Source: Desulfarculus sp.
GTDB lineage: Bacteria; Desulfobacterota; Desulfarculia; Desulfarculales; Desulfarculaceae
DNA length: 64,000 bases
Direction of reading: 5' to 3'
Assembly: GCA_016218705.1 (NCBI GenBank)
Contig: JACRDC010000075.1
Coordinates: 1 to 64,000, forward strand
Shown here: piece by piece, positions 1 through 64,000 of the stretch
How positions within the stretch are numbered: the stretch's first letter is position 1
Layout: each line of letters opens with the position of its first letter
Notes under the pieces: model-generated
What the model saw: only the letters and a program-made list of their open reading frames with translations
The model's database searches: none
Told to the model about the DNA's origin: nothing
Made by a program: the position numbers and the translations under genes

Positions 1-161
1 ATCGGCCGGTCAAAAACGTGGTTTTGCCCGTCCTCCCTGGCGCTTTCGCGCCCGGCGGGCCATTCCCCGGGGTCCCCAAGCAAACGCAGTTTGCTTGGGG
101 TGGATCCATGGCCCGCATACCAAGTTGCGATCAAACTACTCTTTTGATCGCAACTTGGTAT
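1..161. repeat. Modular palindromic hairpin cluster, copy 1 (truncated by window start)
   Basis: Perfect 19-bp stem 117-135/143-161 (ataccaagttgcgatcaaa...tttgatcgcaacttggtat); 9-bp stem gcgggccat 55-63/atggcccgc 108-116 enclosing a perfect 12-bp hairpin 74-85/89-100. The whole block is the reverse complement of the cluster at 51854-52015 apart from local changes. Confidence 0.85.
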
Positions 162-334
162 AACACGGCACCATAAAAAATGCAAAAAAGATGCTGTCCA
201 GCATCATATTAGACCACTAATGGCAGGTATTGATACCAGCAAAGGCTAAAGATGCATTGTGAGTAATTTTCAATGCTAGTTATTATTAATTATCAACATC
301 AAAACTAATTTTGAGTGATTGAAGTTAGCCGTAG

Positions 335-826
335 TTAATCCAAATCCAACTCCGCCTTGCACTGGTTGCACTTCACCGCGCCCCGGAAGACCTTTTGCCC
401 GCATTGGGGGCAGAAGTAGCGCGCCTCCTCGTCCAAGGCCCACTTCTCAAAGCCATGCTGGCGTATGTAGGGGACGGAGCGCAGGATCACCTTCTTGCCC
501 ACGGTCATGGGGAACTCGTCTATATGGCGGCAGGGGAAGTCATTGCACTCGTGGCAGCCGCGGTAGCCCTTGCGCTGGGTGCAGTCGCGGATGTCGCACT
601 GGCGGCAGTGCATGAAGCGGGTGCCGGAGAGGCAGCCCTCGCACCTGACGTCGGCGATGGTAAGGTCCTGGCTGCCTGGCAGGGTGCCCTTGCCGGCCAC
701 CCCACCCTGGTAAAGCCCCACCAGGCGCTGCTTGAACTTCTCATTGTTGTCGCGGTGGGCGATGAGAATGGCGCATACGCCACAATAGAGCCCGCAGGGA
801 GAGAGGTGGTCGGGATTGATGGCCAT
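335..826 (-). CDS. DUF3795-like cysteine-rich protein
   Basis: ORF with MAINPDHLSPCGLYCGVCAI start and many Cys pairs (CEGCLSG, CRQCDIRDC, CHECNDFPC, CPQCGQ, CNQC); start chosen at the internal Met. Confidence 0.75.
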   Translation of the reverse strand: MAINPDHLSPCGLYCGVCAILIAHRDNNEKFKQRLVGLYQGGVAGKGTLPGSQDLTIADVRCEGCLSGTRFMHCRQCDIRDCTQRKGYRGCHECNDFPCRHIDEFPMTVGKKVILRSVPYIRQHGFEKWALDEEARYFCPQCGQKVFRGAVKCNQCKAELDLD

Positions 827-912
827 GGCCTGACTCCTTTGCTTGGCCGCCGTTATCCTGGAGGCAGGGGCGGTGGGCAAGGCGGGGTACGCTTCGTCAA
901 CCCGCCCGGACT

Positions 913-2043
913 TCACTGACGATTTAATGCCTCCCCCTTCATCGGCACCATGCACCGCAACCTCGCCCCGGTCAGCAAATTCTCGAAGCACTTGTTGCAG
1001 GAGATGCAGGTGGGGCGGCGCTCCTCGCCCGCCCGCCAGGAGGCCACCAGATCGGGCTCGCGGATGAGGGGGCGGCTCAGGGCCACGAAATCGGCGTCGC
1101 CCGAGGCCACTACCTCTTGTATCAAATCCAGGCTGCGATAGCCCCCCACGGCCATCACCGGCACGGCCACGTGCTGTTTGACCTGCCGCGCCCAGCCGCG
1201 GAAATAGCCCTCGCGCTCGCGCTTGACGATTCGGTCGCGGAACTCGGTCTCGGCGTAGTGGGCGCCGCGCAGGCCCTGGCTCACCTCGATGGCGTCGAAG
1301 CCCAGGGCCGCCAGGCGCGAGGCGGCTTCCAGGCCCTCGGCCAGCTCCAGGCCGCCCGCGAAGCCATCGGCCAGGCCCAGCTTTATCATCACCGGGAAAT
1401 CAGGCCCTACCTGCTGGCGCACGGCGTGGTAAATCTCCTGGTGCAGGCGCAGGCGCCCCTCCAGGCCGCCGCCCCAGGCGTCCTGGCGGCGGTTGGCCTG
1501 GGGCGATAGGAACTGGGCCAGCAGGTAGGCGTGGGCCCCGTGCAGTTGCACGCCGTCGCAGCCGGCCTCTTTTGCGCGCCGGGCTGCCTGGCCAAAGGCC
1601 TCCACCGTGGCCCAGATATCATCCTCGCCCATGGCCAGGCAGGCACCGGCGAAGTAGGGGTCCTGGCCCTCGGCCAGGGCCGACGGCCCGCTGGCCGTCT
1701 CGCCCTTGTATTGCTTCCAGCGGTGGGTCTCGCGCCCAGCGTGGAAGAGCTGCACCGCCAGCTTGGCGCCCTGGGCGTGCGCGGCCTGGGCCAGGCGCGT
1801 CAAGCCGGGGATGAAGCGGTCGTCAAAGAGCCCGTTCTGGACTGGCGAGATGCGGCCGTCCTTGGTCACGTGGAAGATGCCGCTGACGATCAGGCCCACG
1901 CCGCCCTGGGCCAGGGCGCGGTACAGCTCCATCTGCCAATCCGAGACAATGCCGCCCGGCTCGGCGCCGCCGTCATAGGTGGCCGAGCGCACGAAGCGGT
2001 TGGGGACCTCCAGGGTGTTGATGCGCGCGGGTGTGAAGAGCAT
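913..2043 (-). CDS. NADH:flavin oxidoreductase (Old Yellow Enzyme family)
   Basis: MLFTPARINTLEVPNRFVRSATYDGGAEP, GCDGVQLHGAHAYLLAQFLSPQANRR, CISCNKCF motifs. Confidence 0.9.
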   Translation of the reverse strand: MLFTPARINTLEVPNRFVRSATYDGGAEPGGIVSDWQMELYRALAQGGVGLIVSGIFHVTKDGRISPVQNGLFDDRFIPGLTRLAQAAHAQGAKLAVQLFHAGRETHRWKQYKGETASGPSALAEGQDPYFAGACLAMGEDDIWATVEAFGQAARRAKEAGCDGVQLHGAHAYLLAQFLSPQANRRQDAWGGGLEGRLRLHQEIYHAVRQQVGPDFPVMIKLGLADGFAGGLELAEGLEAASRLAALGFDAIEVSQGLRGAHYAETEFRDRIVKREREGYFRGWARQVKQHVAVPVMAVGGYRSLDLIQEVVASGDADFVALSRPLIREPDLVASWRAGEERRPTCISCNKCFENLLTGARLRCMVPMKGEALNRQ

Positions 2044-2111
2044 GCTGCGGGGTCCTCTCGGTTCAGGGCTTGGCTGAGCGCGGCCGGCCAACCTGGCGGG
2101 TGTGGTAGCGG

Positions 2112-2549
2112 TTAGAACGCCTCGATGAGCTTCTTGTACATCTTCTCGATGGCCTTCATGTCGCCGGGCTTGGCCTCCCACTCCAGGATGGTCAGCCCGT
2201 CCTTGGGGCGGTTGCGGGGGATGAGATGCACGTGGTAGTGCATCACCACCTGGTTGGCGCCCAGGCCGTTGAGTTGCAGCATGGTGATGCCGCCGGGCTT
2301 GAAGGCCTTCATCAGGGCCGTGGCCACCTTCTGGCTGGCCTGGTGCACGGCGGCCAGGTCACCGGGGGTGATCTCCATCAGGTTCACGGCGTGGTTCTTG
2401 GGGATGACCAGCACGTGTCCCTCGGCCAGGGGGTTGATATCGGCGAAGGCCAGGCTGCGTTCGTCCTCGTAGATGCGGAAGGCGGGGATCTTCTTGGCCA
2501 CGATCTGGCAAAAAATGCAGTCTTTCACGTCTTCGGCCATGGCGGTCAT
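2112..2549 (-). CDS. HIT family protein (histidine triad)
   Basis: CIFCQIVAKKIPA...YHVHLIPR histidine triad. Confidence 0.92.
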   Translation of the reverse strand: MTAMAEDVKDCIFCQIVAKKIPAFRIYEDERSLAFADINPLAEGHVLVIPKNHAVNLMEITPGDLAAVHQASQKVATALMKAFKPGGITMLQLNGLGANQVVMHYHVHLIPRNRPKDGLTILEWEAKPGDMKAIEKMYKKLIEAF

Positions 2550-3376
2550 TCCTCCCCGGGCGGCGGCTGGCTGGCCGCCTCCACGTCAATGATTCTTAGG
2601 CCCTGGGCATAGGGCCGGGTCACGTATTGGCTCACCTGGCTGATGCGGTGCACCAGCTCGCCCAGGCGCTCGGCGCTCTGTTGCAGGGACACAAGGTGCT
2701 GGCGCCGGGGGTCGTCCTCGGCGGTGGCCCTGAGCAGCATCTCGATCTGGAGCGTCATGGTGGTCAGGGGCTGGGCCAGTTCGTGGCAGGCGGCCCCGGC
2801 CATCTCCACAGCGGCCTCGCGGCGCTCCATGAGCCGGGTCTGCTCGCGCAACAGGCAGGCCTCCAGGCCGGCGGCGGTCTTCTTGCCCAGGCGGCGCAAG
2901 AAGTGGGTGTCGAGGAGGGGCTGGTAGCGCGAGGAGGAGCCCGAGCCCAGGTTCAGGGTTCCCAGGAACTCACCGCGCACCCACAGGGGAATAATCGCCA
3001 GGGAGGCCACGAAGCCCCCGCCCGGAAAGAAGCACTCGCACAGCTCCGGGCTTATGCGGTTGCTTAGGAATGGGCTTTCCAGGTTGCCCAGGATCAGGCG
3101 CAGCTCCTTTCGCGGCCGGGTGAAGACCTCGGGCGGCAGTATCTCGTCGGGCCGGTCCTCCAGGGCCAGGCGCAGGCGCTGGTTGGAGGCGTCCAGGGCC
3201 AGGGTGACCAGCTCCAACTCATAGACCTGGGCGATGCGGCCGCCCAGGTGCTTGAGCAGGCTGTGCAGGTCGTGGTGGACCAGGAGGAACTCCTCCACCT
3301 GATCCAGGCGGCGCTGAATCTCTTCGTTGCGCCGGGCCTGGGTCAGCAGGTCCTCCACCTCCCGGTAGGAGAGCAT
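2546..3376 (-). CDS. GAF-like (DUF484-type) domain protein with histidine-kinase-like dimerisation segment
   Basis: MLSYREVEDLLTQARRNEEIQRRLDQVEEFLL...; C-terminal AGAACHELAQPLTTMTLQIEML resembles a HisKA H-box; 4-bp overlap with the HIT gene. Confidence 0.6.
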   Translation of the reverse strand: MLSYREVEDLLTQARRNEEIQRRLDQVEEFLLVHHDLHSLLKHLGGRIAQVYELELVTLALDASNQRLRLALEDRPDEILPPEVFTRPRKELRLILGNLESPFLSNRISPELCECFFPGGGFVASLAIIPLWVRGEFLGTLNLGSGSSSRYQPLLDTHFLRRLGKKTAAGLEACLLREQTRLMERREAAVEMAGAACHELAQPLTTMTLQIEMLLRATAEDDPRRQHLVSLQQSAERLGELVHRISQVSQYVTRPYAQGLRIIDVEAASQPPPGEE

Positions 3377-3608
3377 GTCCTCTACTCCTTGCCGACATCC
3401 CCTAACACACCGGCCACGGCCAGCAAATGGGCCTGGCCTGACTTGAGGCCATGCTAGCACAGGGGCCGGAAGGCGGCAACCGGCCCAGGGGCGGGGCTGG
3501 GCGGTGGCCTCCGGCAGAAGGCCATTGACAGCCGCCCGTGTGCCAGAGTAAGACTTACCCCGATGAGAGGGCCTTCGCCGCGCCGAGGGCCTGATCTGTC
3601 CAAATATT

Positions 3609-3697
3609 GCTGGGGGAGCTGGCAACGGCTGAGAGTACGCCCGATGGTCGGGCGTTGACCCCTCGAACCTGTTGGGTAATTCCAACGCAGGGAAGCA
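3609..3697 (+). promoter_or_regulatory. TPP riboswitch (THI element)
   Basis: ctgggggagc...CTGAGAgtac...gaccccTCGAACCTGttgGGTAATtCCaaCGcAGGGAagc matches the thi-box core; directly upstream of thi4. Confidence 0.95.
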
Positions 3698-3782
3698 TTC
3701 GTCAGGCCCCCTAGGGGGCTGGGGCCGGTTTCCCATGCGGAGGCCGGCCCCGTTGCTTACAGGGCCGGCGGAAAGGCATGTC

Positions 3783-4565
3783 ATGCTGGACGAAACGATC
3801 ATCACCCGGGCCATCATCGAACGCTACATGGACAAGCTGCAAAGCCACCTGGAGGTGGACGCGGCAATCGTGGGCGGCGGCCCGGCGGGGCTGGTGGCTG
3901 GCTACAAGCTGGCCCAGGCCGGCTACAAGACGGCGCTGTTCGAGCGCAAGCTCTCTATCGGCGGGGGCATGTGGGGCGGCGGCATGATGTTCAACGAGAT
4001 CGTGGTGCAACAGGAGGCCAAGCGCATTCTCGACGAGATGGGCGTGGCCACCCGCCAGTTTGAGCCGAGCTACCACACCGCCGACAGCGTGCTCTGCGCC
4101 AGCACCCTGTGCAGCCAGGCCTGCCAGGCCGGCCTGACAATCTTCAACCTGGTCAGCGTGGAGGACGTGATGGTGCGCGACCACCGGGTGGTGGGCCTGG
4201 TCATCAACTGGTCTGCCGTGGAGATGGCCAAGCTGCACGTGGACCCGCTCACCATCCGCGCCCGCTACACCATAGACGCCACCGGCCACGCCGCCGAGGT
4301 GGTGCGTACAATCGCCCGCAAGGTGGACGCCAGCCTGTTCACCAAGACGGGAGAGGTGGTGGGCGAGCGCTCGCTGTGGGCCGAAGTAGCCGAGAGCCAC
4401 ACCCTGGACAACACCCGCGAGGCCTTCCCCGGGGTCTTCACGGCCGGCATGTGCTCCAACGCTACCTTCGGCTCCTACCGCATGGGGCCGGTGTTTGGCG
4501 GCATGCTGCTCTCGGGCGAGAAGGCGGCGCAGATGGTGGGCGAGCGGCTCAAGGCGGAGAAGTAA
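3783..4565 (+). CDS. thi4: Sulfide-dependent thiazole synthase (Thi4 family)
   Basis: FAD motif [59 protein letters not shown]; downstream of a TPP riboswitch. Confidence 0.93.
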
Positions 4566-4587
4566 GAGTAGGAGGTAGGGAAAAGTG

Positions 4588-4619
4588 AAAGGCGGGCCCG
4601 CGCGGGGGCCTGCCTTTTT
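4588..4619 (+). terminator. Rho-independent terminator after thi4
   Basis: aaaggcgggcccgcgcgggggcctgccttttt: GC hairpin followed by T run. Confidence 0.75.
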
Positions 4620-4697
4620 GTCTGGGGACAGGATCAGGGAAGGGAAGATAACTCATCAAAGCAGGCAGTTGGGTGTGCACAAAATCTAGTGACGGCT

Positions 4698-4724
4698 GTC
4701 ATTGCGAGCGAAGCGAAGCAATCT
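4698..4724 (+). repeat. REP-like GTCATTGCGAGCGAAGCGAAGCAATCT element
   Basis: Same core as the paired units at 21088-21194; resembles a short interspersed repeat seen in many bacteria. Confidence 0.8.
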
Positions 4725-4766
4725 CCCGCTTCGTTCTTTTTTTTAGGACAACGCGAAATTAAAGAT

Positions 4767-4796
4767 GTTGGGTTACGCTTCGCGCAACCAACTTAC
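4767..4796. repeat. gttgggttacgcttcgcgcaaccaacttac palindromic interspersed repeat
   Basis: Imperfect palindrome of the 'GTTGGGTT-ACGCTTCGC-AACCCAAC' type. Confidence 0.55.
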
Positions 4797-4811
4797 AGTA
4801 CTGAGAACCGG

Positions 4812-5552
4812 CTACTTGTTGGGCTCTTTAATTGTCGTCTTACGCAATGTAGCACCCAGATCGTTATAGTTTTCTTTGTCCGTTCTGCCACAAGCAATAA
4901 ACAGTCCGCACGTACCGACAGCAATCCCTACAATGATTACATACTTCCAATTCACCGGAGCATTAGAATCAAAAAGTGGCAATATATGAATCACAAGCGT
5001 AATCCATAATATTACTACAAATAAACTTACTATCTGGCTAATTTTTGAAACAGATAATTTTGCAGGACCAGCGACTATCCAACAAAAGCGCCCCCATGCA
5101 CCCTTAGGGCTGTACCATTTCGTTACGAAATCTGGCCGCGATATAACAACCTTATACAGAGGGCCAACCACCTCGTCTTCGAGCAAATCCACGTGGTTCT
5201 CCCAATTTTCTTGCCATTGTTTGCTGCCCTTGTTGACACAATGCCACGCAAAGGAAAACACCAGCCCAACACAGCTAATAACTAAAGCAAGATATTGTGA
5301 TTCCTGGCTATTGTCCTTTTGCACTATCATGAACCCGGCTAAAGCAGCCGCAATAAAAGTCTAAAAATATCCAGCCATTTTCCAATACAATTCTATTTCG
5401 AACTTCCTAATATCAAGTGCAAAATTATACGCCAGTTCTCGCTTGGATTTTCCAGTAATTATTGAGCTACTAGGTTCATTATCGAATACTTTTTTATAGT
5501 CATCTAATGTAATACGAGCAGGCTTATCCTCCTTATCTTCCTTATCTTTCAT
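4812..5552 (-). pseudogene. RipA-like multi-pass membrane protein gene interrupted by an in-frame TAG
   Basis: ORFs 5361..5552 and 4812..5330 are in the same frame (222 nt apart). Reading through gives ...ELYWKMAGYF*TFIAAALAGFMIVQKDNSQES..., with one TAG at 5361-5363. AT-rich relative to neighbours. Confidence 0.65.
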
Positions 5553-5672
5553 TGTCCATCCCCTTTCTGTATCAATCCTGGCTATATTTTGCAGGGCTTA
5601 CGCATGGTAAAATTTCCCGTCCACCACGACATTTGCCAATTTATACCCGCCTCCATAAATGTAACAGGTGGC

Positions 5673-6959
5673 CTACTCCCCCCTAAAAAACCCCTTTGGT
5701 ATCACGGTTATCCCCCGCTCGCTGACCGTGAAGTGCTTGCGGTCCTCCACGGGGTCGTAGCCGATGCGGGTGTCGTCGGGGATGTTGTTGTGCTTGTCTA
5801 TGATGGCCTTCTTGATGCGGCAGCGCCGGCCCACCACCACGTCGTCCAGGATCACGCTCTCGTCCACCTGGGCGTAGGAGCGCACCACCACGTTGGTGGA
5901 GAGCACTGATGTGCGCACCACGCCGCTGATGATGCAGCCCAGGCCCACCAGGGAGTCCAGGGCCTTGCCCACCCGAGGCGGGTCCTCGCGCTCGCCCTGG
6001 AAGATGAACTTGGCCGGCGGGAACTGGCGCAGATGGGTGCGGATGGGCCACAACTCGCCGTAGAGGTTGAAGTAGGGGTCCACGCCGCACAGGTCCATGT
6101 TGGCGTTCCAGTAGGAGTCCAGGTTGCCCACGTCGCGCCAGTAGCCGGCGTCCTTGACCTTGTCCTGGTGCACCCGCAGGCGCTTGCCGTCGGGCTGGGT
6201 GACAAAGGTGTAGTCGGAGAGCACGTTCTTCTGGCGGTAGGGATAGGCCTTTATGCGGCGCTTGCCCACCATGGCCGGGATGATGTCGTTGCCGAAGTCC
6301 TTTTCCTCGCCCTTGAGGACCTCCATCATCACAGACTTCTTGAAGTAGTAGATGCCCATGCTGGCCAGGGTGTGGGTGGGGGAGCCGGGCATGCACACCG
6401 GCTCCTCGGGCTTTTCGTGGAAGGCCACCACGTTGTAGTCCTCGTCCACCTCCACCACGCCGTAGGTCTTGGCCGCCACCTTGCGGTCCACCTCGATGAC
6501 GCTGATGGTCACGTCGGCGTCCTGGTCCTGGTGGTAGCGCCTAAACAGCGAGTAGTCCATCTTGTAGACGTGGTCGCCGCTGAGTATGAGCACGTGGTTT
6601 ATGGATGGGTCGCGCTCCAGGAGGTTCATGTTCTGGCGCACCGAGTCGGCGGTGCCCTGGTACCAGTGCTCGCCCAGGCGCATCTGGGGGCTGGCGATGC
6701 GCAGGTAGTGCCCCAGGTCGTAGGAGAAGATGTTCCAGCCGGCCTCCAGGTGGTCCACCAGGGACTGGCTCTTGTATTGCGGCAGGGTGATGATTTTGTA
6801 GATGCTGCTGTTTACGCAATTACTCAAGGTGATGTCTATGAGGCGGTAGATGCCACCGAATGGCACCGAGGGTTTGGAGCGGTCCTGGGTCAGCGGCGAG
6901 AGCCGCTCACCCTTGCCCCCGGCCATGATGATGGCCAAGACGTCTTTCATGGCAAACAA
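5673..6959 (-). CDS. glgC: Glucose-1-phosphate adenylyltransferase
   Basis: MAGGKGERLSPLTQDRSKPSVPFGGIYRLIDITLSNCVNS, YQGTADSVRQN, LSGDHVYKMDY motifs. Confidence 0.95.
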   Translation of the reverse strand: MFAMKDVLAIIMAGGKGERLSPLTQDRSKPSVPFGGIYRLIDITLSNCVNSSIYKIITLPQYKSQSLVDHLEAGWNIFSYDLGHYLRIASPQMRLGEHWYQGTADSVRQNMNLLERDPSINHVLILSGDHVYKMDYSLFRRYHQDQDADVTISVIEVDRKVAAKTYGVVEVDEDYNVVAFHEKPEEPVCMPGSPTHTLASMGIYYFKKSVMMEVLKGEEKDFGNDIIPAMVGKRRIKAYPYRQKNVLSDYTFVTQPDGKRLRVHQDKVKDAGYWRDVGNLDSYWNANMDLCGVDPYFNLYGELWPIRTHLRQFPPAKFIFQGEREDPPRVGKALDSLVGLGCIISGVVRTSVLSTNVVVRSYAQVDESVILDDVVVGRRCRIKKAIIDKHNNIPDDTRIGYDPVEDRKHFTVSERGITVIPKGFFRGE

Positions 6960-6986
6960 CTCCCGCTGCGGTGGGTGAAGCTTTTT

Positions 6987-8129
6987 TTATGATAACCCGG
7001 ATGATGGTGGCGGGTCAGACGAATCGGCGGGCGGCTGGCACAAGGCCGGCGGCGGCTCCAGGAAGTAGCGCTGGTACACGTCCAACAGCGAGAGCATGAT
7101 GGCCAGCACCAAGGGCCCCAAGATCAGCCCCACCATGCCGAAGAGGCTAAGGCCTCCCAGCACGCTGAAGAAGGTCAGCAGGGGGTGCACCTTGCCCTTG
7201 CCGCCCAGGAGCCGGGGCCGCAGGATGTTGTCGCAGACCAGGCCCGCCACCTCGCACCAGACCATCATGCCCACGGCCTGGCCCACATTGCCCAGCACCA
7301 ACAGGTAGATGCCCGCCGGCAGCCACACCAGGGCCGTGCCCACCAGGGGCACCACCGAGGAGAAGACCATCACCGTGCCCCAGAACAGGGCGTTGGGCAC
7401 CCCGAAGACCCAGAAGCCCAGCCCACCGGCCAAGCCTTGAATCATGGAGAGCACCACCGTGCCCTTGAGGGTGGAGCGCAGGGAGGCCAGTACGTCGTCG
7501 CGCATGCGCTGGTTGAGCTCGGGCGGCAGGGGCGACAGGGCAAAGGCTTGGTCGGCCATCTGACCGCCGTCCATGAACAGGTAGAAGGACACGAACAACA
7601 AGAGCGCGAAGCCGATGACCACGCTGGTGAAGCCCTTGACCAGGTTGGCCAGGTTGGCGTAGAGGAAATTGCTGACCTGGCGCACCAGCTCGCCGGCCTG
7701 CTTCAGCAGATCGCTCTGGTTGAAGCCCAGGGTCTTCTCTATTTGGTCCATGTAGGGGGTGAGACGGCCCATGCCCTGGTGAAATATCTTCTCCAGTTGA
7801 TCGCCGCTGAGCAGGTGGCTGACGGTGTTGTAGAGGTCCAGGGCCTGGCTGGTTATCACTCCCACCAGCAAGAAGAAGGGCAGGGCGATCAACGCCGAGA
7901 GCGATAGGCAGGTCAGCCCCGAGGCCAGGGCCGGCCGCCCGCCCACCAGGCGCAGGATAAGGTTGTAGAAAGGCCCGGCCACCACCACCAGCACCACGGC
8001 CATGAAGATGGGGATGAGGAAGGGCTCCACCAGGCGGTAGGCCAGGTAGATGGTAAACAGGATGCAGACCGCGAAGAACCAGCGGCCTACCTTGTTGGTG
8101 AAGATGCTGGGGCGCTCGCTTTCGCTCAT
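6987..8129 (-). CDS. AI-2E family (PerM-like) transporter
   Basis: Multi-TM protein; MSESERPSIFTNKVGRWFFAVCILF..., SSVVPLVGTALVWLPAGIYLL. Confidence 0.88.
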   Translation of the reverse strand: MSESERPSIFTNKVGRWFFAVCILFTIYLAYRLVEPFLIPIFMAVVLVVVAGPFYNLILRLVGGRPALASGLTCLSLSALIALPFFLLVGVITSQALDLYNTVSHLLSGDQLEKIFHQGMGRLTPYMDQIEKTLGFNQSDLLKQAGELVRQVSNFLYANLANLVKGFTSVVIGFALLLFVSFYLFMDGGQMADQAFALSPLPPELNQRMRDDVLASLRSTLKGTVVLSMIQGLAGGLGFWVFGVPNALFWGTVMVFSSVVPLVGTALVWLPAGIYLLVLGNVGQAVGMMVWCEVAGLVCDNILRPRLLGGKGKVHPLLTFFSVLGGLSLFGMVGLILGPLVLAIMLSLLDVYQRYFLEPPPALCQPPADSSDPPPSSGLS

Positions 8130-8950
8130 GCGTTCCTCTTTTTCCAGGCACTGGGCAACAGACGGGCCAGGCTGGCGGTGTCCATCAATGTGCGCACCCG
8201 CTCCACGCGCTGGCCGCGCACCTCGGCGCAGGCCAGGCCCACGCCGTCCGGGCACTGGGCCAGCACCCGGCCCCAGGGGTCCACGATCATGGCCTGGCCG
8301 TGGCTGGCCCGGCCGGGCGCGTGCTGGCCCCACTGGGCGGCGGCCAGCATATAGCACTGGTTCTCCAGGGCGCGGGCGCGCACCAACAGCTCCCAGTGGT
8401 CGCGGCCGGTGGCGGCGGTGAAGGCGCTGGGCGCCGCCAGCACCTCAGCCCCCTTGAGCCGCAGGCGGCGGTACAGCTCGGGGAAGCGCAGGTCAAAGCA
8501 GATGGACAGCCCCAGGCGCCCCAGGGGGGTGTGGGCCACCACCAGGCGCCGGCCCGGGCTGTAGTGGCGCGACTCGGTCAGCGCCTGCTGGCCGGGCAGG
8601 CCCAGGTCAAAGAGATGTATCTTCTGGTAATGGGCGCGCACGCGGCCCTGGTCATCCACCAGCAGCGAGGTGTTGTACAGCCGGTCCCCGGCCCCCCGCT
8701 GGGCAAAGGAGCCGCCCAATATCCACAGGCGGTGCTGGCGGGCCTGGCCGGCCAGGAAGGCCGCCGTGGGGCCGGCCAGGGGCTCGGGAGACGGCGGCGG
8801 CTGGCCCTCGGGCAACAAGAGGCCGAAATGCTCGGGCAGCACCGCCAGCCTGGCGCCCTGGCTTGCGGCCTGGGCCAGCAGGCCGGCGGCCTGCTCCAGG
8901 TTGGCCTGGGGCCGCGGCCCGGAGTTCATTTGCAGCACGGCGGCGATCAT
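8126..8950 (-). CDS. Carbon-nitrogen hydrolase (nitrilase/Nit family)
   Basis: GARLAVLPEHF, YQKIHLFDL, SICFDLRFPELYR (Glu-Lys-Cys triad). Confidence 0.92.
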   Translation of the reverse strand: MIAAVLQMNSGPRPQANLEQAAGLLAQAASQGARLAVLPEHFGLLLPEGQPPPSPEPLAGPTAAFLAGQARQHRLWILGGSFAQRGAGDRLYNTSLLVDDQGRVRAHYQKIHLFDLGLPGQQALTESRHYSPGRRLVVAHTPLGRLGLSICFDLRFPELYRRLRLKGAEVLAAPSAFTAATGRDHWELLVRARALENQCYMLAAAQWGQHAPGRASHGQAMIVDPWGRVLAQCPDGVGLACAEVRGQRVERVRTLMDTASLARLLPSAWKKRNA

Positions 8951-9101
8951 GAGAGGCATTATACCAACAGGCCCGCCGGGCCAGCCATGGCTTTGATGGC
9001 GCGGCGGGCCCGCAAAGGGCTGGCCATGCCTTGTGGTCAACAGGCCCTTTTGCTATATTAAAAGGCTAGGCACGCCAGCCAACCCATGCCCGAGGTAGCA
9101 C

Positions 9102-9485
9102 ATGGACGCCTCCAACCGCCGCCGCCGCACCCGCGTGAACTTCCGCACCAAGGTGGATGTACAGACCACCGGCGCGCGCCTGGTGGACGTGGAGAGCCGC
9201 GACCTGAGCCACAAGGGCCTGTACCTGGTGGGGGACCTGCCCCTCAAGGCCGGCCAGGGCTGCACCCTGACCGTGCACCTGGTGGGCGAGGACGAGAACG
9301 CGCCCGTGCTGCACATGGAGGGGCGCATCATCCGCGCGGACCGCCAGGGCACGGCCATTGACTTCGTCTCCATGGACGCCGAGACCTACATGCACCTGCG
9401 CAACCTGGTCATCTTCAACGCCCCCGACCCCGAGGCCGCCGAGCAGGAGTTCGCCACCCCCGCCTTCGAGATCACCGGCGAGTAG
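9102..9485 (+). CDS. PilZ domain protein
   Basis: RRRRTRVNFRTKVDVQTTGARLVDVESRDLSHKGLYLVGD: RxxxR ... (D/N)xSxxG PilZ motif. Confidence 0.85.
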   Translation: MDASNRRRRTRVNFRTKVDVQTTGARLVDVESRDLSHKGLYLVGDLPLKAGQGCTLTVHLVGEDENAPVLHMEGRIIRADRQGTAIDFVSMDAETYMHLRNLVIFNAPDPEAAEQEFATPAFEITGE

Positions 9486-9608
9486 GCCGCCCGGCGGCTG
9501 GGCCGCTTGACAAACCCGTGGCTTACGGGTATTGAATCCACCGCCCTTTGTGTCTCATTATCCCCCCATCCCCGGGAGGCCTGTTGGCCCCTGGAGGCAG
9601 GAGCAGCC

Positions 9609-10802
<1,194 letters not shown>

Positions 10803-10831
10803 CCCCGCGCCAAGACGAGAGAAGAGCAAGG

Positions 10832-10865
10832 CCCGGCCGCTCCGAGAGGGGCGGCCGGGTTTTTT
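10832..10865 (+). terminator. Rho-independent terminator
   Basis: cccggccgc-tccgagaggg-gcggccggg followed by tttttt. Confidence 0.88.
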
Positions 10866-10895
10866 GTGGGGCCGGGGCAGGGGGAAAGAGAAGAA

Positions 10896-11210
10896 TCAGG
10901 GAAGGGTGGGGGACTGGCCCGGCGCGGGGTGACGCAGGGGCACGATGGCCTCGATATCCGGGCCGGCCTGCAAGGTGGCCAGGTCCAGTTGGTAGGCCTT
11001 TTGCAGGTTTAGCCACAGTTGCGGGCCGGTGCCGAACCAGCGGCCCAGGCGCAGGGCCGTGTCCGCCGAGATGGCGCGCTTGCCGGCCAGTATCTGGCTG
11101 ACCCGGTTGGCGGGCACGTGGATGGCCCGGGCCAATTGGGTGGCGCTGAGGCTCAGCTCGGCCAGTTCCTCGCCAAGAATCTCGCCTGGGTGTATGGGGG
11201 TGCGCGGCAT
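10896..11210 (-). CDS. HigA-family addiction-module antitoxin (XRE HTH), apparently orphan
   Basis: MPRTPIHPGEILGEELAELSLSATQLARAIHVPANRVSQILAGKRAISADTALRLGRWFGTGPQLWLNLQKAYQL; no HigB-like ORF adjacent. Confidence 0.88.
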   Translation of the reverse strand: MPRTPIHPGEILGEELAELSLSATQLARAIHVPANRVSQILAGKRAISADTALRLGRWFGTGPQLWLNLQKAYQLDLATLQAGPDIEAIVPLRHPAPGQSPTLP

Positions 11211-11517
11211 GGGGTGCTCCCTCGCGTGACTGCCAATATGGTGGTGGCCCATGGGCGGGAAGTCAAGCGTACCATGGGGGATGAGGTTTTTGGCGCGGGC
11301 CGGACAGTGGGTGAGATGAAGAGAAGAGTTGGGGAAAGGATTATGGCTTGAAAAGGCCGACAATGCTAATGTAGATTACTCGTCGGGGGAGGCGTTAATC
11401 TGCCTACACCACTGGCCACGGGCTAAGGATTTTGAATAACCCAGGCAAGGCCGGTAGTTCATCTACGCTCAGCTACGGAATATGCAGACGTGATTACTAG
11501 CAAAATGGAGATAATAA

Positions 11518-12576
11518 GTGTCAGAGGAACAAAACCCAACTATTACTCAGCGTGAAAGAAACCCGTTAATCTTTATCAGCCATGATACCAGGGACGCCGT
11601 TCTTGCTGAAGCTTTTAGTAAACTACTTAGTAGCGTAAGCGCTGGTGTTCTTAAATCATTTAGATCGTCAGACAAGAAAGGCACTCAAGGAATTGAGTAT
11701 GGTGTTGAGTGGTTCCCCGAGATAATGTCCAAGCTTGAAAAAGCCTCTGATGTTGTATGTCTACTTACGCCTAACAGTATCGGTCGTCCCTGGATATTGT
11801 ATGAAGCAGGTGTGGCAAAAGGCAAATTAAGTACGCCAGTGCATGGCATTGCACTAGGAATTACACTTGAGGAAGCAAGTAGTGGGCCTTTTGCCCAGTT
11901 TCAAAACTGTGATGATGATGATGAATCTATAACTTCACTTGTAATGCAACTCGTGGCCAGGATCCCTAACGCGGAGCCAGCTAGAGATATAGTACTTTCC
12001 CAAGTACAGTTGTTTAAAAAAAGTGTTGAATCTGCCCAAGCATCTTCAGATGTTCCTAAGACAAGGTCGCAGAAACAAATAGATAGCTCAGTTACCGCAA
12101 AACTATTTGAAGAGATTAAAGTAATGTTTCTCGATCTTCCTTCTAGGATTGAAGGTCGTATCAGTCAGTCAATTGATGCCCCAGATCGTTCAAGAAGAAT
12201 GCGGCGTTTTCATCCTACCATGCTGGAAGAAATGCTTCACATGGGCAAGATGGGAGACGAGCCATTTCTAGGATTAATGATTTTCTTAAGCACATTTAGA
12301 AATGAAGTGCCTTGGCTATATGAAATAGCTGTTCGGATTAATTTTGCGGCGGAGAACCGGGACTGGAAAATAGTTGCGCGACTGACAAATATGCTTAGAG
12401 CCAGCATAAGTATTGTTCGTAGTCCTTTTATGATGGAGATGTTTGATTCTAAGGAAACTTTTATGGTAGTTGAAGAACTGCCACATATCGTTCACGATTT
12501 TGTCAGAATGCAGATGAAAAAATATAAAAATACTTTGCCGGTGGTTGAATCGCCAAATTCGAACGAAAAAGGTTAG
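11518..12576 (+). CDS. Stand-alone TIR-domain protein with uncharacterised C-terminal domain (GTG start)
   Basis: PLIFISHDTRDAVLAEAFSKLL...DVVCLLTPNSIGRPWILYEAGVAKGK (WxxxE motif with candidate catalytic Glu); distinctly AT-rich coding. Confidence 0.85.
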   Translation: MSEEQNPTITQRERNPLIFISHDTRDAVLAEAFSKLLSSVSAGVLKSFRSSDKKGTQGIEYGVEWFPEIMSKLEKASDVVCLLTPNSIGRPWILYEAGVAKGKLSTPVHGIALGITLEEASSGPFAQFQNCDDDDESITSLVMQLVARIPNAEPARDIVLSQVQLFKKSVESAQASSDVPKTRSQKQIDSSVTAKLFEEIKVMFLDLPSRIEGRISQSIDAPDRSRRMRRFHPTMLEEMLHMGKMGDEPFLGLMIFLSTFRNEVPWLYEIAVRINFAAENRDWKIVARLTNMLRASISIVRSPFMMEMFDSKETFMVVEELPHIVHDFVRMQMKKYKNTLPVVESPNSNEKG

Positions 12577-12591
12577 GAGCAGCGCGGGCGG

Positions 12592-12619
12592 CCCGGACAA
12601 CAACTCGTTGTTGTCCGGG
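12592..12619. repeat. Perfect 12-bp inverted repeat downstream of the TIR gene
   Basis: cccggacaacaa-ctcg-ttgttgtccggg. Confidence 0.8.
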
Positions 12620-12874
12620 TGCCGAAGGCACAAGAGGTCCTTCCCCAGCCAGATTACCATGGCTATCGAGGTTTTCGAGAGCCTCACAAAAGACCTCTTC
12701 TCGCCACGCGACCCAGCCACAAATTGCCCCAGGCCACCCAAAGCCTGAACCAGCCCCGCCCCCTTTCCCCAACCTCTTTCTCTTCCCCCTTGCCCCTCGC
12801 CTCTCCAATCCCTATCTTCTGGCTAGGCCACCCGCCCCGGGTGGCGCTTCCGTGCTTCCACCCAGGAGGGCGCC

Positions 12875-13117
12875 ATGCCAAAGATACCGGCCATATGCAA
12901 CAAGTGCGGCGACGTCTGCCGTTCCAGCGTGTTCATCAGCGACGAGACCATCCACATCCACGGCGAGGATGCGGGGCCCTGCGCCTGCGGGGGCACCTAC
13001 CAGTTCCTGGACGGCACCTATGTGCACCTGGGCGGCCCCATCAACCTTTGCAACACCAGCCCCCAGGCCATCGCCCGCTTCAGGATGGCCGCGGCCCGGC
13101 TGGCCAGCCAGGTCTAA
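12875..13117 (+). CDS. Small cysteine-containing hypothetical protein
   Basis: MPKIPAICNKCGDVCRSSVF...GPCACGGTYQF; RBS ggagggcgcc upstream; CxxCxxxC and CxC pairs. Confidence 0.65.
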   Translation: MPKIPAICNKCGDVCRSSVFISDETIHIHGEDAGPCACGGTYQFLDGTYVHLGGPINLCNTSPQAIARFRMAAARLASQV

Positions 13118-13179
13118 GACTAAATCCATGTCAGGCGTCGAGCTTAGCCTGCGATTCAGGGCACAGGAGCGCCATATTT

Positions 13180-13277
13180 CCCCCTCTCCCCCATTCCCAT
13201 GGGGGAGAGGGCGGGGTGAGGGGGCTCTTGAGTCACCCCCCTCACCCTGACCCTCTCCCCCCAGTGGGGGGAGAGGG
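13180..13277. repeat. Inverted REP/BIME-like pair (ccctctcccc...ggggagaggg)
   Basis: Two palindromic units, ccccctctcccccattcccatgggggagagggcggggtgaggggg and cccccctcaccctgaccctctccccccagtggggggagaggg, in inverted orientation. Confidence 0.85.
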
Positions 13278-13376
13278 AACAAAGCCAGCTTAAGCGATCA
13301 GTGTGATTTTAAATTGGAATATGATCTTCACGCGGCGCGGGCCATCCCCCGGGGACCGGCCCGCGCCCGCGCCTTC

Positions 13377-14387
13377 CTACTGCGCCACCAACTCCACGCG
13401 GCGGTTCTTGGCCCGGCCCTCCTCGGCCTGGTTGGTGGCCACCGGCGCCAGCGGCCCCACGCCCTTGGGGGTGAGCCGGGCGGCGGCGATGCCGTGGCGG
13501 CTGGCCAGGGCCTTGACCACGGCCTCGGCCCGGCGCTGGCTCAGGTCAAGGTTGTAGCCCAGGGCGCCCACGTTGTCGGTGTGCCCCACCAGATACACCT
13601 TGAGCGCCGGCTGGGCCTGCAAGAGCTTGGCGATTTCTTGCAGGGCCTCGGCTGACTCGGGCTTCACCTCGGCCTTGTCGTGGTCAAAGTAGATGCCATA
13701 CACCGCCACGCTGCCCTTTTGGGCGATGTCCTTGGCCATGGCTAAAGCGTCCACCTTGACCATGCCCGTGGCCATGGGCTTGGTCTCGATGATCTGCAAC
13801 AGGGTGACGGGGTGGTTGTAGGTCTCCTTGAAGTTGTTGATGCCGCAGACCGCCGTGTAGACCATGAGGTACACGTCGCCCTGGGGCCGGCTCAGCTTGG
13901 CGGTGAGGAACTGCTGGGCGCGGGGGAACTCCAGGGCATACTCGCTGACCTGGCCGCTGTTCCTCAGCCGGGCCTCCAGGGGGTAGAGATAGGCGGCCAG
14001 GCGCTGGCCGCACTGGTCATAGCCGCACTGATAGAGCACCTCAAAGCCCGCCTGGGTCAGGGCGTCTTGATAATTGCGCGCCACCTCCAGGCTGGAGCGC
14101 TCAGCGGGCGAGACATAGAGCAGGCGGGTGAGCTTGCCTTCCACTCGCTGGGTCTGGGCCACCACGGGCCCGCCCGTGGCCGGGTCCGAGGTCTGCGGTC
14201 CCAGGACCAGGGCCAGGGAGGTGAAGTCGCGGCCCTCAAAGCCGATGATGCTGGAGCCGGCGTAGCGCGAGACCAGGGGGTGGTCCTTGGCGCCGGCCAC
14301 GTCCTTGGCGCTGGCCGGTGGGCAGGGGGCCAGGGCGCAGACCAGGAGCACGAGGCCAGCCAGGGCCGGTATGAGGCGAGAGCGCAT
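13377..14387 (-). CDS. OmpA-family outer-membrane protein with DUF4892-like N-terminal region
   Basis: Signal peptide MRSRLIPALAGLVLLVCALAPCPPASA; C-terminal IYFDHDKAEVKPESAEALQEIAKLL...VGHTDNVG...RAEAVV...GVGP...RAKNRRVELV. Confidence 0.9.
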   Translation of the reverse strand: MRSRLIPALAGLVLLVCALAPCPPASAKDVAGAKDHPLVSRYAGSSIIGFEGRDFTSLALVLGPQTSDPATGGPVVAQTQRVEGKLTRLLYVSPAERSSLEVARNYQDALTQAGFEVLYQCGYDQCGQRLAAYLYPLEARLRNSGQVSEYALEFPRAQQFLTAKLSRPQGDVYLMVYTAVCGINNFKETYNHPVTLLQIIETKPMATGMVKVDALAMAKDIAQKGSVAVYGIYFDHDKAEVKPESAEALQEIAKLLQAQPALKVYLVGHTDNVGALGYNLDLSQRRAEAVVKALASRHGIAAARLTPKGVGPLAPVATNQAEEGRAKNRRVELVAQ

Positions 14388-14483
14388 AGTGTCCCCTCCA
14401 AGGTATTGCTGGGTTAAGGCCTGGTCACATGCTGCAAGCTGATTGTGCTCAATCAGGACAACCAGGCGCAATATAAAGCGTTA

Positions 14484-16664
14484 TCAGCCGGCCTCCACCA
14501 GGCCCAGGCGGCGGCCCCAGCGGCGGATGGTCTCGTCCTTGACGGCCCTGAGGCGGGGCTCGGCCATGTCTGGGTCGCTGGCCAGCCAGCCGGCGATGAT
14601 CTCCCTGAGGGGCGGCACCAGGGCGGCGTCGCGGGTCCAGCGGGCCACCTTGAAGGGCGGCAGGCCCGACTGGCGGGCGCCCAGGGCCTCGCCCGGGCCG
14701 CGCAGGTGCAGGTCGGCCTCGGCCACGGCCAGGCCGTCCTGGGTGGAGGCCAGCACCTTGAGGCGCTCGCTCGCCAAATCGCCGGGGTTGGGGCCGGCCA
14801 CCAGCAGGCAGGCGCCGGGCTCGCTGCCCCGGCCCACCCGGCCCCGCAGTTGGTGCAGTTGGCTCAGGCCGAAGCGCTCGGCGGCCAGGATGACCATCAG
14901 CGTGGCCTCGGGCACGTCCACGCCCACCTCCACCACCGTGGTGGCCACCAACAGGGGCGTGGCCCCGCTCTTGAAATCGTTGAGCGCGGCCTGCTGGGCC
15001 TCGGCGTCCATGCGCCCGTGAAGAAGCCCCACGCGTACCTGGGGGAAGTAGCCAGCCAGGCGGCCATGGGTCTGCACCACGTCCTGGGCCTCGATGGCCT
15101 CGGAGGCCTCCACCAGGGGGCAGATGACGTAGACCCGCTGGCCCTTGGCCAGGACCTGGCTGATGGCCTCCACGGCCTGGCGGCGCTGGTCGTAGGGCAC
15201 CACGGTGGTCGTCACCTTGGGCTGGCCGTGGGGGCGCTGGGGCAGGTCGCTGATCTCCAGGTGGCCGGCCAGGGCCAGGGCCAGGGTGCGGGGAATGGGC
15301 GTGGCCGTGAGCACCAGCAGGTGGGGCGCGGCCTGGGAGTTGCCCTTGGCCGCCAGCTTGAGGCGCTGGTGCACGCCGAAGCGCTGCTGCTCGTCAATAA
15401 TCACCAGGCCCAGGTCCTTGAAGCGCAGGGCCTCGCCCAACAGGGCGTGGGTGCCCACCACCAGGTCGGCCTCCTGGGCGGCGGCCTGGCGCACCTGGCG
15501 CTTGGCCGCGCCGTTCATGGAGCCCAGGGCCAGGGCCACCCTGACGCCCAGGGGTTTCAGATCGCGGCAGAGGTTGGCGTGGTGCTGCTGGGCCAGCACC
15601 TCGGTGGGGGCCATGAAGGCGGCCTGCACCCCCGCCTCGGCGGCCAGTAGGGCCGCGGCCACGGCCACCACGGTCTTGCCGGTGCCCACGTCGCCACAGA
15701 GCAGCCGGCCCATGGGGTGGCTTTGGCCCAGGTCGGCGCGGATGGCCGCGCACGCGGCCTGCTGGCCGGGGGTGAGCTTAAAGGCCAAGCCTTCCAGGTA
15801 CCTGCGCAGCAGATCGCCTGGCGGGGCCAGGGGGCGTCCGGGGGCGGCCTCCCGCTGGCGGCGCTTCAAGGCCAGGCCCAACTCGAAGTACAGCAGCTCG
15901 TTGACCGCCAAGCCCCTGAGCCAGGGGCCGCTGTCGGGGTCCAGGTCGTCGCCCTGGGCCTGGGGGCCGGGCTGGTGGGCGGCCAGGAGGGCCTGGCCCG
16001 CCGGCTGGGGGTACAGCTCGGGCGGCAGGAGCCCCCAGAGAAAGTCGGGCAGATGGGGCGCGGCCCGCTCCACCAGCTCCTGCATGATGCGTTGCAGCTT
16101 GGCCCCGGCCACGCCCTCCACCTCGGGGTAGATGGCCACCACGCGGCCCAGGGCGGGGTTGGCCTCGGCGTCGGCGGGGTCAAAGACCAGGGGGTGGGCC
16201 ATCAAGAGGCCGCCGGCCTTGTCTTTTTCCACCCCGCCCACCAGGATCAACTCGCGGCCTTTTACATAGGCCTCCATCTGGGCCTTGCGGAAGTTGAACC
16301 ACAGGCAGGTGATGCGGGCGCCGTGATCGGCCAGCACCAGGCGCCAAGTCTGGCGGCGCCGGCCCCAGGGGCCGCTGGCCAGCACCTTGCCTCGCACCAC
16401 CGCCCGCTGCCCCGGGGCCAGGGCGCGCATGGGGGTAAGGCTGCGGCGGTCCTCGTAGCGCAGGGGAAAGAAGAACAGGGCGTCGCCCCAGGTGCGCAGG
16501 CCGCGCTCGGCCAGGGCCTGGGCCGTGGCCGGACCCACGCCGGGCAGGGTGGAGAGGGATTGGGCCAGCTCGGGCAGGGGGAAGGGCGCGACGTAGGGTT
16601 CCAAGGCCTTCTCCTTTTTCACCCGTTCGTTTGAGTCATGCCCTGTTTTGGCCCCGGATGTCAA
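14484..16664 (-). CDS. recG: ATP-dependent DNA helicase RecG
   Basis: LLCGDVGTGKTVVAVAAALLA, MAPTEVLAQQH, VIIDEQQRFGVHQR, VLTATPIPRTLALALAG, LRGRVGRGSEPGACLL. Confidence 0.96.
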   Translation of the reverse strand: MTSGAKTGHDSNERVKKEKALEPYVAPFPLPELAQSLSTLPGVGPATAQALAERGLRTWGDALFFFPLRYEDRRSLTPMRALAPGQRAVVRGKVLASGPWGRRRQTWRLVLADHGARITCLWFNFRKAQMEAYVKGRELILVGGVEKDKAGGLLMAHPLVFDPADAEANPALGRVVAIYPEVEGVAGAKLQRIMQELVERAAPHLPDFLWGLLPPELYPQPAGQALLAAHQPGPQAQGDDLDPDSGPWLRGLAVNELLYFELGLALKRRQREAAPGRPLAPPGDLLRRYLEGLAFKLTPGQQAACAAIRADLGQSHPMGRLLCGDVGTGKTVVAVAAALLAAEAGVQAAFMAPTEVLAQQHHANLCRDLKPLGVRVALALGSMNGAAKRQVRQAAAQEADLVVGTHALLGEALRFKDLGLVIIDEQQRFGVHQRLKLAAKGNSQAAPHLLVLTATPIPRTLALALAGHLEISDLPQRPHGQPKVTTTVVPYDQRRQAVEAISQVLAKGQRVYVICPLVEASEAIEAQDVVQTHGRLAGYFPQVRVGLLHGRMDAEAQQAALNDFKSGATPLLVATTVVEVGVDVPEATLMVILAAERFGLSQLHQLRGRVGRGSEPGACLLVAGPNPGDLASERLKVLASTQDGLAVAEADLHLRGPGEALGARQSGLPPFKVARWTRDAALVPPLREIIAGWLASDPDMAEPRLRAVKDETIRRWGRRLGLVEAG

Positions 16665-16808
16665 CCCATGGCCCAGCCGGGCCGTCCAGAAAGGCGTGGA
16701 CCCGGCGGGGGTGATTTGCTATCAGATAGGATATGTCACAACACGGTCCCGCCGGCGGGGTATTAGGGCGGCTAACACCGGGCCAGAATTAGCCAGAGGG
16801 AGCGAGCC

Positions 16809-18032
16809 ATGAGGTCACGGAGGGCGAGGTGGGGGCTGGGGTGTCTGCTGGCCGCTTCGCTGGGCGTGGCGGGCTGCGGCCTGGGGCCGGCCACCATGCG
16901 CGTCAACCGCCTGGACTACAACATCACGGCCCAGCGCTCCAACAGCGAGCAACTCTTGCTCAACCTGGTGCGCATGAAGTACCTGGAGCACCCCCTGTTC
17001 ATGCAGGTGGGCACCATCGCCTCGTCCTTTTCCTATTCCGTTAGCGCCGGGGCCATCTTCAACACCAATCCCGCCACCCAGCAGTTCCCCCTGGGCACCA
17101 CCCTCTCCGAAACCCCCACCGTGACCTACACGCCCATGGACGGGCAGAAATACACCCAGGAGATCCTCTCGGAGATTGACGGCCAGCGCTTCATGGTGCT
17201 TTTTCGGGCCAACACCCATCTTGAGATACTGCTGCGCTGCGTGCTGGACCGCGTGGGTCAGTTGGAGAACCAGTCGCCCAACCGGCCCATAAACCCACAG
17301 CGTCTGGAGGCCTTCCGCCGTTTTTGCCACCTGGCCAGCCTCATGCGCACCCGTGGCGATTTGGACATCGCCCACGTGGTGCCCGAGGAGAAGGCCAAGG
17401 AAAAAGAAAAACCCAAGCAGGAAAAGGCCAAGGCAAAGGGCGCCGACAAGGCCAAGGAGCCCGCCAAGGAGGAGGCCAAGGAGGAGCCCAAGGACAAGGG
17501 GCCTCAATTGGTCATGGCCCTGCGCTTCGTGGGCGCCCAGGAAGCCCAGGAGATGGCCGGGCTGCTGGGCGTGCCCTACCGCCCCCTGCGTCTCAAGTCG
17601 GGCCAGGAGATTCTGGCCTTCCGCCTGATCGAGACCTCGCTGTTGGGCGACACCTTCGGCAGGGACCACCGCTACGTGGATTTGCCATTCCGCATGCGCT
17701 CCATGCGCGAGGTGCTGGACTACCTGGGCCAGGGCGTGGAGGTGCCCCCTGGGCAGCAAGGCGCCAGCGCGGCCAGCCAGGTGCCCCTGGACCATGGCGG
17801 CCAGATGGTGGACCCATACCCATATATCAAGGATTTCTTCGAGGTGCGCTACGCGGATCATAGACCGGCCGGGGCCATGGTGTCCGTGCCCTACCGCGAT
17901 GGCTGGTACTACATCGCCGACTCGGACCTGCGCTCCAAGTTGGTCTTCTCATTCCTTAGTACATTGCTGGCCTTGCAGTCGGGCAATCCGCCGGCCCACG
18001 CGCCCCTGCTGACCCTGCCCATCGGCGGCTAG
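16809..18032 (+). CDS. Hypothetical lipoprotein with Lys/Glu/Ala-rich insert
   Basis: Lipobox LGVAGCG; low-complexity VPEEKAKEKEKPKQEKAKAKGADKAKEPAKEEAKEEPKDKG. Confidence 0.75.
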   Translation: MRSRRARWGLGCLLAASLGVAGCGLGPATMRVNRLDYNITAQRSNSEQLLLNLVRMKYLEHPLFMQVGTIASSFSYSVSAGAIFNTNPATQQFPLGTTLSETPTVTYTPMDGQKYTQEILSEIDGQRFMVLFRANTHLEILLRCVLDRVGQLENQSPNRPINPQRLEAFRRFCHLASLMRTRGDLDIAHVVPEEKAKEKEKPKQEKAKAKGADKAKEPAKEEAKEEPKDKGPQLVMALRFVGAQEAQEMAGLLGVPYRPLRLKSGQEILAFRLIETSLLGDTFGRDHRYVDLPFRMRSMREVLDYLGQGVEVPPGQQGASAASQVPLDHGGQMVDPYPYIKDFFEVRYADHRPAGAMVSVPYRDGWYYIADSDLRSKLVFSFLSTLLALQSGNPPAHAPLLTLPIGG

Positions 18033-18152
18033 GCGGGCCATGGACGGCCCGCCCGAAATCAGGCCAAATGATAATTTGGCCTGATTTAGAAAGCTTGCCA
18101 AAATTTACTTTTGGCAAGCGCCAAGAGGAGAAAGCCATGGATGGCTTTCTCC
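18033..18152. repeat. Modular palindromic hairpin cluster, copy 3
   Basis: Four consecutive hairpins: gcgggcc-atggac-ggcccgc (18033-18052), aaatcaggccaaat-gata-atttggcctgattt (18056-18087), gcttgccaaaa-tttac-ttttggcaagc (18093-18119), ggagaaagcca-tgga-tggctttctcc (18127-18152). Confidence 0.85.
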
Positions 18153-18264
18153 GACACACACCTAGAGAGGCCGGCGGGGCGGACGGATTTGCGGGTGGGG
18201 GCTTTTCTGCTAGAGTAGCCGTACTCACGCCAGCATCAACGCATCTTCAAGGAGATCATGGGCC

Positions 18265-19308
18265 ATGACCGGCAAGGACCAGTACCGCGAGGCCGGGGTA
18301 GATATCGAGAAGGGCAACCAATTCGTCAAGAACATCAGCCAGATGGTGCGCTCGACCCACAATTCCTCGGTGCTGACCGACCTGGGCGGCTTCTCGGGCC
18401 TGGTGGCCCTGAACACCGAGCGCTACCCCCAGCCGGTGCTGGTCAGCTCCACCGACGGCGTGGGCACCAAGCTCAAGATCGCCTTTCTGATGGACAAGCA
18501 CGACACCGTGGGCATTGACCTGGTGGCCATGTGCGTCAACGACATCGTGGTCTGCGGGGCGCGGCCCCTGTTCATGCTGGACTACATCTCCACCGGCGAG
18601 CTGCGCCTGGGCCAGGCCGAACAGATCGTGGCCGGCATCGTGGAGGGCTGCCGCCAGGCCAAATGCGCCCTCATCGGCGGAGAGACGGCGGAGATGCCCG
18701 GCTTCTACCCTCCCGGGGAATATGACCTGGCCGGGTTCGCGGTGGGCGTGGTGGACCGCAACGAGATCATGGGCGGCTCGGGCATGCACGCCGGCTGCGC
18801 CGTGGTGGGCCTGGCCAGCAGCGGCCTGCACAGCAACGGCTACTCCCTGGTGCGGCGCATCTGCTTCGACCAACTGGGGCTGACCGTGGACTCCCAGGTG
18901 GACGACCTGGGCGGCCCCTTGGGGCCGGTGCTGCTCACCCCCACCAAGATATACACCGAGGCCATCTTGAACCTGCGGCGCAACTTCAGCCTGCACGCCG
19001 TGGCCCATATCACCGGCGGCGGCATCGTGGAGAACCTGCCCCGGGTGCTGCCGGCCTCGCTCAAGGCCGTGGTCCGGCGGGGCTCCTGGCCGGTGCCGCC
19101 CATCTTCCACTTCCTGCGGCAGGCCGCCAAGCTGGACGAGATGGAGATGCTGCGCACCTTCAACTCAGGGCTGGGCATGATGGTGGTGGTGCCGGCCGGC
19201 CAGGCCAGCGAGGTCATCCAGCGCCTGGAGGCCATGGGCCACCCCTCCTACCTGGTGGGCGAGATGGCCAAGCGCAAGGACAATCAGCCGGCGGTGGAGT
19301 TCATTTGA
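18265..19308 (+). CDS. purM: Phosphoribosylformylglycinamidine cyclo-ligase
   Basis: YREAGVDIEKGNQFVKNIS, VSSTDGVGTKLKIAF, GIDLVAMCVNDIVVCGARPLFMLDYI, GGETAEMPGFY. Confidence 0.96.
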   Translation: MTGKDQYREAGVDIEKGNQFVKNISQMVRSTHNSSVLTDLGGFSGLVALNTERYPQPVLVSSTDGVGTKLKIAFLMDKHDTVGIDLVAMCVNDIVVCGARPLFMLDYISTGELRLGQAEQIVAGIVEGCRQAKCALIGGETAEMPGFYPPGEYDLAGFAVGVVDRNEIMGGSGMHAGCAVVGLASSGLHSNGYSLVRRICFDQLGLTVDSQVDDLGGPLGPVLLTPTKIYTEAILNLRRNFSLHAVAHITGGGIVENLPRVLPASLKAVVRRGSWPVPPIFHFLRQAAKLDEMEMLRTFNSGLGMMVVVPAGQASEVIQRLEAMGHPSYLVGEMAKRKDNQPAVEFI

Positions 19309-19349
19309 TCGCTAACCGTGCCGGTGTGTTCGCATTAGGCGAGCCATCT

Positions 19350-19424
19350 CCGGGGTCCCCAAGCAAACGCAGTTTGCTTGGGGTGCTCTTCCGGGGCCCC
19401 CAAAAAAGCGCGGTTTTTTTGGGG
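19350..19424. repeat. Modular palindromic hairpin cluster, copy 4 (two paralogous hairpins)
   Basis: ccggggtccccaagcaaacgcagtttgcttgggg (identical to 67-100) followed by ccggggcccccaaaaaagcgcggtttttttgggg; same length, compensated stem changes. Confidence 0.85.
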
Positions 19425-19429
19425 CGGGC

Positions 19430-19873
19430 ATGATCCTGGTCTCGGCCTGCCTGCTGGGCCAAGCCACCCGCTACGACGGCCGGGTGCTGGCCGTGCCGTC
19501 CTGGCTGGCCCAATTGCCCTCAAATGACGTGCTGGCCCTGTGCCCGGAGGTGCTGGGCGGGCTGACCGTGCCCCGGCCGCCGGCGCGCATCGTGGATGCC
19601 AACCCTGGCCGCGAGGGCCTGGACGTGCTGGCCGGACGCGCCCGGGTGCTGACCATGGAGGGCCTGGACGTAAGCGCCGCCTTCATCGCCGGCGCCCAGG
19701 CGGTGCTGGAACGCGCACTGGCCGCTGGCGTCACCCGGGCCTATCTCAAGGACCGCTCGCCCTCTTGCGCTCATGACCCCCTGGGGCGCAACCCCCGGCC
19801 CGGCCCGGCCCAGGGGGTGCTCACGGCCCTGCTCTTGGCCCGGGGCATGGAGGTGGTGGAGGTCCGCGTCTAG
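19430..19873 (+). CDS. DUF523 family protein
   Basis: MILVSACLLGQATRYDG..., CPEVLGGLTVPRPPARI, AYLKDRSPSC. Confidence 0.85.
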   Translation: MILVSACLLGQATRYDGRVLAVPSWLAQLPSNDVLALCPEVLGGLTVPRPPARIVDANPGREGLDVLAGRARVLTMEGLDVSAAFIAGAQAVLERALAAGVTRAYLKDRSPSCAHDPLGRNPRPGPAQGVLTALLLARGMEVVEVRV

Positions 19874-19976
19874 GGGTGTGCCGGAGAAAGCCATCCCTTG
19901 CCCGCCATCCCGCATTGACAGCCGGCCCGGCCAGCGGTACAAGCAATCCAGATTATCCCAGCCCCACGGGAGCCTT

Positions 19977-21080
19977 ATGCCTTTCGACCGCAGCCAGACC
20001 CGCCGCATCCACATAGGCCAGGTGCCCATCGGCGGTGGCGCGCCGGTGATTGTGCAGTCCATGACCAGCACCGACACCCGCGACGCGGCGGCCACGCTGG
20101 CCCAGATAGAACGCCTGGCCGTGGCCGGCTGCGAGGTGGTGCGCTGCGCCGTGCCCGACCTGGAGGCGGCCCTGGCCTTCAAGCAGATAACCGCCTCGAG
20201 CCCCCTGCCGGTCATCGCCGACATCCACTTTGACGCCGCGCTCGCCGTGGCGGCCGTGGAAAACGGCGCCGCTAGCCTGCGCATCAACCCCGGCAACATC
20301 GGGGGCGATGCCGCCGTGCGCCGGGTGGTGGAGGCCGCCAAGACGCACGGCGTGCCCATCCGCGTGGGGGCCAACTCCGGCTCCCTGCCCAAGGATTTGC
20401 TGGCCGCCCACGGCGGCCCCACCCCGGCGGCCATCGTGCAGGCCGCCTTGCGTCAGGCCCGCCTGCTGGAGGACCTGGGCTTCGGCCAGATCAAGGTGAG
20501 CCTCAAGTCCAGCAGCGTGCTTGACACCATCGCCGCCTACCGGCTTTTCGCCCAACAGTGCGGCTACCCCCTGCACCTGGGCGTCACCGAGGCCGGCGGG
20601 CTCCTGGCCGGCACCGTGAAAAGCTCCGTGGGCATCGGCGCGCTACTCTTGGAGGGCCTGGGTGACACCCTGCGCGTGAGCCTCACCGCCGACCCGGTGC
20701 GCGAGGTGGAGGTGGCCTGGCACCTGCTCAGGGCCTGCGGCCTCAGGCAGCGCGGCGTGGAGATCATCTCCTGCCCTACCTGCGGCCGCACCGAGATCGA
20801 GCTGATACCGCTCCTGGAGGCCGCCGAAAAGGAGCTGGCCAGGGTCAAGGCCCCGCTGACCGTGGCCATCATGGGCTGCGTGGTCAACGGACCCGGCGAG
20901 GCGGCCCACGCCGATGTGGGCCTGGCGGGCGGGCGCGGCCAGGGGGTCATCTTCGCCAAGGGCCAGGTGGTCAAGAAGGTGGCCGAGGCTGATTTGCTGG
21001 CCGCGCTGATGGAAGAGGTCAGGAAGGTGGAAGCCCAGTGGGCCGCCGAGGGCTCGGCTGGTTCAGGGAATACAATATAG
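19977..21080 (+). CDS. ispG: 4-hydroxy-3-methylbut-2-en-1-yl diphosphate synthase
   Basis: VIVQSMTSTDTRDAAATLAQI, ADIHFDAALAV, LRINPGNIG, SCPTCGRTEIEL, MGCVVNGPGEA. Confidence 0.96.
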   Translation: MPFDRSQTRRIHIGQVPIGGGAPVIVQSMTSTDTRDAAATLAQIERLAVAGCEVVRCAVPDLEAALAFKQITASSPLPVIADIHFDAALAVAAVENGAASLRINPGNIGGDAAVRRVVEAAKTHGVPIRVGANSGSLPKDLLAAHGGPTPAAIVQAALRQARLLEDLGFGQIKVSLKSSSVLDTIAAYRLFAQQCGYPLHLGVTEAGGLLAGTVKSSVGIGALLLEGLGDTLRVSLTADPVREVEVAWHLLRACGLRQRGVEIISCPTCGRTEIELIPLLEAAEKELARVKAPLTVAIMGCVVNGPGEAAHADVGLAGGRGQGVIFAKGQVVKKVAEADLLAALMEEVRKVEAQWAAEGSAGSGNTI

Positions 21081-21087
21081 AGAAGGT

Positions 21088-21194
21088 GTCATTGCGAGGA
21101 GCGAAGCGACGTGGCAATCTTCCGTTTCGTTCTTATGCGCAACCACATGAGGAAAGAGCGAAACGGAAGATTGCTTCGCGGCGCTCGCAATGAC
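21088..21194. repeat. Inverted pair of gtcattgcgag-type REP-like elements
   Basis: gtcattgcgaggagcgaagcgacgtggcaatct (21088-21120) and inverted agattgcttcgcggcgctcgcaatgac (21168-21194); internal tccgtttcg/cgaaacgga arms. Confidence 0.85.
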
Positions 21195-21291
21195 GGCTTT
21201 TTTCTGATTGCATGATGCGAACCAGGCTGGTGATCTTGGGCCAAGCCAGCTCACACATAGTTTGAACTTTATTGGATGATAAGGACCAAAC

Positions 21292-23010
21292 ATGCTTTTC
21301 TCCCGCACCCTCATCCCCACCCTCAAGGAAACCCCCGCCGAGGCCGAGGTCATCTCCCATCAGCTCATGCTGCGCGCCGGCTTCATACGCAAGCTGGCCG
21401 CCGGCATCTACACCTGGCTGCCTCTGGGCTATCGTGTCTTGCGCAAGGTGGAGGCCATCGTGCGCCAGGAGATGGACAAGGCCGGGGCCCAGGAGATGCT
21501 CATGCCCGGGGTGCAGCCGGCCGAGTTGTGGCAGGAGTCGGGGCGCTGGGAGCACTACGGCAAGGAGCTTCTTCGCTTCATGGACCGCCACGACCACGGC
21601 TTCTGCCTGGCCCCCACCCACGAGGAGGTCATCACCGACCTGGTGCGCCGCGAGGTGCGCTCCTACCGGGACATGCCTCTTAATCTCTACCAGGTGCAGA
21701 CCAAGTTCCGCGACGAGATACGCCCGCGATTCGGCATCATGCGCGCCCGCGAGTTCCTGATGAAGGACGCCTACTCCTTTGACGTGGACGAGGAAACCAG
21801 CGCCGAGAGCTACCGCCAGATGCACGCCGCCTATCGCGCCGTGTTTGACCGCCTGGGCCTGCGCTATAGGGCCGTGGAGGCCGACACCGGCAGCATCGGC
21901 GGCTCCTTCAGCCACGAGTTCATGGTGCTGGCCGCCACGGGAGAGGACGACATCGCCAGTTGCACGGCTTGCGACTACGGCGCCAACGTGGAGAAGGCCG
22001 AGGTGGTGTTGCCCCCCGGAGAGCCCGCCCAGCCCGGCCAGGCGGTGGCCTCGGTGGCCACGCCAGGGACTCATACCGTGGAGGCGGTAGCCAAATTCCT
22101 GGGGGTGGAAGCCCGGGCGGTGGCCAAGACGCTCATCTACCTGGCCGACGGCCAGCCCGTGGCGGCGTGCGTGCGCGGCGACCGCGAGCTCAACGAGATC
22201 AAGTTCAAGAACCTGCTCAATGCCAACGAGGTGTTCCTGGCCAGCCCGGAGGTGATCGCCCAGGTCACCGGCGGACCCCTGGGTTTCTCCGGGCCGCTGG
22301 GGCTCAAGATACCCATCTGGGCCGACCAGGAGCTTTACCGCGAGGCCGCGCTGGTGGTGGGCGCCAACCAGGCCGACACCCACCTGACCGGCCTGCACCT
22401 GGGGCGCGACGTGCCCGCCGCTCGCCAGGCCGACCTGCGCTCGGTGGTGGTCGGCGACCCCTGCCCCCGCTGCGCCGGTGGCACCATCAACCTGGACCGG
22501 GGCATCGAGGTGGGGCACATCTTCCGCCTGGGCACCAAGTACAGCCAGGCCCTGGGCGCCAACTACCTGGACGCCGAGGGCAACTCCAAGCCCATCGTCA
22601 TGGGCTGCTACGGCATCGGGGTCAGCCGCATCGTGGCCGCGGCCATCGAGCAGGGCAACGACTCGAACGGTATCATCTTGCCCCTGGCCATCGCGCCGTT
22701 TTCGGTGGCGGTGCTGCCCATGAGCACCAGCGGCCAGGCCTGGGACGAGGGCCAGCGTCTGTACCAGGAGCTGCGGGCCGCCGGTGTGGACGTGCTCCTG
22801 GACGACCGCGACCTGCGCCCCGGCGTCAAGTTCAAGGACGGCGACCTCTTGGGCATCCCCTACCGCCTGGTGGTGGGCGAGAAGGGGCTCAAGAACGGCC
22901 AGGTGGAGCTGAAGCACCGTGCCTCGGGCCAGGTGGAGATGCTACCATTGAACGAGGCGGTGGCCGCCGTTACGCGCCTGGTGCGCGAGGGCGGCGGACA
23001 GAGCCTCTAG
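21292..23010 (+). CDS. proS: Prolyl-tRNA synthetase (bacterial type with insertion domain)
   Basis: [89 protein letters not shown]. Confidence 0.97.
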
Positions 23011-23036
23011 GGTAAGGGACCGGAAAGGGGGGCTTA

Positions 23037-23585
23037 ATGGACCGGGCGTTGTTGGTCATAGACGTGCAGAACGAGTATTTCAGCGGGCTGATGCCGGTGA
23101 CGCATCCGGCTGGCAGCCTGGAGAACATCCTGCGGGCCATGGACGCCGCCCAGGCCCATGGGGTGCCCGTGGTGGTGGTGCAGCACGCCACCCCCGCCGG
23201 CTCGCCGGTCTTCGCTTTAGGCTCGCCGGGCTGGGAGCTGCACCCCGAGGTGGCCCGCCGTCCCCATGACCTGCTATTGGCCAAGCACCTGCCCGGCGCC
23301 TTCACCGGCACCGGCCTGGAGGACTGGCTCAAACAGCGCGGCGTCAAGACCGTGGCCATCAGCGGCTACATGACCCAGATGTGCTGCGACACCACCGCCC
23401 GCCAGGCCTTCCACCGGGGCCTGGCGGTGGAGTTTCTACGCGACGCCACCGGCACCCTGGCCATCAAGAACCAGGCCGGCTCCGTCACCGCCGAGGAGCT
23501 GCACCGGGCCATTCTGGTGACCCAGGCCATGCGTTTCAGCCAGGTCATCAGCACCGCTGGGTGGATCAAGAAACTGCAACCCTAA
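23037..23585 (+). CDS. Cysteine hydrolase (isochorismatase-like)
   Basis: [31 protein letters not shown]. Confidence 0.9.
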
Positions 23586-23616
23586 GCCGCGGAAGCCGAG
23601 GCCTTTTATAGCGCCC

Positions 23617-25755
23617 ATGCAGCGCATCAACGAGATCATAGACGCGGTCAAGGAGTACAACCCCGGGGCTGACGTGGGCGCCATCATGAAGGCCTACGTC
23701 TTTTCGGCCAAGGTGCACGCCGGCCAACTGCGCAAGTCCGGCGAGCCCTACCTGAGCCACCCCCTGGCCGTGTCCGCGCTGATGGCCGAGATGCACCTGG
23801 ACGTGGCAAGCATCTGCGCGGCCCTGCTGCACGACACCGTGGAGGATACCAGCGCCACCCATGAGCAGATAACCCAGCTCCTGGGGCCGGAGGTGGCCGC
23901 CCTGGTGGACGGCGTGACCAAGATCAACCTGCTGGCCGCCACCTCCCAGACCGCCCGCCAGGCCGAGAGCCTGCGCAAGATGATCCTGGCCATGGCCAGC
24001 GACATACGGGTGCTTCTGATCAAGCTGGCCGACCGCCTGCACAACATGCGCACCCTGGGCTTCATGCCCCCCGAGAAGCAGCGCACCGTGGCCCTGGAGA
24101 CCCGCGACATCTACGCCCCCATGGCCCACCGCCTGGGCATACGCCGCTGGCAGGCCGAGCTGGAGGACCTGGCTTTCTTTTACCTGGAGCCCCAGGTATA
24201 CCAGCAGATCAACGAAGGCGTGGCCACCCGCAAGAACGAGCGCCAGGCCTTCATCGCCACGGTCAAGGACAACATCAAACAGGCCATGACCGAGCACGGC
24301 ATCGAGTGCGCGGTCAGCGGGCGGCCCAAGCACTTTTTCAGCATCTACCAGAAGATGCTGCGCCGCAACGTGGGCATTGACGACCTGTACGACCTCATCG
24401 CCTTCCGGGTCATCGTGCCCACGGTCAAGGACTGCTACGACGCCCTGGGGGTGATCCACAACCTGTGGAAGCCCATCCCGGGGCGCTTCCGCGACTACAT
24501 CGGCATGCCCAAGCCCAACATGTACCAGTCCCTGCACACCTCGGTGGTGGGGCCCATGGGCCAGCGCATGGAGGTGCAGATTCGCACCGAGGAGATGCAC
24601 CGCATCGCCGAGGAGGGCATCGCCGCCCACTGGCAGTACAAGGAGCAGGGCGGCGGCGACGAGGCCGAGGAGAAGCGCTTCTCCTGGCTTCGGCGCTTGC
24701 TGGAGTGGCAGCGCGACATGGAGGACCCCTCGGAGTTTCTGCACTCCCTGCGCATGGACCTCTACCCCGAGGAGATCTTCGTCTTCACCCCCACCGGCGA
24801 GGTCAAGGAGCTGCCCCGGGGGGCCACGCCGGTGGACTTCGCCTACGCCATCCACACCGAGGTGGGCAACAAGTGCGTGGGCGCCAAGGTCAACGGCCGC
24901 ATGGTGCCCCTGCGCCACGAACTGGCCACCGGCGATCAGGTGGAGATCATTACCCAGTCCAACCATGTGCCCAGCAAGGACTGGCTCAAGTTCGTGGTCT
25001 CTAGCCGGGCGCGCTCCAAGGTGCGGTCCTTTGTGCGCGAGTCCGAGCGCAGCCGGGCCGTGAGCCTGGGCAAGGAGCTATTGGACCGCGAGCTGCGCAA
25101 GCAGAACCTGACGCTGAACCAGATGCTGCGCGAGGGCAAGCTGGAGCCGGTGCTGGCTGATTTTTCCTTCAAGGACTCAGACCATCTGCTGGCGGCCATC
25201 TCCTACGGCAAGATCAGCCCCCGCCAGGTGGTAAACCGCGTGGCTCCCCGGCCCGAGAAGGAGGAACGCAAGCCGGGGCTTTTGGCCCGCTCCCTGGAGC
25301 GCCTGCGCAAAAAGCCCCACGAAGGTATCAAGGTCAAGGGCGTGGACGATGTGCTGGTACGCTTCGCCAAGTGCTGCAACCCCCTGCCCGGCGACGCCAT
25401 TGGCGGCTATATCACCCGGGGCCGGGGGGTGAGCGTGCACGAGGCGGGCTGCCCCCACCTGGCCCGGGTGGAGCCCGAGCGGCGGGTGGAGGTGGAGTGG
25501 GACGTGCCCGAGGACCAGGTGCGTCCGGTGCGCATCCGCGTGGAAAGCGGCGACCGGGCCGGGGTGCTGGCCGATCTGGCCGGAGCGCTCAAGGTGCGCG
25601 ACATCAACATCCTGGAGGCTGAGGTGCGGGTGGAGGATCACAAGGGCCTGGCCACCTTCCTTATCCAGGTGCACAGCGCCGAGCAGCTACGCCAGGTGGT
25701 GGCCGAGCTGAAGAAGGTCAAGGGCGTGCACTCGGTGCAGCGCCTGGGCCTGTGA
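23617..25755 (+). CDS. Bifunctional (p)ppGpp synthetase/hydrolase (RelA/SpoT)
   Basis: HD hydrolase domain (SHPLAVSALMAEMHLDVASICAALLHDTVEDT), synthetase domain (RVIVPTVKDCYDALGVIH, YQSLHTSV), TGS and ACT regions. Confidence 0.95.
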   Translation: MQRINEIIDAVKEYNPGADVGAIMKAYVFSAKVHAGQLRKSGEPYLSHPLAVSALMAEMHLDVASICAALLHDTVEDTSATHEQITQLLGPEVAALVDGVTKINLLAATSQTARQAESLRKMILAMASDIRVLLIKLADRLHNMRTLGFMPPEKQRTVALETRDIYAPMAHRLGIRRWQAELEDLAFFYLEPQVYQQINEGVATRKNERQAFIATVKDNIKQAMTEHGIECAVSGRPKHFFSIYQKMLRRNVGIDDLYDLIAFRVIVPTVKDCYDALGVIHNLWKPIPGRFRDYIGMPKPNMYQSLHTSVVGPMGQRMEVQIRTEEMHRIAEEGIAAHWQYKEQGGGDEAEEKRFSWLRRLLEWQRDMEDPSEFLHSLRMDLYPEEIFVFTPTGEVKELPRGATPVDFAYAIHTEVGNKCVGAKVNGRMVPLRHELATGDQVEIITQSNHVPSKDWLKFVVSSRARSKVRSFVRESERSRAVSLGKELLDRELRKQNLTLNQMLREGKLEPVLADFSFKDSDHLLAAISYGKISPRQVVNRVAPRPEKEERKPGLLARSLERLRKKPHEGIKVKGVDDVLVRFAKCCNPLPGDAIGGYITRGRGVSVHEAGCPHLARVEPERRVEVEWDVPEDQVRPVRIRVESGDRAGVLADLAGALKVRDINILEAEVRVEDHKGLATFLIQVHSAEQLRQVVAELKKVKGVHSVQRLGL

Positions 25756-25827
25756 GAAGATAGCCGCCAGGCCCCTTCCGTCATACTCCCCAACGCCCCA
25801 TGGTTACTGGCCATGCGCCAGGCGGGC

Positions 25828-27015
25828 TCAACAGACCTTTTCCCGTGCTCTCAGCCCGGCCACTCCCGCGAAGACCAGAGCCATCAGGGCCATGACCAGG
25901 GCCGCCAGCCAGAAGGCGGTGGACAGGCCCAGCCAAACGGCGGCGATGCCGCCCAGCAGCGGCCCGGAAGTGTGCCCCAGGTCCATGATGGAGCCCAGCA
26001 GGCCCATGGCCGAGCCCCGGCCTTTGCCGTGGCACTGGTCGGCGATGAAGGCCGCCGAGGCCGAGGTGACCACCGACAGGCTCAGCCCGAACATTACGCT
26101 CATGGCCAGCAGGCCCCAGAAGGATTGCAGCCAGGGGTAGAGGCCCAGGCAGGCCGCGCCCAGCAAGAGGCCGGCGAAAACCTGCGGCGGCCGGCCGTGA
26201 CGGTCGGAGAAGCGGCCCAGCAGAGGTTTGCTCAAGGCCAGGGTAATGACCTGGGCCGAGAGGAACACCCCCACCTCTCCTGGTCCCAGGCCCAGGCCGA
26301 TGGCGTAGAGGGGCAGGAAGACCTCGAAGGTGCCGTAGGCAAACAGCACCGCCGCTTCGGCCAGGCTGGTGATGACGATGACGCGGTTGGCCATGACCAG
26401 ACGGAAGGCGGCCCAGGTATCCGGCCAGGACTGGGCGGCGGCGTGCCTTTGCCCGGCGCGCGGCAGCCGCCAGGCCAGGAGCAGGGTCAGGACCCCGGCC
26501 AGGCCGCAGACCAGGTACACGGCGTTGAAGCCGGCTCCGGGGTCGGTGGCCAGGGCCGCCAGGATGGCGCCGCCGCTGATGGGCGCCACGAAGCGTCCCA
26601 GCAGGGTGGCCGTGGAGAACCAGCCGATCTTCTCGCCCCGCGCGCCTTCATGCAAATCGGCCACGAGGGCCATGGCCACGGGAATGAAGATGGCCGTGGC
26701 CAGTCCGTGGTACAGGCGCACCAGCATGAGCTGCCATATCTGGGTCACCGCCAGATAGAGAAAGGGCGCGCTGGCGAAGACCAGGGCCGAGAAGAGCAGC
26801 ATGCGCCGCCGGCCCAGGCGGTCAGAGAGCAGGCCGGCCGGCAGGCTGATGGCCACGCCGCTGAAGGCCGAGACCGCCGCCACCAGGCCCACGCCGGCCG
26901 GGTCGGCGCCCAGGTGGGTGGCGAAAAGGGGCAGCACCGGGCTTTTGGAGATGGTGGAGCTGAAGATGGCCAACAGCCCGGCGCCGCACAGCAGCAGGAA
27001 GGGGCTGAGGTTCAT
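25828..27015 (-). CDS. MFS transporter
   Basis: ~12 TM pattern; LPAGLLSDRLGRRRMLLFSALVF. Confidence 0.88.
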   Translation of the reverse strand: MNLSPFLLLCGAGLLAIFSSTISKSPVLPLFATHLGADPAGVGLVAAVSAFSGVAISLPAGLLSDRLGRRRMLLFSALVFASAPFLYLAVTQIWQLMLVRLYHGLATAIFIPVAMALVADLHEGARGEKIGWFSTATLLGRFVAPISGGAILAALATDPGAGFNAVYLVCGLAGVLTLLLAWRLPRAGQRHAAAQSWPDTWAAFRLVMANRVIVITSLAEAAVLFAYGTFEVFLPLYAIGLGLGPGEVGVFLSAQVITLALSKPLLGRFSDRHGRPPQVFAGLLLGAACLGLYPWLQSFWGLLAMSVMFGLSLSVVTSASAAFIADQCHGKGRGSAMGLLGSIMDLGHTSGPLLGGIAAVWLGLSTAFWLAALVMALMALVFAGVAGLRAREKVC

Positions 27016-27017
27016 CG

Positions 27018-27563
27018 TCAGGCCGTCGGCCCCTGTATCTCGGCGTGGTAGCCCAGGTAGCGCTCCAGGGTGATCTGGTTCTTGCCGTAGCGCGGGTAGG
27101 CGCGCAGTATCTCCTCGAAACGCTCCTCGGCCTCGGCCTCGCTTTGCACGATGCCCGCCGGATCGCTGATGATGTCCACCAGGCGGTCAGCGTAGATGAT
27201 GACGCGCTCCTCCAGCCGATGCAGGGTGTAGTCCTTCACTGGCAGGCCCAGCTCGACGGCCTCCGGCGCGGTGAGCCCGCCCCGGATGTGCTTCTCCATC
27301 ACCAGGCAGACCTCCTCGGGCAGGCCCAGCCTGCGCCCCAGTTCGGCGCCCAGGCGGCCGTGGGGGATGTCGTGGGTCTGGGTCTTGCCCAGGTCGTGCA
27401 AGAGCGCCCCCCGGGCCACCAGGTCCAGGTCCAGATCCTTGCCGGTGCGCCGGGCTATCTCCAGGGCCTTCTCGGCCACCTTGATGGAGTGGGCCAGGTC
27501 CTCCTCGTTCATGCCCTGGCTCTCGAGCAGGGCCACGTCTTCCTTGCGTATGAGCTTGTCCAT
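27018..27563 (-). CDS. HD-domain phosphohydrolase (TIGR00295-like)
   Basis: HSIKVAEKALEIARR...ARGALLHDLGKTQTHDIPHGRLGAELGRRLGL. Confidence 0.85.
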   Translation of the reverse strand: MDKLIRKEDVALLESQGMNEEDLAHSIKVAEKALEIARRTGKDLDLDLVARGALLHDLGKTQTHDIPHGRLGAELGRRLGLPEEVCLVMEKHIRGGLTAPEAVELGLPVKDYTLHRLEERVIIYADRLVDIISDPAGIVQSEAEAEERFEEILRAYPRYGKNQITLERYLGYHAEIQGPTA

Positions 27564-27574
27564 GTCGGCATCCT

Positions 27575-27859
27575 TTACTTGAGGCCCAACTGGACCAAGG
27601 CGGCGTTCACGGCTTCCGGCCCCTCGGGCAGGGCGTGGCCGATCTTGGCCCTCAGGTCGTCCAGCAGGTGCCACAGCAATTCCTGGCCAGCCCCGGCCCC
27701 GAAGAGCGCCTCGGCCTCCTGGGATAGGGCCAGCACCCGGGTCAGGTCATGGCGGGCGGCCTTGTGGGCCGGGTCGTTGTCAATCCACTCGTGCAGGGCG
27801 CGGCAGTCCTGACCGGTCCGCTGCTGGCTGCTCAGGCAATGCTTGGGTACGGGAGGCAT
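27575..27859 (-). CDS. Hypothetical protein
   Basis: 94-aa ORF in the gap between neighbouring genes on the same strand; no recognisable family. Confidence 0.5.
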   Translation of the reverse strand: MPPVPKHCLSSQQRTGQDCRALHEWIDNDPAHKAARHDLTRVLALSQEAEALFGAGAGQELLWHLLDDLRAKIGHALPEGPEAVNAALVQLGLK

Positions 27860-27880
27860 GGGGTGCTCCTTTTGTTGTTG

Positions 27881-28861
27881 TCAGGTCAGCGAGGCGTAGA
27901 GCATTTCCAAGACATTCATGCCCTTTTCCAGGGCCTCCTGATCGTCTTGGGCCGTGCGCAATACCCCGCGAAGTATCTCCTCGGTGCCCCGGGCCTGGGG
28001 GGCGTTGAACTTGCCGTCGCGCAGGTCCATCTCGTGCACGATGCCAGCCAGGCGCCGCAAGGCCTTGTCCTTGAGGCCGAAGGCCTTGATGAGCACCTCG
28101 AAGCTGCACCAGTCGCCCAGGTGGCTGAACTCCCCGCCCTGCCTGTCGAAGCCCACGGCCCCCGGCGGCAGGGGCTGGTCCTGGGCGGTGAAGCCGAAGC
28201 GGGCCTGGGGGTCTATGAAGCGCCTTATCAGCCAGGCCGAGGCCATGCGGTCCACGAAGGGCCGGGGCCGCGTGACCCACAGGCGGCCTTGGTATTCCTG
28301 GCGGCGCCGAGAGGTGACCGTGGGGCGGACCGGTTTGGCGCTCTCGCTTGCTCCCTTGGTCTTCAGGGCGGCCAGGCGCTCCTCCAGGCTGGTCAGGACC
28401 TGGGCCAGCTCGGCGCCCTGGGCGGCGCCGAAGAAGTCCACCTCCGACAGCTCGCGATGCTGCTCGCGCAGGCGCCGCACTTGGCCGGCCAGCCGCTTGA
28501 GCGCCTCCTGGTCCAGACGCTCCGGCGGGGCGGAGAGCGCCCTCTGCAGGGCCTCCATCTCTGGTTGCAAGGCCCGGTAGGCTTGGCCCCGGGCCTGATT
28601 GAACAGGGCCACCAGGTCAGGGGAAGCCAGGGTGGCCGTGCGCGGCACGCTGACGAAATCAGCCTGGCCGCCCAGGGTTTCGATCTCCTGGGTCAGCCAG
28701 GTCAAGAGCTCATGGTGCTCCTCGCCGTGGGGCAGCAGGTAGACCGAGCCCTTGAGGTGCAAGGCGCCGGCCCGGGCCAGCCGCCGCCAGACTTTCATGC
28801 GCGCGGCCACCGGCTTGGCCGGAAGGGTGTGGAAGAACAACAGCCAGGAATGGGTGCCCAC
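27881..28861 (-). CDS. ChrB-like chromate-resistance family protein
   Basis: THSWLLFFHTLPAKPVAARMKVWRRLARAGALHLKGSVYLLP...ASAWLIRRFIDPQARFGF; GTG start proposed. Confidence 0.78.
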   Translation of the reverse strand: MGTHSWLLFFHTLPAKPVAARMKVWRRLARAGALHLKGSVYLLPHGEEHHELLTWLTQEIETLGGQADFVSVPRTATLASPDLVALFNQARGQAYRALQPEMEALQRALSAPPERLDQEALKRLAGQVRRLREQHRELSEVDFFGAAQGAELAQVLTSLEERLAALKTKGASESAKPVRPTVTSRRRQEYQGRLWVTRPRPFVDRMASAWLIRRFIDPQARFGFTAQDQPLPPGAVGFDRQGGEFSHLGDWCSFEVLIKAFGLKDKALRRLAGIVHEMDLRDGKFNAPQARGTEEILRGVLRTAQDDQEALEKGMNVLEMLYASLT

Positions 28862-28992
28862 GGTCAACCTCGTAACAGTTGCTATTAATGTAGCACCTGT
28901 TACATAGGCTGTCAAGGGTGGCCGGCCTGGCCCCGGAAAAAGCCGGCCCAGGCATCAACCTTGCCAGACAACTTGCGTAATTATATTGAGAT

Positions 28993-30366
28993 TCAGGCGG
29001 CGGGCAGGGTTGCCTCCAGCACCAGGTAGGGGGCCTGGTAGCGCGCGGCCAGGCCGCCCCCGTGGGCCTCCATGATGCGCCGGCAGAGGGCCAGGCCCAG
29101 GCCCGAGCCCTGGCCGGCGGCCTGGCCCCGGTGGAAGGGCTGGAAGATGGCCTCCAGCTCGGCGCCGTCCAGGGGAGGGCAGGGGTTGCTCAGGGTCAGG
29201 CTCCAGGCCTGGCCGTCCCGGGCCAGGCCCAGGGTGACCTGGCCGCGGGGCAGGGAGTGCTTGGCCACGTTGTCCATTAGGTTGGCCAACGCCGAGTCCA
29301 GGGCCTGGGGGTCGCCCATCACCGGCGCCGAGCCCGGCAGGTCCAGGTCCAATTGCAGGCCGCGGTGGGCCAGCCAGGGCCGCCATCTCTCGGCCAGGCC
29401 CGCCAGCAACCGGGCTAGGTCCAAGTTCTCGCGCTTCAGCGGGCTTTCGTGTAAATCAAAGCGCGACAGTAGCAAAATCCTGGCCAGCAGGCCGTCCATG
29501 CGCCCGATTTCCTCGCGGATGTTCTCCAGGTGGCGCAGGGAATCCCGCTGGGGGGCGGTGGCCAGACCGTCGGCCAGCAGTTGTCCGGCCACGGCCAGGC
29601 GAGCCAGGGGGCTGCGCAGCTCATGGGACACATAGGCCAGGAGCTCCCGGCTGGCCAGGACCATCTGTTGCAGGCGGTCGGTCATGTGGTTCAAGGCCCG
29701 GGCCAGCTCGCCGATCTCGTCATGGGTGGCCACCTGGGCGCGGTGGTTCAGGTCGCCGTCAGCTATCATCAGGGCCGAGCGGCGCAGTTGCCGGATGGGC
29801 CGGGCTATGAGCCGCGACACTGGGATGACCAGCAGGGCCACCAGCAGGCAGACCAGGGCCAGGCGGACCAGGAAAAGACGGTGTGGCGGGGGCGGGCCGG
29901 GCGGATGGGCCAAGAGTAGCAACAGACTGGCCCCCGGCGGGGCGGGGGCCTCCAGGGGCATGGCGATGAGCACCTGGCGGGGCGGCACCAGGCTGATCGA
30001 AAAGCCTTCGCGGGAACCTCCCGGATCCGGGGGCGGGCCGATCTCGGGCGGCGGCCCGGCAAAGGACTGGGCCAGGGTGGTCCCCCCCGCCCGCACCCAG
30101 GCCTGGCCATGGGTGATCTGGGCCAGCTCCCGGGTAAGGGCGCCCAGGGGCTCTGGAGTTGGCTGGTGGCTGGCCTCCGGCCCCGCCAGGGCCTGCTGGG
30201 CCAATTTCTGGGAGAAAATGGCCAGGCCCCGCAGGTGGGAGTCCAGTTGGCCAGGCGGCGGATGGTCGTCCAATAGCAGGAAGCTGCCGAACATCAGGGC
30301 CTGCACCAAGAGGAGCAGCACCAGGAAGGAGAGCAATATCTTGGGGTACAGGCCCAGGGGCCTCAT
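28993..30366 (-). CDS. HAMP-containing sensor histidine kinase (CpxA-like)
   Basis: Two TM segments, HAMP, AYVSHELRSPLARLAVAGQLL H-box, GSGLGLALCRRIMEAHGG. Confidence 0.9.
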   Translation of the reverse strand: MRPLGLYPKILLSFLVLLLLVQALMFGSFLLLDDHPPPGQLDSHLRGLAIFSQKLAQQALAGPEASHQPTPEPLGALTRELAQITHGQAWVRAGGTTLAQSFAGPPPEIGPPPDPGGSREGFSISLVPPRQVLIAMPLEAPAPPGASLLLLLAHPPGPPPPHRLFLVRLALVCLLVALLVIPVSRLIARPIRQLRRSALMIADGDLNHRAQVATHDEIGELARALNHMTDRLQQMVLASRELLAYVSHELRSPLARLAVAGQLLADGLATAPQRDSLRHLENIREEIGRMDGLLARILLLSRFDLHESPLKRENLDLARLLAGLAERWRPWLAHRGLQLDLDLPGSAPVMGDPQALDSALANLMDNVAKHSLPRGQVTLGLARDGQAWSLTLSNPCPPLDGAELEAIFQPFHRGQAAGQGSGLGLALCRRIMEAHGGGLAARYQAPYLVLEATLPAA

Positions 30367-31076
30367 CGGTTCTCCACGAACATGTAGCCCGCGCCCCACA
30401 CGGTCTTGATGAGGTGCCTGAAGGGCGCGAAGGGCTTGAGCTTGCCGCGCAGGTTGCTGATGTGCACGTCAATGCTGCGGTCAAAGGCCATCATCTCGCG
30501 GCCCCGGGCCATGTTGAGCAGTTGGTCGCGGCTCAGGACCTGGTTGGGGTGGCTCATCAAGGCCTCCAGCACCTTGGTTTCGGTCAGCGACAGCTCCAGG
30601 CTGGTTCCCTGGAGCTTGAGCAGGCGCCGCGCCGGATTCAGCTCCAGGCCTCCGGCGCGCAGCAGGGCTGGCCGCGGCGGGGGGCTGACCGGGCCGGCGG
30701 CCCCTTGGCGCCGCCGCAGCACCGCCCGGATGCGGGCCAGCAGCTCGCGGGGGTTGAAGGGTTTGCCCAGGTAGTCGTCGGCACCCAGCTCCAGGCCCAC
30801 GATGCGGTCAGCCTCCTCGCCCCTGGCCGTGAGCATTATCACCGGCACGGCGGAAACCTGGCGCAGGCGGCGCAGCAGGTCCAGACCGTCGTCCCGGGGC
30901 AGCATCACGTCCAGCACGATCAAATCAGGTGGGGCCTGCTCAAGGGTCTGCAACAGCCTTTGGCCGTCATCCAGGTGGGAGATGCCATAGCCGTAGCCCG
31001 CCAGGTATTCGCCCAAGAGGGCGCGCAGCTTGGCGTCGTCGTCCACGATAAGTATACTGGCCGTCACCTCAACCAT
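30363..31076 (-). CDS. OmpR-family response regulator (CpxR-like)
   Basis: ILIVDDDAKLRALLGEYL, DLIVLDVMLPRDDG, KPFNPRELLARIRAVLRR, winged-helix C-terminus; overlaps the HK gene by 4 nt. Confidence 0.93.
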   Translation of the reverse strand: MVEVTASILIVDDDAKLRALLGEYLAGYGYGISHLDDGQRLLQTLEQAPPDLIVLDVMLPRDDGLDLLRRLRQVSAVPVIMLTARGEEADRIVGLELGADDYLGKPFNPRELLARIRAVLRRRQGAAGPVSPPPRPALLRAGGLELNPARRLLKLQGTSLELSLTETKVLEALMSHPNQVLSRDQLLNMARGREMMAFDRSIDVHISNLRGKLKPFAPFRHLIKTVWGAGYMFVENR

Positions 31077-31126
31077 CCCTGGCCCGCAAGGCAACTATAG
31101 GGCCGCGAGCTCTGTTTCCCCCAAAA

Positions 31127-31153
31127 TTTACAAAGTTTTTACAAATGTTTTAC
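31127..31153 (-). promoter_or_regulatory. Triple GTAAA direct repeat with 11-bp period (candidate CpxR-like operator)
   Basis: Minus strand gGTAAAacatttGTAAAaactttGTAAA immediately upstream of the response-regulator gene. Confidence 0.6.
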
Positions 31154-31873
31154 CGGCAGCTCAAACCTCCCGGGCCTGGTCTGGCCCATACTGCCCTTGT
31201 CCAGGATGGACGTTATCCGTGTTCAACCATCGCCAGGGACGGCGCGTTGACCAGCGAGCCCTATCAGATCACCCAGGACAAGCTCTTGACCCCTGAGGAG
31301 GTGGAGGCCCTCCTGCTCACCTGCAAACGGCTGGCCAAGTCTGACCTGGCCCATGGCCGCAAGGTCTGGTTGACCCGCTACCTGATGGTGCACCTGGCCT
31401 GCGCCGGTGGCCTGCGGGCCAGCGAGATCGCCTGGCTGCGGGTGGGGGACTTCCAGGGCGCCGGCCCACGGCCTCTCTTGATGGTGCGGCGCGCCGGCGG
31501 ACGCCGGCACCGGGTGGTGCACCTGGGACCCAGGCTGGCCGAGCACATCCAGGATTACCTGCGTGTGCGCGAAATTACCTGGGGCGAGCAATTGAGCCCC
31601 CAGGAGCTGTTGCTGCCCGGGCGCGGCGGCAGGCCCTATAGCACCGCCGCGCTTTGCTTCAGCTTCCGCAAGGCCGCCGAGGCCGCGCGCCTGGCCTGGC
31701 CTTGCTCCCTGCGCAAGGCCCGCCATTTCTACTCGGCCTTCCTGCTGGCCAAGACCGACGATCTGCGCTACGTGCAGACGCAACTGGGCCACGCCAACCA
31801 GAGCATGACCATCCTCTACCGCGACCTGGCGCCACTGACCAATCACCGTCTGACTCAAGAGCTGATCTGGTAG
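31145..31873 (+). CDS. Short tyrosine-recombinase (integrase) catalytic-domain protein, divergent
   Basis: AGGLRASEIAWLRVGDF (Arg I), CSLRKARHFYSAFLLAKTDDLRYVQTQLGHANQSMTILYRDL (box II). Confidence 0.75.
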   Translation: MFYRQLKPPGPGLAHTALVQDGRYPCSTIARDGALTSEPYQITQDKLLTPEEVEALLLTCKRLAKSDLAHGRKVWLTRYLMVHLACAGGLRASEIAWLRVGDFQGAGPRPLLMVRRAGGRRHRVVHLGPRLAEHIQDYLRVREITWGEQLSPQELLLPGRGGRPYSTAALCFSFRKAAEAARLAWPCSLRKARHFYSAFLLAKTDDLRYVQTQLGHANQSMTILYRDLAPLTNHRLTQELIW

Positions 31874-32203
31874 CCACCGCGCCGCTCTTAAGCGCGCCTG
31901 GCCTGGCCGCCCTGGCCTGGCGGACACCCATGATCCACCCCAGCGAACCAGCAATGCCGGCCGCCTAAAACGCCGGGGGGGAAATAATTGCCTAGCCCCG
32001 CCGCCGGCCGGCCCCGCCAGGGCACCTAAGCCCAAAAACAACCAACATAGGCTCAAAAAAATTGGCATCGCGCGGCACTCCTCCTGCACCCCCGTGGGGG
32101 CGCCATTTCTCCCTCTCACGCGGGAGGTGCCGCCATGAAAACCTAATAAGGGCCTAAAGGATTACCTAGCTGGATAACAACATTCGCGGGAAGGAGAAAA
32201 GCC

Positions 32204-32959
32204 ATGAACATATCTGGCTTGGGCAGTAGTAGCTACAGCTACTCACTGCAAACGCGGTCGGTTTCCCAAACCGGCCAGTCGGAGATGGCCAAGAAGATGG
32301 CCGGCCGCATGATGGAGGAGATGGACAGCGATGGCGACGGCAGCCTGAGCGCCGACGAGATCGGGGTGGAGCAGAGCGTGCTCAGCCAGGCCGACAGCGA
32401 CGGCGACAGCAAGCTCAGCGACTCCGAGCTCATCGCACTCATGGGCCAGATGGCGCCGCCACCTCCGCCGCCCGGCGGCATGGGCATGTCCCAGGCTGGG
32501 CAGGAGGGTGGGGCCGGACAGGCACCCCCCGACGCCAGCGAGCTCTTCAGCCAGTTGGACACCGACGGCGACGGCTCCATCAGCCAGGAGGAGTTCCTGG
32601 CGGGCCGCCCCGACGACGTCAGCGAGGAGCAGGCCGCCCAGATGTGGAGCCGCCTGGACTCCAGCGGCGCCGGCAGCCTGAGCCAGGAGGATTTCGTCTC
32701 GGCCATGGAGGCCCAGGGTCCCCCTCCCGGGCCGCCCCCGGGCGCGGGCGGGCAGGGCATGGCCCAGGCCTCCGGCTCCTCCACCCTGGCCGAGAGCCTC
32801 ACCGGCACCACCAGCGACAGCGGCAACAGCCTGAGCGAGCTATTGGCCAGCCTGCTGGCCAACTACGGCCTGTCCAGGTACCAGGAGAGCCAGAACAGCG
32901 GCCTGGCAGGCCTGCTCAGTGGCAGCCAAAGCGGTGGCAGCATCAGCCTGACGGCCTAG
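32204..32959 (+). CDS. EF-hand Ca2+-binding protein
   Basis: DSDGDGSLSADE, DSDGDSKLSDSE, DTDGDGSISQEE and degenerate DSSGAGSLSQED loops; RBS ggaaggag. Confidence 0.9.
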   Translation: MNISGLGSSSYSYSLQTRSVSQTGQSEMAKKMAGRMMEEMDSDGDGSLSADEIGVEQSVLSQADSDGDSKLSDSELIALMGQMAPPPPPPGGMGMSQAGQEGGAGQAPPDASELFSQLDTDGDGSISQEEFLAGRPDDVSEEQAAQMWSRLDSSGAGSLSQEDFVSAMEAQGPPPGPPPGAGGQGMAQASGSSTLAESLTGTTSDSGNSLSELLASLLANYGLSRYQESQNSGLAGLLSGSQSGGSISLTA

Positions 32960-32978
32960 CGCGGCGGTGTCCACCACA

Positions 32979-33078
32979 GGGCCGCCGCCAGGGGATGACC
33001 CAAGTCCAGGGCCGGGAGCACCACGGCTGATCCCACTGGCGATCAGGGGACGCGGCTTGGTCCCCCCGGCGGCGGCCC
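32979..33078. repeat. Long imperfect hairpin downstream of the EF-hand gene
   Basis: gggccgccgccagggg (32979-32994) pairs with ccccccggcggcggccc (33062-33078); gaccc-aag/cttggtc extends the stem. Confidence 0.65.
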
Positions 33079-33291
33079 TTATCACAAGGAACGAGCGACG
33101 TCCTGAATCTCCCCAGATGCTGTGAACACCCATGAGGGACCGGAGGACGCCCCTGGCGGGCGCCGCGGGGGCATTGGTGTGTCCGTGGGCATTTCGGCCA
33201 GGCATCCGCGCGGCGGATATGCCGCGTGCTGGCAGACCAGCAGCGTCTACCCCGCTGGAAGGCGGGTGGAGAGAAGGGAACTAAGCCGCCA

Positions 33292-35220
33292 TCACAGGGC
33301 CGCCAGGGGCTCCTCGCGCTCCGGGCCGTGGCCGCCCAGGTCGTAGCTCAGCTTGACGCTGGGCTCGCTCACCGGCTGATCGAAGTGGATGGTCATCTCG
33401 ATCACGCCCTGGCTCACCAGGCCGGTGACCGCGTAGCCCAGGCTGTAGAGGATTCGCAGCGAGGCCTGGTTGTCGGGCATGACGTAGGCGTTCAGGCCCG
33501 TGAAGCCGCGGCCCTGGGCGATCTCCACCAGGGTGTTCATCATGGCCCGGCCCAGGCCCTTGCCCTGGAAGCCCTCCTTGACCGCGAAGTCCACCTCGGG
33601 CTGGTCCTCGTGCCCCAGGATGTAGCGCGCCACCCCGGCCACCTCCTCCTGCCCCAGCTTGCCGCTCACGGCCACCACCGGCATCTCGCGGTGGTAGTCC
33701 ACGTTGACCATGCGTTGCATGTCCTTGCGCGGGAAGGCCTTGATGGTGTGCAGGAAGCGGTAGTAGACCTCGCGGTCGCTCATGGAGTAGAAGAACTCCT
33801 GCACCAGGCGCTCGTCGGTGGGCTTCACCGGCCGGATGAGCACCTGGCTGCCGTCCTTGAGGGTCATGACCCGCTCGTACTGCTCGGGATAGACGCCGGT
33901 GAACAAGGGCGCCTGTACCTGGGCGGAGCTGATGAGGCCCAGCTCGCGCGCCGCCGTGAGGAGCTCGTCGCGGTGGTTGGGGTGGGCGATGTCAATCAGG
34001 GCCATGGCCCGCTCGCTCAAGGACAGGCCGTGCAGATAGGCCACGCCGTACTCGGTGACGATGGTGCGCACGCCAGCCCGGGTCACGCCCACGCCGGCGC
34101 CCTCGCTCAAGGAGGGGCGGATGCGGCTGGTGCCATCGTGGCGCAGGCTGGTCAGCACCACCACGCTGAGCCCGTCGTTGCTTAACGCCGCTCCGCGCAA
34201 AAAATCCACCATGCCGCCCAGGCCGGAGTACACCCGTCCGCCCACGGCGTCAGAGCAGACTTGGCCCGTGAGGTCCACCTCCACGGCCTCGTGCACCGTG
34301 ACCATGCGCTCATTCTTGGCGATATTGGCCACGTCGTTGGTCAGTCGCACCGGGTACATCTCGACCCGGGGGTTGTTGTGCACGAAGCTAAAGAGGCGCT
34401 CCCCGCCCAGGCAGTAGGAGGCCACGATTTTCTTGGGGTAAAAGGTCTTCTTCTCGCCGGTGATGACCCCGGCCTCCACCAGGTCCACATAGGCGTCGGT
34501 GAGCACGTCGGTGTGCACGCCCAGGTCCTTCTTATCGAAAAGCTCGCCCAGCACCGCCTGGGGCAGCCGGCCCAGGCCGCAGTGAATGGTGGAGCCGTCC
34601 TTGATGAGCTTGGCCACGTGCTGGGCCACCTTGCGCTGCACCTGGTCGGGCTCTGGCGTGCTGAAGGGGATCAGGGGCTCGTCGTACTCCACGATGGCGT
34701 CCAACTCGGCTACGTGCACGAAGGTGTCGCCGTGGGTGCAGGGCATGCGGGGGTTGACCTGGGCGATCACCACCCGGGCGCATTGCATGGCCTCGCTGAC
34801 CACGTCCACGGCCACCCCCAGGGAGACGAAGCCGTGCTCGTTGGGCGGGGCCACCTGCACCAGCGCGGCGTCTATGGTCAGCCGGCCCTCGCGCATCAGG
34901 CGGGGCACGTCGCTAAGATACAGGGGCACGTAATCGGCCCGGCCCTCCTGCACGGCCTGGCGGCCGCCGGCGGCCACAAAGAACTTCTTGGGGCGGAAGC
35001 TGGCCGCGTAGCGGGAGTCGGTGTAGTCGTCGTGTGCCACGCTCAAGACGTGGATCACCTCCACGTCGGCCAGCTTGGAGGCGTGCTCGGCCAGGGAGCG
35101 CACCAGGTGGCGAGGCTCGCCGCAGCCCGAGCCCAGGAAAATCCTGCTGCCCGAGCGCAGCAGGCCCAAGGCCTTGGCGGCGTCCTGCCGGCGCTGGCGG
35201 TAGTGCTCCATCCAATCCAC
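33292..35220 (-). CDS. Acetyl-CoA hydrolase/transferase fused to GNAT acetyltransferase domain
   Basis: CoA-transferase region (GLGRLPQAVLGELF, YSGLGGMVDFLRGAALS) plus C-terminal GNAT (VAGVARYILGHEDQPEVDFAVKEGFQGKGLGRAMMNTLVEIAQGRG). Confidence 0.9.
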   Translation of the reverse strand: MDWMEHYRQRRQDAAKALGLLRSGSRIFLGSGCGEPRHLVRSLAEHASKLADVEVIHVLSVAHDDYTDSRYAASFRPKKFFVAAGGRQAVQEGRADYVPLYLSDVPRLMREGRLTIDAALVQVAPPNEHGFVSLGVAVDVVSEAMQCARVVIAQVNPRMPCTHGDTFVHVAELDAIVEYDEPLIPFSTPEPDQVQRKVAQHVAKLIKDGSTIHCGLGRLPQAVLGELFDKKDLGVHTDVLTDAYVDLVEAGVITGEKKTFYPKKIVASYCLGGERLFSFVHNNPRVEMYPVRLTNDVANIAKNERMVTVHEAVEVDLTGQVCSDAVGGRVYSGLGGMVDFLRGAALSNDGLSVVVLTSLRHDGTSRIRPSLSEGAGVGVTRAGVRTIVTEYGVAYLHGLSLSERAMALIDIAHPNHRDELLTAARELGLISSAQVQAPLFTGVYPEQYERVMTLKDGSQVLIRPVKPTDERLVQEFFYSMSDREVYYRFLHTIKAFPRKDMQRMVNVDYHREMPVVAVSGKLGQEEVAGVARYILGHEDQPEVDFAVKEGFQGKGLGRAMMNTLVEIAQGRGFTGLNAYVMPDNQASLRILYSLGYAVTGLVSQGVIEMTIHFDQPVSEPSVKLSYDLGGHGPEREEPLAAL

Positions 35221-35269
35221 GGGCTACCTCCCCGCGAGGGTGGTATGAGGGCCGGGCGCCATGGCAGGC

Positions 35270-35479
35270 TCAGTCCTGCTGCGATTGGGGTTCTTGCGGC
35301 CGGGGCGGGCGGTGGCAGGCCTCGTCCACCAGGGCCTCCACGGTCTCCAGGCAGGGCGCGCCCTGGCGGGCGATGTCGTCGGCGATGCGGTCCCACAACT
35401 GGGTGGTGGTGTCAAAATCGTCCCCGCCGGGGCTCTGGGGGCGGTCGCTGGGCTCTGGGGTCATCAGCTTAAACCTCAT
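35270..35479 (-). CDS. Hypothetical protein
   Basis: Short ORF MRFKLMTPEPSDRPQSPGGDDFDTTTQLWDRIADDIARQG just upstream of the acyl-CoA hydrolase gene on the same strand. Confidence 0.45.
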   Translation of the reverse strand: MRFKLMTPEPSDRPQSPGGDDFDTTTQLWDRIADDIARQGAPCLETVEALVDEACHRPPRPQEPQSQQD

Positions 35480-35639
35480 AATGGGCGAGACGGGCGCCCT
35501 AGGCACCAAGTTACACGCCCCGTGGGCAAGGGTCAATGGCCATGAAACCCCCGGGGCCCTGCCTGGGCAAATGCGCGTTTACCTGGGGCGCCGCTCATGG
35601 TAAAAAAGGCCCAACCACAACCCACGGGGTAGCGCGGGC

Positions 35640-35831
35640 ATGAACAAATCCATAATCGTGTTCATCATGAGGGCATTGGTGGGTTTCTTGGGCGGTTGGG
35701 CGCTGACCCACTTCTTCTTTACGCCCAAAGGCAAGTCCACCGACTGGTTCATCGTACTGGTGCTGGCTGGCCTGGTGGTGGCCGCGGCCTACATCTCCGA
35801 GGCCTGGCGCCTGCGCAAGCAGCAAAAGTAG
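35640..35831 (+). CDS. Small two-TM membrane protein
   Basis: MNKSIIVFIMRALVGFLGGWALTHFFFTPKGKSTDWFIVLVLAGLVVAAAYISEAWRLRKQQK. Confidence 0.6.
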   Translation: MNKSIIVFIMRALVGFLGGWALTHFFFTPKGKSTDWFIVLVLAGLVVAAAYISEAWRLRKQQK

Positions 35832-35899
35832 CTGCCGGCGGCCAGGCCGCCAACCCCTCCTCCAGCCTCAGCCCCGGTTCACCACCGCATTCAGGGACC

Positions 35900-36718
35900 T
35901 CAGCGCCCCTTCTCCACCGTATGCAGGTCCGCGGCCTTGTCGGTGACCAGGTCGCTGTGCATGAACTCGCCCCCGGTGGGCAGCACCATCACGAAGCGGT
36001 TGACCGTGACCACCTCCACCCGGGGGTCCTTGATCCGCAGCTCCAGCACGTGGCCACCGGCGTTGCGAGTCTGATCGAGGAAGTGCAGGTGCCAGCCGGG
36101 CACGTTAACGCCCTTGACGAACTCCGGGCAGCGGAAGCCCAGCACGGTGCCCTGGACCTGCCGGAACTCGAAGACGCTCTGGCGCTTGACCACTTCCACC
36201 AGCTTGGGATAGGGGCGCTCCTGGGCCGGCACGCTGCGGGCCTTCAGGTAGGCGAAGGCCCCGTCCAGACGCACCGCGTACAACAGGTTGGGGCTGGGCA
36301 AGGCCTGGTCCAAGGCCCGGCAAAGCTCATCCAGGCTCATCTCGCCCTGCAACTGTATGACCCGTTGGGGCCGGAAGCGCACCACATTGGCAAAGGGCGT
36401 GGTCAGGTCCGGGTCGGCCAGGCGGACCTTGCCGTCGGCCCTGACCTGATAGACGCGCCCCTCCAGGATCACCATTTCGCCATCCAGGGCGTGAAAGGTG
36501 CCGATGCCCAGATCGCCCTGCCTGGCCAGACGGCCCACGCTCACCTGCCCCTGAAAGGCACCCTCCATCAGGGCGTCTATGGTGGAGACCTGGAAGAGCG
36601 TGACCTCGCCCTCGCCCTCCAGGGAGCCGTGGGCGCAGCCCCACAGCAACGCGGCCCACAGGGCCAGGGCGCACAGGGCCAGCCGGCGACCAAGGGATTT
36701 TGCCATCCGCTGGGGCAT
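35900..36718 (-). CDS. Alpha-acetolactate decarboxylase with N-terminal export/lipoprotein-like signal
   Basis: LMEGAFQGQVSVGRLARQGDLGIGTFHALDGEMVILEGRVYQVRADGKVR, YLKARSVPAQERPYPKLVEVV, GVNVPGWHLHFLDQTRNAGGHVLEL (HxH...H metal site). Confidence 0.88.
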   Translation of the reverse strand: MPQRMAKSLGRRLALCALALWAALLWGCAHGSLEGEGEVTLFQVSTIDALMEGAFQGQVSVGRLARQGDLGIGTFHALDGEMVILEGRVYQVRADGKVRLADPDLTTPFANVVRFRPQRVIQLQGEMSLDELCRALDQALPSPNLLYAVRLDGAFAYLKARSVPAQERPYPKLVEVVKRQSVFEFRQVQGTVLGFRCPEFVKGVNVPGWHLHFLDQTRNAGGHVLELRIKDPRVEVVTVNRFVMVLPTGGEFMHSDLVTDKAADLHTVEKGR

Positions 36719-36727
36719 GGGTACCTC

Positions 36728-37723
36728 CTAGCCTAGTCTCTTGATGACCGCCTGGGCGGCCTCGCTGGTGGAGAGCTTGCCGCCCAGGTCGGCGGTGGTT
36801 TCGCGGCTGGCCAGGCATTGCTCCATGGCCTTCTCCACCCGCGCCGCGGCCCGCTCCTCGCCCAGATGCCGGAGCAGCATGGCCCCGCACAGGATGGCCG
36901 CCGTGGGGTTGGCCAACCCCTGGCCGGCGATGTCCGGCGCGGAACCGTGCACCGGCTCGAACAGGGCGTGCGCTGGCCCCAGGTTGGCGCTGGGGCACAG
37001 GCCCAGCCCGCCGATGAGCCCGGCGGCCAGGTCGGAGAGAATGTCGCCAAAGAGGTTGGTGGTTACGATGACCTGGAACTGGGTGGGGTCCAGCACCATG
37101 CGCATGGCCACCGAGTCCACCAGGGCCTCCTCGTATTTCAGCGCCGGATACTCCGGGGCCACGCGGCGGCAGCAGGCCAGGAACAGGCCGTCGCTTTTGC
37201 GCAGCACGTTGGCCTTGTGCACCGCCGTGACCTTGCTCCTGCCGTGCCGGCCGGCCCAATCCAGGGCAAAGCGGGCGATGCGCTCGCTGGCCGCCACGGT
37301 GATGACCCGGGTGGCGATGGTCACCTCTGGCGTGAGCACGTTCTCGTGGCCGGCATAAATGCACTCGGTGTTTTCGCGCACGATCATCATGTCGGTGGCC
37401 GGGCGCAGGCAGTCCACGCCGGCGTAGGCTTTGGCCGGCCTTAAGTTGACAAAGGTGCCCAGCTCGGCGCGCAGGCGCAGGATCACGTCGGCCGCCGTGT
37501 TGCCCGCCGCGCCGAAGAGCACCGCGTCGGCGGCCAGGGCGCCTTGCAGGGTCTCGGCGGGCAAGGCCACGCCGGTGGCGGCCAGGCAGTCGTCGCCAGC
37601 CGGGTAGGCGCGGAAGTCAAAGGCCACGCCCGTGGCCTGGAGCAACTGGAGCGCGGCGGCCACCACCTCGGGGCCGATGCCGTCGCCGCCGATCACCGCC
37701 ACCTGATAGGGTTTAGCGGGCAT
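36728..37723 (-). CDS. leuB: Isopropylmalate/isocitrate dehydrogenase family protein
   Basis: VAVIGGDGIGPEVV, IVRENTECIYAG, NLFGDILSDLAAGLIGGLGLCPSANLG, EPVHGSAPDIAGQGLANPTA; in the leu operon. Confidence 0.88.
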   Translation of the reverse strand: MPAKPYQVAVIGGDGIGPEVVAAALQLLQATGVAFDFRAYPAGDDCLAATGVALPAETLQGALAADAVLFGAAGNTAADVILRLRAELGTFVNLRPAKAYAGVDCLRPATDMMIVRENTECIYAGHENVLTPEVTIATRVITVAASERIARFALDWAGRHGRSKVTAVHKANVLRKSDGLFLACCRRVAPEYPALKYEEALVDSVAMRMVLDPTQFQVIVTTNLFGDILSDLAAGLIGGLGLCPSANLGPAHALFEPVHGSAPDIAGQGLANPTAAILCGAMLLRHLGEERAAARVEKAMEQCLASRETTADLGGKLSTSEAAQAVIKRLG

Positions 37724-37734
37724 GCTGTCCATCC

Positions 37735-38358
37735 TCACTTGGTTACGCCGGCCACGGCGGCCTGCCAAGGCTGGCGGTGGGTTTGCTCATGGGCCTGGAT
37801 GGCCGCCTCGTTTTCCAGGGTCAGCCCGATATCGTCCAGACCCTCCAACAGGCAACGCTTGCGGAAGGGGTCCACCCCGAACTGGCAGGCGAAGCCGTCG
37901 CCACCCGTGAGCACCTGGTCCCGCAGGTTCACCTGGATGACATAGCCCTCCTGGGCCCGCACTCGGCGGAACCACTCGTCCAGCATCTGAGGCTCCAGCT
38001 CGATGGGCAGCACCCCGTTCTGGAAACAGTTGTTCTTGAAGATCACCGCGAAGCTGGGCGCGATCACCACGCGAAAGCCGAAGTCCAACAAGGCCCAGGG
38101 CGCATGCTCGCGGCTACTGCCACAGCCGAAGTTCTCGCGGGCCAGCAGGATGGAGGCGCCCTTATAGCGCGGCTGGTTGAGCACGAAGGCGGGGTCGGGC
38201 GAGCCATCGGGGCGGTGGCGCCAGTTGTAAAAGGCGAATTGCCCCCAGCCGCTACGCTCCACGCGGGTGAGGAACTGCTTGGGCAGTATCTGGTCGGTGT
38301 CCACGTTGGCCCGGTCCAGGGGCGCGGCCAGGCCCGTGAAGGTGGTGAACTTCTGCAT
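37735..38358 (-). CDS. leuD: 3-isopropylmalate dehydratase small subunit
   Basis: [57 protein letters not shown]. Confidence 0.95.
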
Positions 38359-38366
38359 CGTTGCTC

Positions 38367-39761
38367 CTAGAGGTATTGGCGCGGGTCCACGAAGCGTCCC
38401 GCCAGGGCGGCGGCGGCCACGGCCGGCGAGCACAGGTGGGTGCGGCCGCCGCGTCCCTGGCGGTCCTCGAAGTTGCGGTTGCTGGTGGAGGCCGAGCGCT
38501 GCCCGGGCGAGAGCGTATCGGGATTCATGCCCAGGCACATGCTGCACCCGGGATCGCGCCACTCGCAGCCCGCGGCGATGAAAACCTCGCTCAGGCCCAA
38601 GGCCTCGGCCTGGGCCTTGACCTGGCCCGAGCCGGGCACCACCAGCACGCGCACCCCCGGGGCTACCCGGCGCCCCTTAAGCACCGCCGCGGCGGCAGCC
38701 AAGTCCTCCAGGCGGCCGTTGGTGCAGGAGCCGATGAAGACCACGTCCACGGCCACCTCTAGCAGAGTCTGGCCGGGCTTAAGGCCCATGTAGGCCAGGG
38801 CGCGCTGGGCCGCCTTCTGATCGTCGGGCTCGCGGAAGGAGGCCGGGTCGGGCACCTTGCCGCCAATATCCATCACCTGGCCAGGGTGGGTGCCCCAGGT
38901 GACCTGGGGGGTCAGACCGCTGATGTCCAGCGTCACCTGGCGGTCGAAGCGCGCGCCCTCATCGCTGAAAAGCGTGCGCCAGTGGGCCACGGCCTGCTCA
39001 AAGTCCGCGCCCTGGGGCGCGAAGGGCCGGCCGCGCAGATAGGCGAAGGTGGTCTCGTCCGGGGCCACCAGGCCGCCGCGCGCCCCGCACTCCACGGCCA
39101 TGTTGCACAGGGTCAGCCGCCCTTCCATGGACATCTCGCGCACGGCGCCGCCCAGATACTCGATGACGTGTCCGGTACCGCCGGCCACGCCCAGTTGGCC
39201 GATGATAAAGAGCACCAGGTCCTTGGCCGACAGGCCCGGCGGCATCTGGCCCGTGAGGCGCACGGCCAGGGTGCGCGGCTTGGCCTGGGGCAGGGTCTGG
39301 GTGGCCAGCACGTGCTCCACCTCGCTGGTGCCGATGCCAAAGGCCAGGGCCCCGAAGGCCCCGTGGGTAGTGGTGTGGCTGTCGCCGCAGAATACGGTGT
39401 TGCCCGGCAGGGTCAGGCCCAGCTCGGGCATGCAGACATGGATCACGCCCTGGCGCGGGTCGCTGATATCCAGGAGCATGATGCCGTGCTTCTGGCAGTT
39501 GGCGCGCAGGGCCTGGAGCTGGGTCCAGGCCACCTGGTCGGCCCAGGGCAGATCGCGCCCGCTGGTGGGCACCACGTGGTCCACCACGGCGTAGGACAAA
39601 TCGGGCCGGCGCACGCCACGGCCTTTCAGGCGCAGGCCTTCGAAGGCCTGGGGCGAGGTGACCTCGTGCAGCAGGTGGCGGTCGGCAAAGAGCAGGTCCG
39701 GCTGGCCCGGCGACTGGCGCACCAGGTGGGCCTGCCAGATTTTATCGAGCAAGGTTGGCAT
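38367..39761 (-). CDS. leuC: 3-isopropylmalate dehydratase large subunit
   Basis: [64 protein letters not shown]. Confidence 0.96.
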
Positions 39762-39937
39762 GCTGGGGGCGTTCTCCTTGTGATGCGGCCCATGGCCACG
39801 CATTCAAGTAGTCTATCCAAAAGCGGGCATGCGCGCCATGGGCGCCCGGGACCATCACGGCCTATTACCGGCTGGGAGCGCCCATCCAGGACCCGGCCCG
39901 GCGGCCGGACCTGGACGGGTAGCGGCGGGCGGCCAGG

Positions 39938-40933
<996 letters not shown>

Positions 40934-40945
40934 CCATCTCCGTGA

Positions 40946-41527
40946 TTAGTTGTATTGAATGCCGTTGTCGTTGGTTTGGTCGTCCTGGCCGGGCTCGGGC
41001 TCGTCGCCGGCCAGGGGCACGGACTGGCCGGCCACGCGCAGCGCCGCCTGGCCCCGGGCCATGACGATCTGGCCGGTGCGCACCATCTCCAGGATGCCGA
41101 AGGGGCGCATCATGTCTATCATGGCCTCTATCTTGTTGCGGTTGCCGCTCACCTCCACGATCATGCTGCCCTGGTCCACGTGGGTTATGGCCGCGCGGAA
41201 GATGTTGGCCAGCTCGATGATGGCGCTGCGCCGCTCGCTGGGGGCCGCCACCTTTATCAGCGCCAGGCCGCGCTCCACGTGGGGCCGGCCGGTGAGGTCG
41301 GTGACGCGGATGACGTCCACCAGGCGTCTGAGCTGCTTGATGGCCTGCTCGCGCACCGCCGAGTCGCCGCTGACCACGATGCTCATGCGCGAGACATCGG
41401 GGCTCTCGGTCTCGCCCACGGCCAGGCTGTGGATGTTGAAGCCCCGCCGGGCCAGGAGCCCGGCCACCCGGGCCAGCACGCCGGGCTCGTTGCGCACCAG
41501 CACGGCCATGGGATTAAGGCGTTCCAT
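40946..41527 (-). CDS. ilvN: Acetolactate synthase small subunit
   Basis: MAVLVRNEPGVLARVAGLLARRGFNIHSLAVGETESPDVSRMSIVV ACT domain. Confidence 0.94.
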   Translation of the reverse strand: MERLNPMAVLVRNEPGVLARVAGLLARRGFNIHSLAVGETESPDVSRMSIVVSGDSAVREQAIKQLRRLVDVIRVTDLTGRPHVERGLALIKVAAPSERRSAIIELANIFRAAITHVDQGSMIVEVSGNRNKIEAMIDMMRPFGILEMVRTGQIVMARGQAALRVAGQSVPLAGDEPEPGQDDQTNDNGIQYN

Positions 41528-43278
41528 CAGCGCTCCTCCACCCGGCAGGGTATGAAGTTTATGTTGGGCTCGCCAGCGGGCACCATGGGCAGCACCGCCT
41601 CCTCGGGGTCCACCATGATATCCAGGACCACGGGCAATTGCTGGGCCTCGGCGGCCTGGAAGGCCCAGCGCAGGCTGGGCGAGAGGTCCTCGGGGCGCTC
41701 GACCCGCCGGCCCAGGGCGCCGAAGGCTTTTGCCACCTGGTCGTAGGGCGGGCAGGCCAGGTCGGACTGGGAATGGCGCTGCTCGAAGAACATGTGCTGC
41801 CACTGGCGCACCATGCCCAGGTTGCAGTTCTTCAAGACCGCCACCACCACCGGTATGCGGTAGCGCACCGCCGTGCACAGCTCCTGCACGTTCATCAAGA
41901 ACGACCCATCGCCGTCAATGCACACCACCCTGCGCTCGGGCCGGGCCACCTTGGCGCCGATGGCCGCCGGCAGGCCGAAGCCCATGGTGCCCAGGCCGCC
42001 GCTGGTGATCAGCGTGCGCGGCCGGCGGAAGGTGTAGTACTGGGCGGTGAACATCTGGTGCTGGCCCACGCCGGTGACCACGATGTCCTCCTCGCCCATG
42101 ACCGCGCTGATCTCCTGCACCGCCTGCTGGGGCAGGATGACGCCGTCCTTGGCGCGGTAGCCCATGGGGTACTTCTGGCGCCAGGTGGCCATGACCTTGT
42201 GCCAGGCGCCGAAGTCGGGCCGGCTCTCCCAGGCCTGGGCGCCCGTGAGCAGGGCGGCCAGCACCGGTTTGGCGTCGCCCACGATGGGCACCGCCGCCGG
42301 CAGGCACTTGCTTATCTCGCTGGCGTCCACGTCAATGTGCACCAGCTTGGCCTGCGGCGCGAAGCTCTCCAACTGGCCGGTGACGCGGTCGTCCAGGCGG
42401 CAGCCCACGCAGATGAGCACGTCGCTGTTGTACAGGGCCAGGTTGGCGTAGCCGGTGCCGTGCATGCCGGGCATGCCCAGGCTCAACCGGTGGTCGCCGG
42501 GGAAGTTACCCAGGCCCATGAGGGTGCTGGTCACCGGGATGTCCAGGTACTCGGCCAGGGCCTTCAACTCGGCGCTGGCCTCGGCGTGGATCACCCCGCC
42601 GCCGGCCAGGATCACCGGCTGGCGGCAGTTCTTGATGAGCTGCAAGGCCCGCTCTATCTGCATGGGGTGGCCCTTGGCCACGGCCCCCCGGCCGCCGGCC
42701 AGGCGGGGGCCGAGGGCGGATGCCACCTCGGTCTGGGCCACGGTGACGTCCTTGGGCAGGTCAATCAAGACCGGCCCGGGGCGCCCGCTCACCGCGATGT
42801 GGAAGGCCTCGGCAAAGACCGAGGCCACCTGGTCGGGGCTGGTGAGCTGGTAGTTGTGCTTGGTGATGGGCATGGTGATGCCGCGCATGTCGGCTTCCTG
42901 GAAGGCGTCGTTGCCCAACAGGTGGCTGGGCACCTGGCCGGTGATGGCCACCACGGGCGTGCTGTCCATCATGGCGTCGGCCAGGCCGGTGACCAGGTTG
43001 GTGGCCCCGGGGCCGCTGGTGGTCATGACCACGCCGGCCTTGCCGGTGGCGCGGGCAAAGCCCTCGGCCATGTGGGCGCCGCCCTGCTCGTGCCCCACGA
43101 TGATGTGCCGAAGCTTGCCGTCGCGGTGCAGGGCGTCATAGACGGGCATGATCTGGCCGCCCACCATGCCGAAGATAACCTCCACGCCTTGGGCGTGCAG
43201 GCTGGCGATGACCGCGTCGGCCCCGCTGTGGCGGGGGCCGGGGGCACGGTGGTGGTGGCGCTGGCTATGGTTCTTCAT
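41527..43278 (-). CDS. ilvB: Acetolactate synthase large subunit
   Basis: GMVGGQIMPVYDAL, EQGGAHMAEGFARATGKAGVVMTTSGPGATNLVTG, TPVVAITGQV, IDGDGSFLMNVQEL. Confidence 0.96.
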   Translation of the reverse strand: MKNHSQRHHHRAPGPRHSGADAVIASLHAQGVEVIFGMVGGQIMPVYDALHRDGKLRHIIVGHEQGGAHMAEGFARATGKAGVVMTTSGPGATNLVTGLADAMMDSTPVVAITGQVPSHLLGNDAFQEADMRGITMPITKHNYQLTSPDQVASVFAEAFHIAVSGRPGPVLIDLPKDVTVAQTEVASALGPRLAGGRGAVAKGHPMQIERALQLIKNCRQPVILAGGGVIHAEASAELKALAEYLDIPVTSTLMGLGNFPGDHRLSLGMPGMHGTGYANLALYNSDVLICVGCRLDDRVTGQLESFAPQAKLVHIDVDASEISKCLPAAVPIVGDAKPVLAALLTGAQAWESRPDFGAWHKVMATWRQKYPMGYRAKDGVILPQQAVQEISAVMGEEDIVVTGVGQHQMFTAQYYTFRRPRTLITSGGLGTMGFGLPAAIGAKVARPERRVVCIDGDGSFLMNVQELCTAVRYRIPVVVAVLKNCNLGMVRQWQHMFFEQRHSQSDLACPPYDQVAKAFGALGRRVERPEDLSPSLRWAFQAAEAQQLPVVLDIMVDPEEAVLPMVPAGEPNINFIPCRVEER

Positions 43279-43327
43279 CTTCTCTTCTCCATGGGGGCCG
43301 CCTGTGTGCCGGCGGCCGCGCCCTTGT

Positions 43328-45016
43328 TTATTTGCTCTCGCAGCCGTTCCGGAGCACGGCCCCGCTGGCGGCGCTGGTCACCAGGGCCGCGTAGCGGGCC
43401 AGGGGCCCCCTGGTGAACTTGGGGGCCGGCGGCCGCCAGGCCGCCCGGCGCCGGGCCAATTCGCCCGCGTCCACCTTTAGTTCCAAGCGGCGGCCCGGTA
43501 TGTCAATGGCTATGGGGTCGCCGTCTTGCACCAGGGCCAGGGGTCCGCCAGCCGCCGCCTCGGGCGAGACGTGGCCAATGGCCGCGCCCCGGCTGCCGCC
43601 GGAGAAGCGTCCGTCGGTGACCAGCGCCACCTTGCCGTCCAGATCGCCGCCGCTGATGAGGCTGGTCAAGGCCAGCATCTCGCGCATGCCCGGGCCGCCG
43701 GCCGGCCCCTCGTAGCGCACCACCAACACCTCGCCTGGTTGCACCAAGCCCTGGTTCACGGCGGCCACCGCGGCCTCCTCGCCATCGAAGACCCGGGCCG
43801 GCCCCTGGTGCTTGAGCAGGCCCTCGGCCACGGCGGTCTGCTTGACCACCGCGCCCTGGGGCGCCAGGTTGCCCCCGAGCACCGCGATGCCGCCCTCGGC
43901 GTGCACGGGATCCTCCAGGGTGTGGATGACCGGCTGGCCCTGGTGTTGCACCTCGCGCACCTGGCGGGGCAGGTAATCGGCCAAGGTGCCGCCGGCCACG
44001 GTGGGCACCTCCAGGTGCAGGCTTTTCTCCAGGCGCTTCATCACCGCGCCCACGCCGCCGGCCTCTTTGAGATGCTGCATGCGCATGGGGCCGGCTGGGC
44101 TCATGCAGACCAGATGGGGCGTGCTGCGGGCCAGGCGGTCGAAGTCCTTGAGTCCGAAGTCCACGCCCGCCGCGTGGGCGATGGCCGGCAGGTGCAGGGC
44201 GGTGTTGGTGGAGCCGCCCAGCGCCAGGTCCACTCGGCAGGCGTTCTCAAAGGCCCTGGCGCTCAGGATGGCCGAGGGGCGCAGGTCCCGGGCCAAGAGC
44301 TCCATGATCTTGAGGCCGCTCAGGTAGGCGATCTCGTCCTTGTCGCCCTCCTCGGCCAGGGCGGCGGCGCAGCCGGGCAGGCTTAAGCCCAAGGCCTCGG
44401 TGACGCAGGCCATGGTATTGGCCGTGAACATGCCCGCGCAACTGCCGGCCCCGGGGCAAGCGCACGTCTCCAGCTCCTCCAGTTCCTCGGGGCTCATCTG
44501 GCCGGCCTTGACCTTGGCCACGGCCTCGAAGACGGTGATGAGGTCCACCACCTGGCCGTGGTGGTCGCCGGCCAGCATGGGGCCGCCGGTGACCACGATG
44601 GCGGGCCTGTCCAGGCGGGCCGCCGCCATGAGCATGCCGGGCACGATCTTGTCGCAGGATGCTATGAGCACCAGGGCGTCGAAGCCGTGGGCCAGGGCCA
44701 TCAGCTCCACGGTATCGGCCACCACCTCGCGGCTGGGCAGGGAGGCGTGCATGCCGGCGTGGCCCATGGCCAGGCCGTCGCAGATGGCCATGGTGTGGAA
44801 CTCGAAGGGCTGGCCGCCGGCCTGACGCACCCCCCGCTTGACCGACCTGGCCAGGCGGTCCAGGTGCACGTGCCCGGGCACCACCTCGGTCCAGGAGTTG
44901 GCCACGCCAATGAAGGGACGCTTGATGTCCTCGCTTCCCAGGCCGGTGGCCCGGAGCAGGGAGCGCTGGGGGGCGCGCATCAGGCCGTTTTTTATGACAT
45001 CGCTGGGCAGGTTCAT
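43328..45016 (-). CDS. ilvD: Dihydroxy-acid dehydratase
   Basis: [66 protein letters not shown]. Confidence 0.97.
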
Positions 45017-45188
45017 GCCGCTTATCCTTGTCCTGTGGGGCCGCTGGCCCCTGCCCTCCCTGGCTCATGCCTGGCGGGGCGGGTGGTCTGAACGCCGTGG
45101 CGTCCGGGGTGGCTGGGCGGTCCCGCGGGCCGTGATAAAGGCCTGGGGCCGCGCGTAAAAAACCTGGTTTTGGTTCGGCTTGGGCCCC

Positions 45189-45344
45189 TTAGCGGGGCAG
45201 GGTAATCAAGAGGCTTACCAGCAGGGATAGGCATACCAGGCAGGAGAAGGCCAGGGGCAGGATGGAGCGGTCGGCGGCGCGGGCGGGGGTGGCGGGCGGC
45301 TGGCTAGCTCGCGTGGGCCTGTGTTGCTGGGTCCTGGGTTTCAT
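45189..45344 (-). CDS. Candidate branched-chain leader peptide 2 (51 aa)
   Basis: MKPRTQQHRPTRASQPPATPARAADRSILPLAFSCLVCLSLLVSLLITLPR*; RBS gcaggaggaag; ends 170 nt before ilvD; below the 60-aa ORF-track cutoff. Confidence 0.65.
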   Translation of the reverse strand: MKPRTQQHRPTRASQPPATPARAADRSILPLAFSCLVCLSLLVSLLITLPR

Positions 45345-45485
45345 GATGACTTCCTCCTGCTGGCTTTGGTCCCGGGGCCGCCCAGGCCAGGGGCCTTAAG
45401 GTGCTTGGGGGACCGAAAACTGCCCGGGTAAAAATAGTCTCGGGCCTGATTGTAAAAACTTGGGTTGTGCGGCGGTTTGCGGCCC

Positions 45486-45644
45486 CTATAGGGGCAGGCT
45501 AATCAGGATGCCCCGGGCTACTACCACGGAGTAGCCCGGGCGCGCTACGGACAGGCCGGATAGCACGCGGGCGCGCTGGCATGGGCTGGCGGAGTTTTTA
45601 GGCTGGGCGGGGTGCATGGACCCTGTCTCCATGAAACATTTCAT
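45486..45644 (-). CDS. Candidate branched-chain leader peptide 1 (up to 52 aa; start uncertain, Met1/5/10)
   Basis: MKCFMETGSMHPAQPKNSASPCQRARVLSGLSVARPGYSVVVARGILISLPL*; Val-Val-Val and Ile-Leu-Ile-Ser-Leu run; hairpin at the stop as in leader 2. Confidence 0.6.
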   Translation of the reverse strand: MKCFMETGSMHPAQPKNSASPCQRARVLSGLSVARPGYSVVVARGILISLPL

Positions 45645-45679
45645 GGATGACCTTTATCACGCCATGGGGGGCTTGTCAA
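45629..45679 (-). promoter_or_regulatory. Candidate ilv-leu operon promoter with overlapping perfect dyad
   Basis: TTGACA (45679-45674), 17-nt spacer, TAAAGG (45656-45651); perfect 18-bp dyad CCATGAAATGTTTCATGG at 45629-45646. Confidence 0.45.
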
Positions 45680-45742
45680 CACGGCCCGGGGGCTCGTGGC
45701 GCATATTATATGGTAAAGCTTAACCAAATAGCTCCGATCCAG

Positions 45743-46570
45743 CTACCGCCCCTCCTCGTGCCGCGCCCACAGGCTGAACCAGGTCTGCTCGGCCTCGCGG
45801 CGCTGAACGATGGCGTAGCCCAAATGGCCCAGGCGGTCCTCCAGGCGGCCGCGCTGGGAGCGCATCACCCCGCTCAATATCAAATCGCGCTTGCCGGCCA
45901 GGGGGAGGGAGTCGGCCAGCAGGCGCTCCTGCACCTCCATGTGCACGTTGGCCAGCACCACCTGGGCCGGCCGCGCCAGGAAGTCCTGGGCCTGGCCCTC
46001 GGCCACCTCCACCTCCAGGGCGTTGAGATCGGCGTTGCGCTGGGTGGTGGAGACGCACAGGGGGTTCAAGTCGGCCAGGAGCACCGTCTCGGCGCCCAGG
46101 AGCTTGGCGGCCAGCCCCAGGATGCCGGTGCCGCAGCCCAGGTCCAGCACCCGCCCCAGGGGGCCTTGCTGGGCGCGTAGCAACAAGAGCTCCAGGCAGT
46201 GGCGGGTGGTGGGGTGCAGGCCGTTGCCAAAGACCAGGCCCGGGTCCAGGCGCAGCACCAGGCTGCCGGCGGGCGGCTCCTCCTGGCTCCAGGCTGGCAG
46301 CACGGCCAGACCGGGCAGCACCAGGGGCTCCAGTTCCAGGCCGCCCTGCCACTGCTCGTAGGTGAGGTGGTGGCGGGCGCTGAGCCCTAGCCCCGGCTGG
46401 CGGGCCAGGAGCCCGGCCACGGCCTTCTCGGCCGGCTGGGCAAAGAACAGGAAGCTGGTGTCGCCCTCCAGCCACAGACCCAGATAGCCCGGACCCAGGT
46501 CCGCCGCGCCAGACCGGGCGTCGCCATTAATCTCATAGATGTGCAGTTGGTCGTAGGGAGCCTGGGGCAT
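45743..46570 (-). CDS. prmA: Ribosomal protein L11 methyltransferase
   Basis: LRLDPGLVFGNGLHPTTRHCLELL, RVLDLGCGTGILGLAAKLLGA, VVLANVHMEV. Confidence 0.92.
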   Translation of the reverse strand: MPQAPYDQLHIYEINGDARSGAADLGPGYLGLWLEGDTSFLFFAQPAEKAVAGLLARQPGLGLSARHHLTYEQWQGGLELEPLVLPGLAVLPAWSQEEPPAGSLVLRLDPGLVFGNGLHPTTRHCLELLLLRAQQGPLGRVLDLGCGTGILGLAAKLLGAETVLLADLNPLCVSTTQRNADLNALEVEVAEGQAQDFLARPAQVVLANVHMEVQERLLADSLPLAGKRDLILSGVMRSQRGRLEDRLGHLGYAIVQRREAEQTWFSLWARHEEGR

Positions 46571-46633
46571 TAAAAAAACCTTGGGGGGCCTTCCATGGAA
46601 GACCCCCCGGAGTATGGGTTGGCAAGCCGGCGC

Positions 46634-46846
46634 CTAGGATTCCAGGACGAAGATCACCTCCAGGCGCACCCGGTACTCGGCGATCTGGTTCTCGTCCACG
46701 GACACCCGCATCTCCATCACCTTCATGCCGGTGATGCCGCGCAGGGTGCGGGTGGCGCGCTCGAAGCCCACCTTGATGGCGTCGTCAAAACCGATAGGTG
46801 AGGAGGCGATGATATCGGTCACCCGGGCAACGCGTTTCTCGCTCAT
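46634..46846 (-). CDS. Dodecin family protein
   Basis: RVTDIIASSPIGFDDAIKVGFERATRTLRGITGMKVMEMRVSVDENQIAEYRVRLEVIFVLE. Confidence 0.92.
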   Translation of the reverse strand: MSEKRVARVTDIIASSPIGFDDAIKVGFERATRTLRGITGMKVMEMRVSVDENQIAEYRVRLEVIFVLES

Positions 46847-47208
46847 GGCAAACACTCCTTGCGGGTATGGCTGGCTGGCCCGCCTGGCCCCGTGGGAACC
46901 TGGCGGCCCCATGCTCGTCAAGCGATGGTTCTACTTCCTATTACCTCGCCGAATCGTGCCTTAAGCTAGCACATCGCCTTTCTGGCCCGCAAGGGGCTAG
47001 CGCCATCCTCTCCAGGGGACGCCACCGTCCAACTTAGGGCTTTGCAGGCCAGAGTTTTGGAGTAAAATCTAGCCCGCCTCGGTATGATTCAACCCGCCAG
47101 GCCGGGTCATGGTCCAGCCTAGCGGGCGGTTAGATATTCAGTCCCCCAAAATCAAGGCTTGGCCAGATGGCGCCGCAGAGAACCAGCCCCAGCCCCGCCG
47201 GCCAGAAG

Positions 47209-48318
47209 ATGACCATCCCCATCTCCCGGCCCCACCTGGACCAGCGGGAGGAACGCTATCTTCTGGAAGCCCTGCGCTCCACCTGGATCTCCTCCACGGG
47301 TCCGTTCGTGGAGCGCTTCGAGGAGGACCTGGCCGCCTACCTGGGCCTGCCCCATGCCGTGAGCACCACCAACGGCACCGCGGCCCTGCACCTGGCCCTG
47401 GCCACCCTGGGCATCGGCCCCGGCGACGAGGTGCTGATACCCAACCTCACCTTCGCCGCCACGGGCAACGCCGTGTACATGACCGGCGCCCGTCCGGTGC
47501 TGGTGGACAGCCGCCCCGGCCACTGGAACCTGGACCCCGATAGCCTGGCCGGGGCCATCACGCCGCGCTGCAAGGCCCTGATCGTGGTGCACCTGTTGGG
47601 GCACGCCTGCCCCATGGAGCCCATCCTGGCCATCGCCCGCCGGCACGGCCTGCTGGTAGTGGAGGACTGCGCCGAGGCCCTGGGCTGCACTGACCAGGGC
47701 CGCCGGGTGGGCGGCTTCGGCCACATCGGGGCCTTCAGCTTCTTCGCCAACAAGGTGATGACCACCGGCGAGGGCGGGGCCTGCGTGACCAGCGATCCGG
47801 CCCTCTTTGAGCGCCTGCAAGACCTGCGCGCCCACGGCATGGCCCGGGGCCGTCAGTACTGGCACCAGTTCGTGGGCTTCAACTACCGCATGACCAACCT
47901 GAGCGCCGCCCTGGGCGTGGCCCAGTTGGAAAAATTGGACCACATGCTGCAAAAGCGGCGGGAGGTACGCAGGCTCTACGACCGGCTGCTGGGTAGCTTG
48001 CCGGGCATACGCATCAATTTCGAAGCCCCGGGCCAGACCATTGACTGGCTCTATCCCCTGTTCCTGGATCAGGAGGCACTGGGCCTTAGCCGCGACCAGG
48101 CCCTGGCCAGTCTGCGCGAGGCCGGCATTGACGCCCGGCCCATGTTCTACCCCCTGCACCTGATGCCGCCCTTCGCCGAGGCGCCCCGGGCCAACGGCCT
48201 GGGCAACTCCACCCGTTGGGGGCTGTCGGGCCTCTTGCTGCCATTGTATCCCGACATGGAGCCCGCCCAGGTGGAGTACGTGGCCGGCCAAGTGGCGGCC
48301 CTGGCCGCCGGGGCCTAG
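47209..48318 (+). CDS. DegT/DnrJ/EryC1/StrS aminotransferase (sugar aminotransferase)
   Basis: STWISSTGPFVERFEEDLAAYLGLPHAVSTTNGTAALHLAL, GAFSFFANKVMTTGEGG, NYRMTNLSAALGVAQL. Confidence 0.93.
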   Translation: MTIPISRPHLDQREERYLLEALRSTWISSTGPFVERFEEDLAAYLGLPHAVSTTNGTAALHLALATLGIGPGDEVLIPNLTFAATGNAVYMTGARPVLVDSRPGHWNLDPDSLAGAITPRCKALIVVHLLGHACPMEPILAIARRHGLLVVEDCAEALGCTDQGRRVGGFGHIGAFSFFANKVMTTGEGGACVTSDPALFERLQDLRAHGMARGRQYWHQFVGFNYRMTNLSAALGVAQLEKLDHMLQKRREVRRLYDRLLGSLPGIRINFEAPGQTIDWLYPLFLDQEALGLSRDQALASLREAGIDARPMFYPLHLMPPFAEAPRANGLGNSTRWGLSGLLLPLYPDMEPAQVEYVAGQVAALAAGA

Positions 48319-48321
48319 CCC

Positions 48322-49095
48322 ATGCCCCAGCCCGCCAGCCAGGCCGCCCCGCCGCCCTCGGCGCCCGCCCTTCAGCCCGGCCAGGGCCAGGCCGTCTCGG
48401 TGGTGCTGCCCACCTACAACGAGCTGGCCAACATCGTGCCCCTGGTGGGCGAGATACTGGAGCGCACCAGCGCCGCTGGCTTCGCCGTGCAGGTGGTGGT
48501 GGTGGACGACGACTCCCAGGACGGCACCCAGGAGGCCCTGCGCCAGTTCTTCGGCCAGGACGCGCGCCTCAAACTGGTGGTGCGCAAGCATGAGCGGGGC
48601 TTGGCCACGGCCCTGTGGCGGGGCATCCAGGAGGCCACGGGGCCGGTGGTGGTCACCATGGACTCGGACTTCAACCACCATCCCCGCGACTTGGTGCGGG
48701 TGCTCGCCGCTCTGCCAGGCCATGACCTGGTCATTGGTTCGCGCTACGTGCCCGGCGGGGGCATGAACACCTCCTGGCTGCGCTATCAGCTCAGTCACGC
48801 CTTCAACATCATGCTGCGCCTCTTGCTGGGGCTTAAGACCCACGACAACCTGAGTGGGTTTTTGGCCGCCCAGAAGTCCCTGTGGCTGTCCTTCGACCCG
48901 GCCGACATCTTCCAGGGCTACGGCGACTACGCCATCCGCCTGCTCTACCGCGCCCAGCAGCGAGGGCTCAAGATCACCGAGGTGCCGGTGGTCTACGAGA
49001 ACCGCCTGGGCGGCGACTCCAAGACCCGCTTTTTGCACCACCTGGGTGAGTATTTGGCCACCGCCTGGCGCCTGCGCCGGGAGCCCCGGCGGTGA
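48322..49095 (+). CDS. Family 2 glycosyltransferase (polyprenol-phosphate sugar synthase-like)
   Basis: VSVVLPTYNELANIVPLVGEIL, VVVVDDDSQDGTQEAL, VTMDSDFNHHPRDLVRVL. Confidence 0.92.
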   Translation: MPQPASQAAPPPSAPALQPGQGQAVSVVLPTYNELANIVPLVGEILERTSAAGFAVQVVVVDDDSQDGTQEALRQFFGQDARLKLVVRKHERGLATALWRGIQEATGPVVVTMDSDFNHHPRDLVRVLAALPGHDLVIGSRYVPGGGMNTSWLRYQLSHAFNIMLRLLLGLKTHDNLSGFLAAQKSLWLSFDPADIFQGYGDYAIRLLYRAQQRGLKITEVPVVYENRLGGDSKTRFLHHLGEYLATAWRLRREPRR

Positions 49096-51833
49096 GCCAA
49101 GGCCTAGGGCGGGGACTTCATCCCTGGACGGCGCCCCTGGCCATCCTGGCCCTGGCCATCCTGATCCGCGCCCCCTACCTGATCCACATCAACCTGGACG
49201 CGGACATGGCCGTCACCGGCCTCATGGGCCGGCACATCCTGGAGGGCCATTTCCCCGTCTTCTTCTACGGCCAACCCTTCTGCGGCAGCATCGAGGCCTA
49301 CCTGGCGGCGGCCATCTTCGCCCTGCTGGGTTCCTCGCCCTTGACCCTGTCCCTGGCGCCCACCCTGGTGGGTCTGTTATTCGTGCTGGTGGCCTTTCTG
49401 GCGGCCAAGGACATGTGGGGCCGCCGGGCCGGCCTGTGGGCCATGCTCTTCGCCGCCCTGCCTCCCTATTACTTCGCCTTGCACAACGTGCTGCCCCGGG
49501 CGGCCTATATCGAGATACCGCTCTTCTCCCTGCTGCTGCTCTGGATGGCCTTCCGCCTGGCCCACCGCCGGGCCACCTGGTGGCTGTACCTGCTCTACGG
49601 CCTCACCGCCGGGGTAGGCTTCTGGACCCACTTCCTCATCGCCTACGCCCTGCTGGCCAGCGCCCTCTACCTGGTGCTGGCCGGCTGGCGGCTGCTTTTC
49701 CGGTGGGGCCACGCCCTGATCTGGCTGGGCTTTTTCGCGGGCAGCCTGCCCCTGTGGGTCTACAACCTGGGGCATGACTGGGGTTCCTTCACTTTCCTAA
49801 TGCAACCCAAGGAGTCGGTGACCGCCTGGCAGGTAGTGCGTTCCCTGCTGGAGATGGGCGCGCCCATCCTGCTGGGAGCCTTCAGGGACGGGACCCAGCT
49901 GCCGGTGGTGCCGGTGGCCTCCCATGTCGCCTACGCCCTGGGCCTGGCCGCCTTGGGCTATCTTTTGTGGCGGCGGCGGCGGGGCTTGGCCGGCCTGGCG
50001 CGCCTGGACGCCCGCCAGGCCGACGGCAGCGAGTTGTTTTTGCTGGTGCTTTTCTGCGGAGTGCTCATCACCGCCCTCAAGGGCGAGCCCGTGGCGGCCA
50101 GCCGGCGGCACTACGTGCCCTTGTACGCGGCCATGATCCCCCTGGCCGGCTATGCCCTGGCCCGCCTGCAAGAGCACCGCCGCGCCCTGGCCATGGGGCT
50201 GGGAGGCCTGGCCCTGGCCTCCAACCTGGCCGGGGTGATCTTGAGTTGCGCGGCCTTCAACCCCCAGGTGCGCCACGGCATAGACTCCCAGGTGGCCGAG
50301 CGCCGCCAGGTCATCGCCACTCTGCTGGAGCGGGGCGTGACCCGGGCCTACTCCCTGGACTACTGGAACTGCCCGCTGATTACCTTCGAGTCTGGCGAGC
50401 GCCTCATCCTGGTCATGCCCCAGGACGAGTTGGAGCATTTTTACGAGCCCAACGCCCGCCTGGTGGCCCAGGCCGGGCAGACCGTGTACGTGGGCCGGCG
50501 GGACAGCCACTCCATCCGCCAGATGCTGAAAGCCATGGGCGCGGGGTTCAAGGAGATCAACTTCGGCACCTACACGGCCTTCCTGGACATCCAGCCCCCG
50601 GCCCCCGGCCTGGCCGAGATGCCGCCAATGGGCTGGCGGGCCAGCGCCTCCCACCTGCCGGCTGACCTGCCCCAGGCCCTGGACAACGACGCCCTGACCC
50701 GTTGGTCGCCCCTGGAGCCCCAGCGCCCCGGCCAGACCCTGGAACTGGACCTGGGCCAGGTGGTGCCGGACCTGTGCCTGGCGCGCCTGGCCTCGGGCCG
50801 GGCCGACGACCACCCCGCCTGCGCCCAGGTGCACGTCTCCGTTGACGGCGCCGCCTGGACCAGGGTGACCAAGCAGGGCACCGTGGAGTGGCCCTTTTTC
50901 TGGAGCGCCGGCCGGGCCTTGACCGCGCCGGGCAACGCCCGCCTGGACCTGGGCTTCACCCCCCGGCCCGTCCGCTTCCTGCGCCTGACCCAGACCTGCG
51001 CCTCGAACCTCAACTACTGGTCGCTGCAGGAGATAAGCCTCTACCGCGCCGCACCGGCCGGCCCCCGGCCCGACCCCCGGGCGGCGGTGGAGTTCGCCCT
51101 GGCCCAGGGCGCGCTCCGCCTTTATGCCGAGGCCAGCCTGCGGGGTTTCGTGCCCAGCCGCCTGGCCCCCGCGCCCCAGGCCCCGCCCCAATCCACGGCC
51201 TGGCCCCTGGCCATCCCCCCCAACCAGGTGCTGCCCTCCGACCTGAGCGGGGTGATGGTGGCCGTGGAGGCCCTTGACGGCCCCCGCCTGGCCCGCTTCC
51301 TGGAGGAGCGGCACATGGCCTTCCAACGGGCCGAGGTGGGCGGCTACAGCCTCTTCTGGCAAATGAGCGCCCCCGGCGGCGCCACGCGGCGGGTGCCCCT
51401 GGAGGGGGTGAGCCTGCGCTCCTCCCAGCAGGGCGGCGAGGCGCGCCTGCTGGACGGCAACCCGGCCACGGCCTGGGACAGTGGCAGGCCCATGCAGCCT
51501 GGCGACTTCGTGGAACTGGCCCTGCCCTCGCCGCGCCTGTTGACCGCCCTGGTGCTGGACAACCGGCCCAACCCCCGCGAGTTGCCCCGGGGGCTGACCC
51601 TGGCCCTGTCCCAGGATGGCCAGCAGTGGCGGGAGGTGGACTGCCGGCAGGGGCCCCTGGGGCCGCTGGTTTTTGGCGGCGACCGCCTGCTAACCTCCAA
51701 TGATGGCCGCCTGCGCCTGTCCTTTGCCCCCACCCAGGCCCGCTTCCTGCGCCTGACGCTCAGCCAGGGCCACCCCCGGGAGCGCTGGTCCATATATGAA
51801 CTGGAGCTGGAAGAGGCGGCCCCAGCCCCCTAG
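49092..51833 (+). CDS. Large polytopic GT39/ArnT-like glycosyltransferase with C-terminal F5/8 type C (discoidin)-like domains
   Basis: GTG start overlapping the upstream stop; multi-TM N-terminus (NLDADMAVTGLMGRHILEGHFPVFFYGQPFCGSIEAYL); two repeats of ALDNDALTRWS.../LLDGNPATAWDSGRPMQPGDFVELAL. Confidence 0.82.
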   Translation: MSQGLGRGLHPWTAPLAILALAILIRAPYLIHINLDADMAVTGLMGRHILEGHFPVFFYGQPFCGSIEAYLAAAIFALLGSSPLTLSLAPTLVGLLFVLVAFLAAKDMWGRRAGLWAMLFAALPPYYFALHNVLPRAAYIEIPLFSLLLLWMAFRLAHRRATWWLYLLYGLTAGVGFWTHFLIAYALLASALYLVLAGWRLLFRWGHALIWLGFFAGSLPLWVYNLGHDWGSFTFLMQPKESVTAWQVVRSLLEMGAPILLGAFRDGTQLPVVPVASHVAYALGLAALGYLLWRRRRGLAGLARLDARQADGSELFLLVLFCGVLITALKGEPVAASRRHYVPLYAAMIPLAGYALARLQEHRRALAMGLGGLALASNLAGVILSCAAFNPQVRHGIDSQVAERRQVIATLLERGVTRAYSLDYWNCPLITFESGERLILVMPQDELEHFYEPNARLVAQAGQTVYVGRRDSHSIRQMLKAMGAGFKEINFGTYTAFLDIQPPAPGLAEMPPMGWRASASHLPADLPQALDNDALTRWSPLEPQRPGQTLELDLGQVVPDLCLARLASGRADDHPACAQVHVSVDGAAWTRVTKQGTVEWPFFWSAGRALTAPGNARLDLGFTPRPVRFLRLTQTCASNLNYWSLQEISLYRAAPAGPRPDPRAAVEFALAQGALRLYAEASLRGFVPSRLAPAPQAPPQSTAWPLAIPPNQVLPSDLSGVMVAVEALDGPRLARFLEERHMAFQRAEVGGYSLFWQMSAPGGATRRVPLEGVSLRSSQQGGEARLLDGNPATAWDSGRPMQPGDFVELALPSPRLLTALVLDNRPNPRELPRGLTLALSQDGQQWREVDCRQGPLGPLVFGGDRLLTSNDGRLRLSFAPTQARFLRLTLSQGHPRERWSIYELELEEAAPAP

Positions 51834-51853
51834 ACAACCTGGAGCATCGTCTA

Positions 51854-52015
51854 ATACCAAGTTGCGATCGAACGAGTAGTTTGATCGCAACTTGGTATGC
51901 GGGCCATGGATGGCCCGCCGGGCGCGTTAACGCCCGGGAGGCCGGGCAAAAACACTCTTTTGTCCGGCCGATCAGCAATCAAAGCCAGGGATGGCTTTGA
52001 TTGCATATTGGTATA
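51854..52015. repeat. Modular palindromic hairpin cluster, copy 2 (inverted mosaic relative of 1-161)
   Basis: Hairpins at 51854-51898, 51899-51918 (gcgggcca-tgga-tggcccgc), 51918-51937 (ccgggcg-cgttaa-cgcccgg), 51940-51969 (ggccgggcaaaa-acactc-ttttgtccggcc), 51975-52004 (gcaatcaaagcca-ggga-tggctttgattgc). Confidence 0.88.
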
Positions 52016-52020
52016 AGGCA

Positions 52021-52091
52021 AGCCAACAACTATAAGCTTTGTCTAGCTAATACTATTTCAACAACCATTATATAGCATTAGGTTGTTGGCT
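52021..52091. repeat. AT-rich segment bounded by a 10-bp inverted repeat
   Basis: agccaacaac (52021-52030) / gttgttggct (52082-52091). Confidence 0.6.
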
Positions 52092-52446
52092 CTTGATCCG
52101 GGCATCCTCTGGCCGGCGGGTTTTGATTTTTGGCCGCCCGGGCCCCGTGTCCCGCTCTTAGCCCGGCCATTCTTAGGGCACCGGCAGGGGGCTGGTATGA
52201 TCCACCCGGGAAGGGATACGGGCTCCCTGCGGCCCCTGCCCACGCCAAGGCGGAGAGTCCACCCCGCGCCGGCACCCGCACCGGCCAAGCCAGTATGGCC
52301 GGGCGGCTCTAGCGGGACACAAAAAGAAACCGCTTAGGTTTTCTTGGGCCGCCGAAACGGTAAGGGTTGTACCCAAAGGAAATATACCGAAAAACTATGC
52401 GTCTGATCTGAAATGCGTATAATTAGGCGTGATTCAGCGGGCGGCC

Positions 52447-53409
52447 TCAGCCTTGGCTGGGCTCCTTGCGCCCGTTTTGCCAGGGCGCCAGGATTTCGCG
52501 GGCCTGGGCCACGTCGCTCCTGATCTGGGCCGCCAACTCCTCGATGGAGGAAAAGCGCCGCTCCCCGCGCAGGTACTCCACGAAATGCAGCGTCATGTCG
52601 TGGCCGTAGAGGTCCTGGTCCAGGTCCAGCAGGTGGGTTTCCACGGTGATGCCGCCGTTGGAAAAGGTGGGGTTGTAACCGATGTTGGTCACGCCCGGCC
52701 GTAAAACGCCCGGCTCCAGTTCGGCCAGGACCGCGTAGACCCCCGAGCCGGGCAGCAGCTCGTCCTCGCAGCGCAGGTTGGCCGTGGGAAAGCCCAACAG
52801 CCGCGCCCCCCGGCCAAAGCCGCGCACCACCCGGCCCGAGACCCGGTAGTGGCGGCCCAGCAGGCGGCGCGCCCCAGCCGCGTCGCAGGCCCGCACCACC
52901 TGGCGCACCCGCGTGGAGCTGACCGGAAGATCGCCCACGATCACCGGCCCCACCTCGTGCACGGCGAAGCCCCAGCGCCGGGCCTTTTGCTTGAGCAGGT
53001 CCATGTCGCCCAGGCCCTTGTGGCCAAAGGCGAAGTCATAGCCCACCACCACTTCGGCCACTCCCAGGCGCCCCACCAGGAGCTTGTCCACGAAGTCGTC
53101 GGCCGACAGCCGGGCGAAGTCCTCGTCAAAGCGCGCGCACAGCACCACCTGGATGCCCAGGGCCTGTATAAGCTCCAGCTTCTGCCGCAAGGGGGTAATC
53201 AGGGGCAGGTTCACCGCCGGCCGCAAGACCCGCATGGGGTGGGGCTCGAAGGTCAGCGCCAGGGAGGTGCCAGCCAGGGCGGCGGCCCGCTCCAGCACCT
53301 TGGCGAACAGCGCCTGGTGGCCCCGGTGCACGCCGTCAAAGTTGCCTATGGTAACCACAGGCTGCGGGTAGCGCTCCCGCAGCTCCTCCAACCCATGCAA
53401 TACGCTCAT
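52447..53409 (-). CDS. ribF: Bifunctional riboflavin kinase/FAD synthetase
   Basis: VTIGNFDGVHRGHQALFAKVLERA, YDFAFGHKGLGDMDLL, SSTRVRQVV, GFPTANLRCEDELLPGSGVYAV. Confidence 0.95.
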   Translation of the reverse strand: MSVLHGLEELRERYPQPVVTIGNFDGVHRGHQALFAKVLERAAALAGTSLALTFEPHPMRVLRPAVNLPLITPLRQKLELIQALGIQVVLCARFDEDFARLSADDFVDKLLVGRLGVAEVVVGYDFAFGHKGLGDMDLLKQKARRWGFAVHEVGPVIVGDLPVSSTRVRQVVRACDAAGARRLLGRHYRVSGRVVRGFGRGARLLGFPTANLRCEDELLPGSGVYAVLAELEPGVLRPGVTNIGYNPTFSNGGITVETHLLDLDQDLYGHDMTLHFVEYLRGERRFSSIEELAAQIRSDVAQAREILAPWQNGRKEPSQG

Positions 53410-53467
53410 GATGTCCCGGCTCTCCCAAGCCTGCCGCCTTGGCCCGTAAAATCACGCCGCCAGGCTC

Positions 53468-53494
53468 TTGACAAGCATGGGGGTTGATTATAGA
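53468..53494 (+). promoter_or_regulatory. Candidate promoter for tRNA-Leu
   Basis: TTGACA followed 15 nt later by TATAGA, ~46 nt before the tRNA. Confidence 0.4.
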
Positions 53495-53539
53495 CTTCGC
53501 CCGGTTGCTTGGCAAGCTGACCACCTGCCGGGCACCCGC

Positions 53540-53626
53540 GCCGAAGTGGCGGAATTGGTAGACGCGCTAGGTTCAGGGTCTAGTGCCTGTATGGGCGTGG
53601 GAGTTCGAGTCTCCCCTTCGGCACCA
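53540..53626 (+). tRNA. tRNA-Leu (anticodon CAG), CCA encoded
   Basis: gccgaagtggcggaattggtagacgcgctaggttCAGggtctagtgcctgtatgggcgtgggagttcgagtctccccttcggcacca; acceptor gccgaag/cttcggc, long variable arm. Confidence 0.97.
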
Positions 53627-53671
53627 AGAAGAACGTTGCTGGCCATCCTGATAAGCTGGCAATCAAGTTGG

Positions 53672-53708
53672 GAAGAACGCTGGGCTAGCCCCGGCGTTCT
53701 TCTTTTTT
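53672..53708 (+). terminator. Rho-independent terminator after tRNA-Leu
   Basis: gaagaacgc...gcgttcttc stem followed by tttttt. Confidence 0.9.
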
Positions 53709-53916
53709 GGCCCGCTGCCCAGACCCTCGGCGGCCCTGGCCGGGCCTGCCCCCATGAAGCCAGGCGGCCTGCCCTCGCCGGCGGCTGAGCCAGTCCTTCA
53801 GGCAACCTTCGGCCCCGCCCTGGCCTGCGGGCCGCGATTTACCTAAAAGCCTTGACTGATTTGGTCTTTTCGCCCAAGATGCAGGCACAGCGACCTCTGA
53901 GGGACATGCTCTTTTC

Positions 53917-56900
53917 ATGAACGAAATCCTGCTCAACGCCATACTCAACCTCTTCGCCATACAGGCGGCCCTGCACGGCGTCAGCGATTCATCACTGGCG
54001 CGCGCCTTTCTGGAACGCTACCTGCGCCAGCACCTGCGCCTGAGCCAGCCCCAGGTCTACCTCGATCTCTTCCAGGCGGCCCTTGACCTGCACCAGGACA
54101 GCCCGGACGCGCAATTGCTGGAGAGCGTGGCCAAGGTGGCCGCCAGGCTGCGCACCACCCTGCCCCGTTTCGAGCAGTACGTCCTGTTGCTGCGCTTCGT
54201 GGAGCTGGCCTTGCAGGCCGGCGGCGGCCAGCCCCCGGACCTGGTGGCCGGGGTGGTGGCCCGGCATCTGGCTATCACCCCCGAGGTGGTGGACCAGGCC
54301 GTGCGGCTGTGCCGGTCCGAGGCGTCCGCCGCCGGCCTGGGCAGCGATTTCCTGGTGGTCTCGCCCGCGCCGCCGGCCGGCCTGGGCCCCTGCCGCCTCC
54401 TGGCGCGCCCTGATTGGCAGGGCGGCTGCGCGGTGCTGCACCTGGCCGAGGCGGGGGGCTATTTTCTCAAGCCCCTGGCCGATGCCAACCTGACCTGCGA
54501 TGGCGTGCCCCTGGACGACGGCACCTTTCACGTCCTGGCGCCGGGGGCGGTCATCCGCGATCAGCGGGGCACCCCCGTATATCACTCCGAGATAGCCGGC
54601 GCCTTCCTGGGACACCAGCACCGGGCCGAACGCCTGGTCTTCCAGGGCCAGCGGGTGCGGTTTTGCTACCCCGGCAGCGACAGCGGTCTGCACGACTTCA
54701 GCTTCTGCGAGACCGGGGGCCGCCTGATAGGGGTCATGGGCGGCAGCGGGGCCGGCAAATCCACCCTGCTGGGCATATTGAACGGCCAGCGCCGGCCCGA
54801 CTCGGGCCAGGTCCTGGTCAATGGCATAGACCTGCACCGCGACCCCCAGCGCCTGGAGGGGGTGATCGGGTACGTGCCCCAGGACGACCTGCTCTTCGAG
54901 GACCTGACGGTCTTCGACAACCTCTACCTGAGCGCCTGCCTGTGCCTGGCCAACCTGAGCCCCCAGCAGCGCGCGGCCAGGGTGGAGGAGGTGCTGCGGG
55001 AGCTGAAGCAGCTTGAGATACGCGACCTGAAGGTGGGCACGCCCCTGGACAAGACCATCAGCGGCGGGCAGCGCAAGCGGCTCAACATCGCCCTGGAGCT
55101 GATCCGCGAGCCCTCCATCCTGTTCGTGGACGAGCCCACCAGCGGGCTGTCCTCCACGGACTCCGAAAACGTCATGGGCCTTTTGAAGGCCCAGGCGGCC
55201 AAGGGCCGGCTGGTCATCGCCGTCATCCACCAGCCCTCCTCGCGCATCTACAAGATGTTCGACAGGCTGTGGGTCCTGGACCAGGGGGGTAGGCCCATCT
55301 ACGACGGCAACCCCCTGGATGCCCTGGTCTACTTCCGCCGCGCCACCCACAAGGCCGGTCAGGAGGAATACGCCTGCCCCCACTGCGGCAACGTCCACCC
55401 CGAGCAGTTGTTCGAGATCATCGAGGAGCGGGAAGTGGACCAGCAGGGGTTCCCCGGCCCGGAGCGCAAGGTCCCGGCCCAGGAGTGGCACCGGCGTTAT
55501 CTGGCGCAAAGGGAGCAAGACCAGGAGTTGCAGAGATGCGCCCAGGGCCAGGCCGGCCAGGCCGAGTGCCGGCTATGGCGGCCCGGGGTATGGGGCCAGG
55601 CGGGCGTGTTCTTCAGGCGCAATCTCAAGAGCCGCCTGGCCAACCGCATGTACCTGGCCATCAACCTTATCGAGCCGCCCTTGTTGGCCCTGCTGGCGGC
55701 CCTTTTGTGCCGGGGGGCCTGGGGAGGCGAGTACGCCTTCGGCGACAACCCCAACATGGGGATATATTTCTTCATCAGCGTGGTGGTGGCCCTGTTCATG
55801 GGCCTGAGCGTCAGCGCCGAGGAGATCAACCGCGACCGCAAGATACTGGTGCGCGAGCGCTTCCTCAACCTGAGCTGGCCGGCCTACATCGCGGCCAAGG
55901 CCCTGTACCTGGCCCTGGTCTCGGCCCTGCAAATGGCCGTCTACACCCTGCTGGCCAACACCATCCTGCAAGTGCCGGACATGTATCTGGTCACCTGGCT
56001 GGTGCTCTGGGCCTGCTCCCTGGCCTCCTGCCTGCTGGGTCTGAACATCTCGGCGGCCCTGAAGTCCGCAGTCACCATCTACATCCTCATCCCCCTGCTC
56101 CTGGTCCCCCAGATCATGCTTGGCGGGGCGGTGGTGCCCTTCGATCAACTGGTGCGGCGCGACGCCGATGACCGCAACACGCCCTGGGTGGCCGACCTGA
56201 TGCCCTCGCGTTGGGGCTACGAGGCCCTGGTGGTCACCCAGTTCACGGGCAACCGCTTTCATGCCCGCTTTTTCGCCGACGATTGCGCGGTGCGCCAGTC
56301 AGACTACCTGCGCGACCGTCACATGGAGGAACTGCGCGGCCTGGCCGATTATCCCTTCCTGGAGGACGAGGCCCACGACCGCGAGGCCAAGACGGCCCAG
56401 GCCTTGCGCATCCTGGCCAACGAGCTGCCCCGTCTGGCGGCCCTGTATGGTCTGGCCCAGCCGATCGAGGCTGGTTCCCTGACCCCGGCCACCTTCGGGC
56501 GGCCCCAGCAGGAGGCCGTGAAGGAATTCCTGGACCAGGCCGAGCAGGCGGTGCGCCAGCGCCGCCAGGCCGCGGCGGAGCGTCTGCGGGCCAACGAGGA
56601 CGCCCTGAGCGATGAGTTGGGCGCCGAGGGCCTGGCCCATCTCAAACGCACCTACCACAGTGGCGAACTGGCCAAGCTGGCGCTCAACCTGCAAACCCTG
56701 GAGGACCTACGCCTGGGCCGGGGCAGGGTGGTGCAACTGGCCCTGCCGGCCTGCCAGGAGCCCGAGTCCACCTGGGGCCAGGCCCAGTTCCTGGCCGCCA
56801 CCAAAAAGGTGGGAGATTGGCGCCTCTCCACCCTGCCCTTCAACCTGGGGGTGCTGGGGCTGATGACCCTGCTCCTCTACGCGGCCCTCTACGTGGCCCT

Positions 56901-56976
56901 CCTGAGCCGGGCCATGGAGGCGGCCGGTGCCGCCTTCGGGCGCCTGCGCGGGCTCGCCCGGCCCGGGGGGCGGTGA
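53917..56976 (+). CDS. ABCG-like ABC transporter fusion (N-terminal helical domain + NBD + ABC2 membrane domain)
   Basis: GVMGGSGAGKSTLLGILNGQRRPDSG (Walker A), TISGGQRKRLNIALELIREPSILFVDEPTSGLSSTDS (signature/Walker B), CPHCGNVHPEQLF insert, C-terminal multi-TM region. Confidence 0.9.
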   Translation: MNEILLNAILNLFAIQAALHGVSDSSLARAFLERYLRQHLRLSQPQVYLDLFQAALDLHQDSPDAQLLESVAKVAARLRTTLPRFEQYVLLLRFVELALQAGGGQPPDLVAGVVARHLAITPEVVDQAVRLCRSEASAAGLGSDFLVVSPAPPAGLGPCRLLARPDWQGGCAVLHLAEAGGYFLKPLADANLTCDGVPLDDGTFHVLAPGAVIRDQRGTPVYHSEIAGAFLGHQHRAERLVFQGQRVRFCYPGSDSGLHDFSFCETGGRLIGVMGGSGAGKSTLLGILNGQRRPDSGQVLVNGIDLHRDPQRLEGVIGYVPQDDLLFEDLTVFDNLYLSACLCLANLSPQQRAARVEEVLRELKQLEIRDLKVGTPLDKTISGGQRKRLNIALELIREPSILFVDEPTSGLSSTDSENVMGLLKAQAAKGRLVIAVIHQPSSRIYKMFDRLWVLDQGGRPIYDGNPLDALVYFRRATHKAGQEEYACPHCGNVHPEQLFEIIEEREVDQQGFPGPERKVPAQEWHRRYLAQREQDQELQRCAQGQAGQAECRLWRPGVWGQAGVFFRRNLKSRLANRMYLAINLIEPPLLALLAALLCRGAWGGEYAFGDNPNMGIYFFISVVVALFMGLSVSAEEINRDRKILVRERFLNLSWPAYIAAKALYLALVSALQMAVYTLLANTILQVPDMYLVTWLVLWACSLASCLLGLNISAALKSAVTIYILIPLLLVPQIMLGGAVVPFDQLVRRDADDRNTPWVADLMPSRWGYEALVVTQFTGNRFHARFFADDCAVRQSDYLRDRHMEELRGLADYPFLEDEAHDREAKTAQALRILANELPRLAALYGLAQPIEAGSLTPATFGRPQQEAVKEFLDQAEQAVRQRRQAAAERLRANEDALSDELGAEGLAHLKRTYHSGELAKLALNLQTLEDLRLGRGRVVQLALPACQEPESTWGQAQFLAATKKVGDWRLSTLPFNLGVLGLMTLLLYAALYVALLSRAMEAAGAAFGRLRGLARPGGR

Positions 56977-57047
56977 CGACCAGGAATACCTTTTTCGGCA
57001 ATCGGGTGGATTTTGAAGATGTAACGCTTTCATAAGGAGGTTGGCAG

Positions 57048-57911
57048 ATGCGCAAAGCTACGGTGCTGTTGACGATGGCCACGCTACTGGTTTCCCTGTG
57101 CCTGGCCGGCGGCGCGGCCCTGGCCGCGGACAAGGCCCAGGTGCTCAAGGATGGCGCCGACAAGATGGAGGCCCTGTTCTGCGAGGCCGAGGGCAAGTCC
57201 CTGATGCAGAACGTGGGCCTGTTCAAGCAGGCGGGCCTGACCTACCAGCCCAGCCTGGTGTTGCCCACCAAGGGGATCATCGCCTGCAAGGACGCCAGGC
57301 AGTTGGGCATGCTCATGGGGGCCTACGGTTTTGACGCCAACTACGCCCTGCTCTTTGGCAAGAAGAAGGAGTTCCTGGCCGCCAACGGCCTGATGGCCAA
57401 GGAGCTGGCCGAGCGCCTCAAGATGCCCGCCAAGCTGAAGGTGATGCCCCTGTCCGCCGACGAGTTGAAGAAGATGGCCGCCAAGCCCGACGACCCGGCC
57501 AACCGCGAGATGTACGTCAAGAACCTCATCGCCAACCTGCACTCCTCCATCCAGCTGGCCCAGACCGATGCCGCCTTCGCGGGCATCATGGTTGACTCGG
57601 CCTATGGCGCGGCGATCCAGGGCCTGTACGTGGCCTGCAAGCTGGGCTTGAGCGCCGGGGCGGGCGACAAGCTGGTGGCCCTGTTCAACGAGCAGATCAA
57701 GCGCCTGGACAAGACCCGGCAGGTGCTGGAGGTCTACGCCGGCGACAAGGAGCTGGCGGCGACCTTGGCCAGCCCCAAGCGCCAGGCCGTGCTCACGCCG
57801 GCCCTGGAGCTGCTCAAGGCCAAGAGCGGCAAGCTGGGCAAGGACGACCTGAAGAAGCTCCTGGCCCTGGTGGAGCCTGAGCGCGCGGCCCTCGCCAAGA
57901 AGTGTAAGTAG
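57048..57911 (+). CDS. Hypothetical secreted/periplasmic helical protein
   Basis: Signal peptide MRKATVLLTMATLLVSLCLAGGAALAADKAQ; RBS aaggagg; no recognised family. Confidence 0.75.
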   Translation: MRKATVLLTMATLLVSLCLAGGAALAADKAQVLKDGADKMEALFCEAEGKSLMQNVGLFKQAGLTYQPSLVLPTKGIIACKDARQLGMLMGAYGFDANYALLFGKKKEFLAANGLMAKELAERLKMPAKLKVMPLSADELKKMAAKPDDPANREMYVKNLIANLHSSIQLAQTDAAFAGIMVDSAYGAAIQGLYVACKLGLSAGAGDKLVALFNEQIKRLDKTRQVLEVYAGDKELAATLASPKRQAVLTPALELLKAKSGKLGKDDLKKLLALVEPERAALAKKCK

Positions 57912-57979
57912 CGGGCGCGCGGCCGGCGGCCCAATGTCAAGGCCGGCCGGCCGCGGTTACCAGGAAAACCAATGTCCTT

Positions 57980-58013
57980 GTCCCGGCCGCGGTTGCTGGC
58001 AACCCGGCCGGGA
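57980..58013. repeat. Strong two-tier hairpin in the intergenic region
   Basis: gtcccggccg-c-ggttgc-tg-gcaacc-cggccgggac. Confidence 0.7.
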
Positions 58014-58156
58014 CCGTCTTTAGGGCCGGGCCAGTGGCCGGCCGCCCCCTCCCAGGGCCGATTTGCCTGGCGGCCGCTGGCCCCAGCGGATATATTGCCA
58101 GGCCAGAGGCAGTGCCGGGTCACGCGCCGGCTGGGCTGCCCCAGGAAGCGAGAGCC

Positions 58157-58684
58157 ATGGCGAAAATCTGCTGGTCAGCCGAGGGCGCGGACATGGCCTC
58201 CGTGATCCAGCGCGCTCTTGGAATGCACCAGAAATATGGCCCGGGCTTGTCCCGCGATCCCCGCGTCCGCTCCCTGCTGGACGACTATGGCCAGGCCATC
58301 GCGCAGACCGGCCAGCTCACCCAGGACCTGGGCATACCCGCCTTCTGCATGGCCTGCGCCACCCGCGACGGCGTCTGCTGCTTCGCGGGCGTGGAGCGCC
58401 GCTACGACGAATACCTGCTGTTAATCAACCTCCTGCTGGGAGCGCCGGCCGCCTGGGAGAAGAGCGCGGGGCCGACCTGCTACTTCTGCGGTCCCCAGGG
58501 CTGCACCCTGCTGGCCAAGCACTCCTTTTGCCACAACTTCTTCTGCGCGGAGATAAAGCAGGCCCTGGGCGGGGCGGGCATGGCCGCCATAAACCGCCAG
58601 GTGGGCCTGGAACTGAGCTGTCAGTGGGAGCTGGAGCGGGTGCTCTTGCCCTGGCTGTGGGCCAGGGAAAAACAAGACCTCTAG
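58157..58684 (+). CDS. Cysteine-rich hypothetical protein (possible metal/Fe-S binding)
   Basis: FCMACATRDGVCCFAGVE...CYFCGPQGCTLLAKHSFCHNFFCAE. Confidence 0.7.
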   Translation: MAKICWSAEGADMASVIQRALGMHQKYGPGLSRDPRVRSLLDDYGQAIAQTGQLTQDLGIPAFCMACATRDGVCCFAGVERRYDEYLLLINLLLGAPAAWEKSAGPTCYFCGPQGCTLLAKHSFCHNFFCAEIKQALGGAGMAAINRQVGLELSCQWELERVLLPWLWAREKQDL

Positions 58685-58696
58685 ACTGGCCGCCGG

Positions 58697-60043
58697 TTAT
58701 TTACGCCTGAGCACCACGTGCTCCATCAGCATGGCCAGCACCAGCCCCATGACGAAGCCATTGGCCAACAGCGGCTGCAAAAGGGGATGCAGGGCCTGGC
58801 GGGCCTGGGCGGGCATGAAGGTCACGACCATGCCGCCGATCAGCGCCGTGCCCATCACCAGGCCGGAGGGCCAGTCCACGGGGGTGCCATCACGGGTGAC
58901 CAGCAGCAGGGCCGCGTAGACCGTGCTGGCCATGAGGCAGAACAGCACCGCCCCCACCACCGGCGCCGGCAACAGCCCCACCAGGGCCAGCCCGCCGGGC
59001 CAGAAGGCCAAGACCAGCACCAAACCGGCGGCAGGCAACAAAGTCCAGCGGCTGGCGCTCTGGGAGGCGATGAGCACCCCCGGGCTCACCGAGTAGGTCA
59101 CCGGCCCGGGTAGGCCCCACAGACCCGCCAAGAGCCCGCCCAGGCCGCTGACCAGCACCGCCCGGTTGGAGCGGCCCAGCCAGCCTGGCCGGCCCCGCCG
59201 GTTGGCGGGGCGGTCGCCGTCCCGGGCACCCACCATGGGCAAGAGCGAACCCACGGTGGCCAGCTCGTTGGCGGTGAGCGCCAGGTAGCACAGCACAAAG
59301 GCCGCGATGACCCCAGGATCCAGGGCCAGGCTGGATGGCAGCAGGCTGGGCGGGGTCCAGGGGGAGAGCCCAGCGGCGGGCCAGGCCGGGGCCGGGGCCA
59401 GGCCCAGCAGGTAGTAGGCCGCCGACCCCACTAGCATGCCCAAGAGCAGCACCGAGGAGGAGACCAGGCCCTTTAGCCGGTGCTGGGCCCAGAGCATGGC
59501 CCCCACCAGGGCCATGGCAAACAGGAAGGGACCGGCCACGGCGGCTCCGGCGGTGTGGGCCGCCGGGGGGAAGAAGAGGTCGCGCATGGTGGGGCCCAGG
59601 CTTATGACGATCAAGAGCAGGGTGGACGAAAGGACCGGCGGGGTGTAGAGCCGGCCCAGGCGGCCGGCCAGGCCCGTGAGGCCCAACAACGCCGTTAACG
59701 CCCCGCCCAGGGCCATGGCCCCGCAGACCGCCGCCAGGCCGGCGCCCAGGGTGGCCAGCACACCCACCATCAGCACCGCGCTGGGTCCCACCAGGCCGGG
59801 CAGGCGGTGACCCCAGCAGACCTGGGCCAGTTGCACCAGAGCGCCCATGATCAACAGCCGTTGCATGAAGGCCACGCGGCCGGCCTGGTCCAGGCCCTGG
59901 GCCAGGGCCACGACCTCGCCCAGCACCAACAGCCCCGGCAGCAGCACCACCAGCCATTGCAGGGAGAGTACCGCCAGGGCCAGGGGCGGCGGCCAGGCGT
60001 CCAGGCCGTAACGCAGGTTCAGTTTGGTTGGCTGGCTGGGCAT
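58697..60043 (-). CDS. Xanthine/uracil permease family (NCS2-like) transporter
   Basis: LRYGLDAWPPPLALAVLSLQWLVVLLPGLLVLGEVVALA, GPSAVLMVGVLATLGAGLAAVCGAMALGGALTALLGLTGLAGRLGRLYTPPVL. Confidence 0.85.
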   Translation of the reverse strand: MPSQPTKLNLRYGLDAWPPPLALAVLSLQWLVVLLPGLLVLGEVVALAQGLDQAGRVAFMQRLLIMGALVQLAQVCWGHRLPGLVGPSAVLMVGVLATLGAGLAAVCGAMALGGALTALLGLTGLAGRLGRLYTPPVLSSTLLLIVISLGPTMRDLFFPPAAHTAGAAVAGPFLFAMALVGAMLWAQHRLKGLVSSSVLLLGMLVGSAAYYLLGLAPAPAWPAAGLSPWTPPSLLPSSLALDPGVIAAFVLCYLALTANELATVGSLLPMVGARDGDRPANRRGRPGWLGRSNRAVLVSGLGGLLAGLWGLPGPVTYSVSPGVLIASQSASRWTLLPAAGLVLVLAFWPGGLALVGLLPAPVVGAVLFCLMASTVYAALLLVTRDGTPVDWPSGLVMGTALIGGMVVTFMPAQARQALHPLLQPLLANGFVMGLVLAMLMEHVVLRRK

Positions 60044-60097
60044 GGGCTAATTATGCCGGGCGGGATGTCAAATGGCCATGCCCTCTTGGGGCGTTGT

Positions 60098-61762
<1,665 letters not shown>

Positions 61763-61774
61763 GTGGATTGCGTC

Positions 61775-63154
61775 CTAGCCCTGGTCCAGGCCGTCTTCGT
61801 AGGCCAGGTCCTCGAATTTGGTCAGGTCGTCCAAAAAGACCAGCTTGACCGTGCCCGTGGGGCCGTTGCGCTGCTTGCCGATGATGACCTCGGCCAGGTT
61901 GTCATCGGGCGCCTCGGGCTCGTCCTTCTTCTTGTAGACCTTCTTGCGGAAGATGAACATGATGACGTCGGCATCCTGCTCGATGGCGCCTGACTCGCGC
62001 AGGTCGCTGAGCATGGGCCGCTTGTCGCCGGGCCGGTCCTCCACCTTGCGGTTGAGCTGGCTTAAGGCCACCACCGGCACCGAGAGCTCCTTGGCCAGGG
62101 CCTTCAAGGAGCGGCTGATGTCGCTGATCTCCTGCTCGCGGCTGTCGTGGCCACCGGTGCGGCCGCGCATGAGCTGCAAGTAATCCACCAGGATCAGGCC
62201 CAGGTTTTTCTCTTGCTTGAGGCGGCGGGCCTTGGCGCGCATCTCCAGCACGCTGATGGCCGGGGTGTCGTCAATGTAGATGGGCGCGTTCAGCAGGCGG
62301 TCGGCGGCGGCGGTGAGCGCTGGGAAGTCCTGGTTGTAGGAAAGAAACCCGCTACGGATCTTGGAGCCCGAAACCCGGGCCTCGCTGGAGAGCAGGCGCA
62401 GGCCCAACTGCTCCTTGCTCATCTCCAGGCTGAAGACCGCCGCGCAGACCCCGTGCTCCATGGCGGCGTTGGCGGCCATGTTGAGCGCGAAGGCCGTCTT
62501 GCCCATGGAGGGGCGGCCGGCCACGATGATGAGGTCGCCGGCTTGCAGGCCAGTGGTGTACTGGTCCAGCATCTTGAACCCGGTGGGCACGCCGGCCACC
62601 AGGCCTTTTTGCTTGAAACGCTTCTCGATGACCTCCAGGGAGGAGCGCACCACCTCGGACAGGGGCGCGAAGCCCTGCATGTTGCGCTGCTGGGTGGCGG
62701 AGAAGATGGCGCGCTCTGCCTCCTCCAGGGCCATTTCGGGGTCGGCCTGGTGGGAGTAGGCGGCCTCGATGGCCGAGTGGGAGGCGTTGATGAACTGACG
62801 CAGGAGGGCCTTGTCGGCCACCAGTTGGGCGTAGTGGTCTATGTGGGCCGGGCTTAAGACCGTGTCGGCCAACTCGGCCAGGAAGGCGGCCCCGCCCACG
62901 CCCTCCAGTTGGCTTAAGTCGGCCAGGCGGGAGGTGACGGTGATCTCGTCCACGGGCTGGCCCTTGTCGTAAAGGGCCAGCATCGCCGCGAAGATCAGGC
63001 CGTGGCGGCGGTCGTAGAAGTCCTCGGGCTTGAGGGTAGCGGCGATGCCGGCCAAGACCTCCACGCCGTGGGCCAGCACGCCCCCCAGGACCCCCTGCTC
63101 GGCGGCCAGGTCCTGGGGGGGAAGGCGACGGGGGCTGGGGCCGTGCTCGGCCAA
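61775..63154 (-). CDS. dnaB: Replicative DNA helicase
   Basis: LPPQDLAAEQGVLGGVL, IIVAGRPSMGKTAFALNMAANAA, FSLEMSKEQLGLRLLSSEARV, LILVDYLQLM. Confidence 0.97.
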   Translation of the reverse strand: MAEHGPSPRRLPPQDLAAEQGVLGGVLAHGVEVLAGIAATLKPEDFYDRRHGLIFAAMLALYDKGQPVDEITVTSRLADLSQLEGVGGAAFLAELADTVLSPAHIDHYAQLVADKALLRQFINASHSAIEAAYSHQADPEMALEEAERAIFSATQQRNMQGFAPLSEVVRSSLEVIEKRFKQKGLVAGVPTGFKMLDQYTTGLQAGDLIIVAGRPSMGKTAFALNMAANAAMEHGVCAAVFSLEMSKEQLGLRLLSSEARVSGSKIRSGFLSYNQDFPALTAAADRLLNAPIYIDDTPAISVLEMRAKARRLKQEKNLGLILVDYLQLMRGRTGGHDSREQEISDISRSLKALAKELSVPVVALSQLNRKVEDRPGDKRPMLSDLRESGAIEQDADVIMFIFRKKVYKKKDEPEAPDDNLAEVIIGKQRNGPTGTVKLVFLDDLTKFEDLAYEDGLDQG

Positions 63155-63158
63155 GCCT

Positions 63159-63659
63159 CTACTCCTCGGCCGCGCTCTCCTCGGCCTGCTGCGCGCCCTC
63201 GGCGGCTGGCGCGCCGGCCTCGGGCTCCACCACCACCTTGACCTCCACCACCACCTGGGGATGGAGCTTGATCTTTATCAGGTGCTCGCCCAGACGCTTG
63301 ATGGGCTGCTCCATGATGATGCGGCGGCGGTCGAGCTCATGGCCGGCATCGGCCAGGGCCTTGGCCACGTCCATGTTGGTCACCGAGCCGTAGAGCTTGC
63401 CGCCCTCGCCGGCCCGGGCCACGATGGTCACGCCCACGCCCGTGAGCTTGTCGGCGTCGCTCTTGACGCGGGCGGCCTCCTTGGCTTGGGTTGCGGCGAT
63501 GCGCTTCTGTTCGGCCTCCACGGCGGCCACGTTCTTCTTGGTGGCGGTGATGGCCAGGCCTTGGGGCACCAGGTAGTTGCGGCCGTAACCGTCCTTGACC
63601 TCCACCACCTCGCCGGGGTCGCCCAGACCCAGCACTTCCTTGGTGAGGATGACCTTCAT
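63159..63659 (-). CDS. rplI: 50S ribosomal protein L9
   Basis: MKVILTKEVLGLGDPGEVVEVKDGYGRNYLVPQGLAITAT. Confidence 0.97.
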   Translation of the reverse strand: MKVILTKEVLGLGDPGEVVEVKDGYGRNYLVPQGLAITATKKNVAAVEAEQKRIAATQAKEAARVKSDADKLTGVGVTIVARAGEGGKLYGSVTNMDVAKALADAGHELDRRRIIMEQPIKRLGEHLIKIKLHPQVVVEVKVVVEPEAGAPAAEGAQQAEESAAEE

Positions 63660-63676
63660 TGGCGTTCCTTTCGCGA

Positions 63677-64000
63677 TCAGGCCGACTGCTTGCTGCCCAG
63701 CCGCCTGAAGTTAAACCATAGATCAAACAGCCCCGCCAGCGCCACCAACAGGGCCAGGAAAACTTCCACCGCCAGCAGGGCGTAGAGGCCCATCCGCAAG
63801 AGCCGGGGCGCGTTTTTCTTCTCCAGCCAAAAGGCCAGCACGGCCATGCCCTGGAAGAAGTAAACCACGCCCAAGGGCAGCAGGAGGTTGACCCCCGCCC
63901 AGGCCGGCCAGCCCTCGGTGGCCGCGATGGCCACCCCGGCGGCGATGACCAACCACACCAGGTGCTCCGGGGCCTGCCAGCGGTTCAGGGGCTCCGGCGG
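63677..64000 (-). CDS. DUF2232-like membrane protein, C-terminal part (runs off window)
   Basis: Open frame to the window edge; NLLLPLGVVYFFQGMAVLAFWLEKK...; immediately upstream of rplI. Confidence 0.7.
   Translation of the reverse strand, partial: PPEPLNRWQAPEHLVWLVIAAGVAIAATEGWPAWAGVNLLLPLGVVYFFQGMAVLAFWLEKKNAPRLLRMGLYALLAVEVFLALLVALAGLFDLWFNFRRLGSKQSA

Follow-up and report, generated by a model that had tools for sequence, protein, structure and literature searches.

The window analysed here, a stretch of 64,000 nt that begins at base 1 of contig C41 in the genome under study (G000), opens directly on a repeat. Positions 1–160 of the forward strand hold a copy (copy 1) of a composite of five hairpins, in which modules b, c, d and e are present and module a has been lost to the contig end. 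The arms of its host palindrome, module d, lie at 55–63 (GCGGGCCAT) and 108–116 (ATGGCCCGC) on the forward strand with 44 nt between them, and are followed by the module e hairpin (TACCAAGTTGCGATCAAA...TTTGATCGCAACTTGGTA, 118–160, forward strand), which is recognised from its fold and also forms the right end of copy 2. The segment inserted between the arms, TCC-CCGGGGTCCCC...GGGGTGG-ATCC (64–107, forward strand), is delimited by comparison with the empty form GGCC-ATCC-ATGGCC at 51899–51918 and 22 other exact sites; its edges form a direct repeat, ATTCC/ATCC, the left copy of which starts inside the arm at position 62. Within this segment lies a 37-nt element, here termed P, of the AAGCAAAC subtype (67–103, forward strand; CCGGGGTCCCC-stem-GCA-stem-GGGGTGG), whose inner hairpin, CCCCAAGCAAAC-GCA-GTTTGCTTGGGG (74–100), has a 12-bp stem. 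The 62-nt nested structure as a whole has a fold z score of −4.7 against dinucleotide shuffles, none of 200 of which was equally stable.

Copy 2 (51854–52014) lies on the reverse strand with modules a to e complete and d empty, the uninterrupted palindrome GCGGGCCATCCATGGCCCGC occupying 51899–51918 on that strand; copy 1 corresponds to 51848–51972 with inverted-repeat matches of 94% and 86%. The spacer orthologous to that of copy 2 is much shorter in the related genomes G003 and G001. Adjoining copy 2, the segment at about 52051–52421 matches many places in the congener G003 and is therefore probably another dispersed repeat. The third site is a tandem pair of stand-alone P elements on the forward strand, one of the AAGCAAAC subtype (19350–19386) and one of the AAAAAAGC subtype (19391–19427), placed between a 347-aa ORF that ends at 19308 and an ORF that starts at 19430; the orthologous spacers, about 50 bp in G003 and about 14 bp in G002, lack the pair. 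All three sites are intergenic, between ORFs. The first-pass annotation had described the arms, their spacing, the inner hairpin and the uninterrupted form in copy 2 just as we find them, and the independent inner hairpin that it reported at 19356–19382 exists, although its true position is 19357–19383, one base away.

Since the window starts at contig base 1, copy 1 sits at the extreme end of contig C41, and taken alone it is for that reason open to doubt as a product of assembly. Many other contigs likewise end in the composite or in P, and the nested form could on that ground be taken for a chimera of a short-read draft genome. The filled form is nevertheless found in contig interiors as well (for example L016, L024, L093, L105, L114 and L119), in four congeneric genomes, with P stems specific to the species and with orthologous flanks, and we give an assembly artefact a negligible probability. 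A chance origin was ruled out by reversed-pattern controls and shuffled folds.

Genome text was examined in stretches around pattern matches. The exact inner hairpin occurs 36 times genome-wide, with no match for the reversed control. A strict pattern for P (CCGGGGTCCCCN{10,24}GGGGTGG, the element reading CCGGGGTCCCC-stem-GGGGTGG over 37 nt) matched 76 times in the own genome, 32 times in G003, 27 times in G002, three times in G001 and 11 times in G006, which belongs to another genus; a control pattern had no match in these five genomes, and beyond them two isolated matches were the only ones among 60 relatives. Almost all copies of P have the ends CCGGGGT and TGG, and its arrays run head-to-tail. 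Its stems are species-specific (AGCCAAC in G002; AAAAATC or AAAATGC in G006) and they covary: 97.6% of cells are paired, both sides have changed in 56 cells compared with 16 in shuffles, and the covariation score of 0.330, against 0.141, was reached by none of 500 shuffles.

The host arms form part of a composite of about 160 bp, with ends ATACCAA...TTGGTAT, whose five hairpins are modules a (CAATCAAAGCCATCCATGGCTTTGATTG), b (GCCGGGCAAAANCGTGGTTTTGCCCGGC), c (CCCGGGCGCTTTCGCGCCCG), d and e (ATACCAAGTTGCGATCAAA...TTTGATCGCAACTTGGTAT). The own genome contains at least 40 copies homologous to copy 1, some whole and some partial, and the exact empty d palindrome was found at 23 sites genome-wide (no match for the reversed control pattern). 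The composite is itself present or absent at orthologous places between species; in these whole-composite comparisons site C aligned poorly and serves for presence or absence only. In G010, the empty d palindrome belongs to a 119-bp unit of which at least four copies stand in tandem (L148:1503–1875).

Most of the P sites that we found lie in the apexes or loops of other palindromes. Flanks scored as complementary over at least 7 bp at 64 of 102 distinct sites in five genomes, compared with 6.3% of random positions; the 102 sites are not independent because most belong to the one composite family, and the distinct classes of host are more telling than the site count. The d apex has been filled with an ATTCC/ATCC junction by AAGCAAAC P, with a CCA/TTCT junction by AAAAAAGC P, in G002 by a P with a stem of its own, often in the tandem form ATCC[P]ATCC[P]ATCC, and in G001 too. 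The loop of module b holds P on the opposite strand, and at five loci (L072, L097, L108, L122 and L126) b and d are both filled. The H2 repeat (GGAGAAAGCCATCCATGGCTTTCTCC), a 3′-end repeat unrelated to d, has its apex filled in two copies and unfilled in 13 in the own genome, with three filled copies in G003. P also lies at the centre of BIME-like repeats (L095, L213), in a palindrome at L101 and in a G003 palindrome represented by L205 and L226. Several distinct insertions into apexes are thus on record, and the preference for loops that the first-pass annotation had asked for was found, within limits: the loop is not always TGGA, and roughly 18 P sites are stand-alone arrays near gene ends, outside loops.

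Two of these kinds of host repeat also occur in the window: H2 at 18134–18166 and 19869–19901, and a BIME-like inverted repeat (CATTGCGAG...GAAGCAATC), to which the repeats in L095 and L213 are related, at 4695–4739 and 21153–21197. The left arm of H2 has 15 matches in the genome, and the repeat usually follows directly on a CTAGG stop-like motif at gene ends.

The target duplication raised in the first-pass annotation is present at many sites and is imperfect or unclear at others. At d (empty GGCC-ATCC-ATGG) and at H2 (empty AAGCC-ATCC-ATGG), P usually stands between two ATCC, with one-base variants, and at module b (empty AAAACCACG) L009 and L217 show AAC or AACC, the other sites an AGTC-like repeat. 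No clear direct repeat was seen at the BIME-like site or in the CCA/TTCT class of d, where it is imperfect. As regards a comparison with MITEs, P is bordered by ATCC or AAC(C) at many sites, and no transposase partner was found.

Filled and empty forms are paired well beyond the two window copies on which the first-pass annotation had based its proposal: within the genome, at H2, and between species at one composite with the same flanking genes, which is empty in G000 (C9, L001) and filled in the congener G001 (C137, L238). The empty d palindrome also occurs in the sister genera G006, G010 and G011, the last two of which contain no P; filling is therefore derived, and on these comparisons empty d is most likely the ancestral state. 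The opposite polarity, a filled ancestor from which P was precisely deleted, could appeal to the intermixing of filled and empty forms on a tree of 93 composite flanks. It is at odds not only with the sister genera but also with an H2 apex unfilled in 13 of 15 copies and with the several P subtypes and junctions at the same apex, and we regard it as very improbable.

On the flank tree, filled classes are scattered among empty ones much as shuffled labels would be (15 changes for 15 rows, and nine for nine), and well-supported branches force at least four changes in every filled class of G000; with such short sequences, support is weak and resolution poor. With that weak support, the tree does not favour one founding insertion whose composite was then copied cleanly. 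As the two states are interspersed on it, one cannot tell for a given copy whether P was inserted anew or arrived by later exchange. Exchange between copies is the likeliest cause of the scatter; hybrid junctions occur at L123 and L079/L130, and recombinant composites with P at the joint at L028 and L098 (b-left + P + d-right) and L206 (a-left + P + d-right). Recombination among the products of a few events probably accounts for many of the filled copies, and with such exchange the count of filled copies is not a count of insertions. The idea that a mobile palindrome entered the loop of another, leaving empty and filled sites, is therefore largely supported, with the qualification that P also lies outside loops and that the filled copies are not all separate insertions.

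We propose that the inner hairpin of copy 1 belongs to a mobile palindrome of REP-like kind, about 37 nt long and dispersed in a Desulfarculus-related genus, and that the outer one represents module d of a larger hairpin composite, likewise dispersed. P would insert preferentially into the apexes of existing palindromes, probably when these are single-stranded or extruded as hairpins, often with the target repeated on either side as a short direct repeat (ATCC; AAC/AACC), the trace to be expected of a trans-acting transposase that makes a staggered cut. Recombination or gene conversion would then have multiplied the filled composites and exchanged them among the copies. We hold this model as a whole with moderate confidence; the transposase and the single-stranded target are putative, and gene conversion is a candidate route of spread.

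A staggered cut by a candidate trans-acting enzyme fits the direct repeats best, and template switching at hairpins is a serious rival. P might also reach hairpin tips with no transposase at all, through replication slippage or template switching at the hairpins or through ectopic recombination of palindromes, the direct repeats then being microhomologies. The recombinant composites with P at the joint, the hybrid junctions, the intermixing on the flank tree and the failure to find a P-linked transposase are all consistent with such an origin. It is harder to reconcile with the same ATCC repeat in two unrelated host palindromes and in several species, with the amplification of P to dozens of copies with conserved ends, and with the gain of stand-alone P where congeners have no palindrome; we judge it possible but rather doubtful. 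With similar reserve we would entertain a stricter view of transposition, in which P targets structure and not sequence: a putative dedicated enzyme would recognise hairpin apexes and insert P with a short duplication, so that nested palindromes would be built stepwise.

In size and copy number, in being palindromic and intergenic and in forming tandem arrays, P resembles REPs, and it might be a REP moved by a RAYT (Y1 HUH) transposase since lost from the own genome. Y1 transposase genes are present in G003, G005 and G006. However, no P lies within the flanks examined of the Y1 transposase genes in G003, G005, G006 and G008, the RAYT-like genes in G003 and G005 are bordered by a different palindrome (GGACAAC-TTG-TTGTCC), the one PF01797 match in the own genome is a decayed remnant that has no P next to it, and P has no GTAG tag. 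The direct repeats of P are likewise unexpected, as Y1 transposases are not known to produce them. We consider this origin unlikely, and RAYT was rejected as the mover of P because the genes in relatives carry other palindromes. The genus does contain a separate REP family, represented by the Y1 transposase genes at L254:780–1511 and L256, which are bordered by GGGTGGCC-NGGACAAC-TTG-TTGTCC palindromes.

Most small bacterial palindromic repeats are known as static copies only. With empty, filled and doubly filled targets that are orthologous in relatives, one can read directly which target is used, what is duplicated and in which direction the change runs, and so obtain a natural record of how a tiny bacterial repeat spreads, in an uncultured relative of sulfate reducers. 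If hairpin tips are truly targeted, this would be natural evidence for movement on single-stranded or extruded DNA, and would account for the building of complex mosaic palindromes. The cyanobacterial small dispersed repeats described by Elhai in 2008 are reportedly very small, mobile and sometimes nested in other repeats.

Nesting of REPs in palindromes has already been reported: REPs are inserted within other palindromes in A. variabilis (GTAG-15), T. roseum (GTAG-23, with hundreds of target copies in the genome) and H. neapolitanus (CGTC-1) (PMC3733652). These GTAG- and CGTC-tagged REPs resemble P in being short (20–40 bp), high-copy, intergenic palindromes, single or arrayed, whereas P occupies several unrelated hosts, is present at one orthologous site in one species and absent from it in another, is bordered by repeated target letters and fills some host copies twice. 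With 37 nt and 76 strict matches, P falls within the size and copy number of REPs (20–40 bp, tens of copies), and it is extragenic at all three window sites. It differs from them by an absent tag and an absent linked RAYT: no GTAG or CGTC tetranucleotide was found at its ends, and no RAYT gene flanked by P, as in a REPtron, was found in the own genome, G003, G005, G006 or G008. For these two reasons we do not file P as a GTAG/CGTC REP, and its head-to-tail arrays are not REPINs, in which two inverted REPs form a unit. Palindromic repeats are also specific targets for REP-targeting insertion sequences such as IS1397, ISKpn1 and IS621 (PMC1525189); these are complete elements that encode a transposase of their own, whereas P is gene-less. 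Mobile GC clusters of yeast mitochondria (PMC4478555) and repetitive hairpin elements of sponge mitochondria (PMC2800124) are, like P, short mobile palindromes with a constrained stem, changes in copy number and units that are merged and shuffled, but they are organellar, and we claim no kinship in sequence. An Rfam search found no family covering the element; elsewhere in the window, a TPP riboswitch lies at 3602–3710, above the Rfam gathering score.

Follow-up and report, generated by a model that had tools for sequence, protein, structure and literature searches.

A five-hairpin miniature transposable element of a Desulfarculaceae-type genome and a nested hairpin that also occurs outside it

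BOX, ERIC, Correia/NEMIS and bcr1 are composite, dispersed small repeats of several hairpins, and the element described here, F1, resembles them in its foldable hairpins. F1 would be set apart from these four by its ends, its target duplication and its sequence. Elements of the IS1031 group within the IS5 family insert at TNA and leave a 3-bp repeat (PMC12016507). Among tagged REPs, nesting in palindromes is known, and some, the CGTC class, are without a known transposase (PMC3733652). The small RNA RsmW binds RsmA, and its GGA motifs have been shown in loops (PMC4950607). Here we present F1 together with a second element in which the same order of hairpins recurs (F2) and with a hairpin that is nested in many F1 copies (F3).

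The window is the whole stretch of 64,000 nucleotides that was analysed, taken from a GC-rich Desulfarculus sp. genome of 4.2 Mb in 126 contigs (the host genome, G000), which was searched by stretches. A sequence-only reading had seen at 51854-52015 a set of modular hairpins with shared apices, not recognized as a described REP, BIME or MITE family. The hairpins quoted there are all at their positions; instead of a loose cluster, however, 51854-52014 is a single complete copy of F1, a miniature transposable element, with the following parts.

51854..52014, plus strand: complete F1 copy, a multi-hairpin MITE of 161 bp with the ends ATACCAA...TTGGTAT
51852..51854, plus strand: left copy of the TNA target duplication (TAA)
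52014..52016, plus strand: right copy of the TNA target duplication (TAA)
51854..51898, plus strand: H1, terminal palindrome, the stem of which covaries across species
51899..51918, plus strand: H2, GCGGGCC-ATGGAT-GGCCCGC with an ANGGA hexaloop, in many other copies with a nested F3
51919..51938, plus strand: H3, GC-rich hairpin with a GTTA-type loop here, mostly GAAA, GTAA or GCAA in other copies
51940..51969, plus strand: H4, with a CAAAA...TTTTG apex, in some other copies with a nested F3
51975..52004, plus strand: H5, GCAATCAAAGCC-AGGGAT-GGCTTTGATTGC with an ANGGA hexaloop
1..161, minus strand: second F1 copy, truncated by the contig start, with H1 at 117-161

The 161 nt fold into five consecutive hairpins, perfect or nearly so, with an energy of -65.7 kcal/mol; the mean for shuffled sequences is -25.4 (z -12.75; none of 200 shuffles as good). 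H5 of the window reads CAGGGAUG. The loops of H3, closed by a C-G pair, are mainly GAAA and GTAA, with GCAA in the relative G002, as counted with a loose search pattern from which only matches with the H3 stem were taken. The hairpin at 117, previously assigned to the type of H4, is H1 of the second copy, whose AAA...TTT closing only resembles the CAAAA...TTTTG of H4. Immediately 3' of the window copy (approximately 52050-52190) there is a dispersed repeat, some 137 bp long, with several further sites in the sister species G003 and one after the F1 copy at locus L014. Elsewhere in the window, positions 3602-3710 hold a TPP riboswitch (60.4 bits).

The further copies that the sequence-only reading anticipated are abundant in the host genome, where the first arm of H1, ATACCAAGTTGCGATC, has 222 matches with up to two mismatches, against none for the reversed control. 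Strict H1 palindromes number 66 in the host genome and four in G003, and 148 other relatives have none. When the copies are oriented by H1, nearly every one keeps the order H1-H2-H3-H4-H5 and end in ATATTGGTAT; a few carry internal deletions, and nearly all have TACCAA/TTGGTA terminal inverted repeats. F1 has no coding capacity and measures 161-243 bp, many copies being about 203 or 243 bp long because H2, H4 or both hold an additional F3. The flanks read T N | ATACCAA...TTGGTAT | N A. Of the 43 copies that have both ends, 38 show an identical N on the two sides, and 37 have a fully matching 3-bp TNA duplication.

The flanks of ten F1 copies, joined after removal of F1 and one TNA, were compared with five sister genomes. 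In G003 contiguous empty sites were found at L021, L023, L032 and L065, three of them with a single TNA and that of L032 with TAC-A replacing TTC-A; F1 therefore transposed after the split of the two species. The insertion at L026 is common to both, the G003 copy having diverged, and at L036, L055, L062 and the window copy the orthologous junctions are too diverged for an empty site to be called. F1 is thus a MITE by its terminal inverted repeats, target duplication, empty sites, shortness, lack of coding capacity and copy number, and it is a new one. Because 51854-52015 consists of five fixed parts with a TNA target duplication, in a family with empty sites, neither the independence of its hairpins nor the reading of the stretch as something other than a MITE holds.

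The TNA target suggests an IS5/IS1031-type enzyme for F1. No protein of PF01609 or PF13340, the two families searched, was found in the host genome, and the fetched loci contained no autonomous long element with F1 ends, the end pairs there belonging to neighbouring F1 copies. A PF13340 locus in G002 was rejected as a partner on account of its ends, AGAACTTATCCG. F1 shares with IS1031-group MITEs its shortness, lack of coding capacity, terminal inverted repeats and 3-bp TNA duplication, but differs in its five-hairpin interior with compensated stems, in ends that match no partner found and in a transposase that was not found. Since no autonomous partner with its ends turned up, F1 is filed as a MITE and not as a member of the IS1031 group.

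The order of the F1 hairpins recurs on other stems in a second element of the window.

18033..18152, plus strand: F2, four-hairpin element in the hairpin order of F1 H2-H5 on other stems

F2 folds into four hairpins (z -11.5), namely a GCGGGCC-type H2, a long H3, a CAAAA...TTTTG H4 and an H5 with GCCATGGATGGC. About eleven long copies are present in the host genome, and their boundaries proved variable when examined for a target duplication. Further element types with the same hairpin order and different stems occur in G003 (L232, L235) and in G006 (L225, partly L222), the likeness of all four types being judged by eye. Shared apices on different but compensated stems, as proposed from the window alone, are borne out: GCCATGGATGGC was found on stems of three kinds (GCGG.., GCAATCAAA.. 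and GGAGAAA..), and two-sided changes exceed the controls. The statement that no single conserved REP sequence is involved also stands; the stems vary freely but remain compensated, and the apices recur.

F3 is a hairpin of the form CGGGGTCCCC-stem-GGGGTGG, nested in the apex of H2 and/or H4 in many F1 copies and missing from the same apices in others. It also stands alone and in tandem outside F1, and the window holds both situations.

68..103, plus strand: F3 nested in the H2 apex of the second F1 copy
19347..19426, plus strand: two F3-like tandem hairpins between two plus-strand ORFs

The idea of modular hairpins is upheld for F3, which the sequence-only reading did not name and which lies at these two places; it fails for the hairpins of F1. 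The host genome has 79 strict F3 copies (control 0). Further copies occur in G001, G002, G003 and G006, other relatives having only scattered, mostly unstructured matches. Tandem F3 was found in at least 118 stretches of species genomes from at least six phyla, with about 0.01 chance matches by our own estimate; the taxa among the matches listed include Acidobacteriaceae, Pullulanibacillus, a Propionibacteriaceae MAG, several Clostridia, a WOR-3 MAG, Thermaurantiacus and Desulfarculaceae. No tandem F3 was found in viral contigs. Ten F3-rich genomes contain 3-73 strict units each, the controls giving 0 except for 1 and 1 in Dethiosulfatarculus. Among 201 distinct inner sequences, Watson-Crick pairing reaches 85-96% at the variable pairs 2-6, where 31-57% would be expected, and 24 distinct units of equal length show 52 two-sided cells against 14.2 in shuffled sets, with a covariation score of 0.51 against 0.16. 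The base of F3 is constant, and its stem is free to change yet stays paired. No Rfam 15 family matches F3, and nothing lies above the gathering threshold for F1, F2 or F3. No description of F3 or F1 was found in Rfam 15 or in the open-access text searched (figures and subscription papers lay outside its reach), and the open-access papers holding GGGGTCCCC included no bacterial repeat paper among the matches listed.

The flanks of F3 form an outer stem (score of at least 8) at 40% of the sites in the host genome, 58% in G003, 73% in Propionibacteriaceae and 55% in Paracidobacterium, against nulls of 0-4% that were drawn from other genomes. An earlier within-genome shuffle test was over-conservative because F3 loci share one outer palindrome. 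The hosts include H2 and H4 of F1, the end hairpin of F2 and REPs of the TCATTGCGAG / TCATCCCGG type. The placement in palindrome apices is not universal, with 0% in Dethiosulfatarculus and Pullulanibacillus and 8% in one Acidobacteriaceae MAG. Outside Desulfarculales the flanks show an excess of 3-4 nt direct repeats, three positions having about 0.5 matches each where 0.25 would be expected, and within Desulfarculales there is no clear excess; a small F3 target duplication is no more than hinted at.

F3 shares with the GTAG and CGTC tagged REPs (PMC3733652) a hairpin flanked by an unpaired head and tail, scattered intergenic copies, complementarity that is kept across stem variants and nesting in palindromes, and the CGTC class is likewise without a known transposase. 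Since palindrome-nested and transposase-less tagged REPs are known (PMC3733652), F3 works like a REP. It passes as a REP-like tagged palindrome in the general sense, being a small dispersed hairpin with an unpaired conserved tag, and belongs to neither class, its head being CGGGGT and its tail TGG. The CGGGGT tag, the invariant CCCC/GGGG base, a preponderance of head-to-tail tandem arrays in the retrieved set (itself chosen for tandems) and the lack of a detectable RAYT in half of the F3 genomes tested distinguish it from both. Among REP-like repeats, F3 seems to form a new class of tagged palindrome. A little short of an even chance, in our judgement, is the fuller proposal that it represents an undescribed tagged-palindrome superfamily (CGGGGT head, invariant CCCC/GGGG base, free covarying stem, TGG tail), present in six or more phyla, that inserts in hairpin apices and is moved by neither RAYT nor phage-borne machinery.

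Mobilization of the whole system as REP/BIME by RAYT (Y1 transposase) would accord with the REP-like head, stem and tail of F3, with its nesting in palindromes, as in some REPs (PMC3733652), and with the Y1 genes of several relatives. It is nevertheless very unlikely. No Y1 gene is linked to F3, and the RAYT association that had been put forward for checking came out negative: the sole Y1 trace of the host genome is a broken transposase gene (contig C126:14949-15171; L131, L133), the Y1 genes of G003 (L210) and G005 (L201) are flanked by REPs of the CCCGGACAACTTGTTGTCCGGG type, unlike F1 or F3, and five of ten F3-rich genomes, some of them incomplete MAGs, gave no Y1_Tnp match. For F1 in particular, RAYT as the mover is disfavoured by the broken gene, by the different REPs at the Y1 genes of relatives and by its TNA duplication, which sets it apart from Y1 elements. 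The REP type flanking these Y1 genes is matched in the window at 12592-12619, cccggacaacaaCTCGttgttgtccggg, and CCCTCTCCCCC...GGGGGAGAGGG palindromes cluster at positions 13182-13277, where they seem to represent a further type of intergenic repeat. G029, a relative at class level, has 49 Y1_Tnp matches, many with internal stop codons, pointing to an unusual burst or decay of Y1 elements. Still less credible is the view of F1 and F3 as ordinary intrinsic terminators or mRNA 3'-end hairpins that are alike by convergence; F3 arrays of Desulfarculales often begin at or near a stop codon (at L135, L173, L175, L233, L240 and L251 at or within a few bases of it, TAG then CCACCCC), but the stems lack a following U-tract, and units of fixed order with target duplications and empty sites mark a dispersed element. 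The same three features refute an origin of F1 from convergent look-alike terminator hairpins.

The pairing of the stems could in principle arise from palindrome template switching alone, mutations of one arm being copied to the other in replication so that stems covary without selection or function. In 32 H1 sequences from G000, G002 and G003, 93% of the cells are paired, and 23 are compensated on both sides, against 5.2 with shuffled and 3-7 with slid partners. One-sided changes outnumber two-sided ones by 45 to 4 in the host-genome copies; against the same consensus, G002 has 15 two-sided and 37 one-sided changes. From one species to another, F1 stems gain compensatory changes, and the apices remain alike. 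As young copies are mostly changed on one side, uncorrected, and two-sided changes accumulate between species, these counts argue for slow compensation under constraint and against instant arm-to-arm copying. Moreover, when element types are compared, the loops prove at least as well conserved as the stems, whereas arm correction predicts the reverse. At L032, L036 and L052 the H1 loop is inverted relative to other F1 copies, so that hairpin-mediated events do happen, and tandem F3 units are frequently identical within one array; both fit template switching, which as a sole cause we consider unlikely. The F1 data do not separate selection on pairing from slow arm-to-arm template switching. Should F1 and F2 act mainly as RNA, transcribed copies might sequester CsrA as mobile sponges or supply portable sites for it, in the manner of CsrB/RsmW, which is compatible with F1 being a MITE; conserved loops on free stems would then be explained because only pairing matters. 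An ANGGA motif in a C-G-closed hexaloop, as in H2 and H5 of F1 and F2, is of the CsrA/RsmA site type. The H5 loops of the host genome are mostly ATGGAT (36), besides AGGGAT (5), ATGGAC (2) and five others, and 16 of 17 F2 loops match ANGGA. ATGGAT is the commonest long-stem hexaloop among the loci examined; in the H5 and F2 loops the third position never changes, and variation falls on positions 2 and 6. Contig C28 carries a csrA-like gene, and the predominance of GNRA among H3 loops also speaks for an RNA role. The model of RsmW, which binds RsmA via GGA motifs (PMC4950607), aligns across F1 with 30.3 bits (E 0.001), below the gathering cut-off of 52. A match to SprD is likewise below the Rfam threshold. 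F1 is thus comparable to CsrB/RsmW-type small RNAs as a series of hairpins with GGA loops, but it is transposon-borne in many copies and has GGA in only two of its five hairpins (H2, H5); besides, many copies have an H2 loop split by F3, and the similarity of the loops is largely recent shared ancestry. On balance we regard a CsrA role as possible and lean towards doubt.

The joint explanation that we prefer, and hold to be probable, is that F1 is a MITE moved in trans, that its pairing is kept by selection, and that F3 is separately mobile and nested. F1 is a non-autonomous DNA transposon of a Desulfarculaceae-type genome, presumably mobilized by an IS5-superfamily (IS1031-like) transposase absent from the PF01609/PF13340 search of the host genome. 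Structural selection, most simply acting on RNA, may maintain the pairing of its hairpins, and F3 may spread apart from F1 as a REP-like mobile hairpin that favours hairpin apices in several genomes.

With empty sites, a shared insertion and more than 60 copies across several species, the F1 series can be used to tell structural selection and template switching apart. Should CsrA bind the ANGGA loops of F1, target sites of a global regulator would be spread by a transposon. F3 bears on how transposase-less REPs such as the CGTC class spread, and if F3 is the superfamily outlined above, it would represent an unknown route of hairpin mobility. F3 provides a sharply defined motif, covarying over more than 200 distinct stem-loops, with which to study the movement of bacterial palindromes and the reason why some of them occupy the tips of hairpins.
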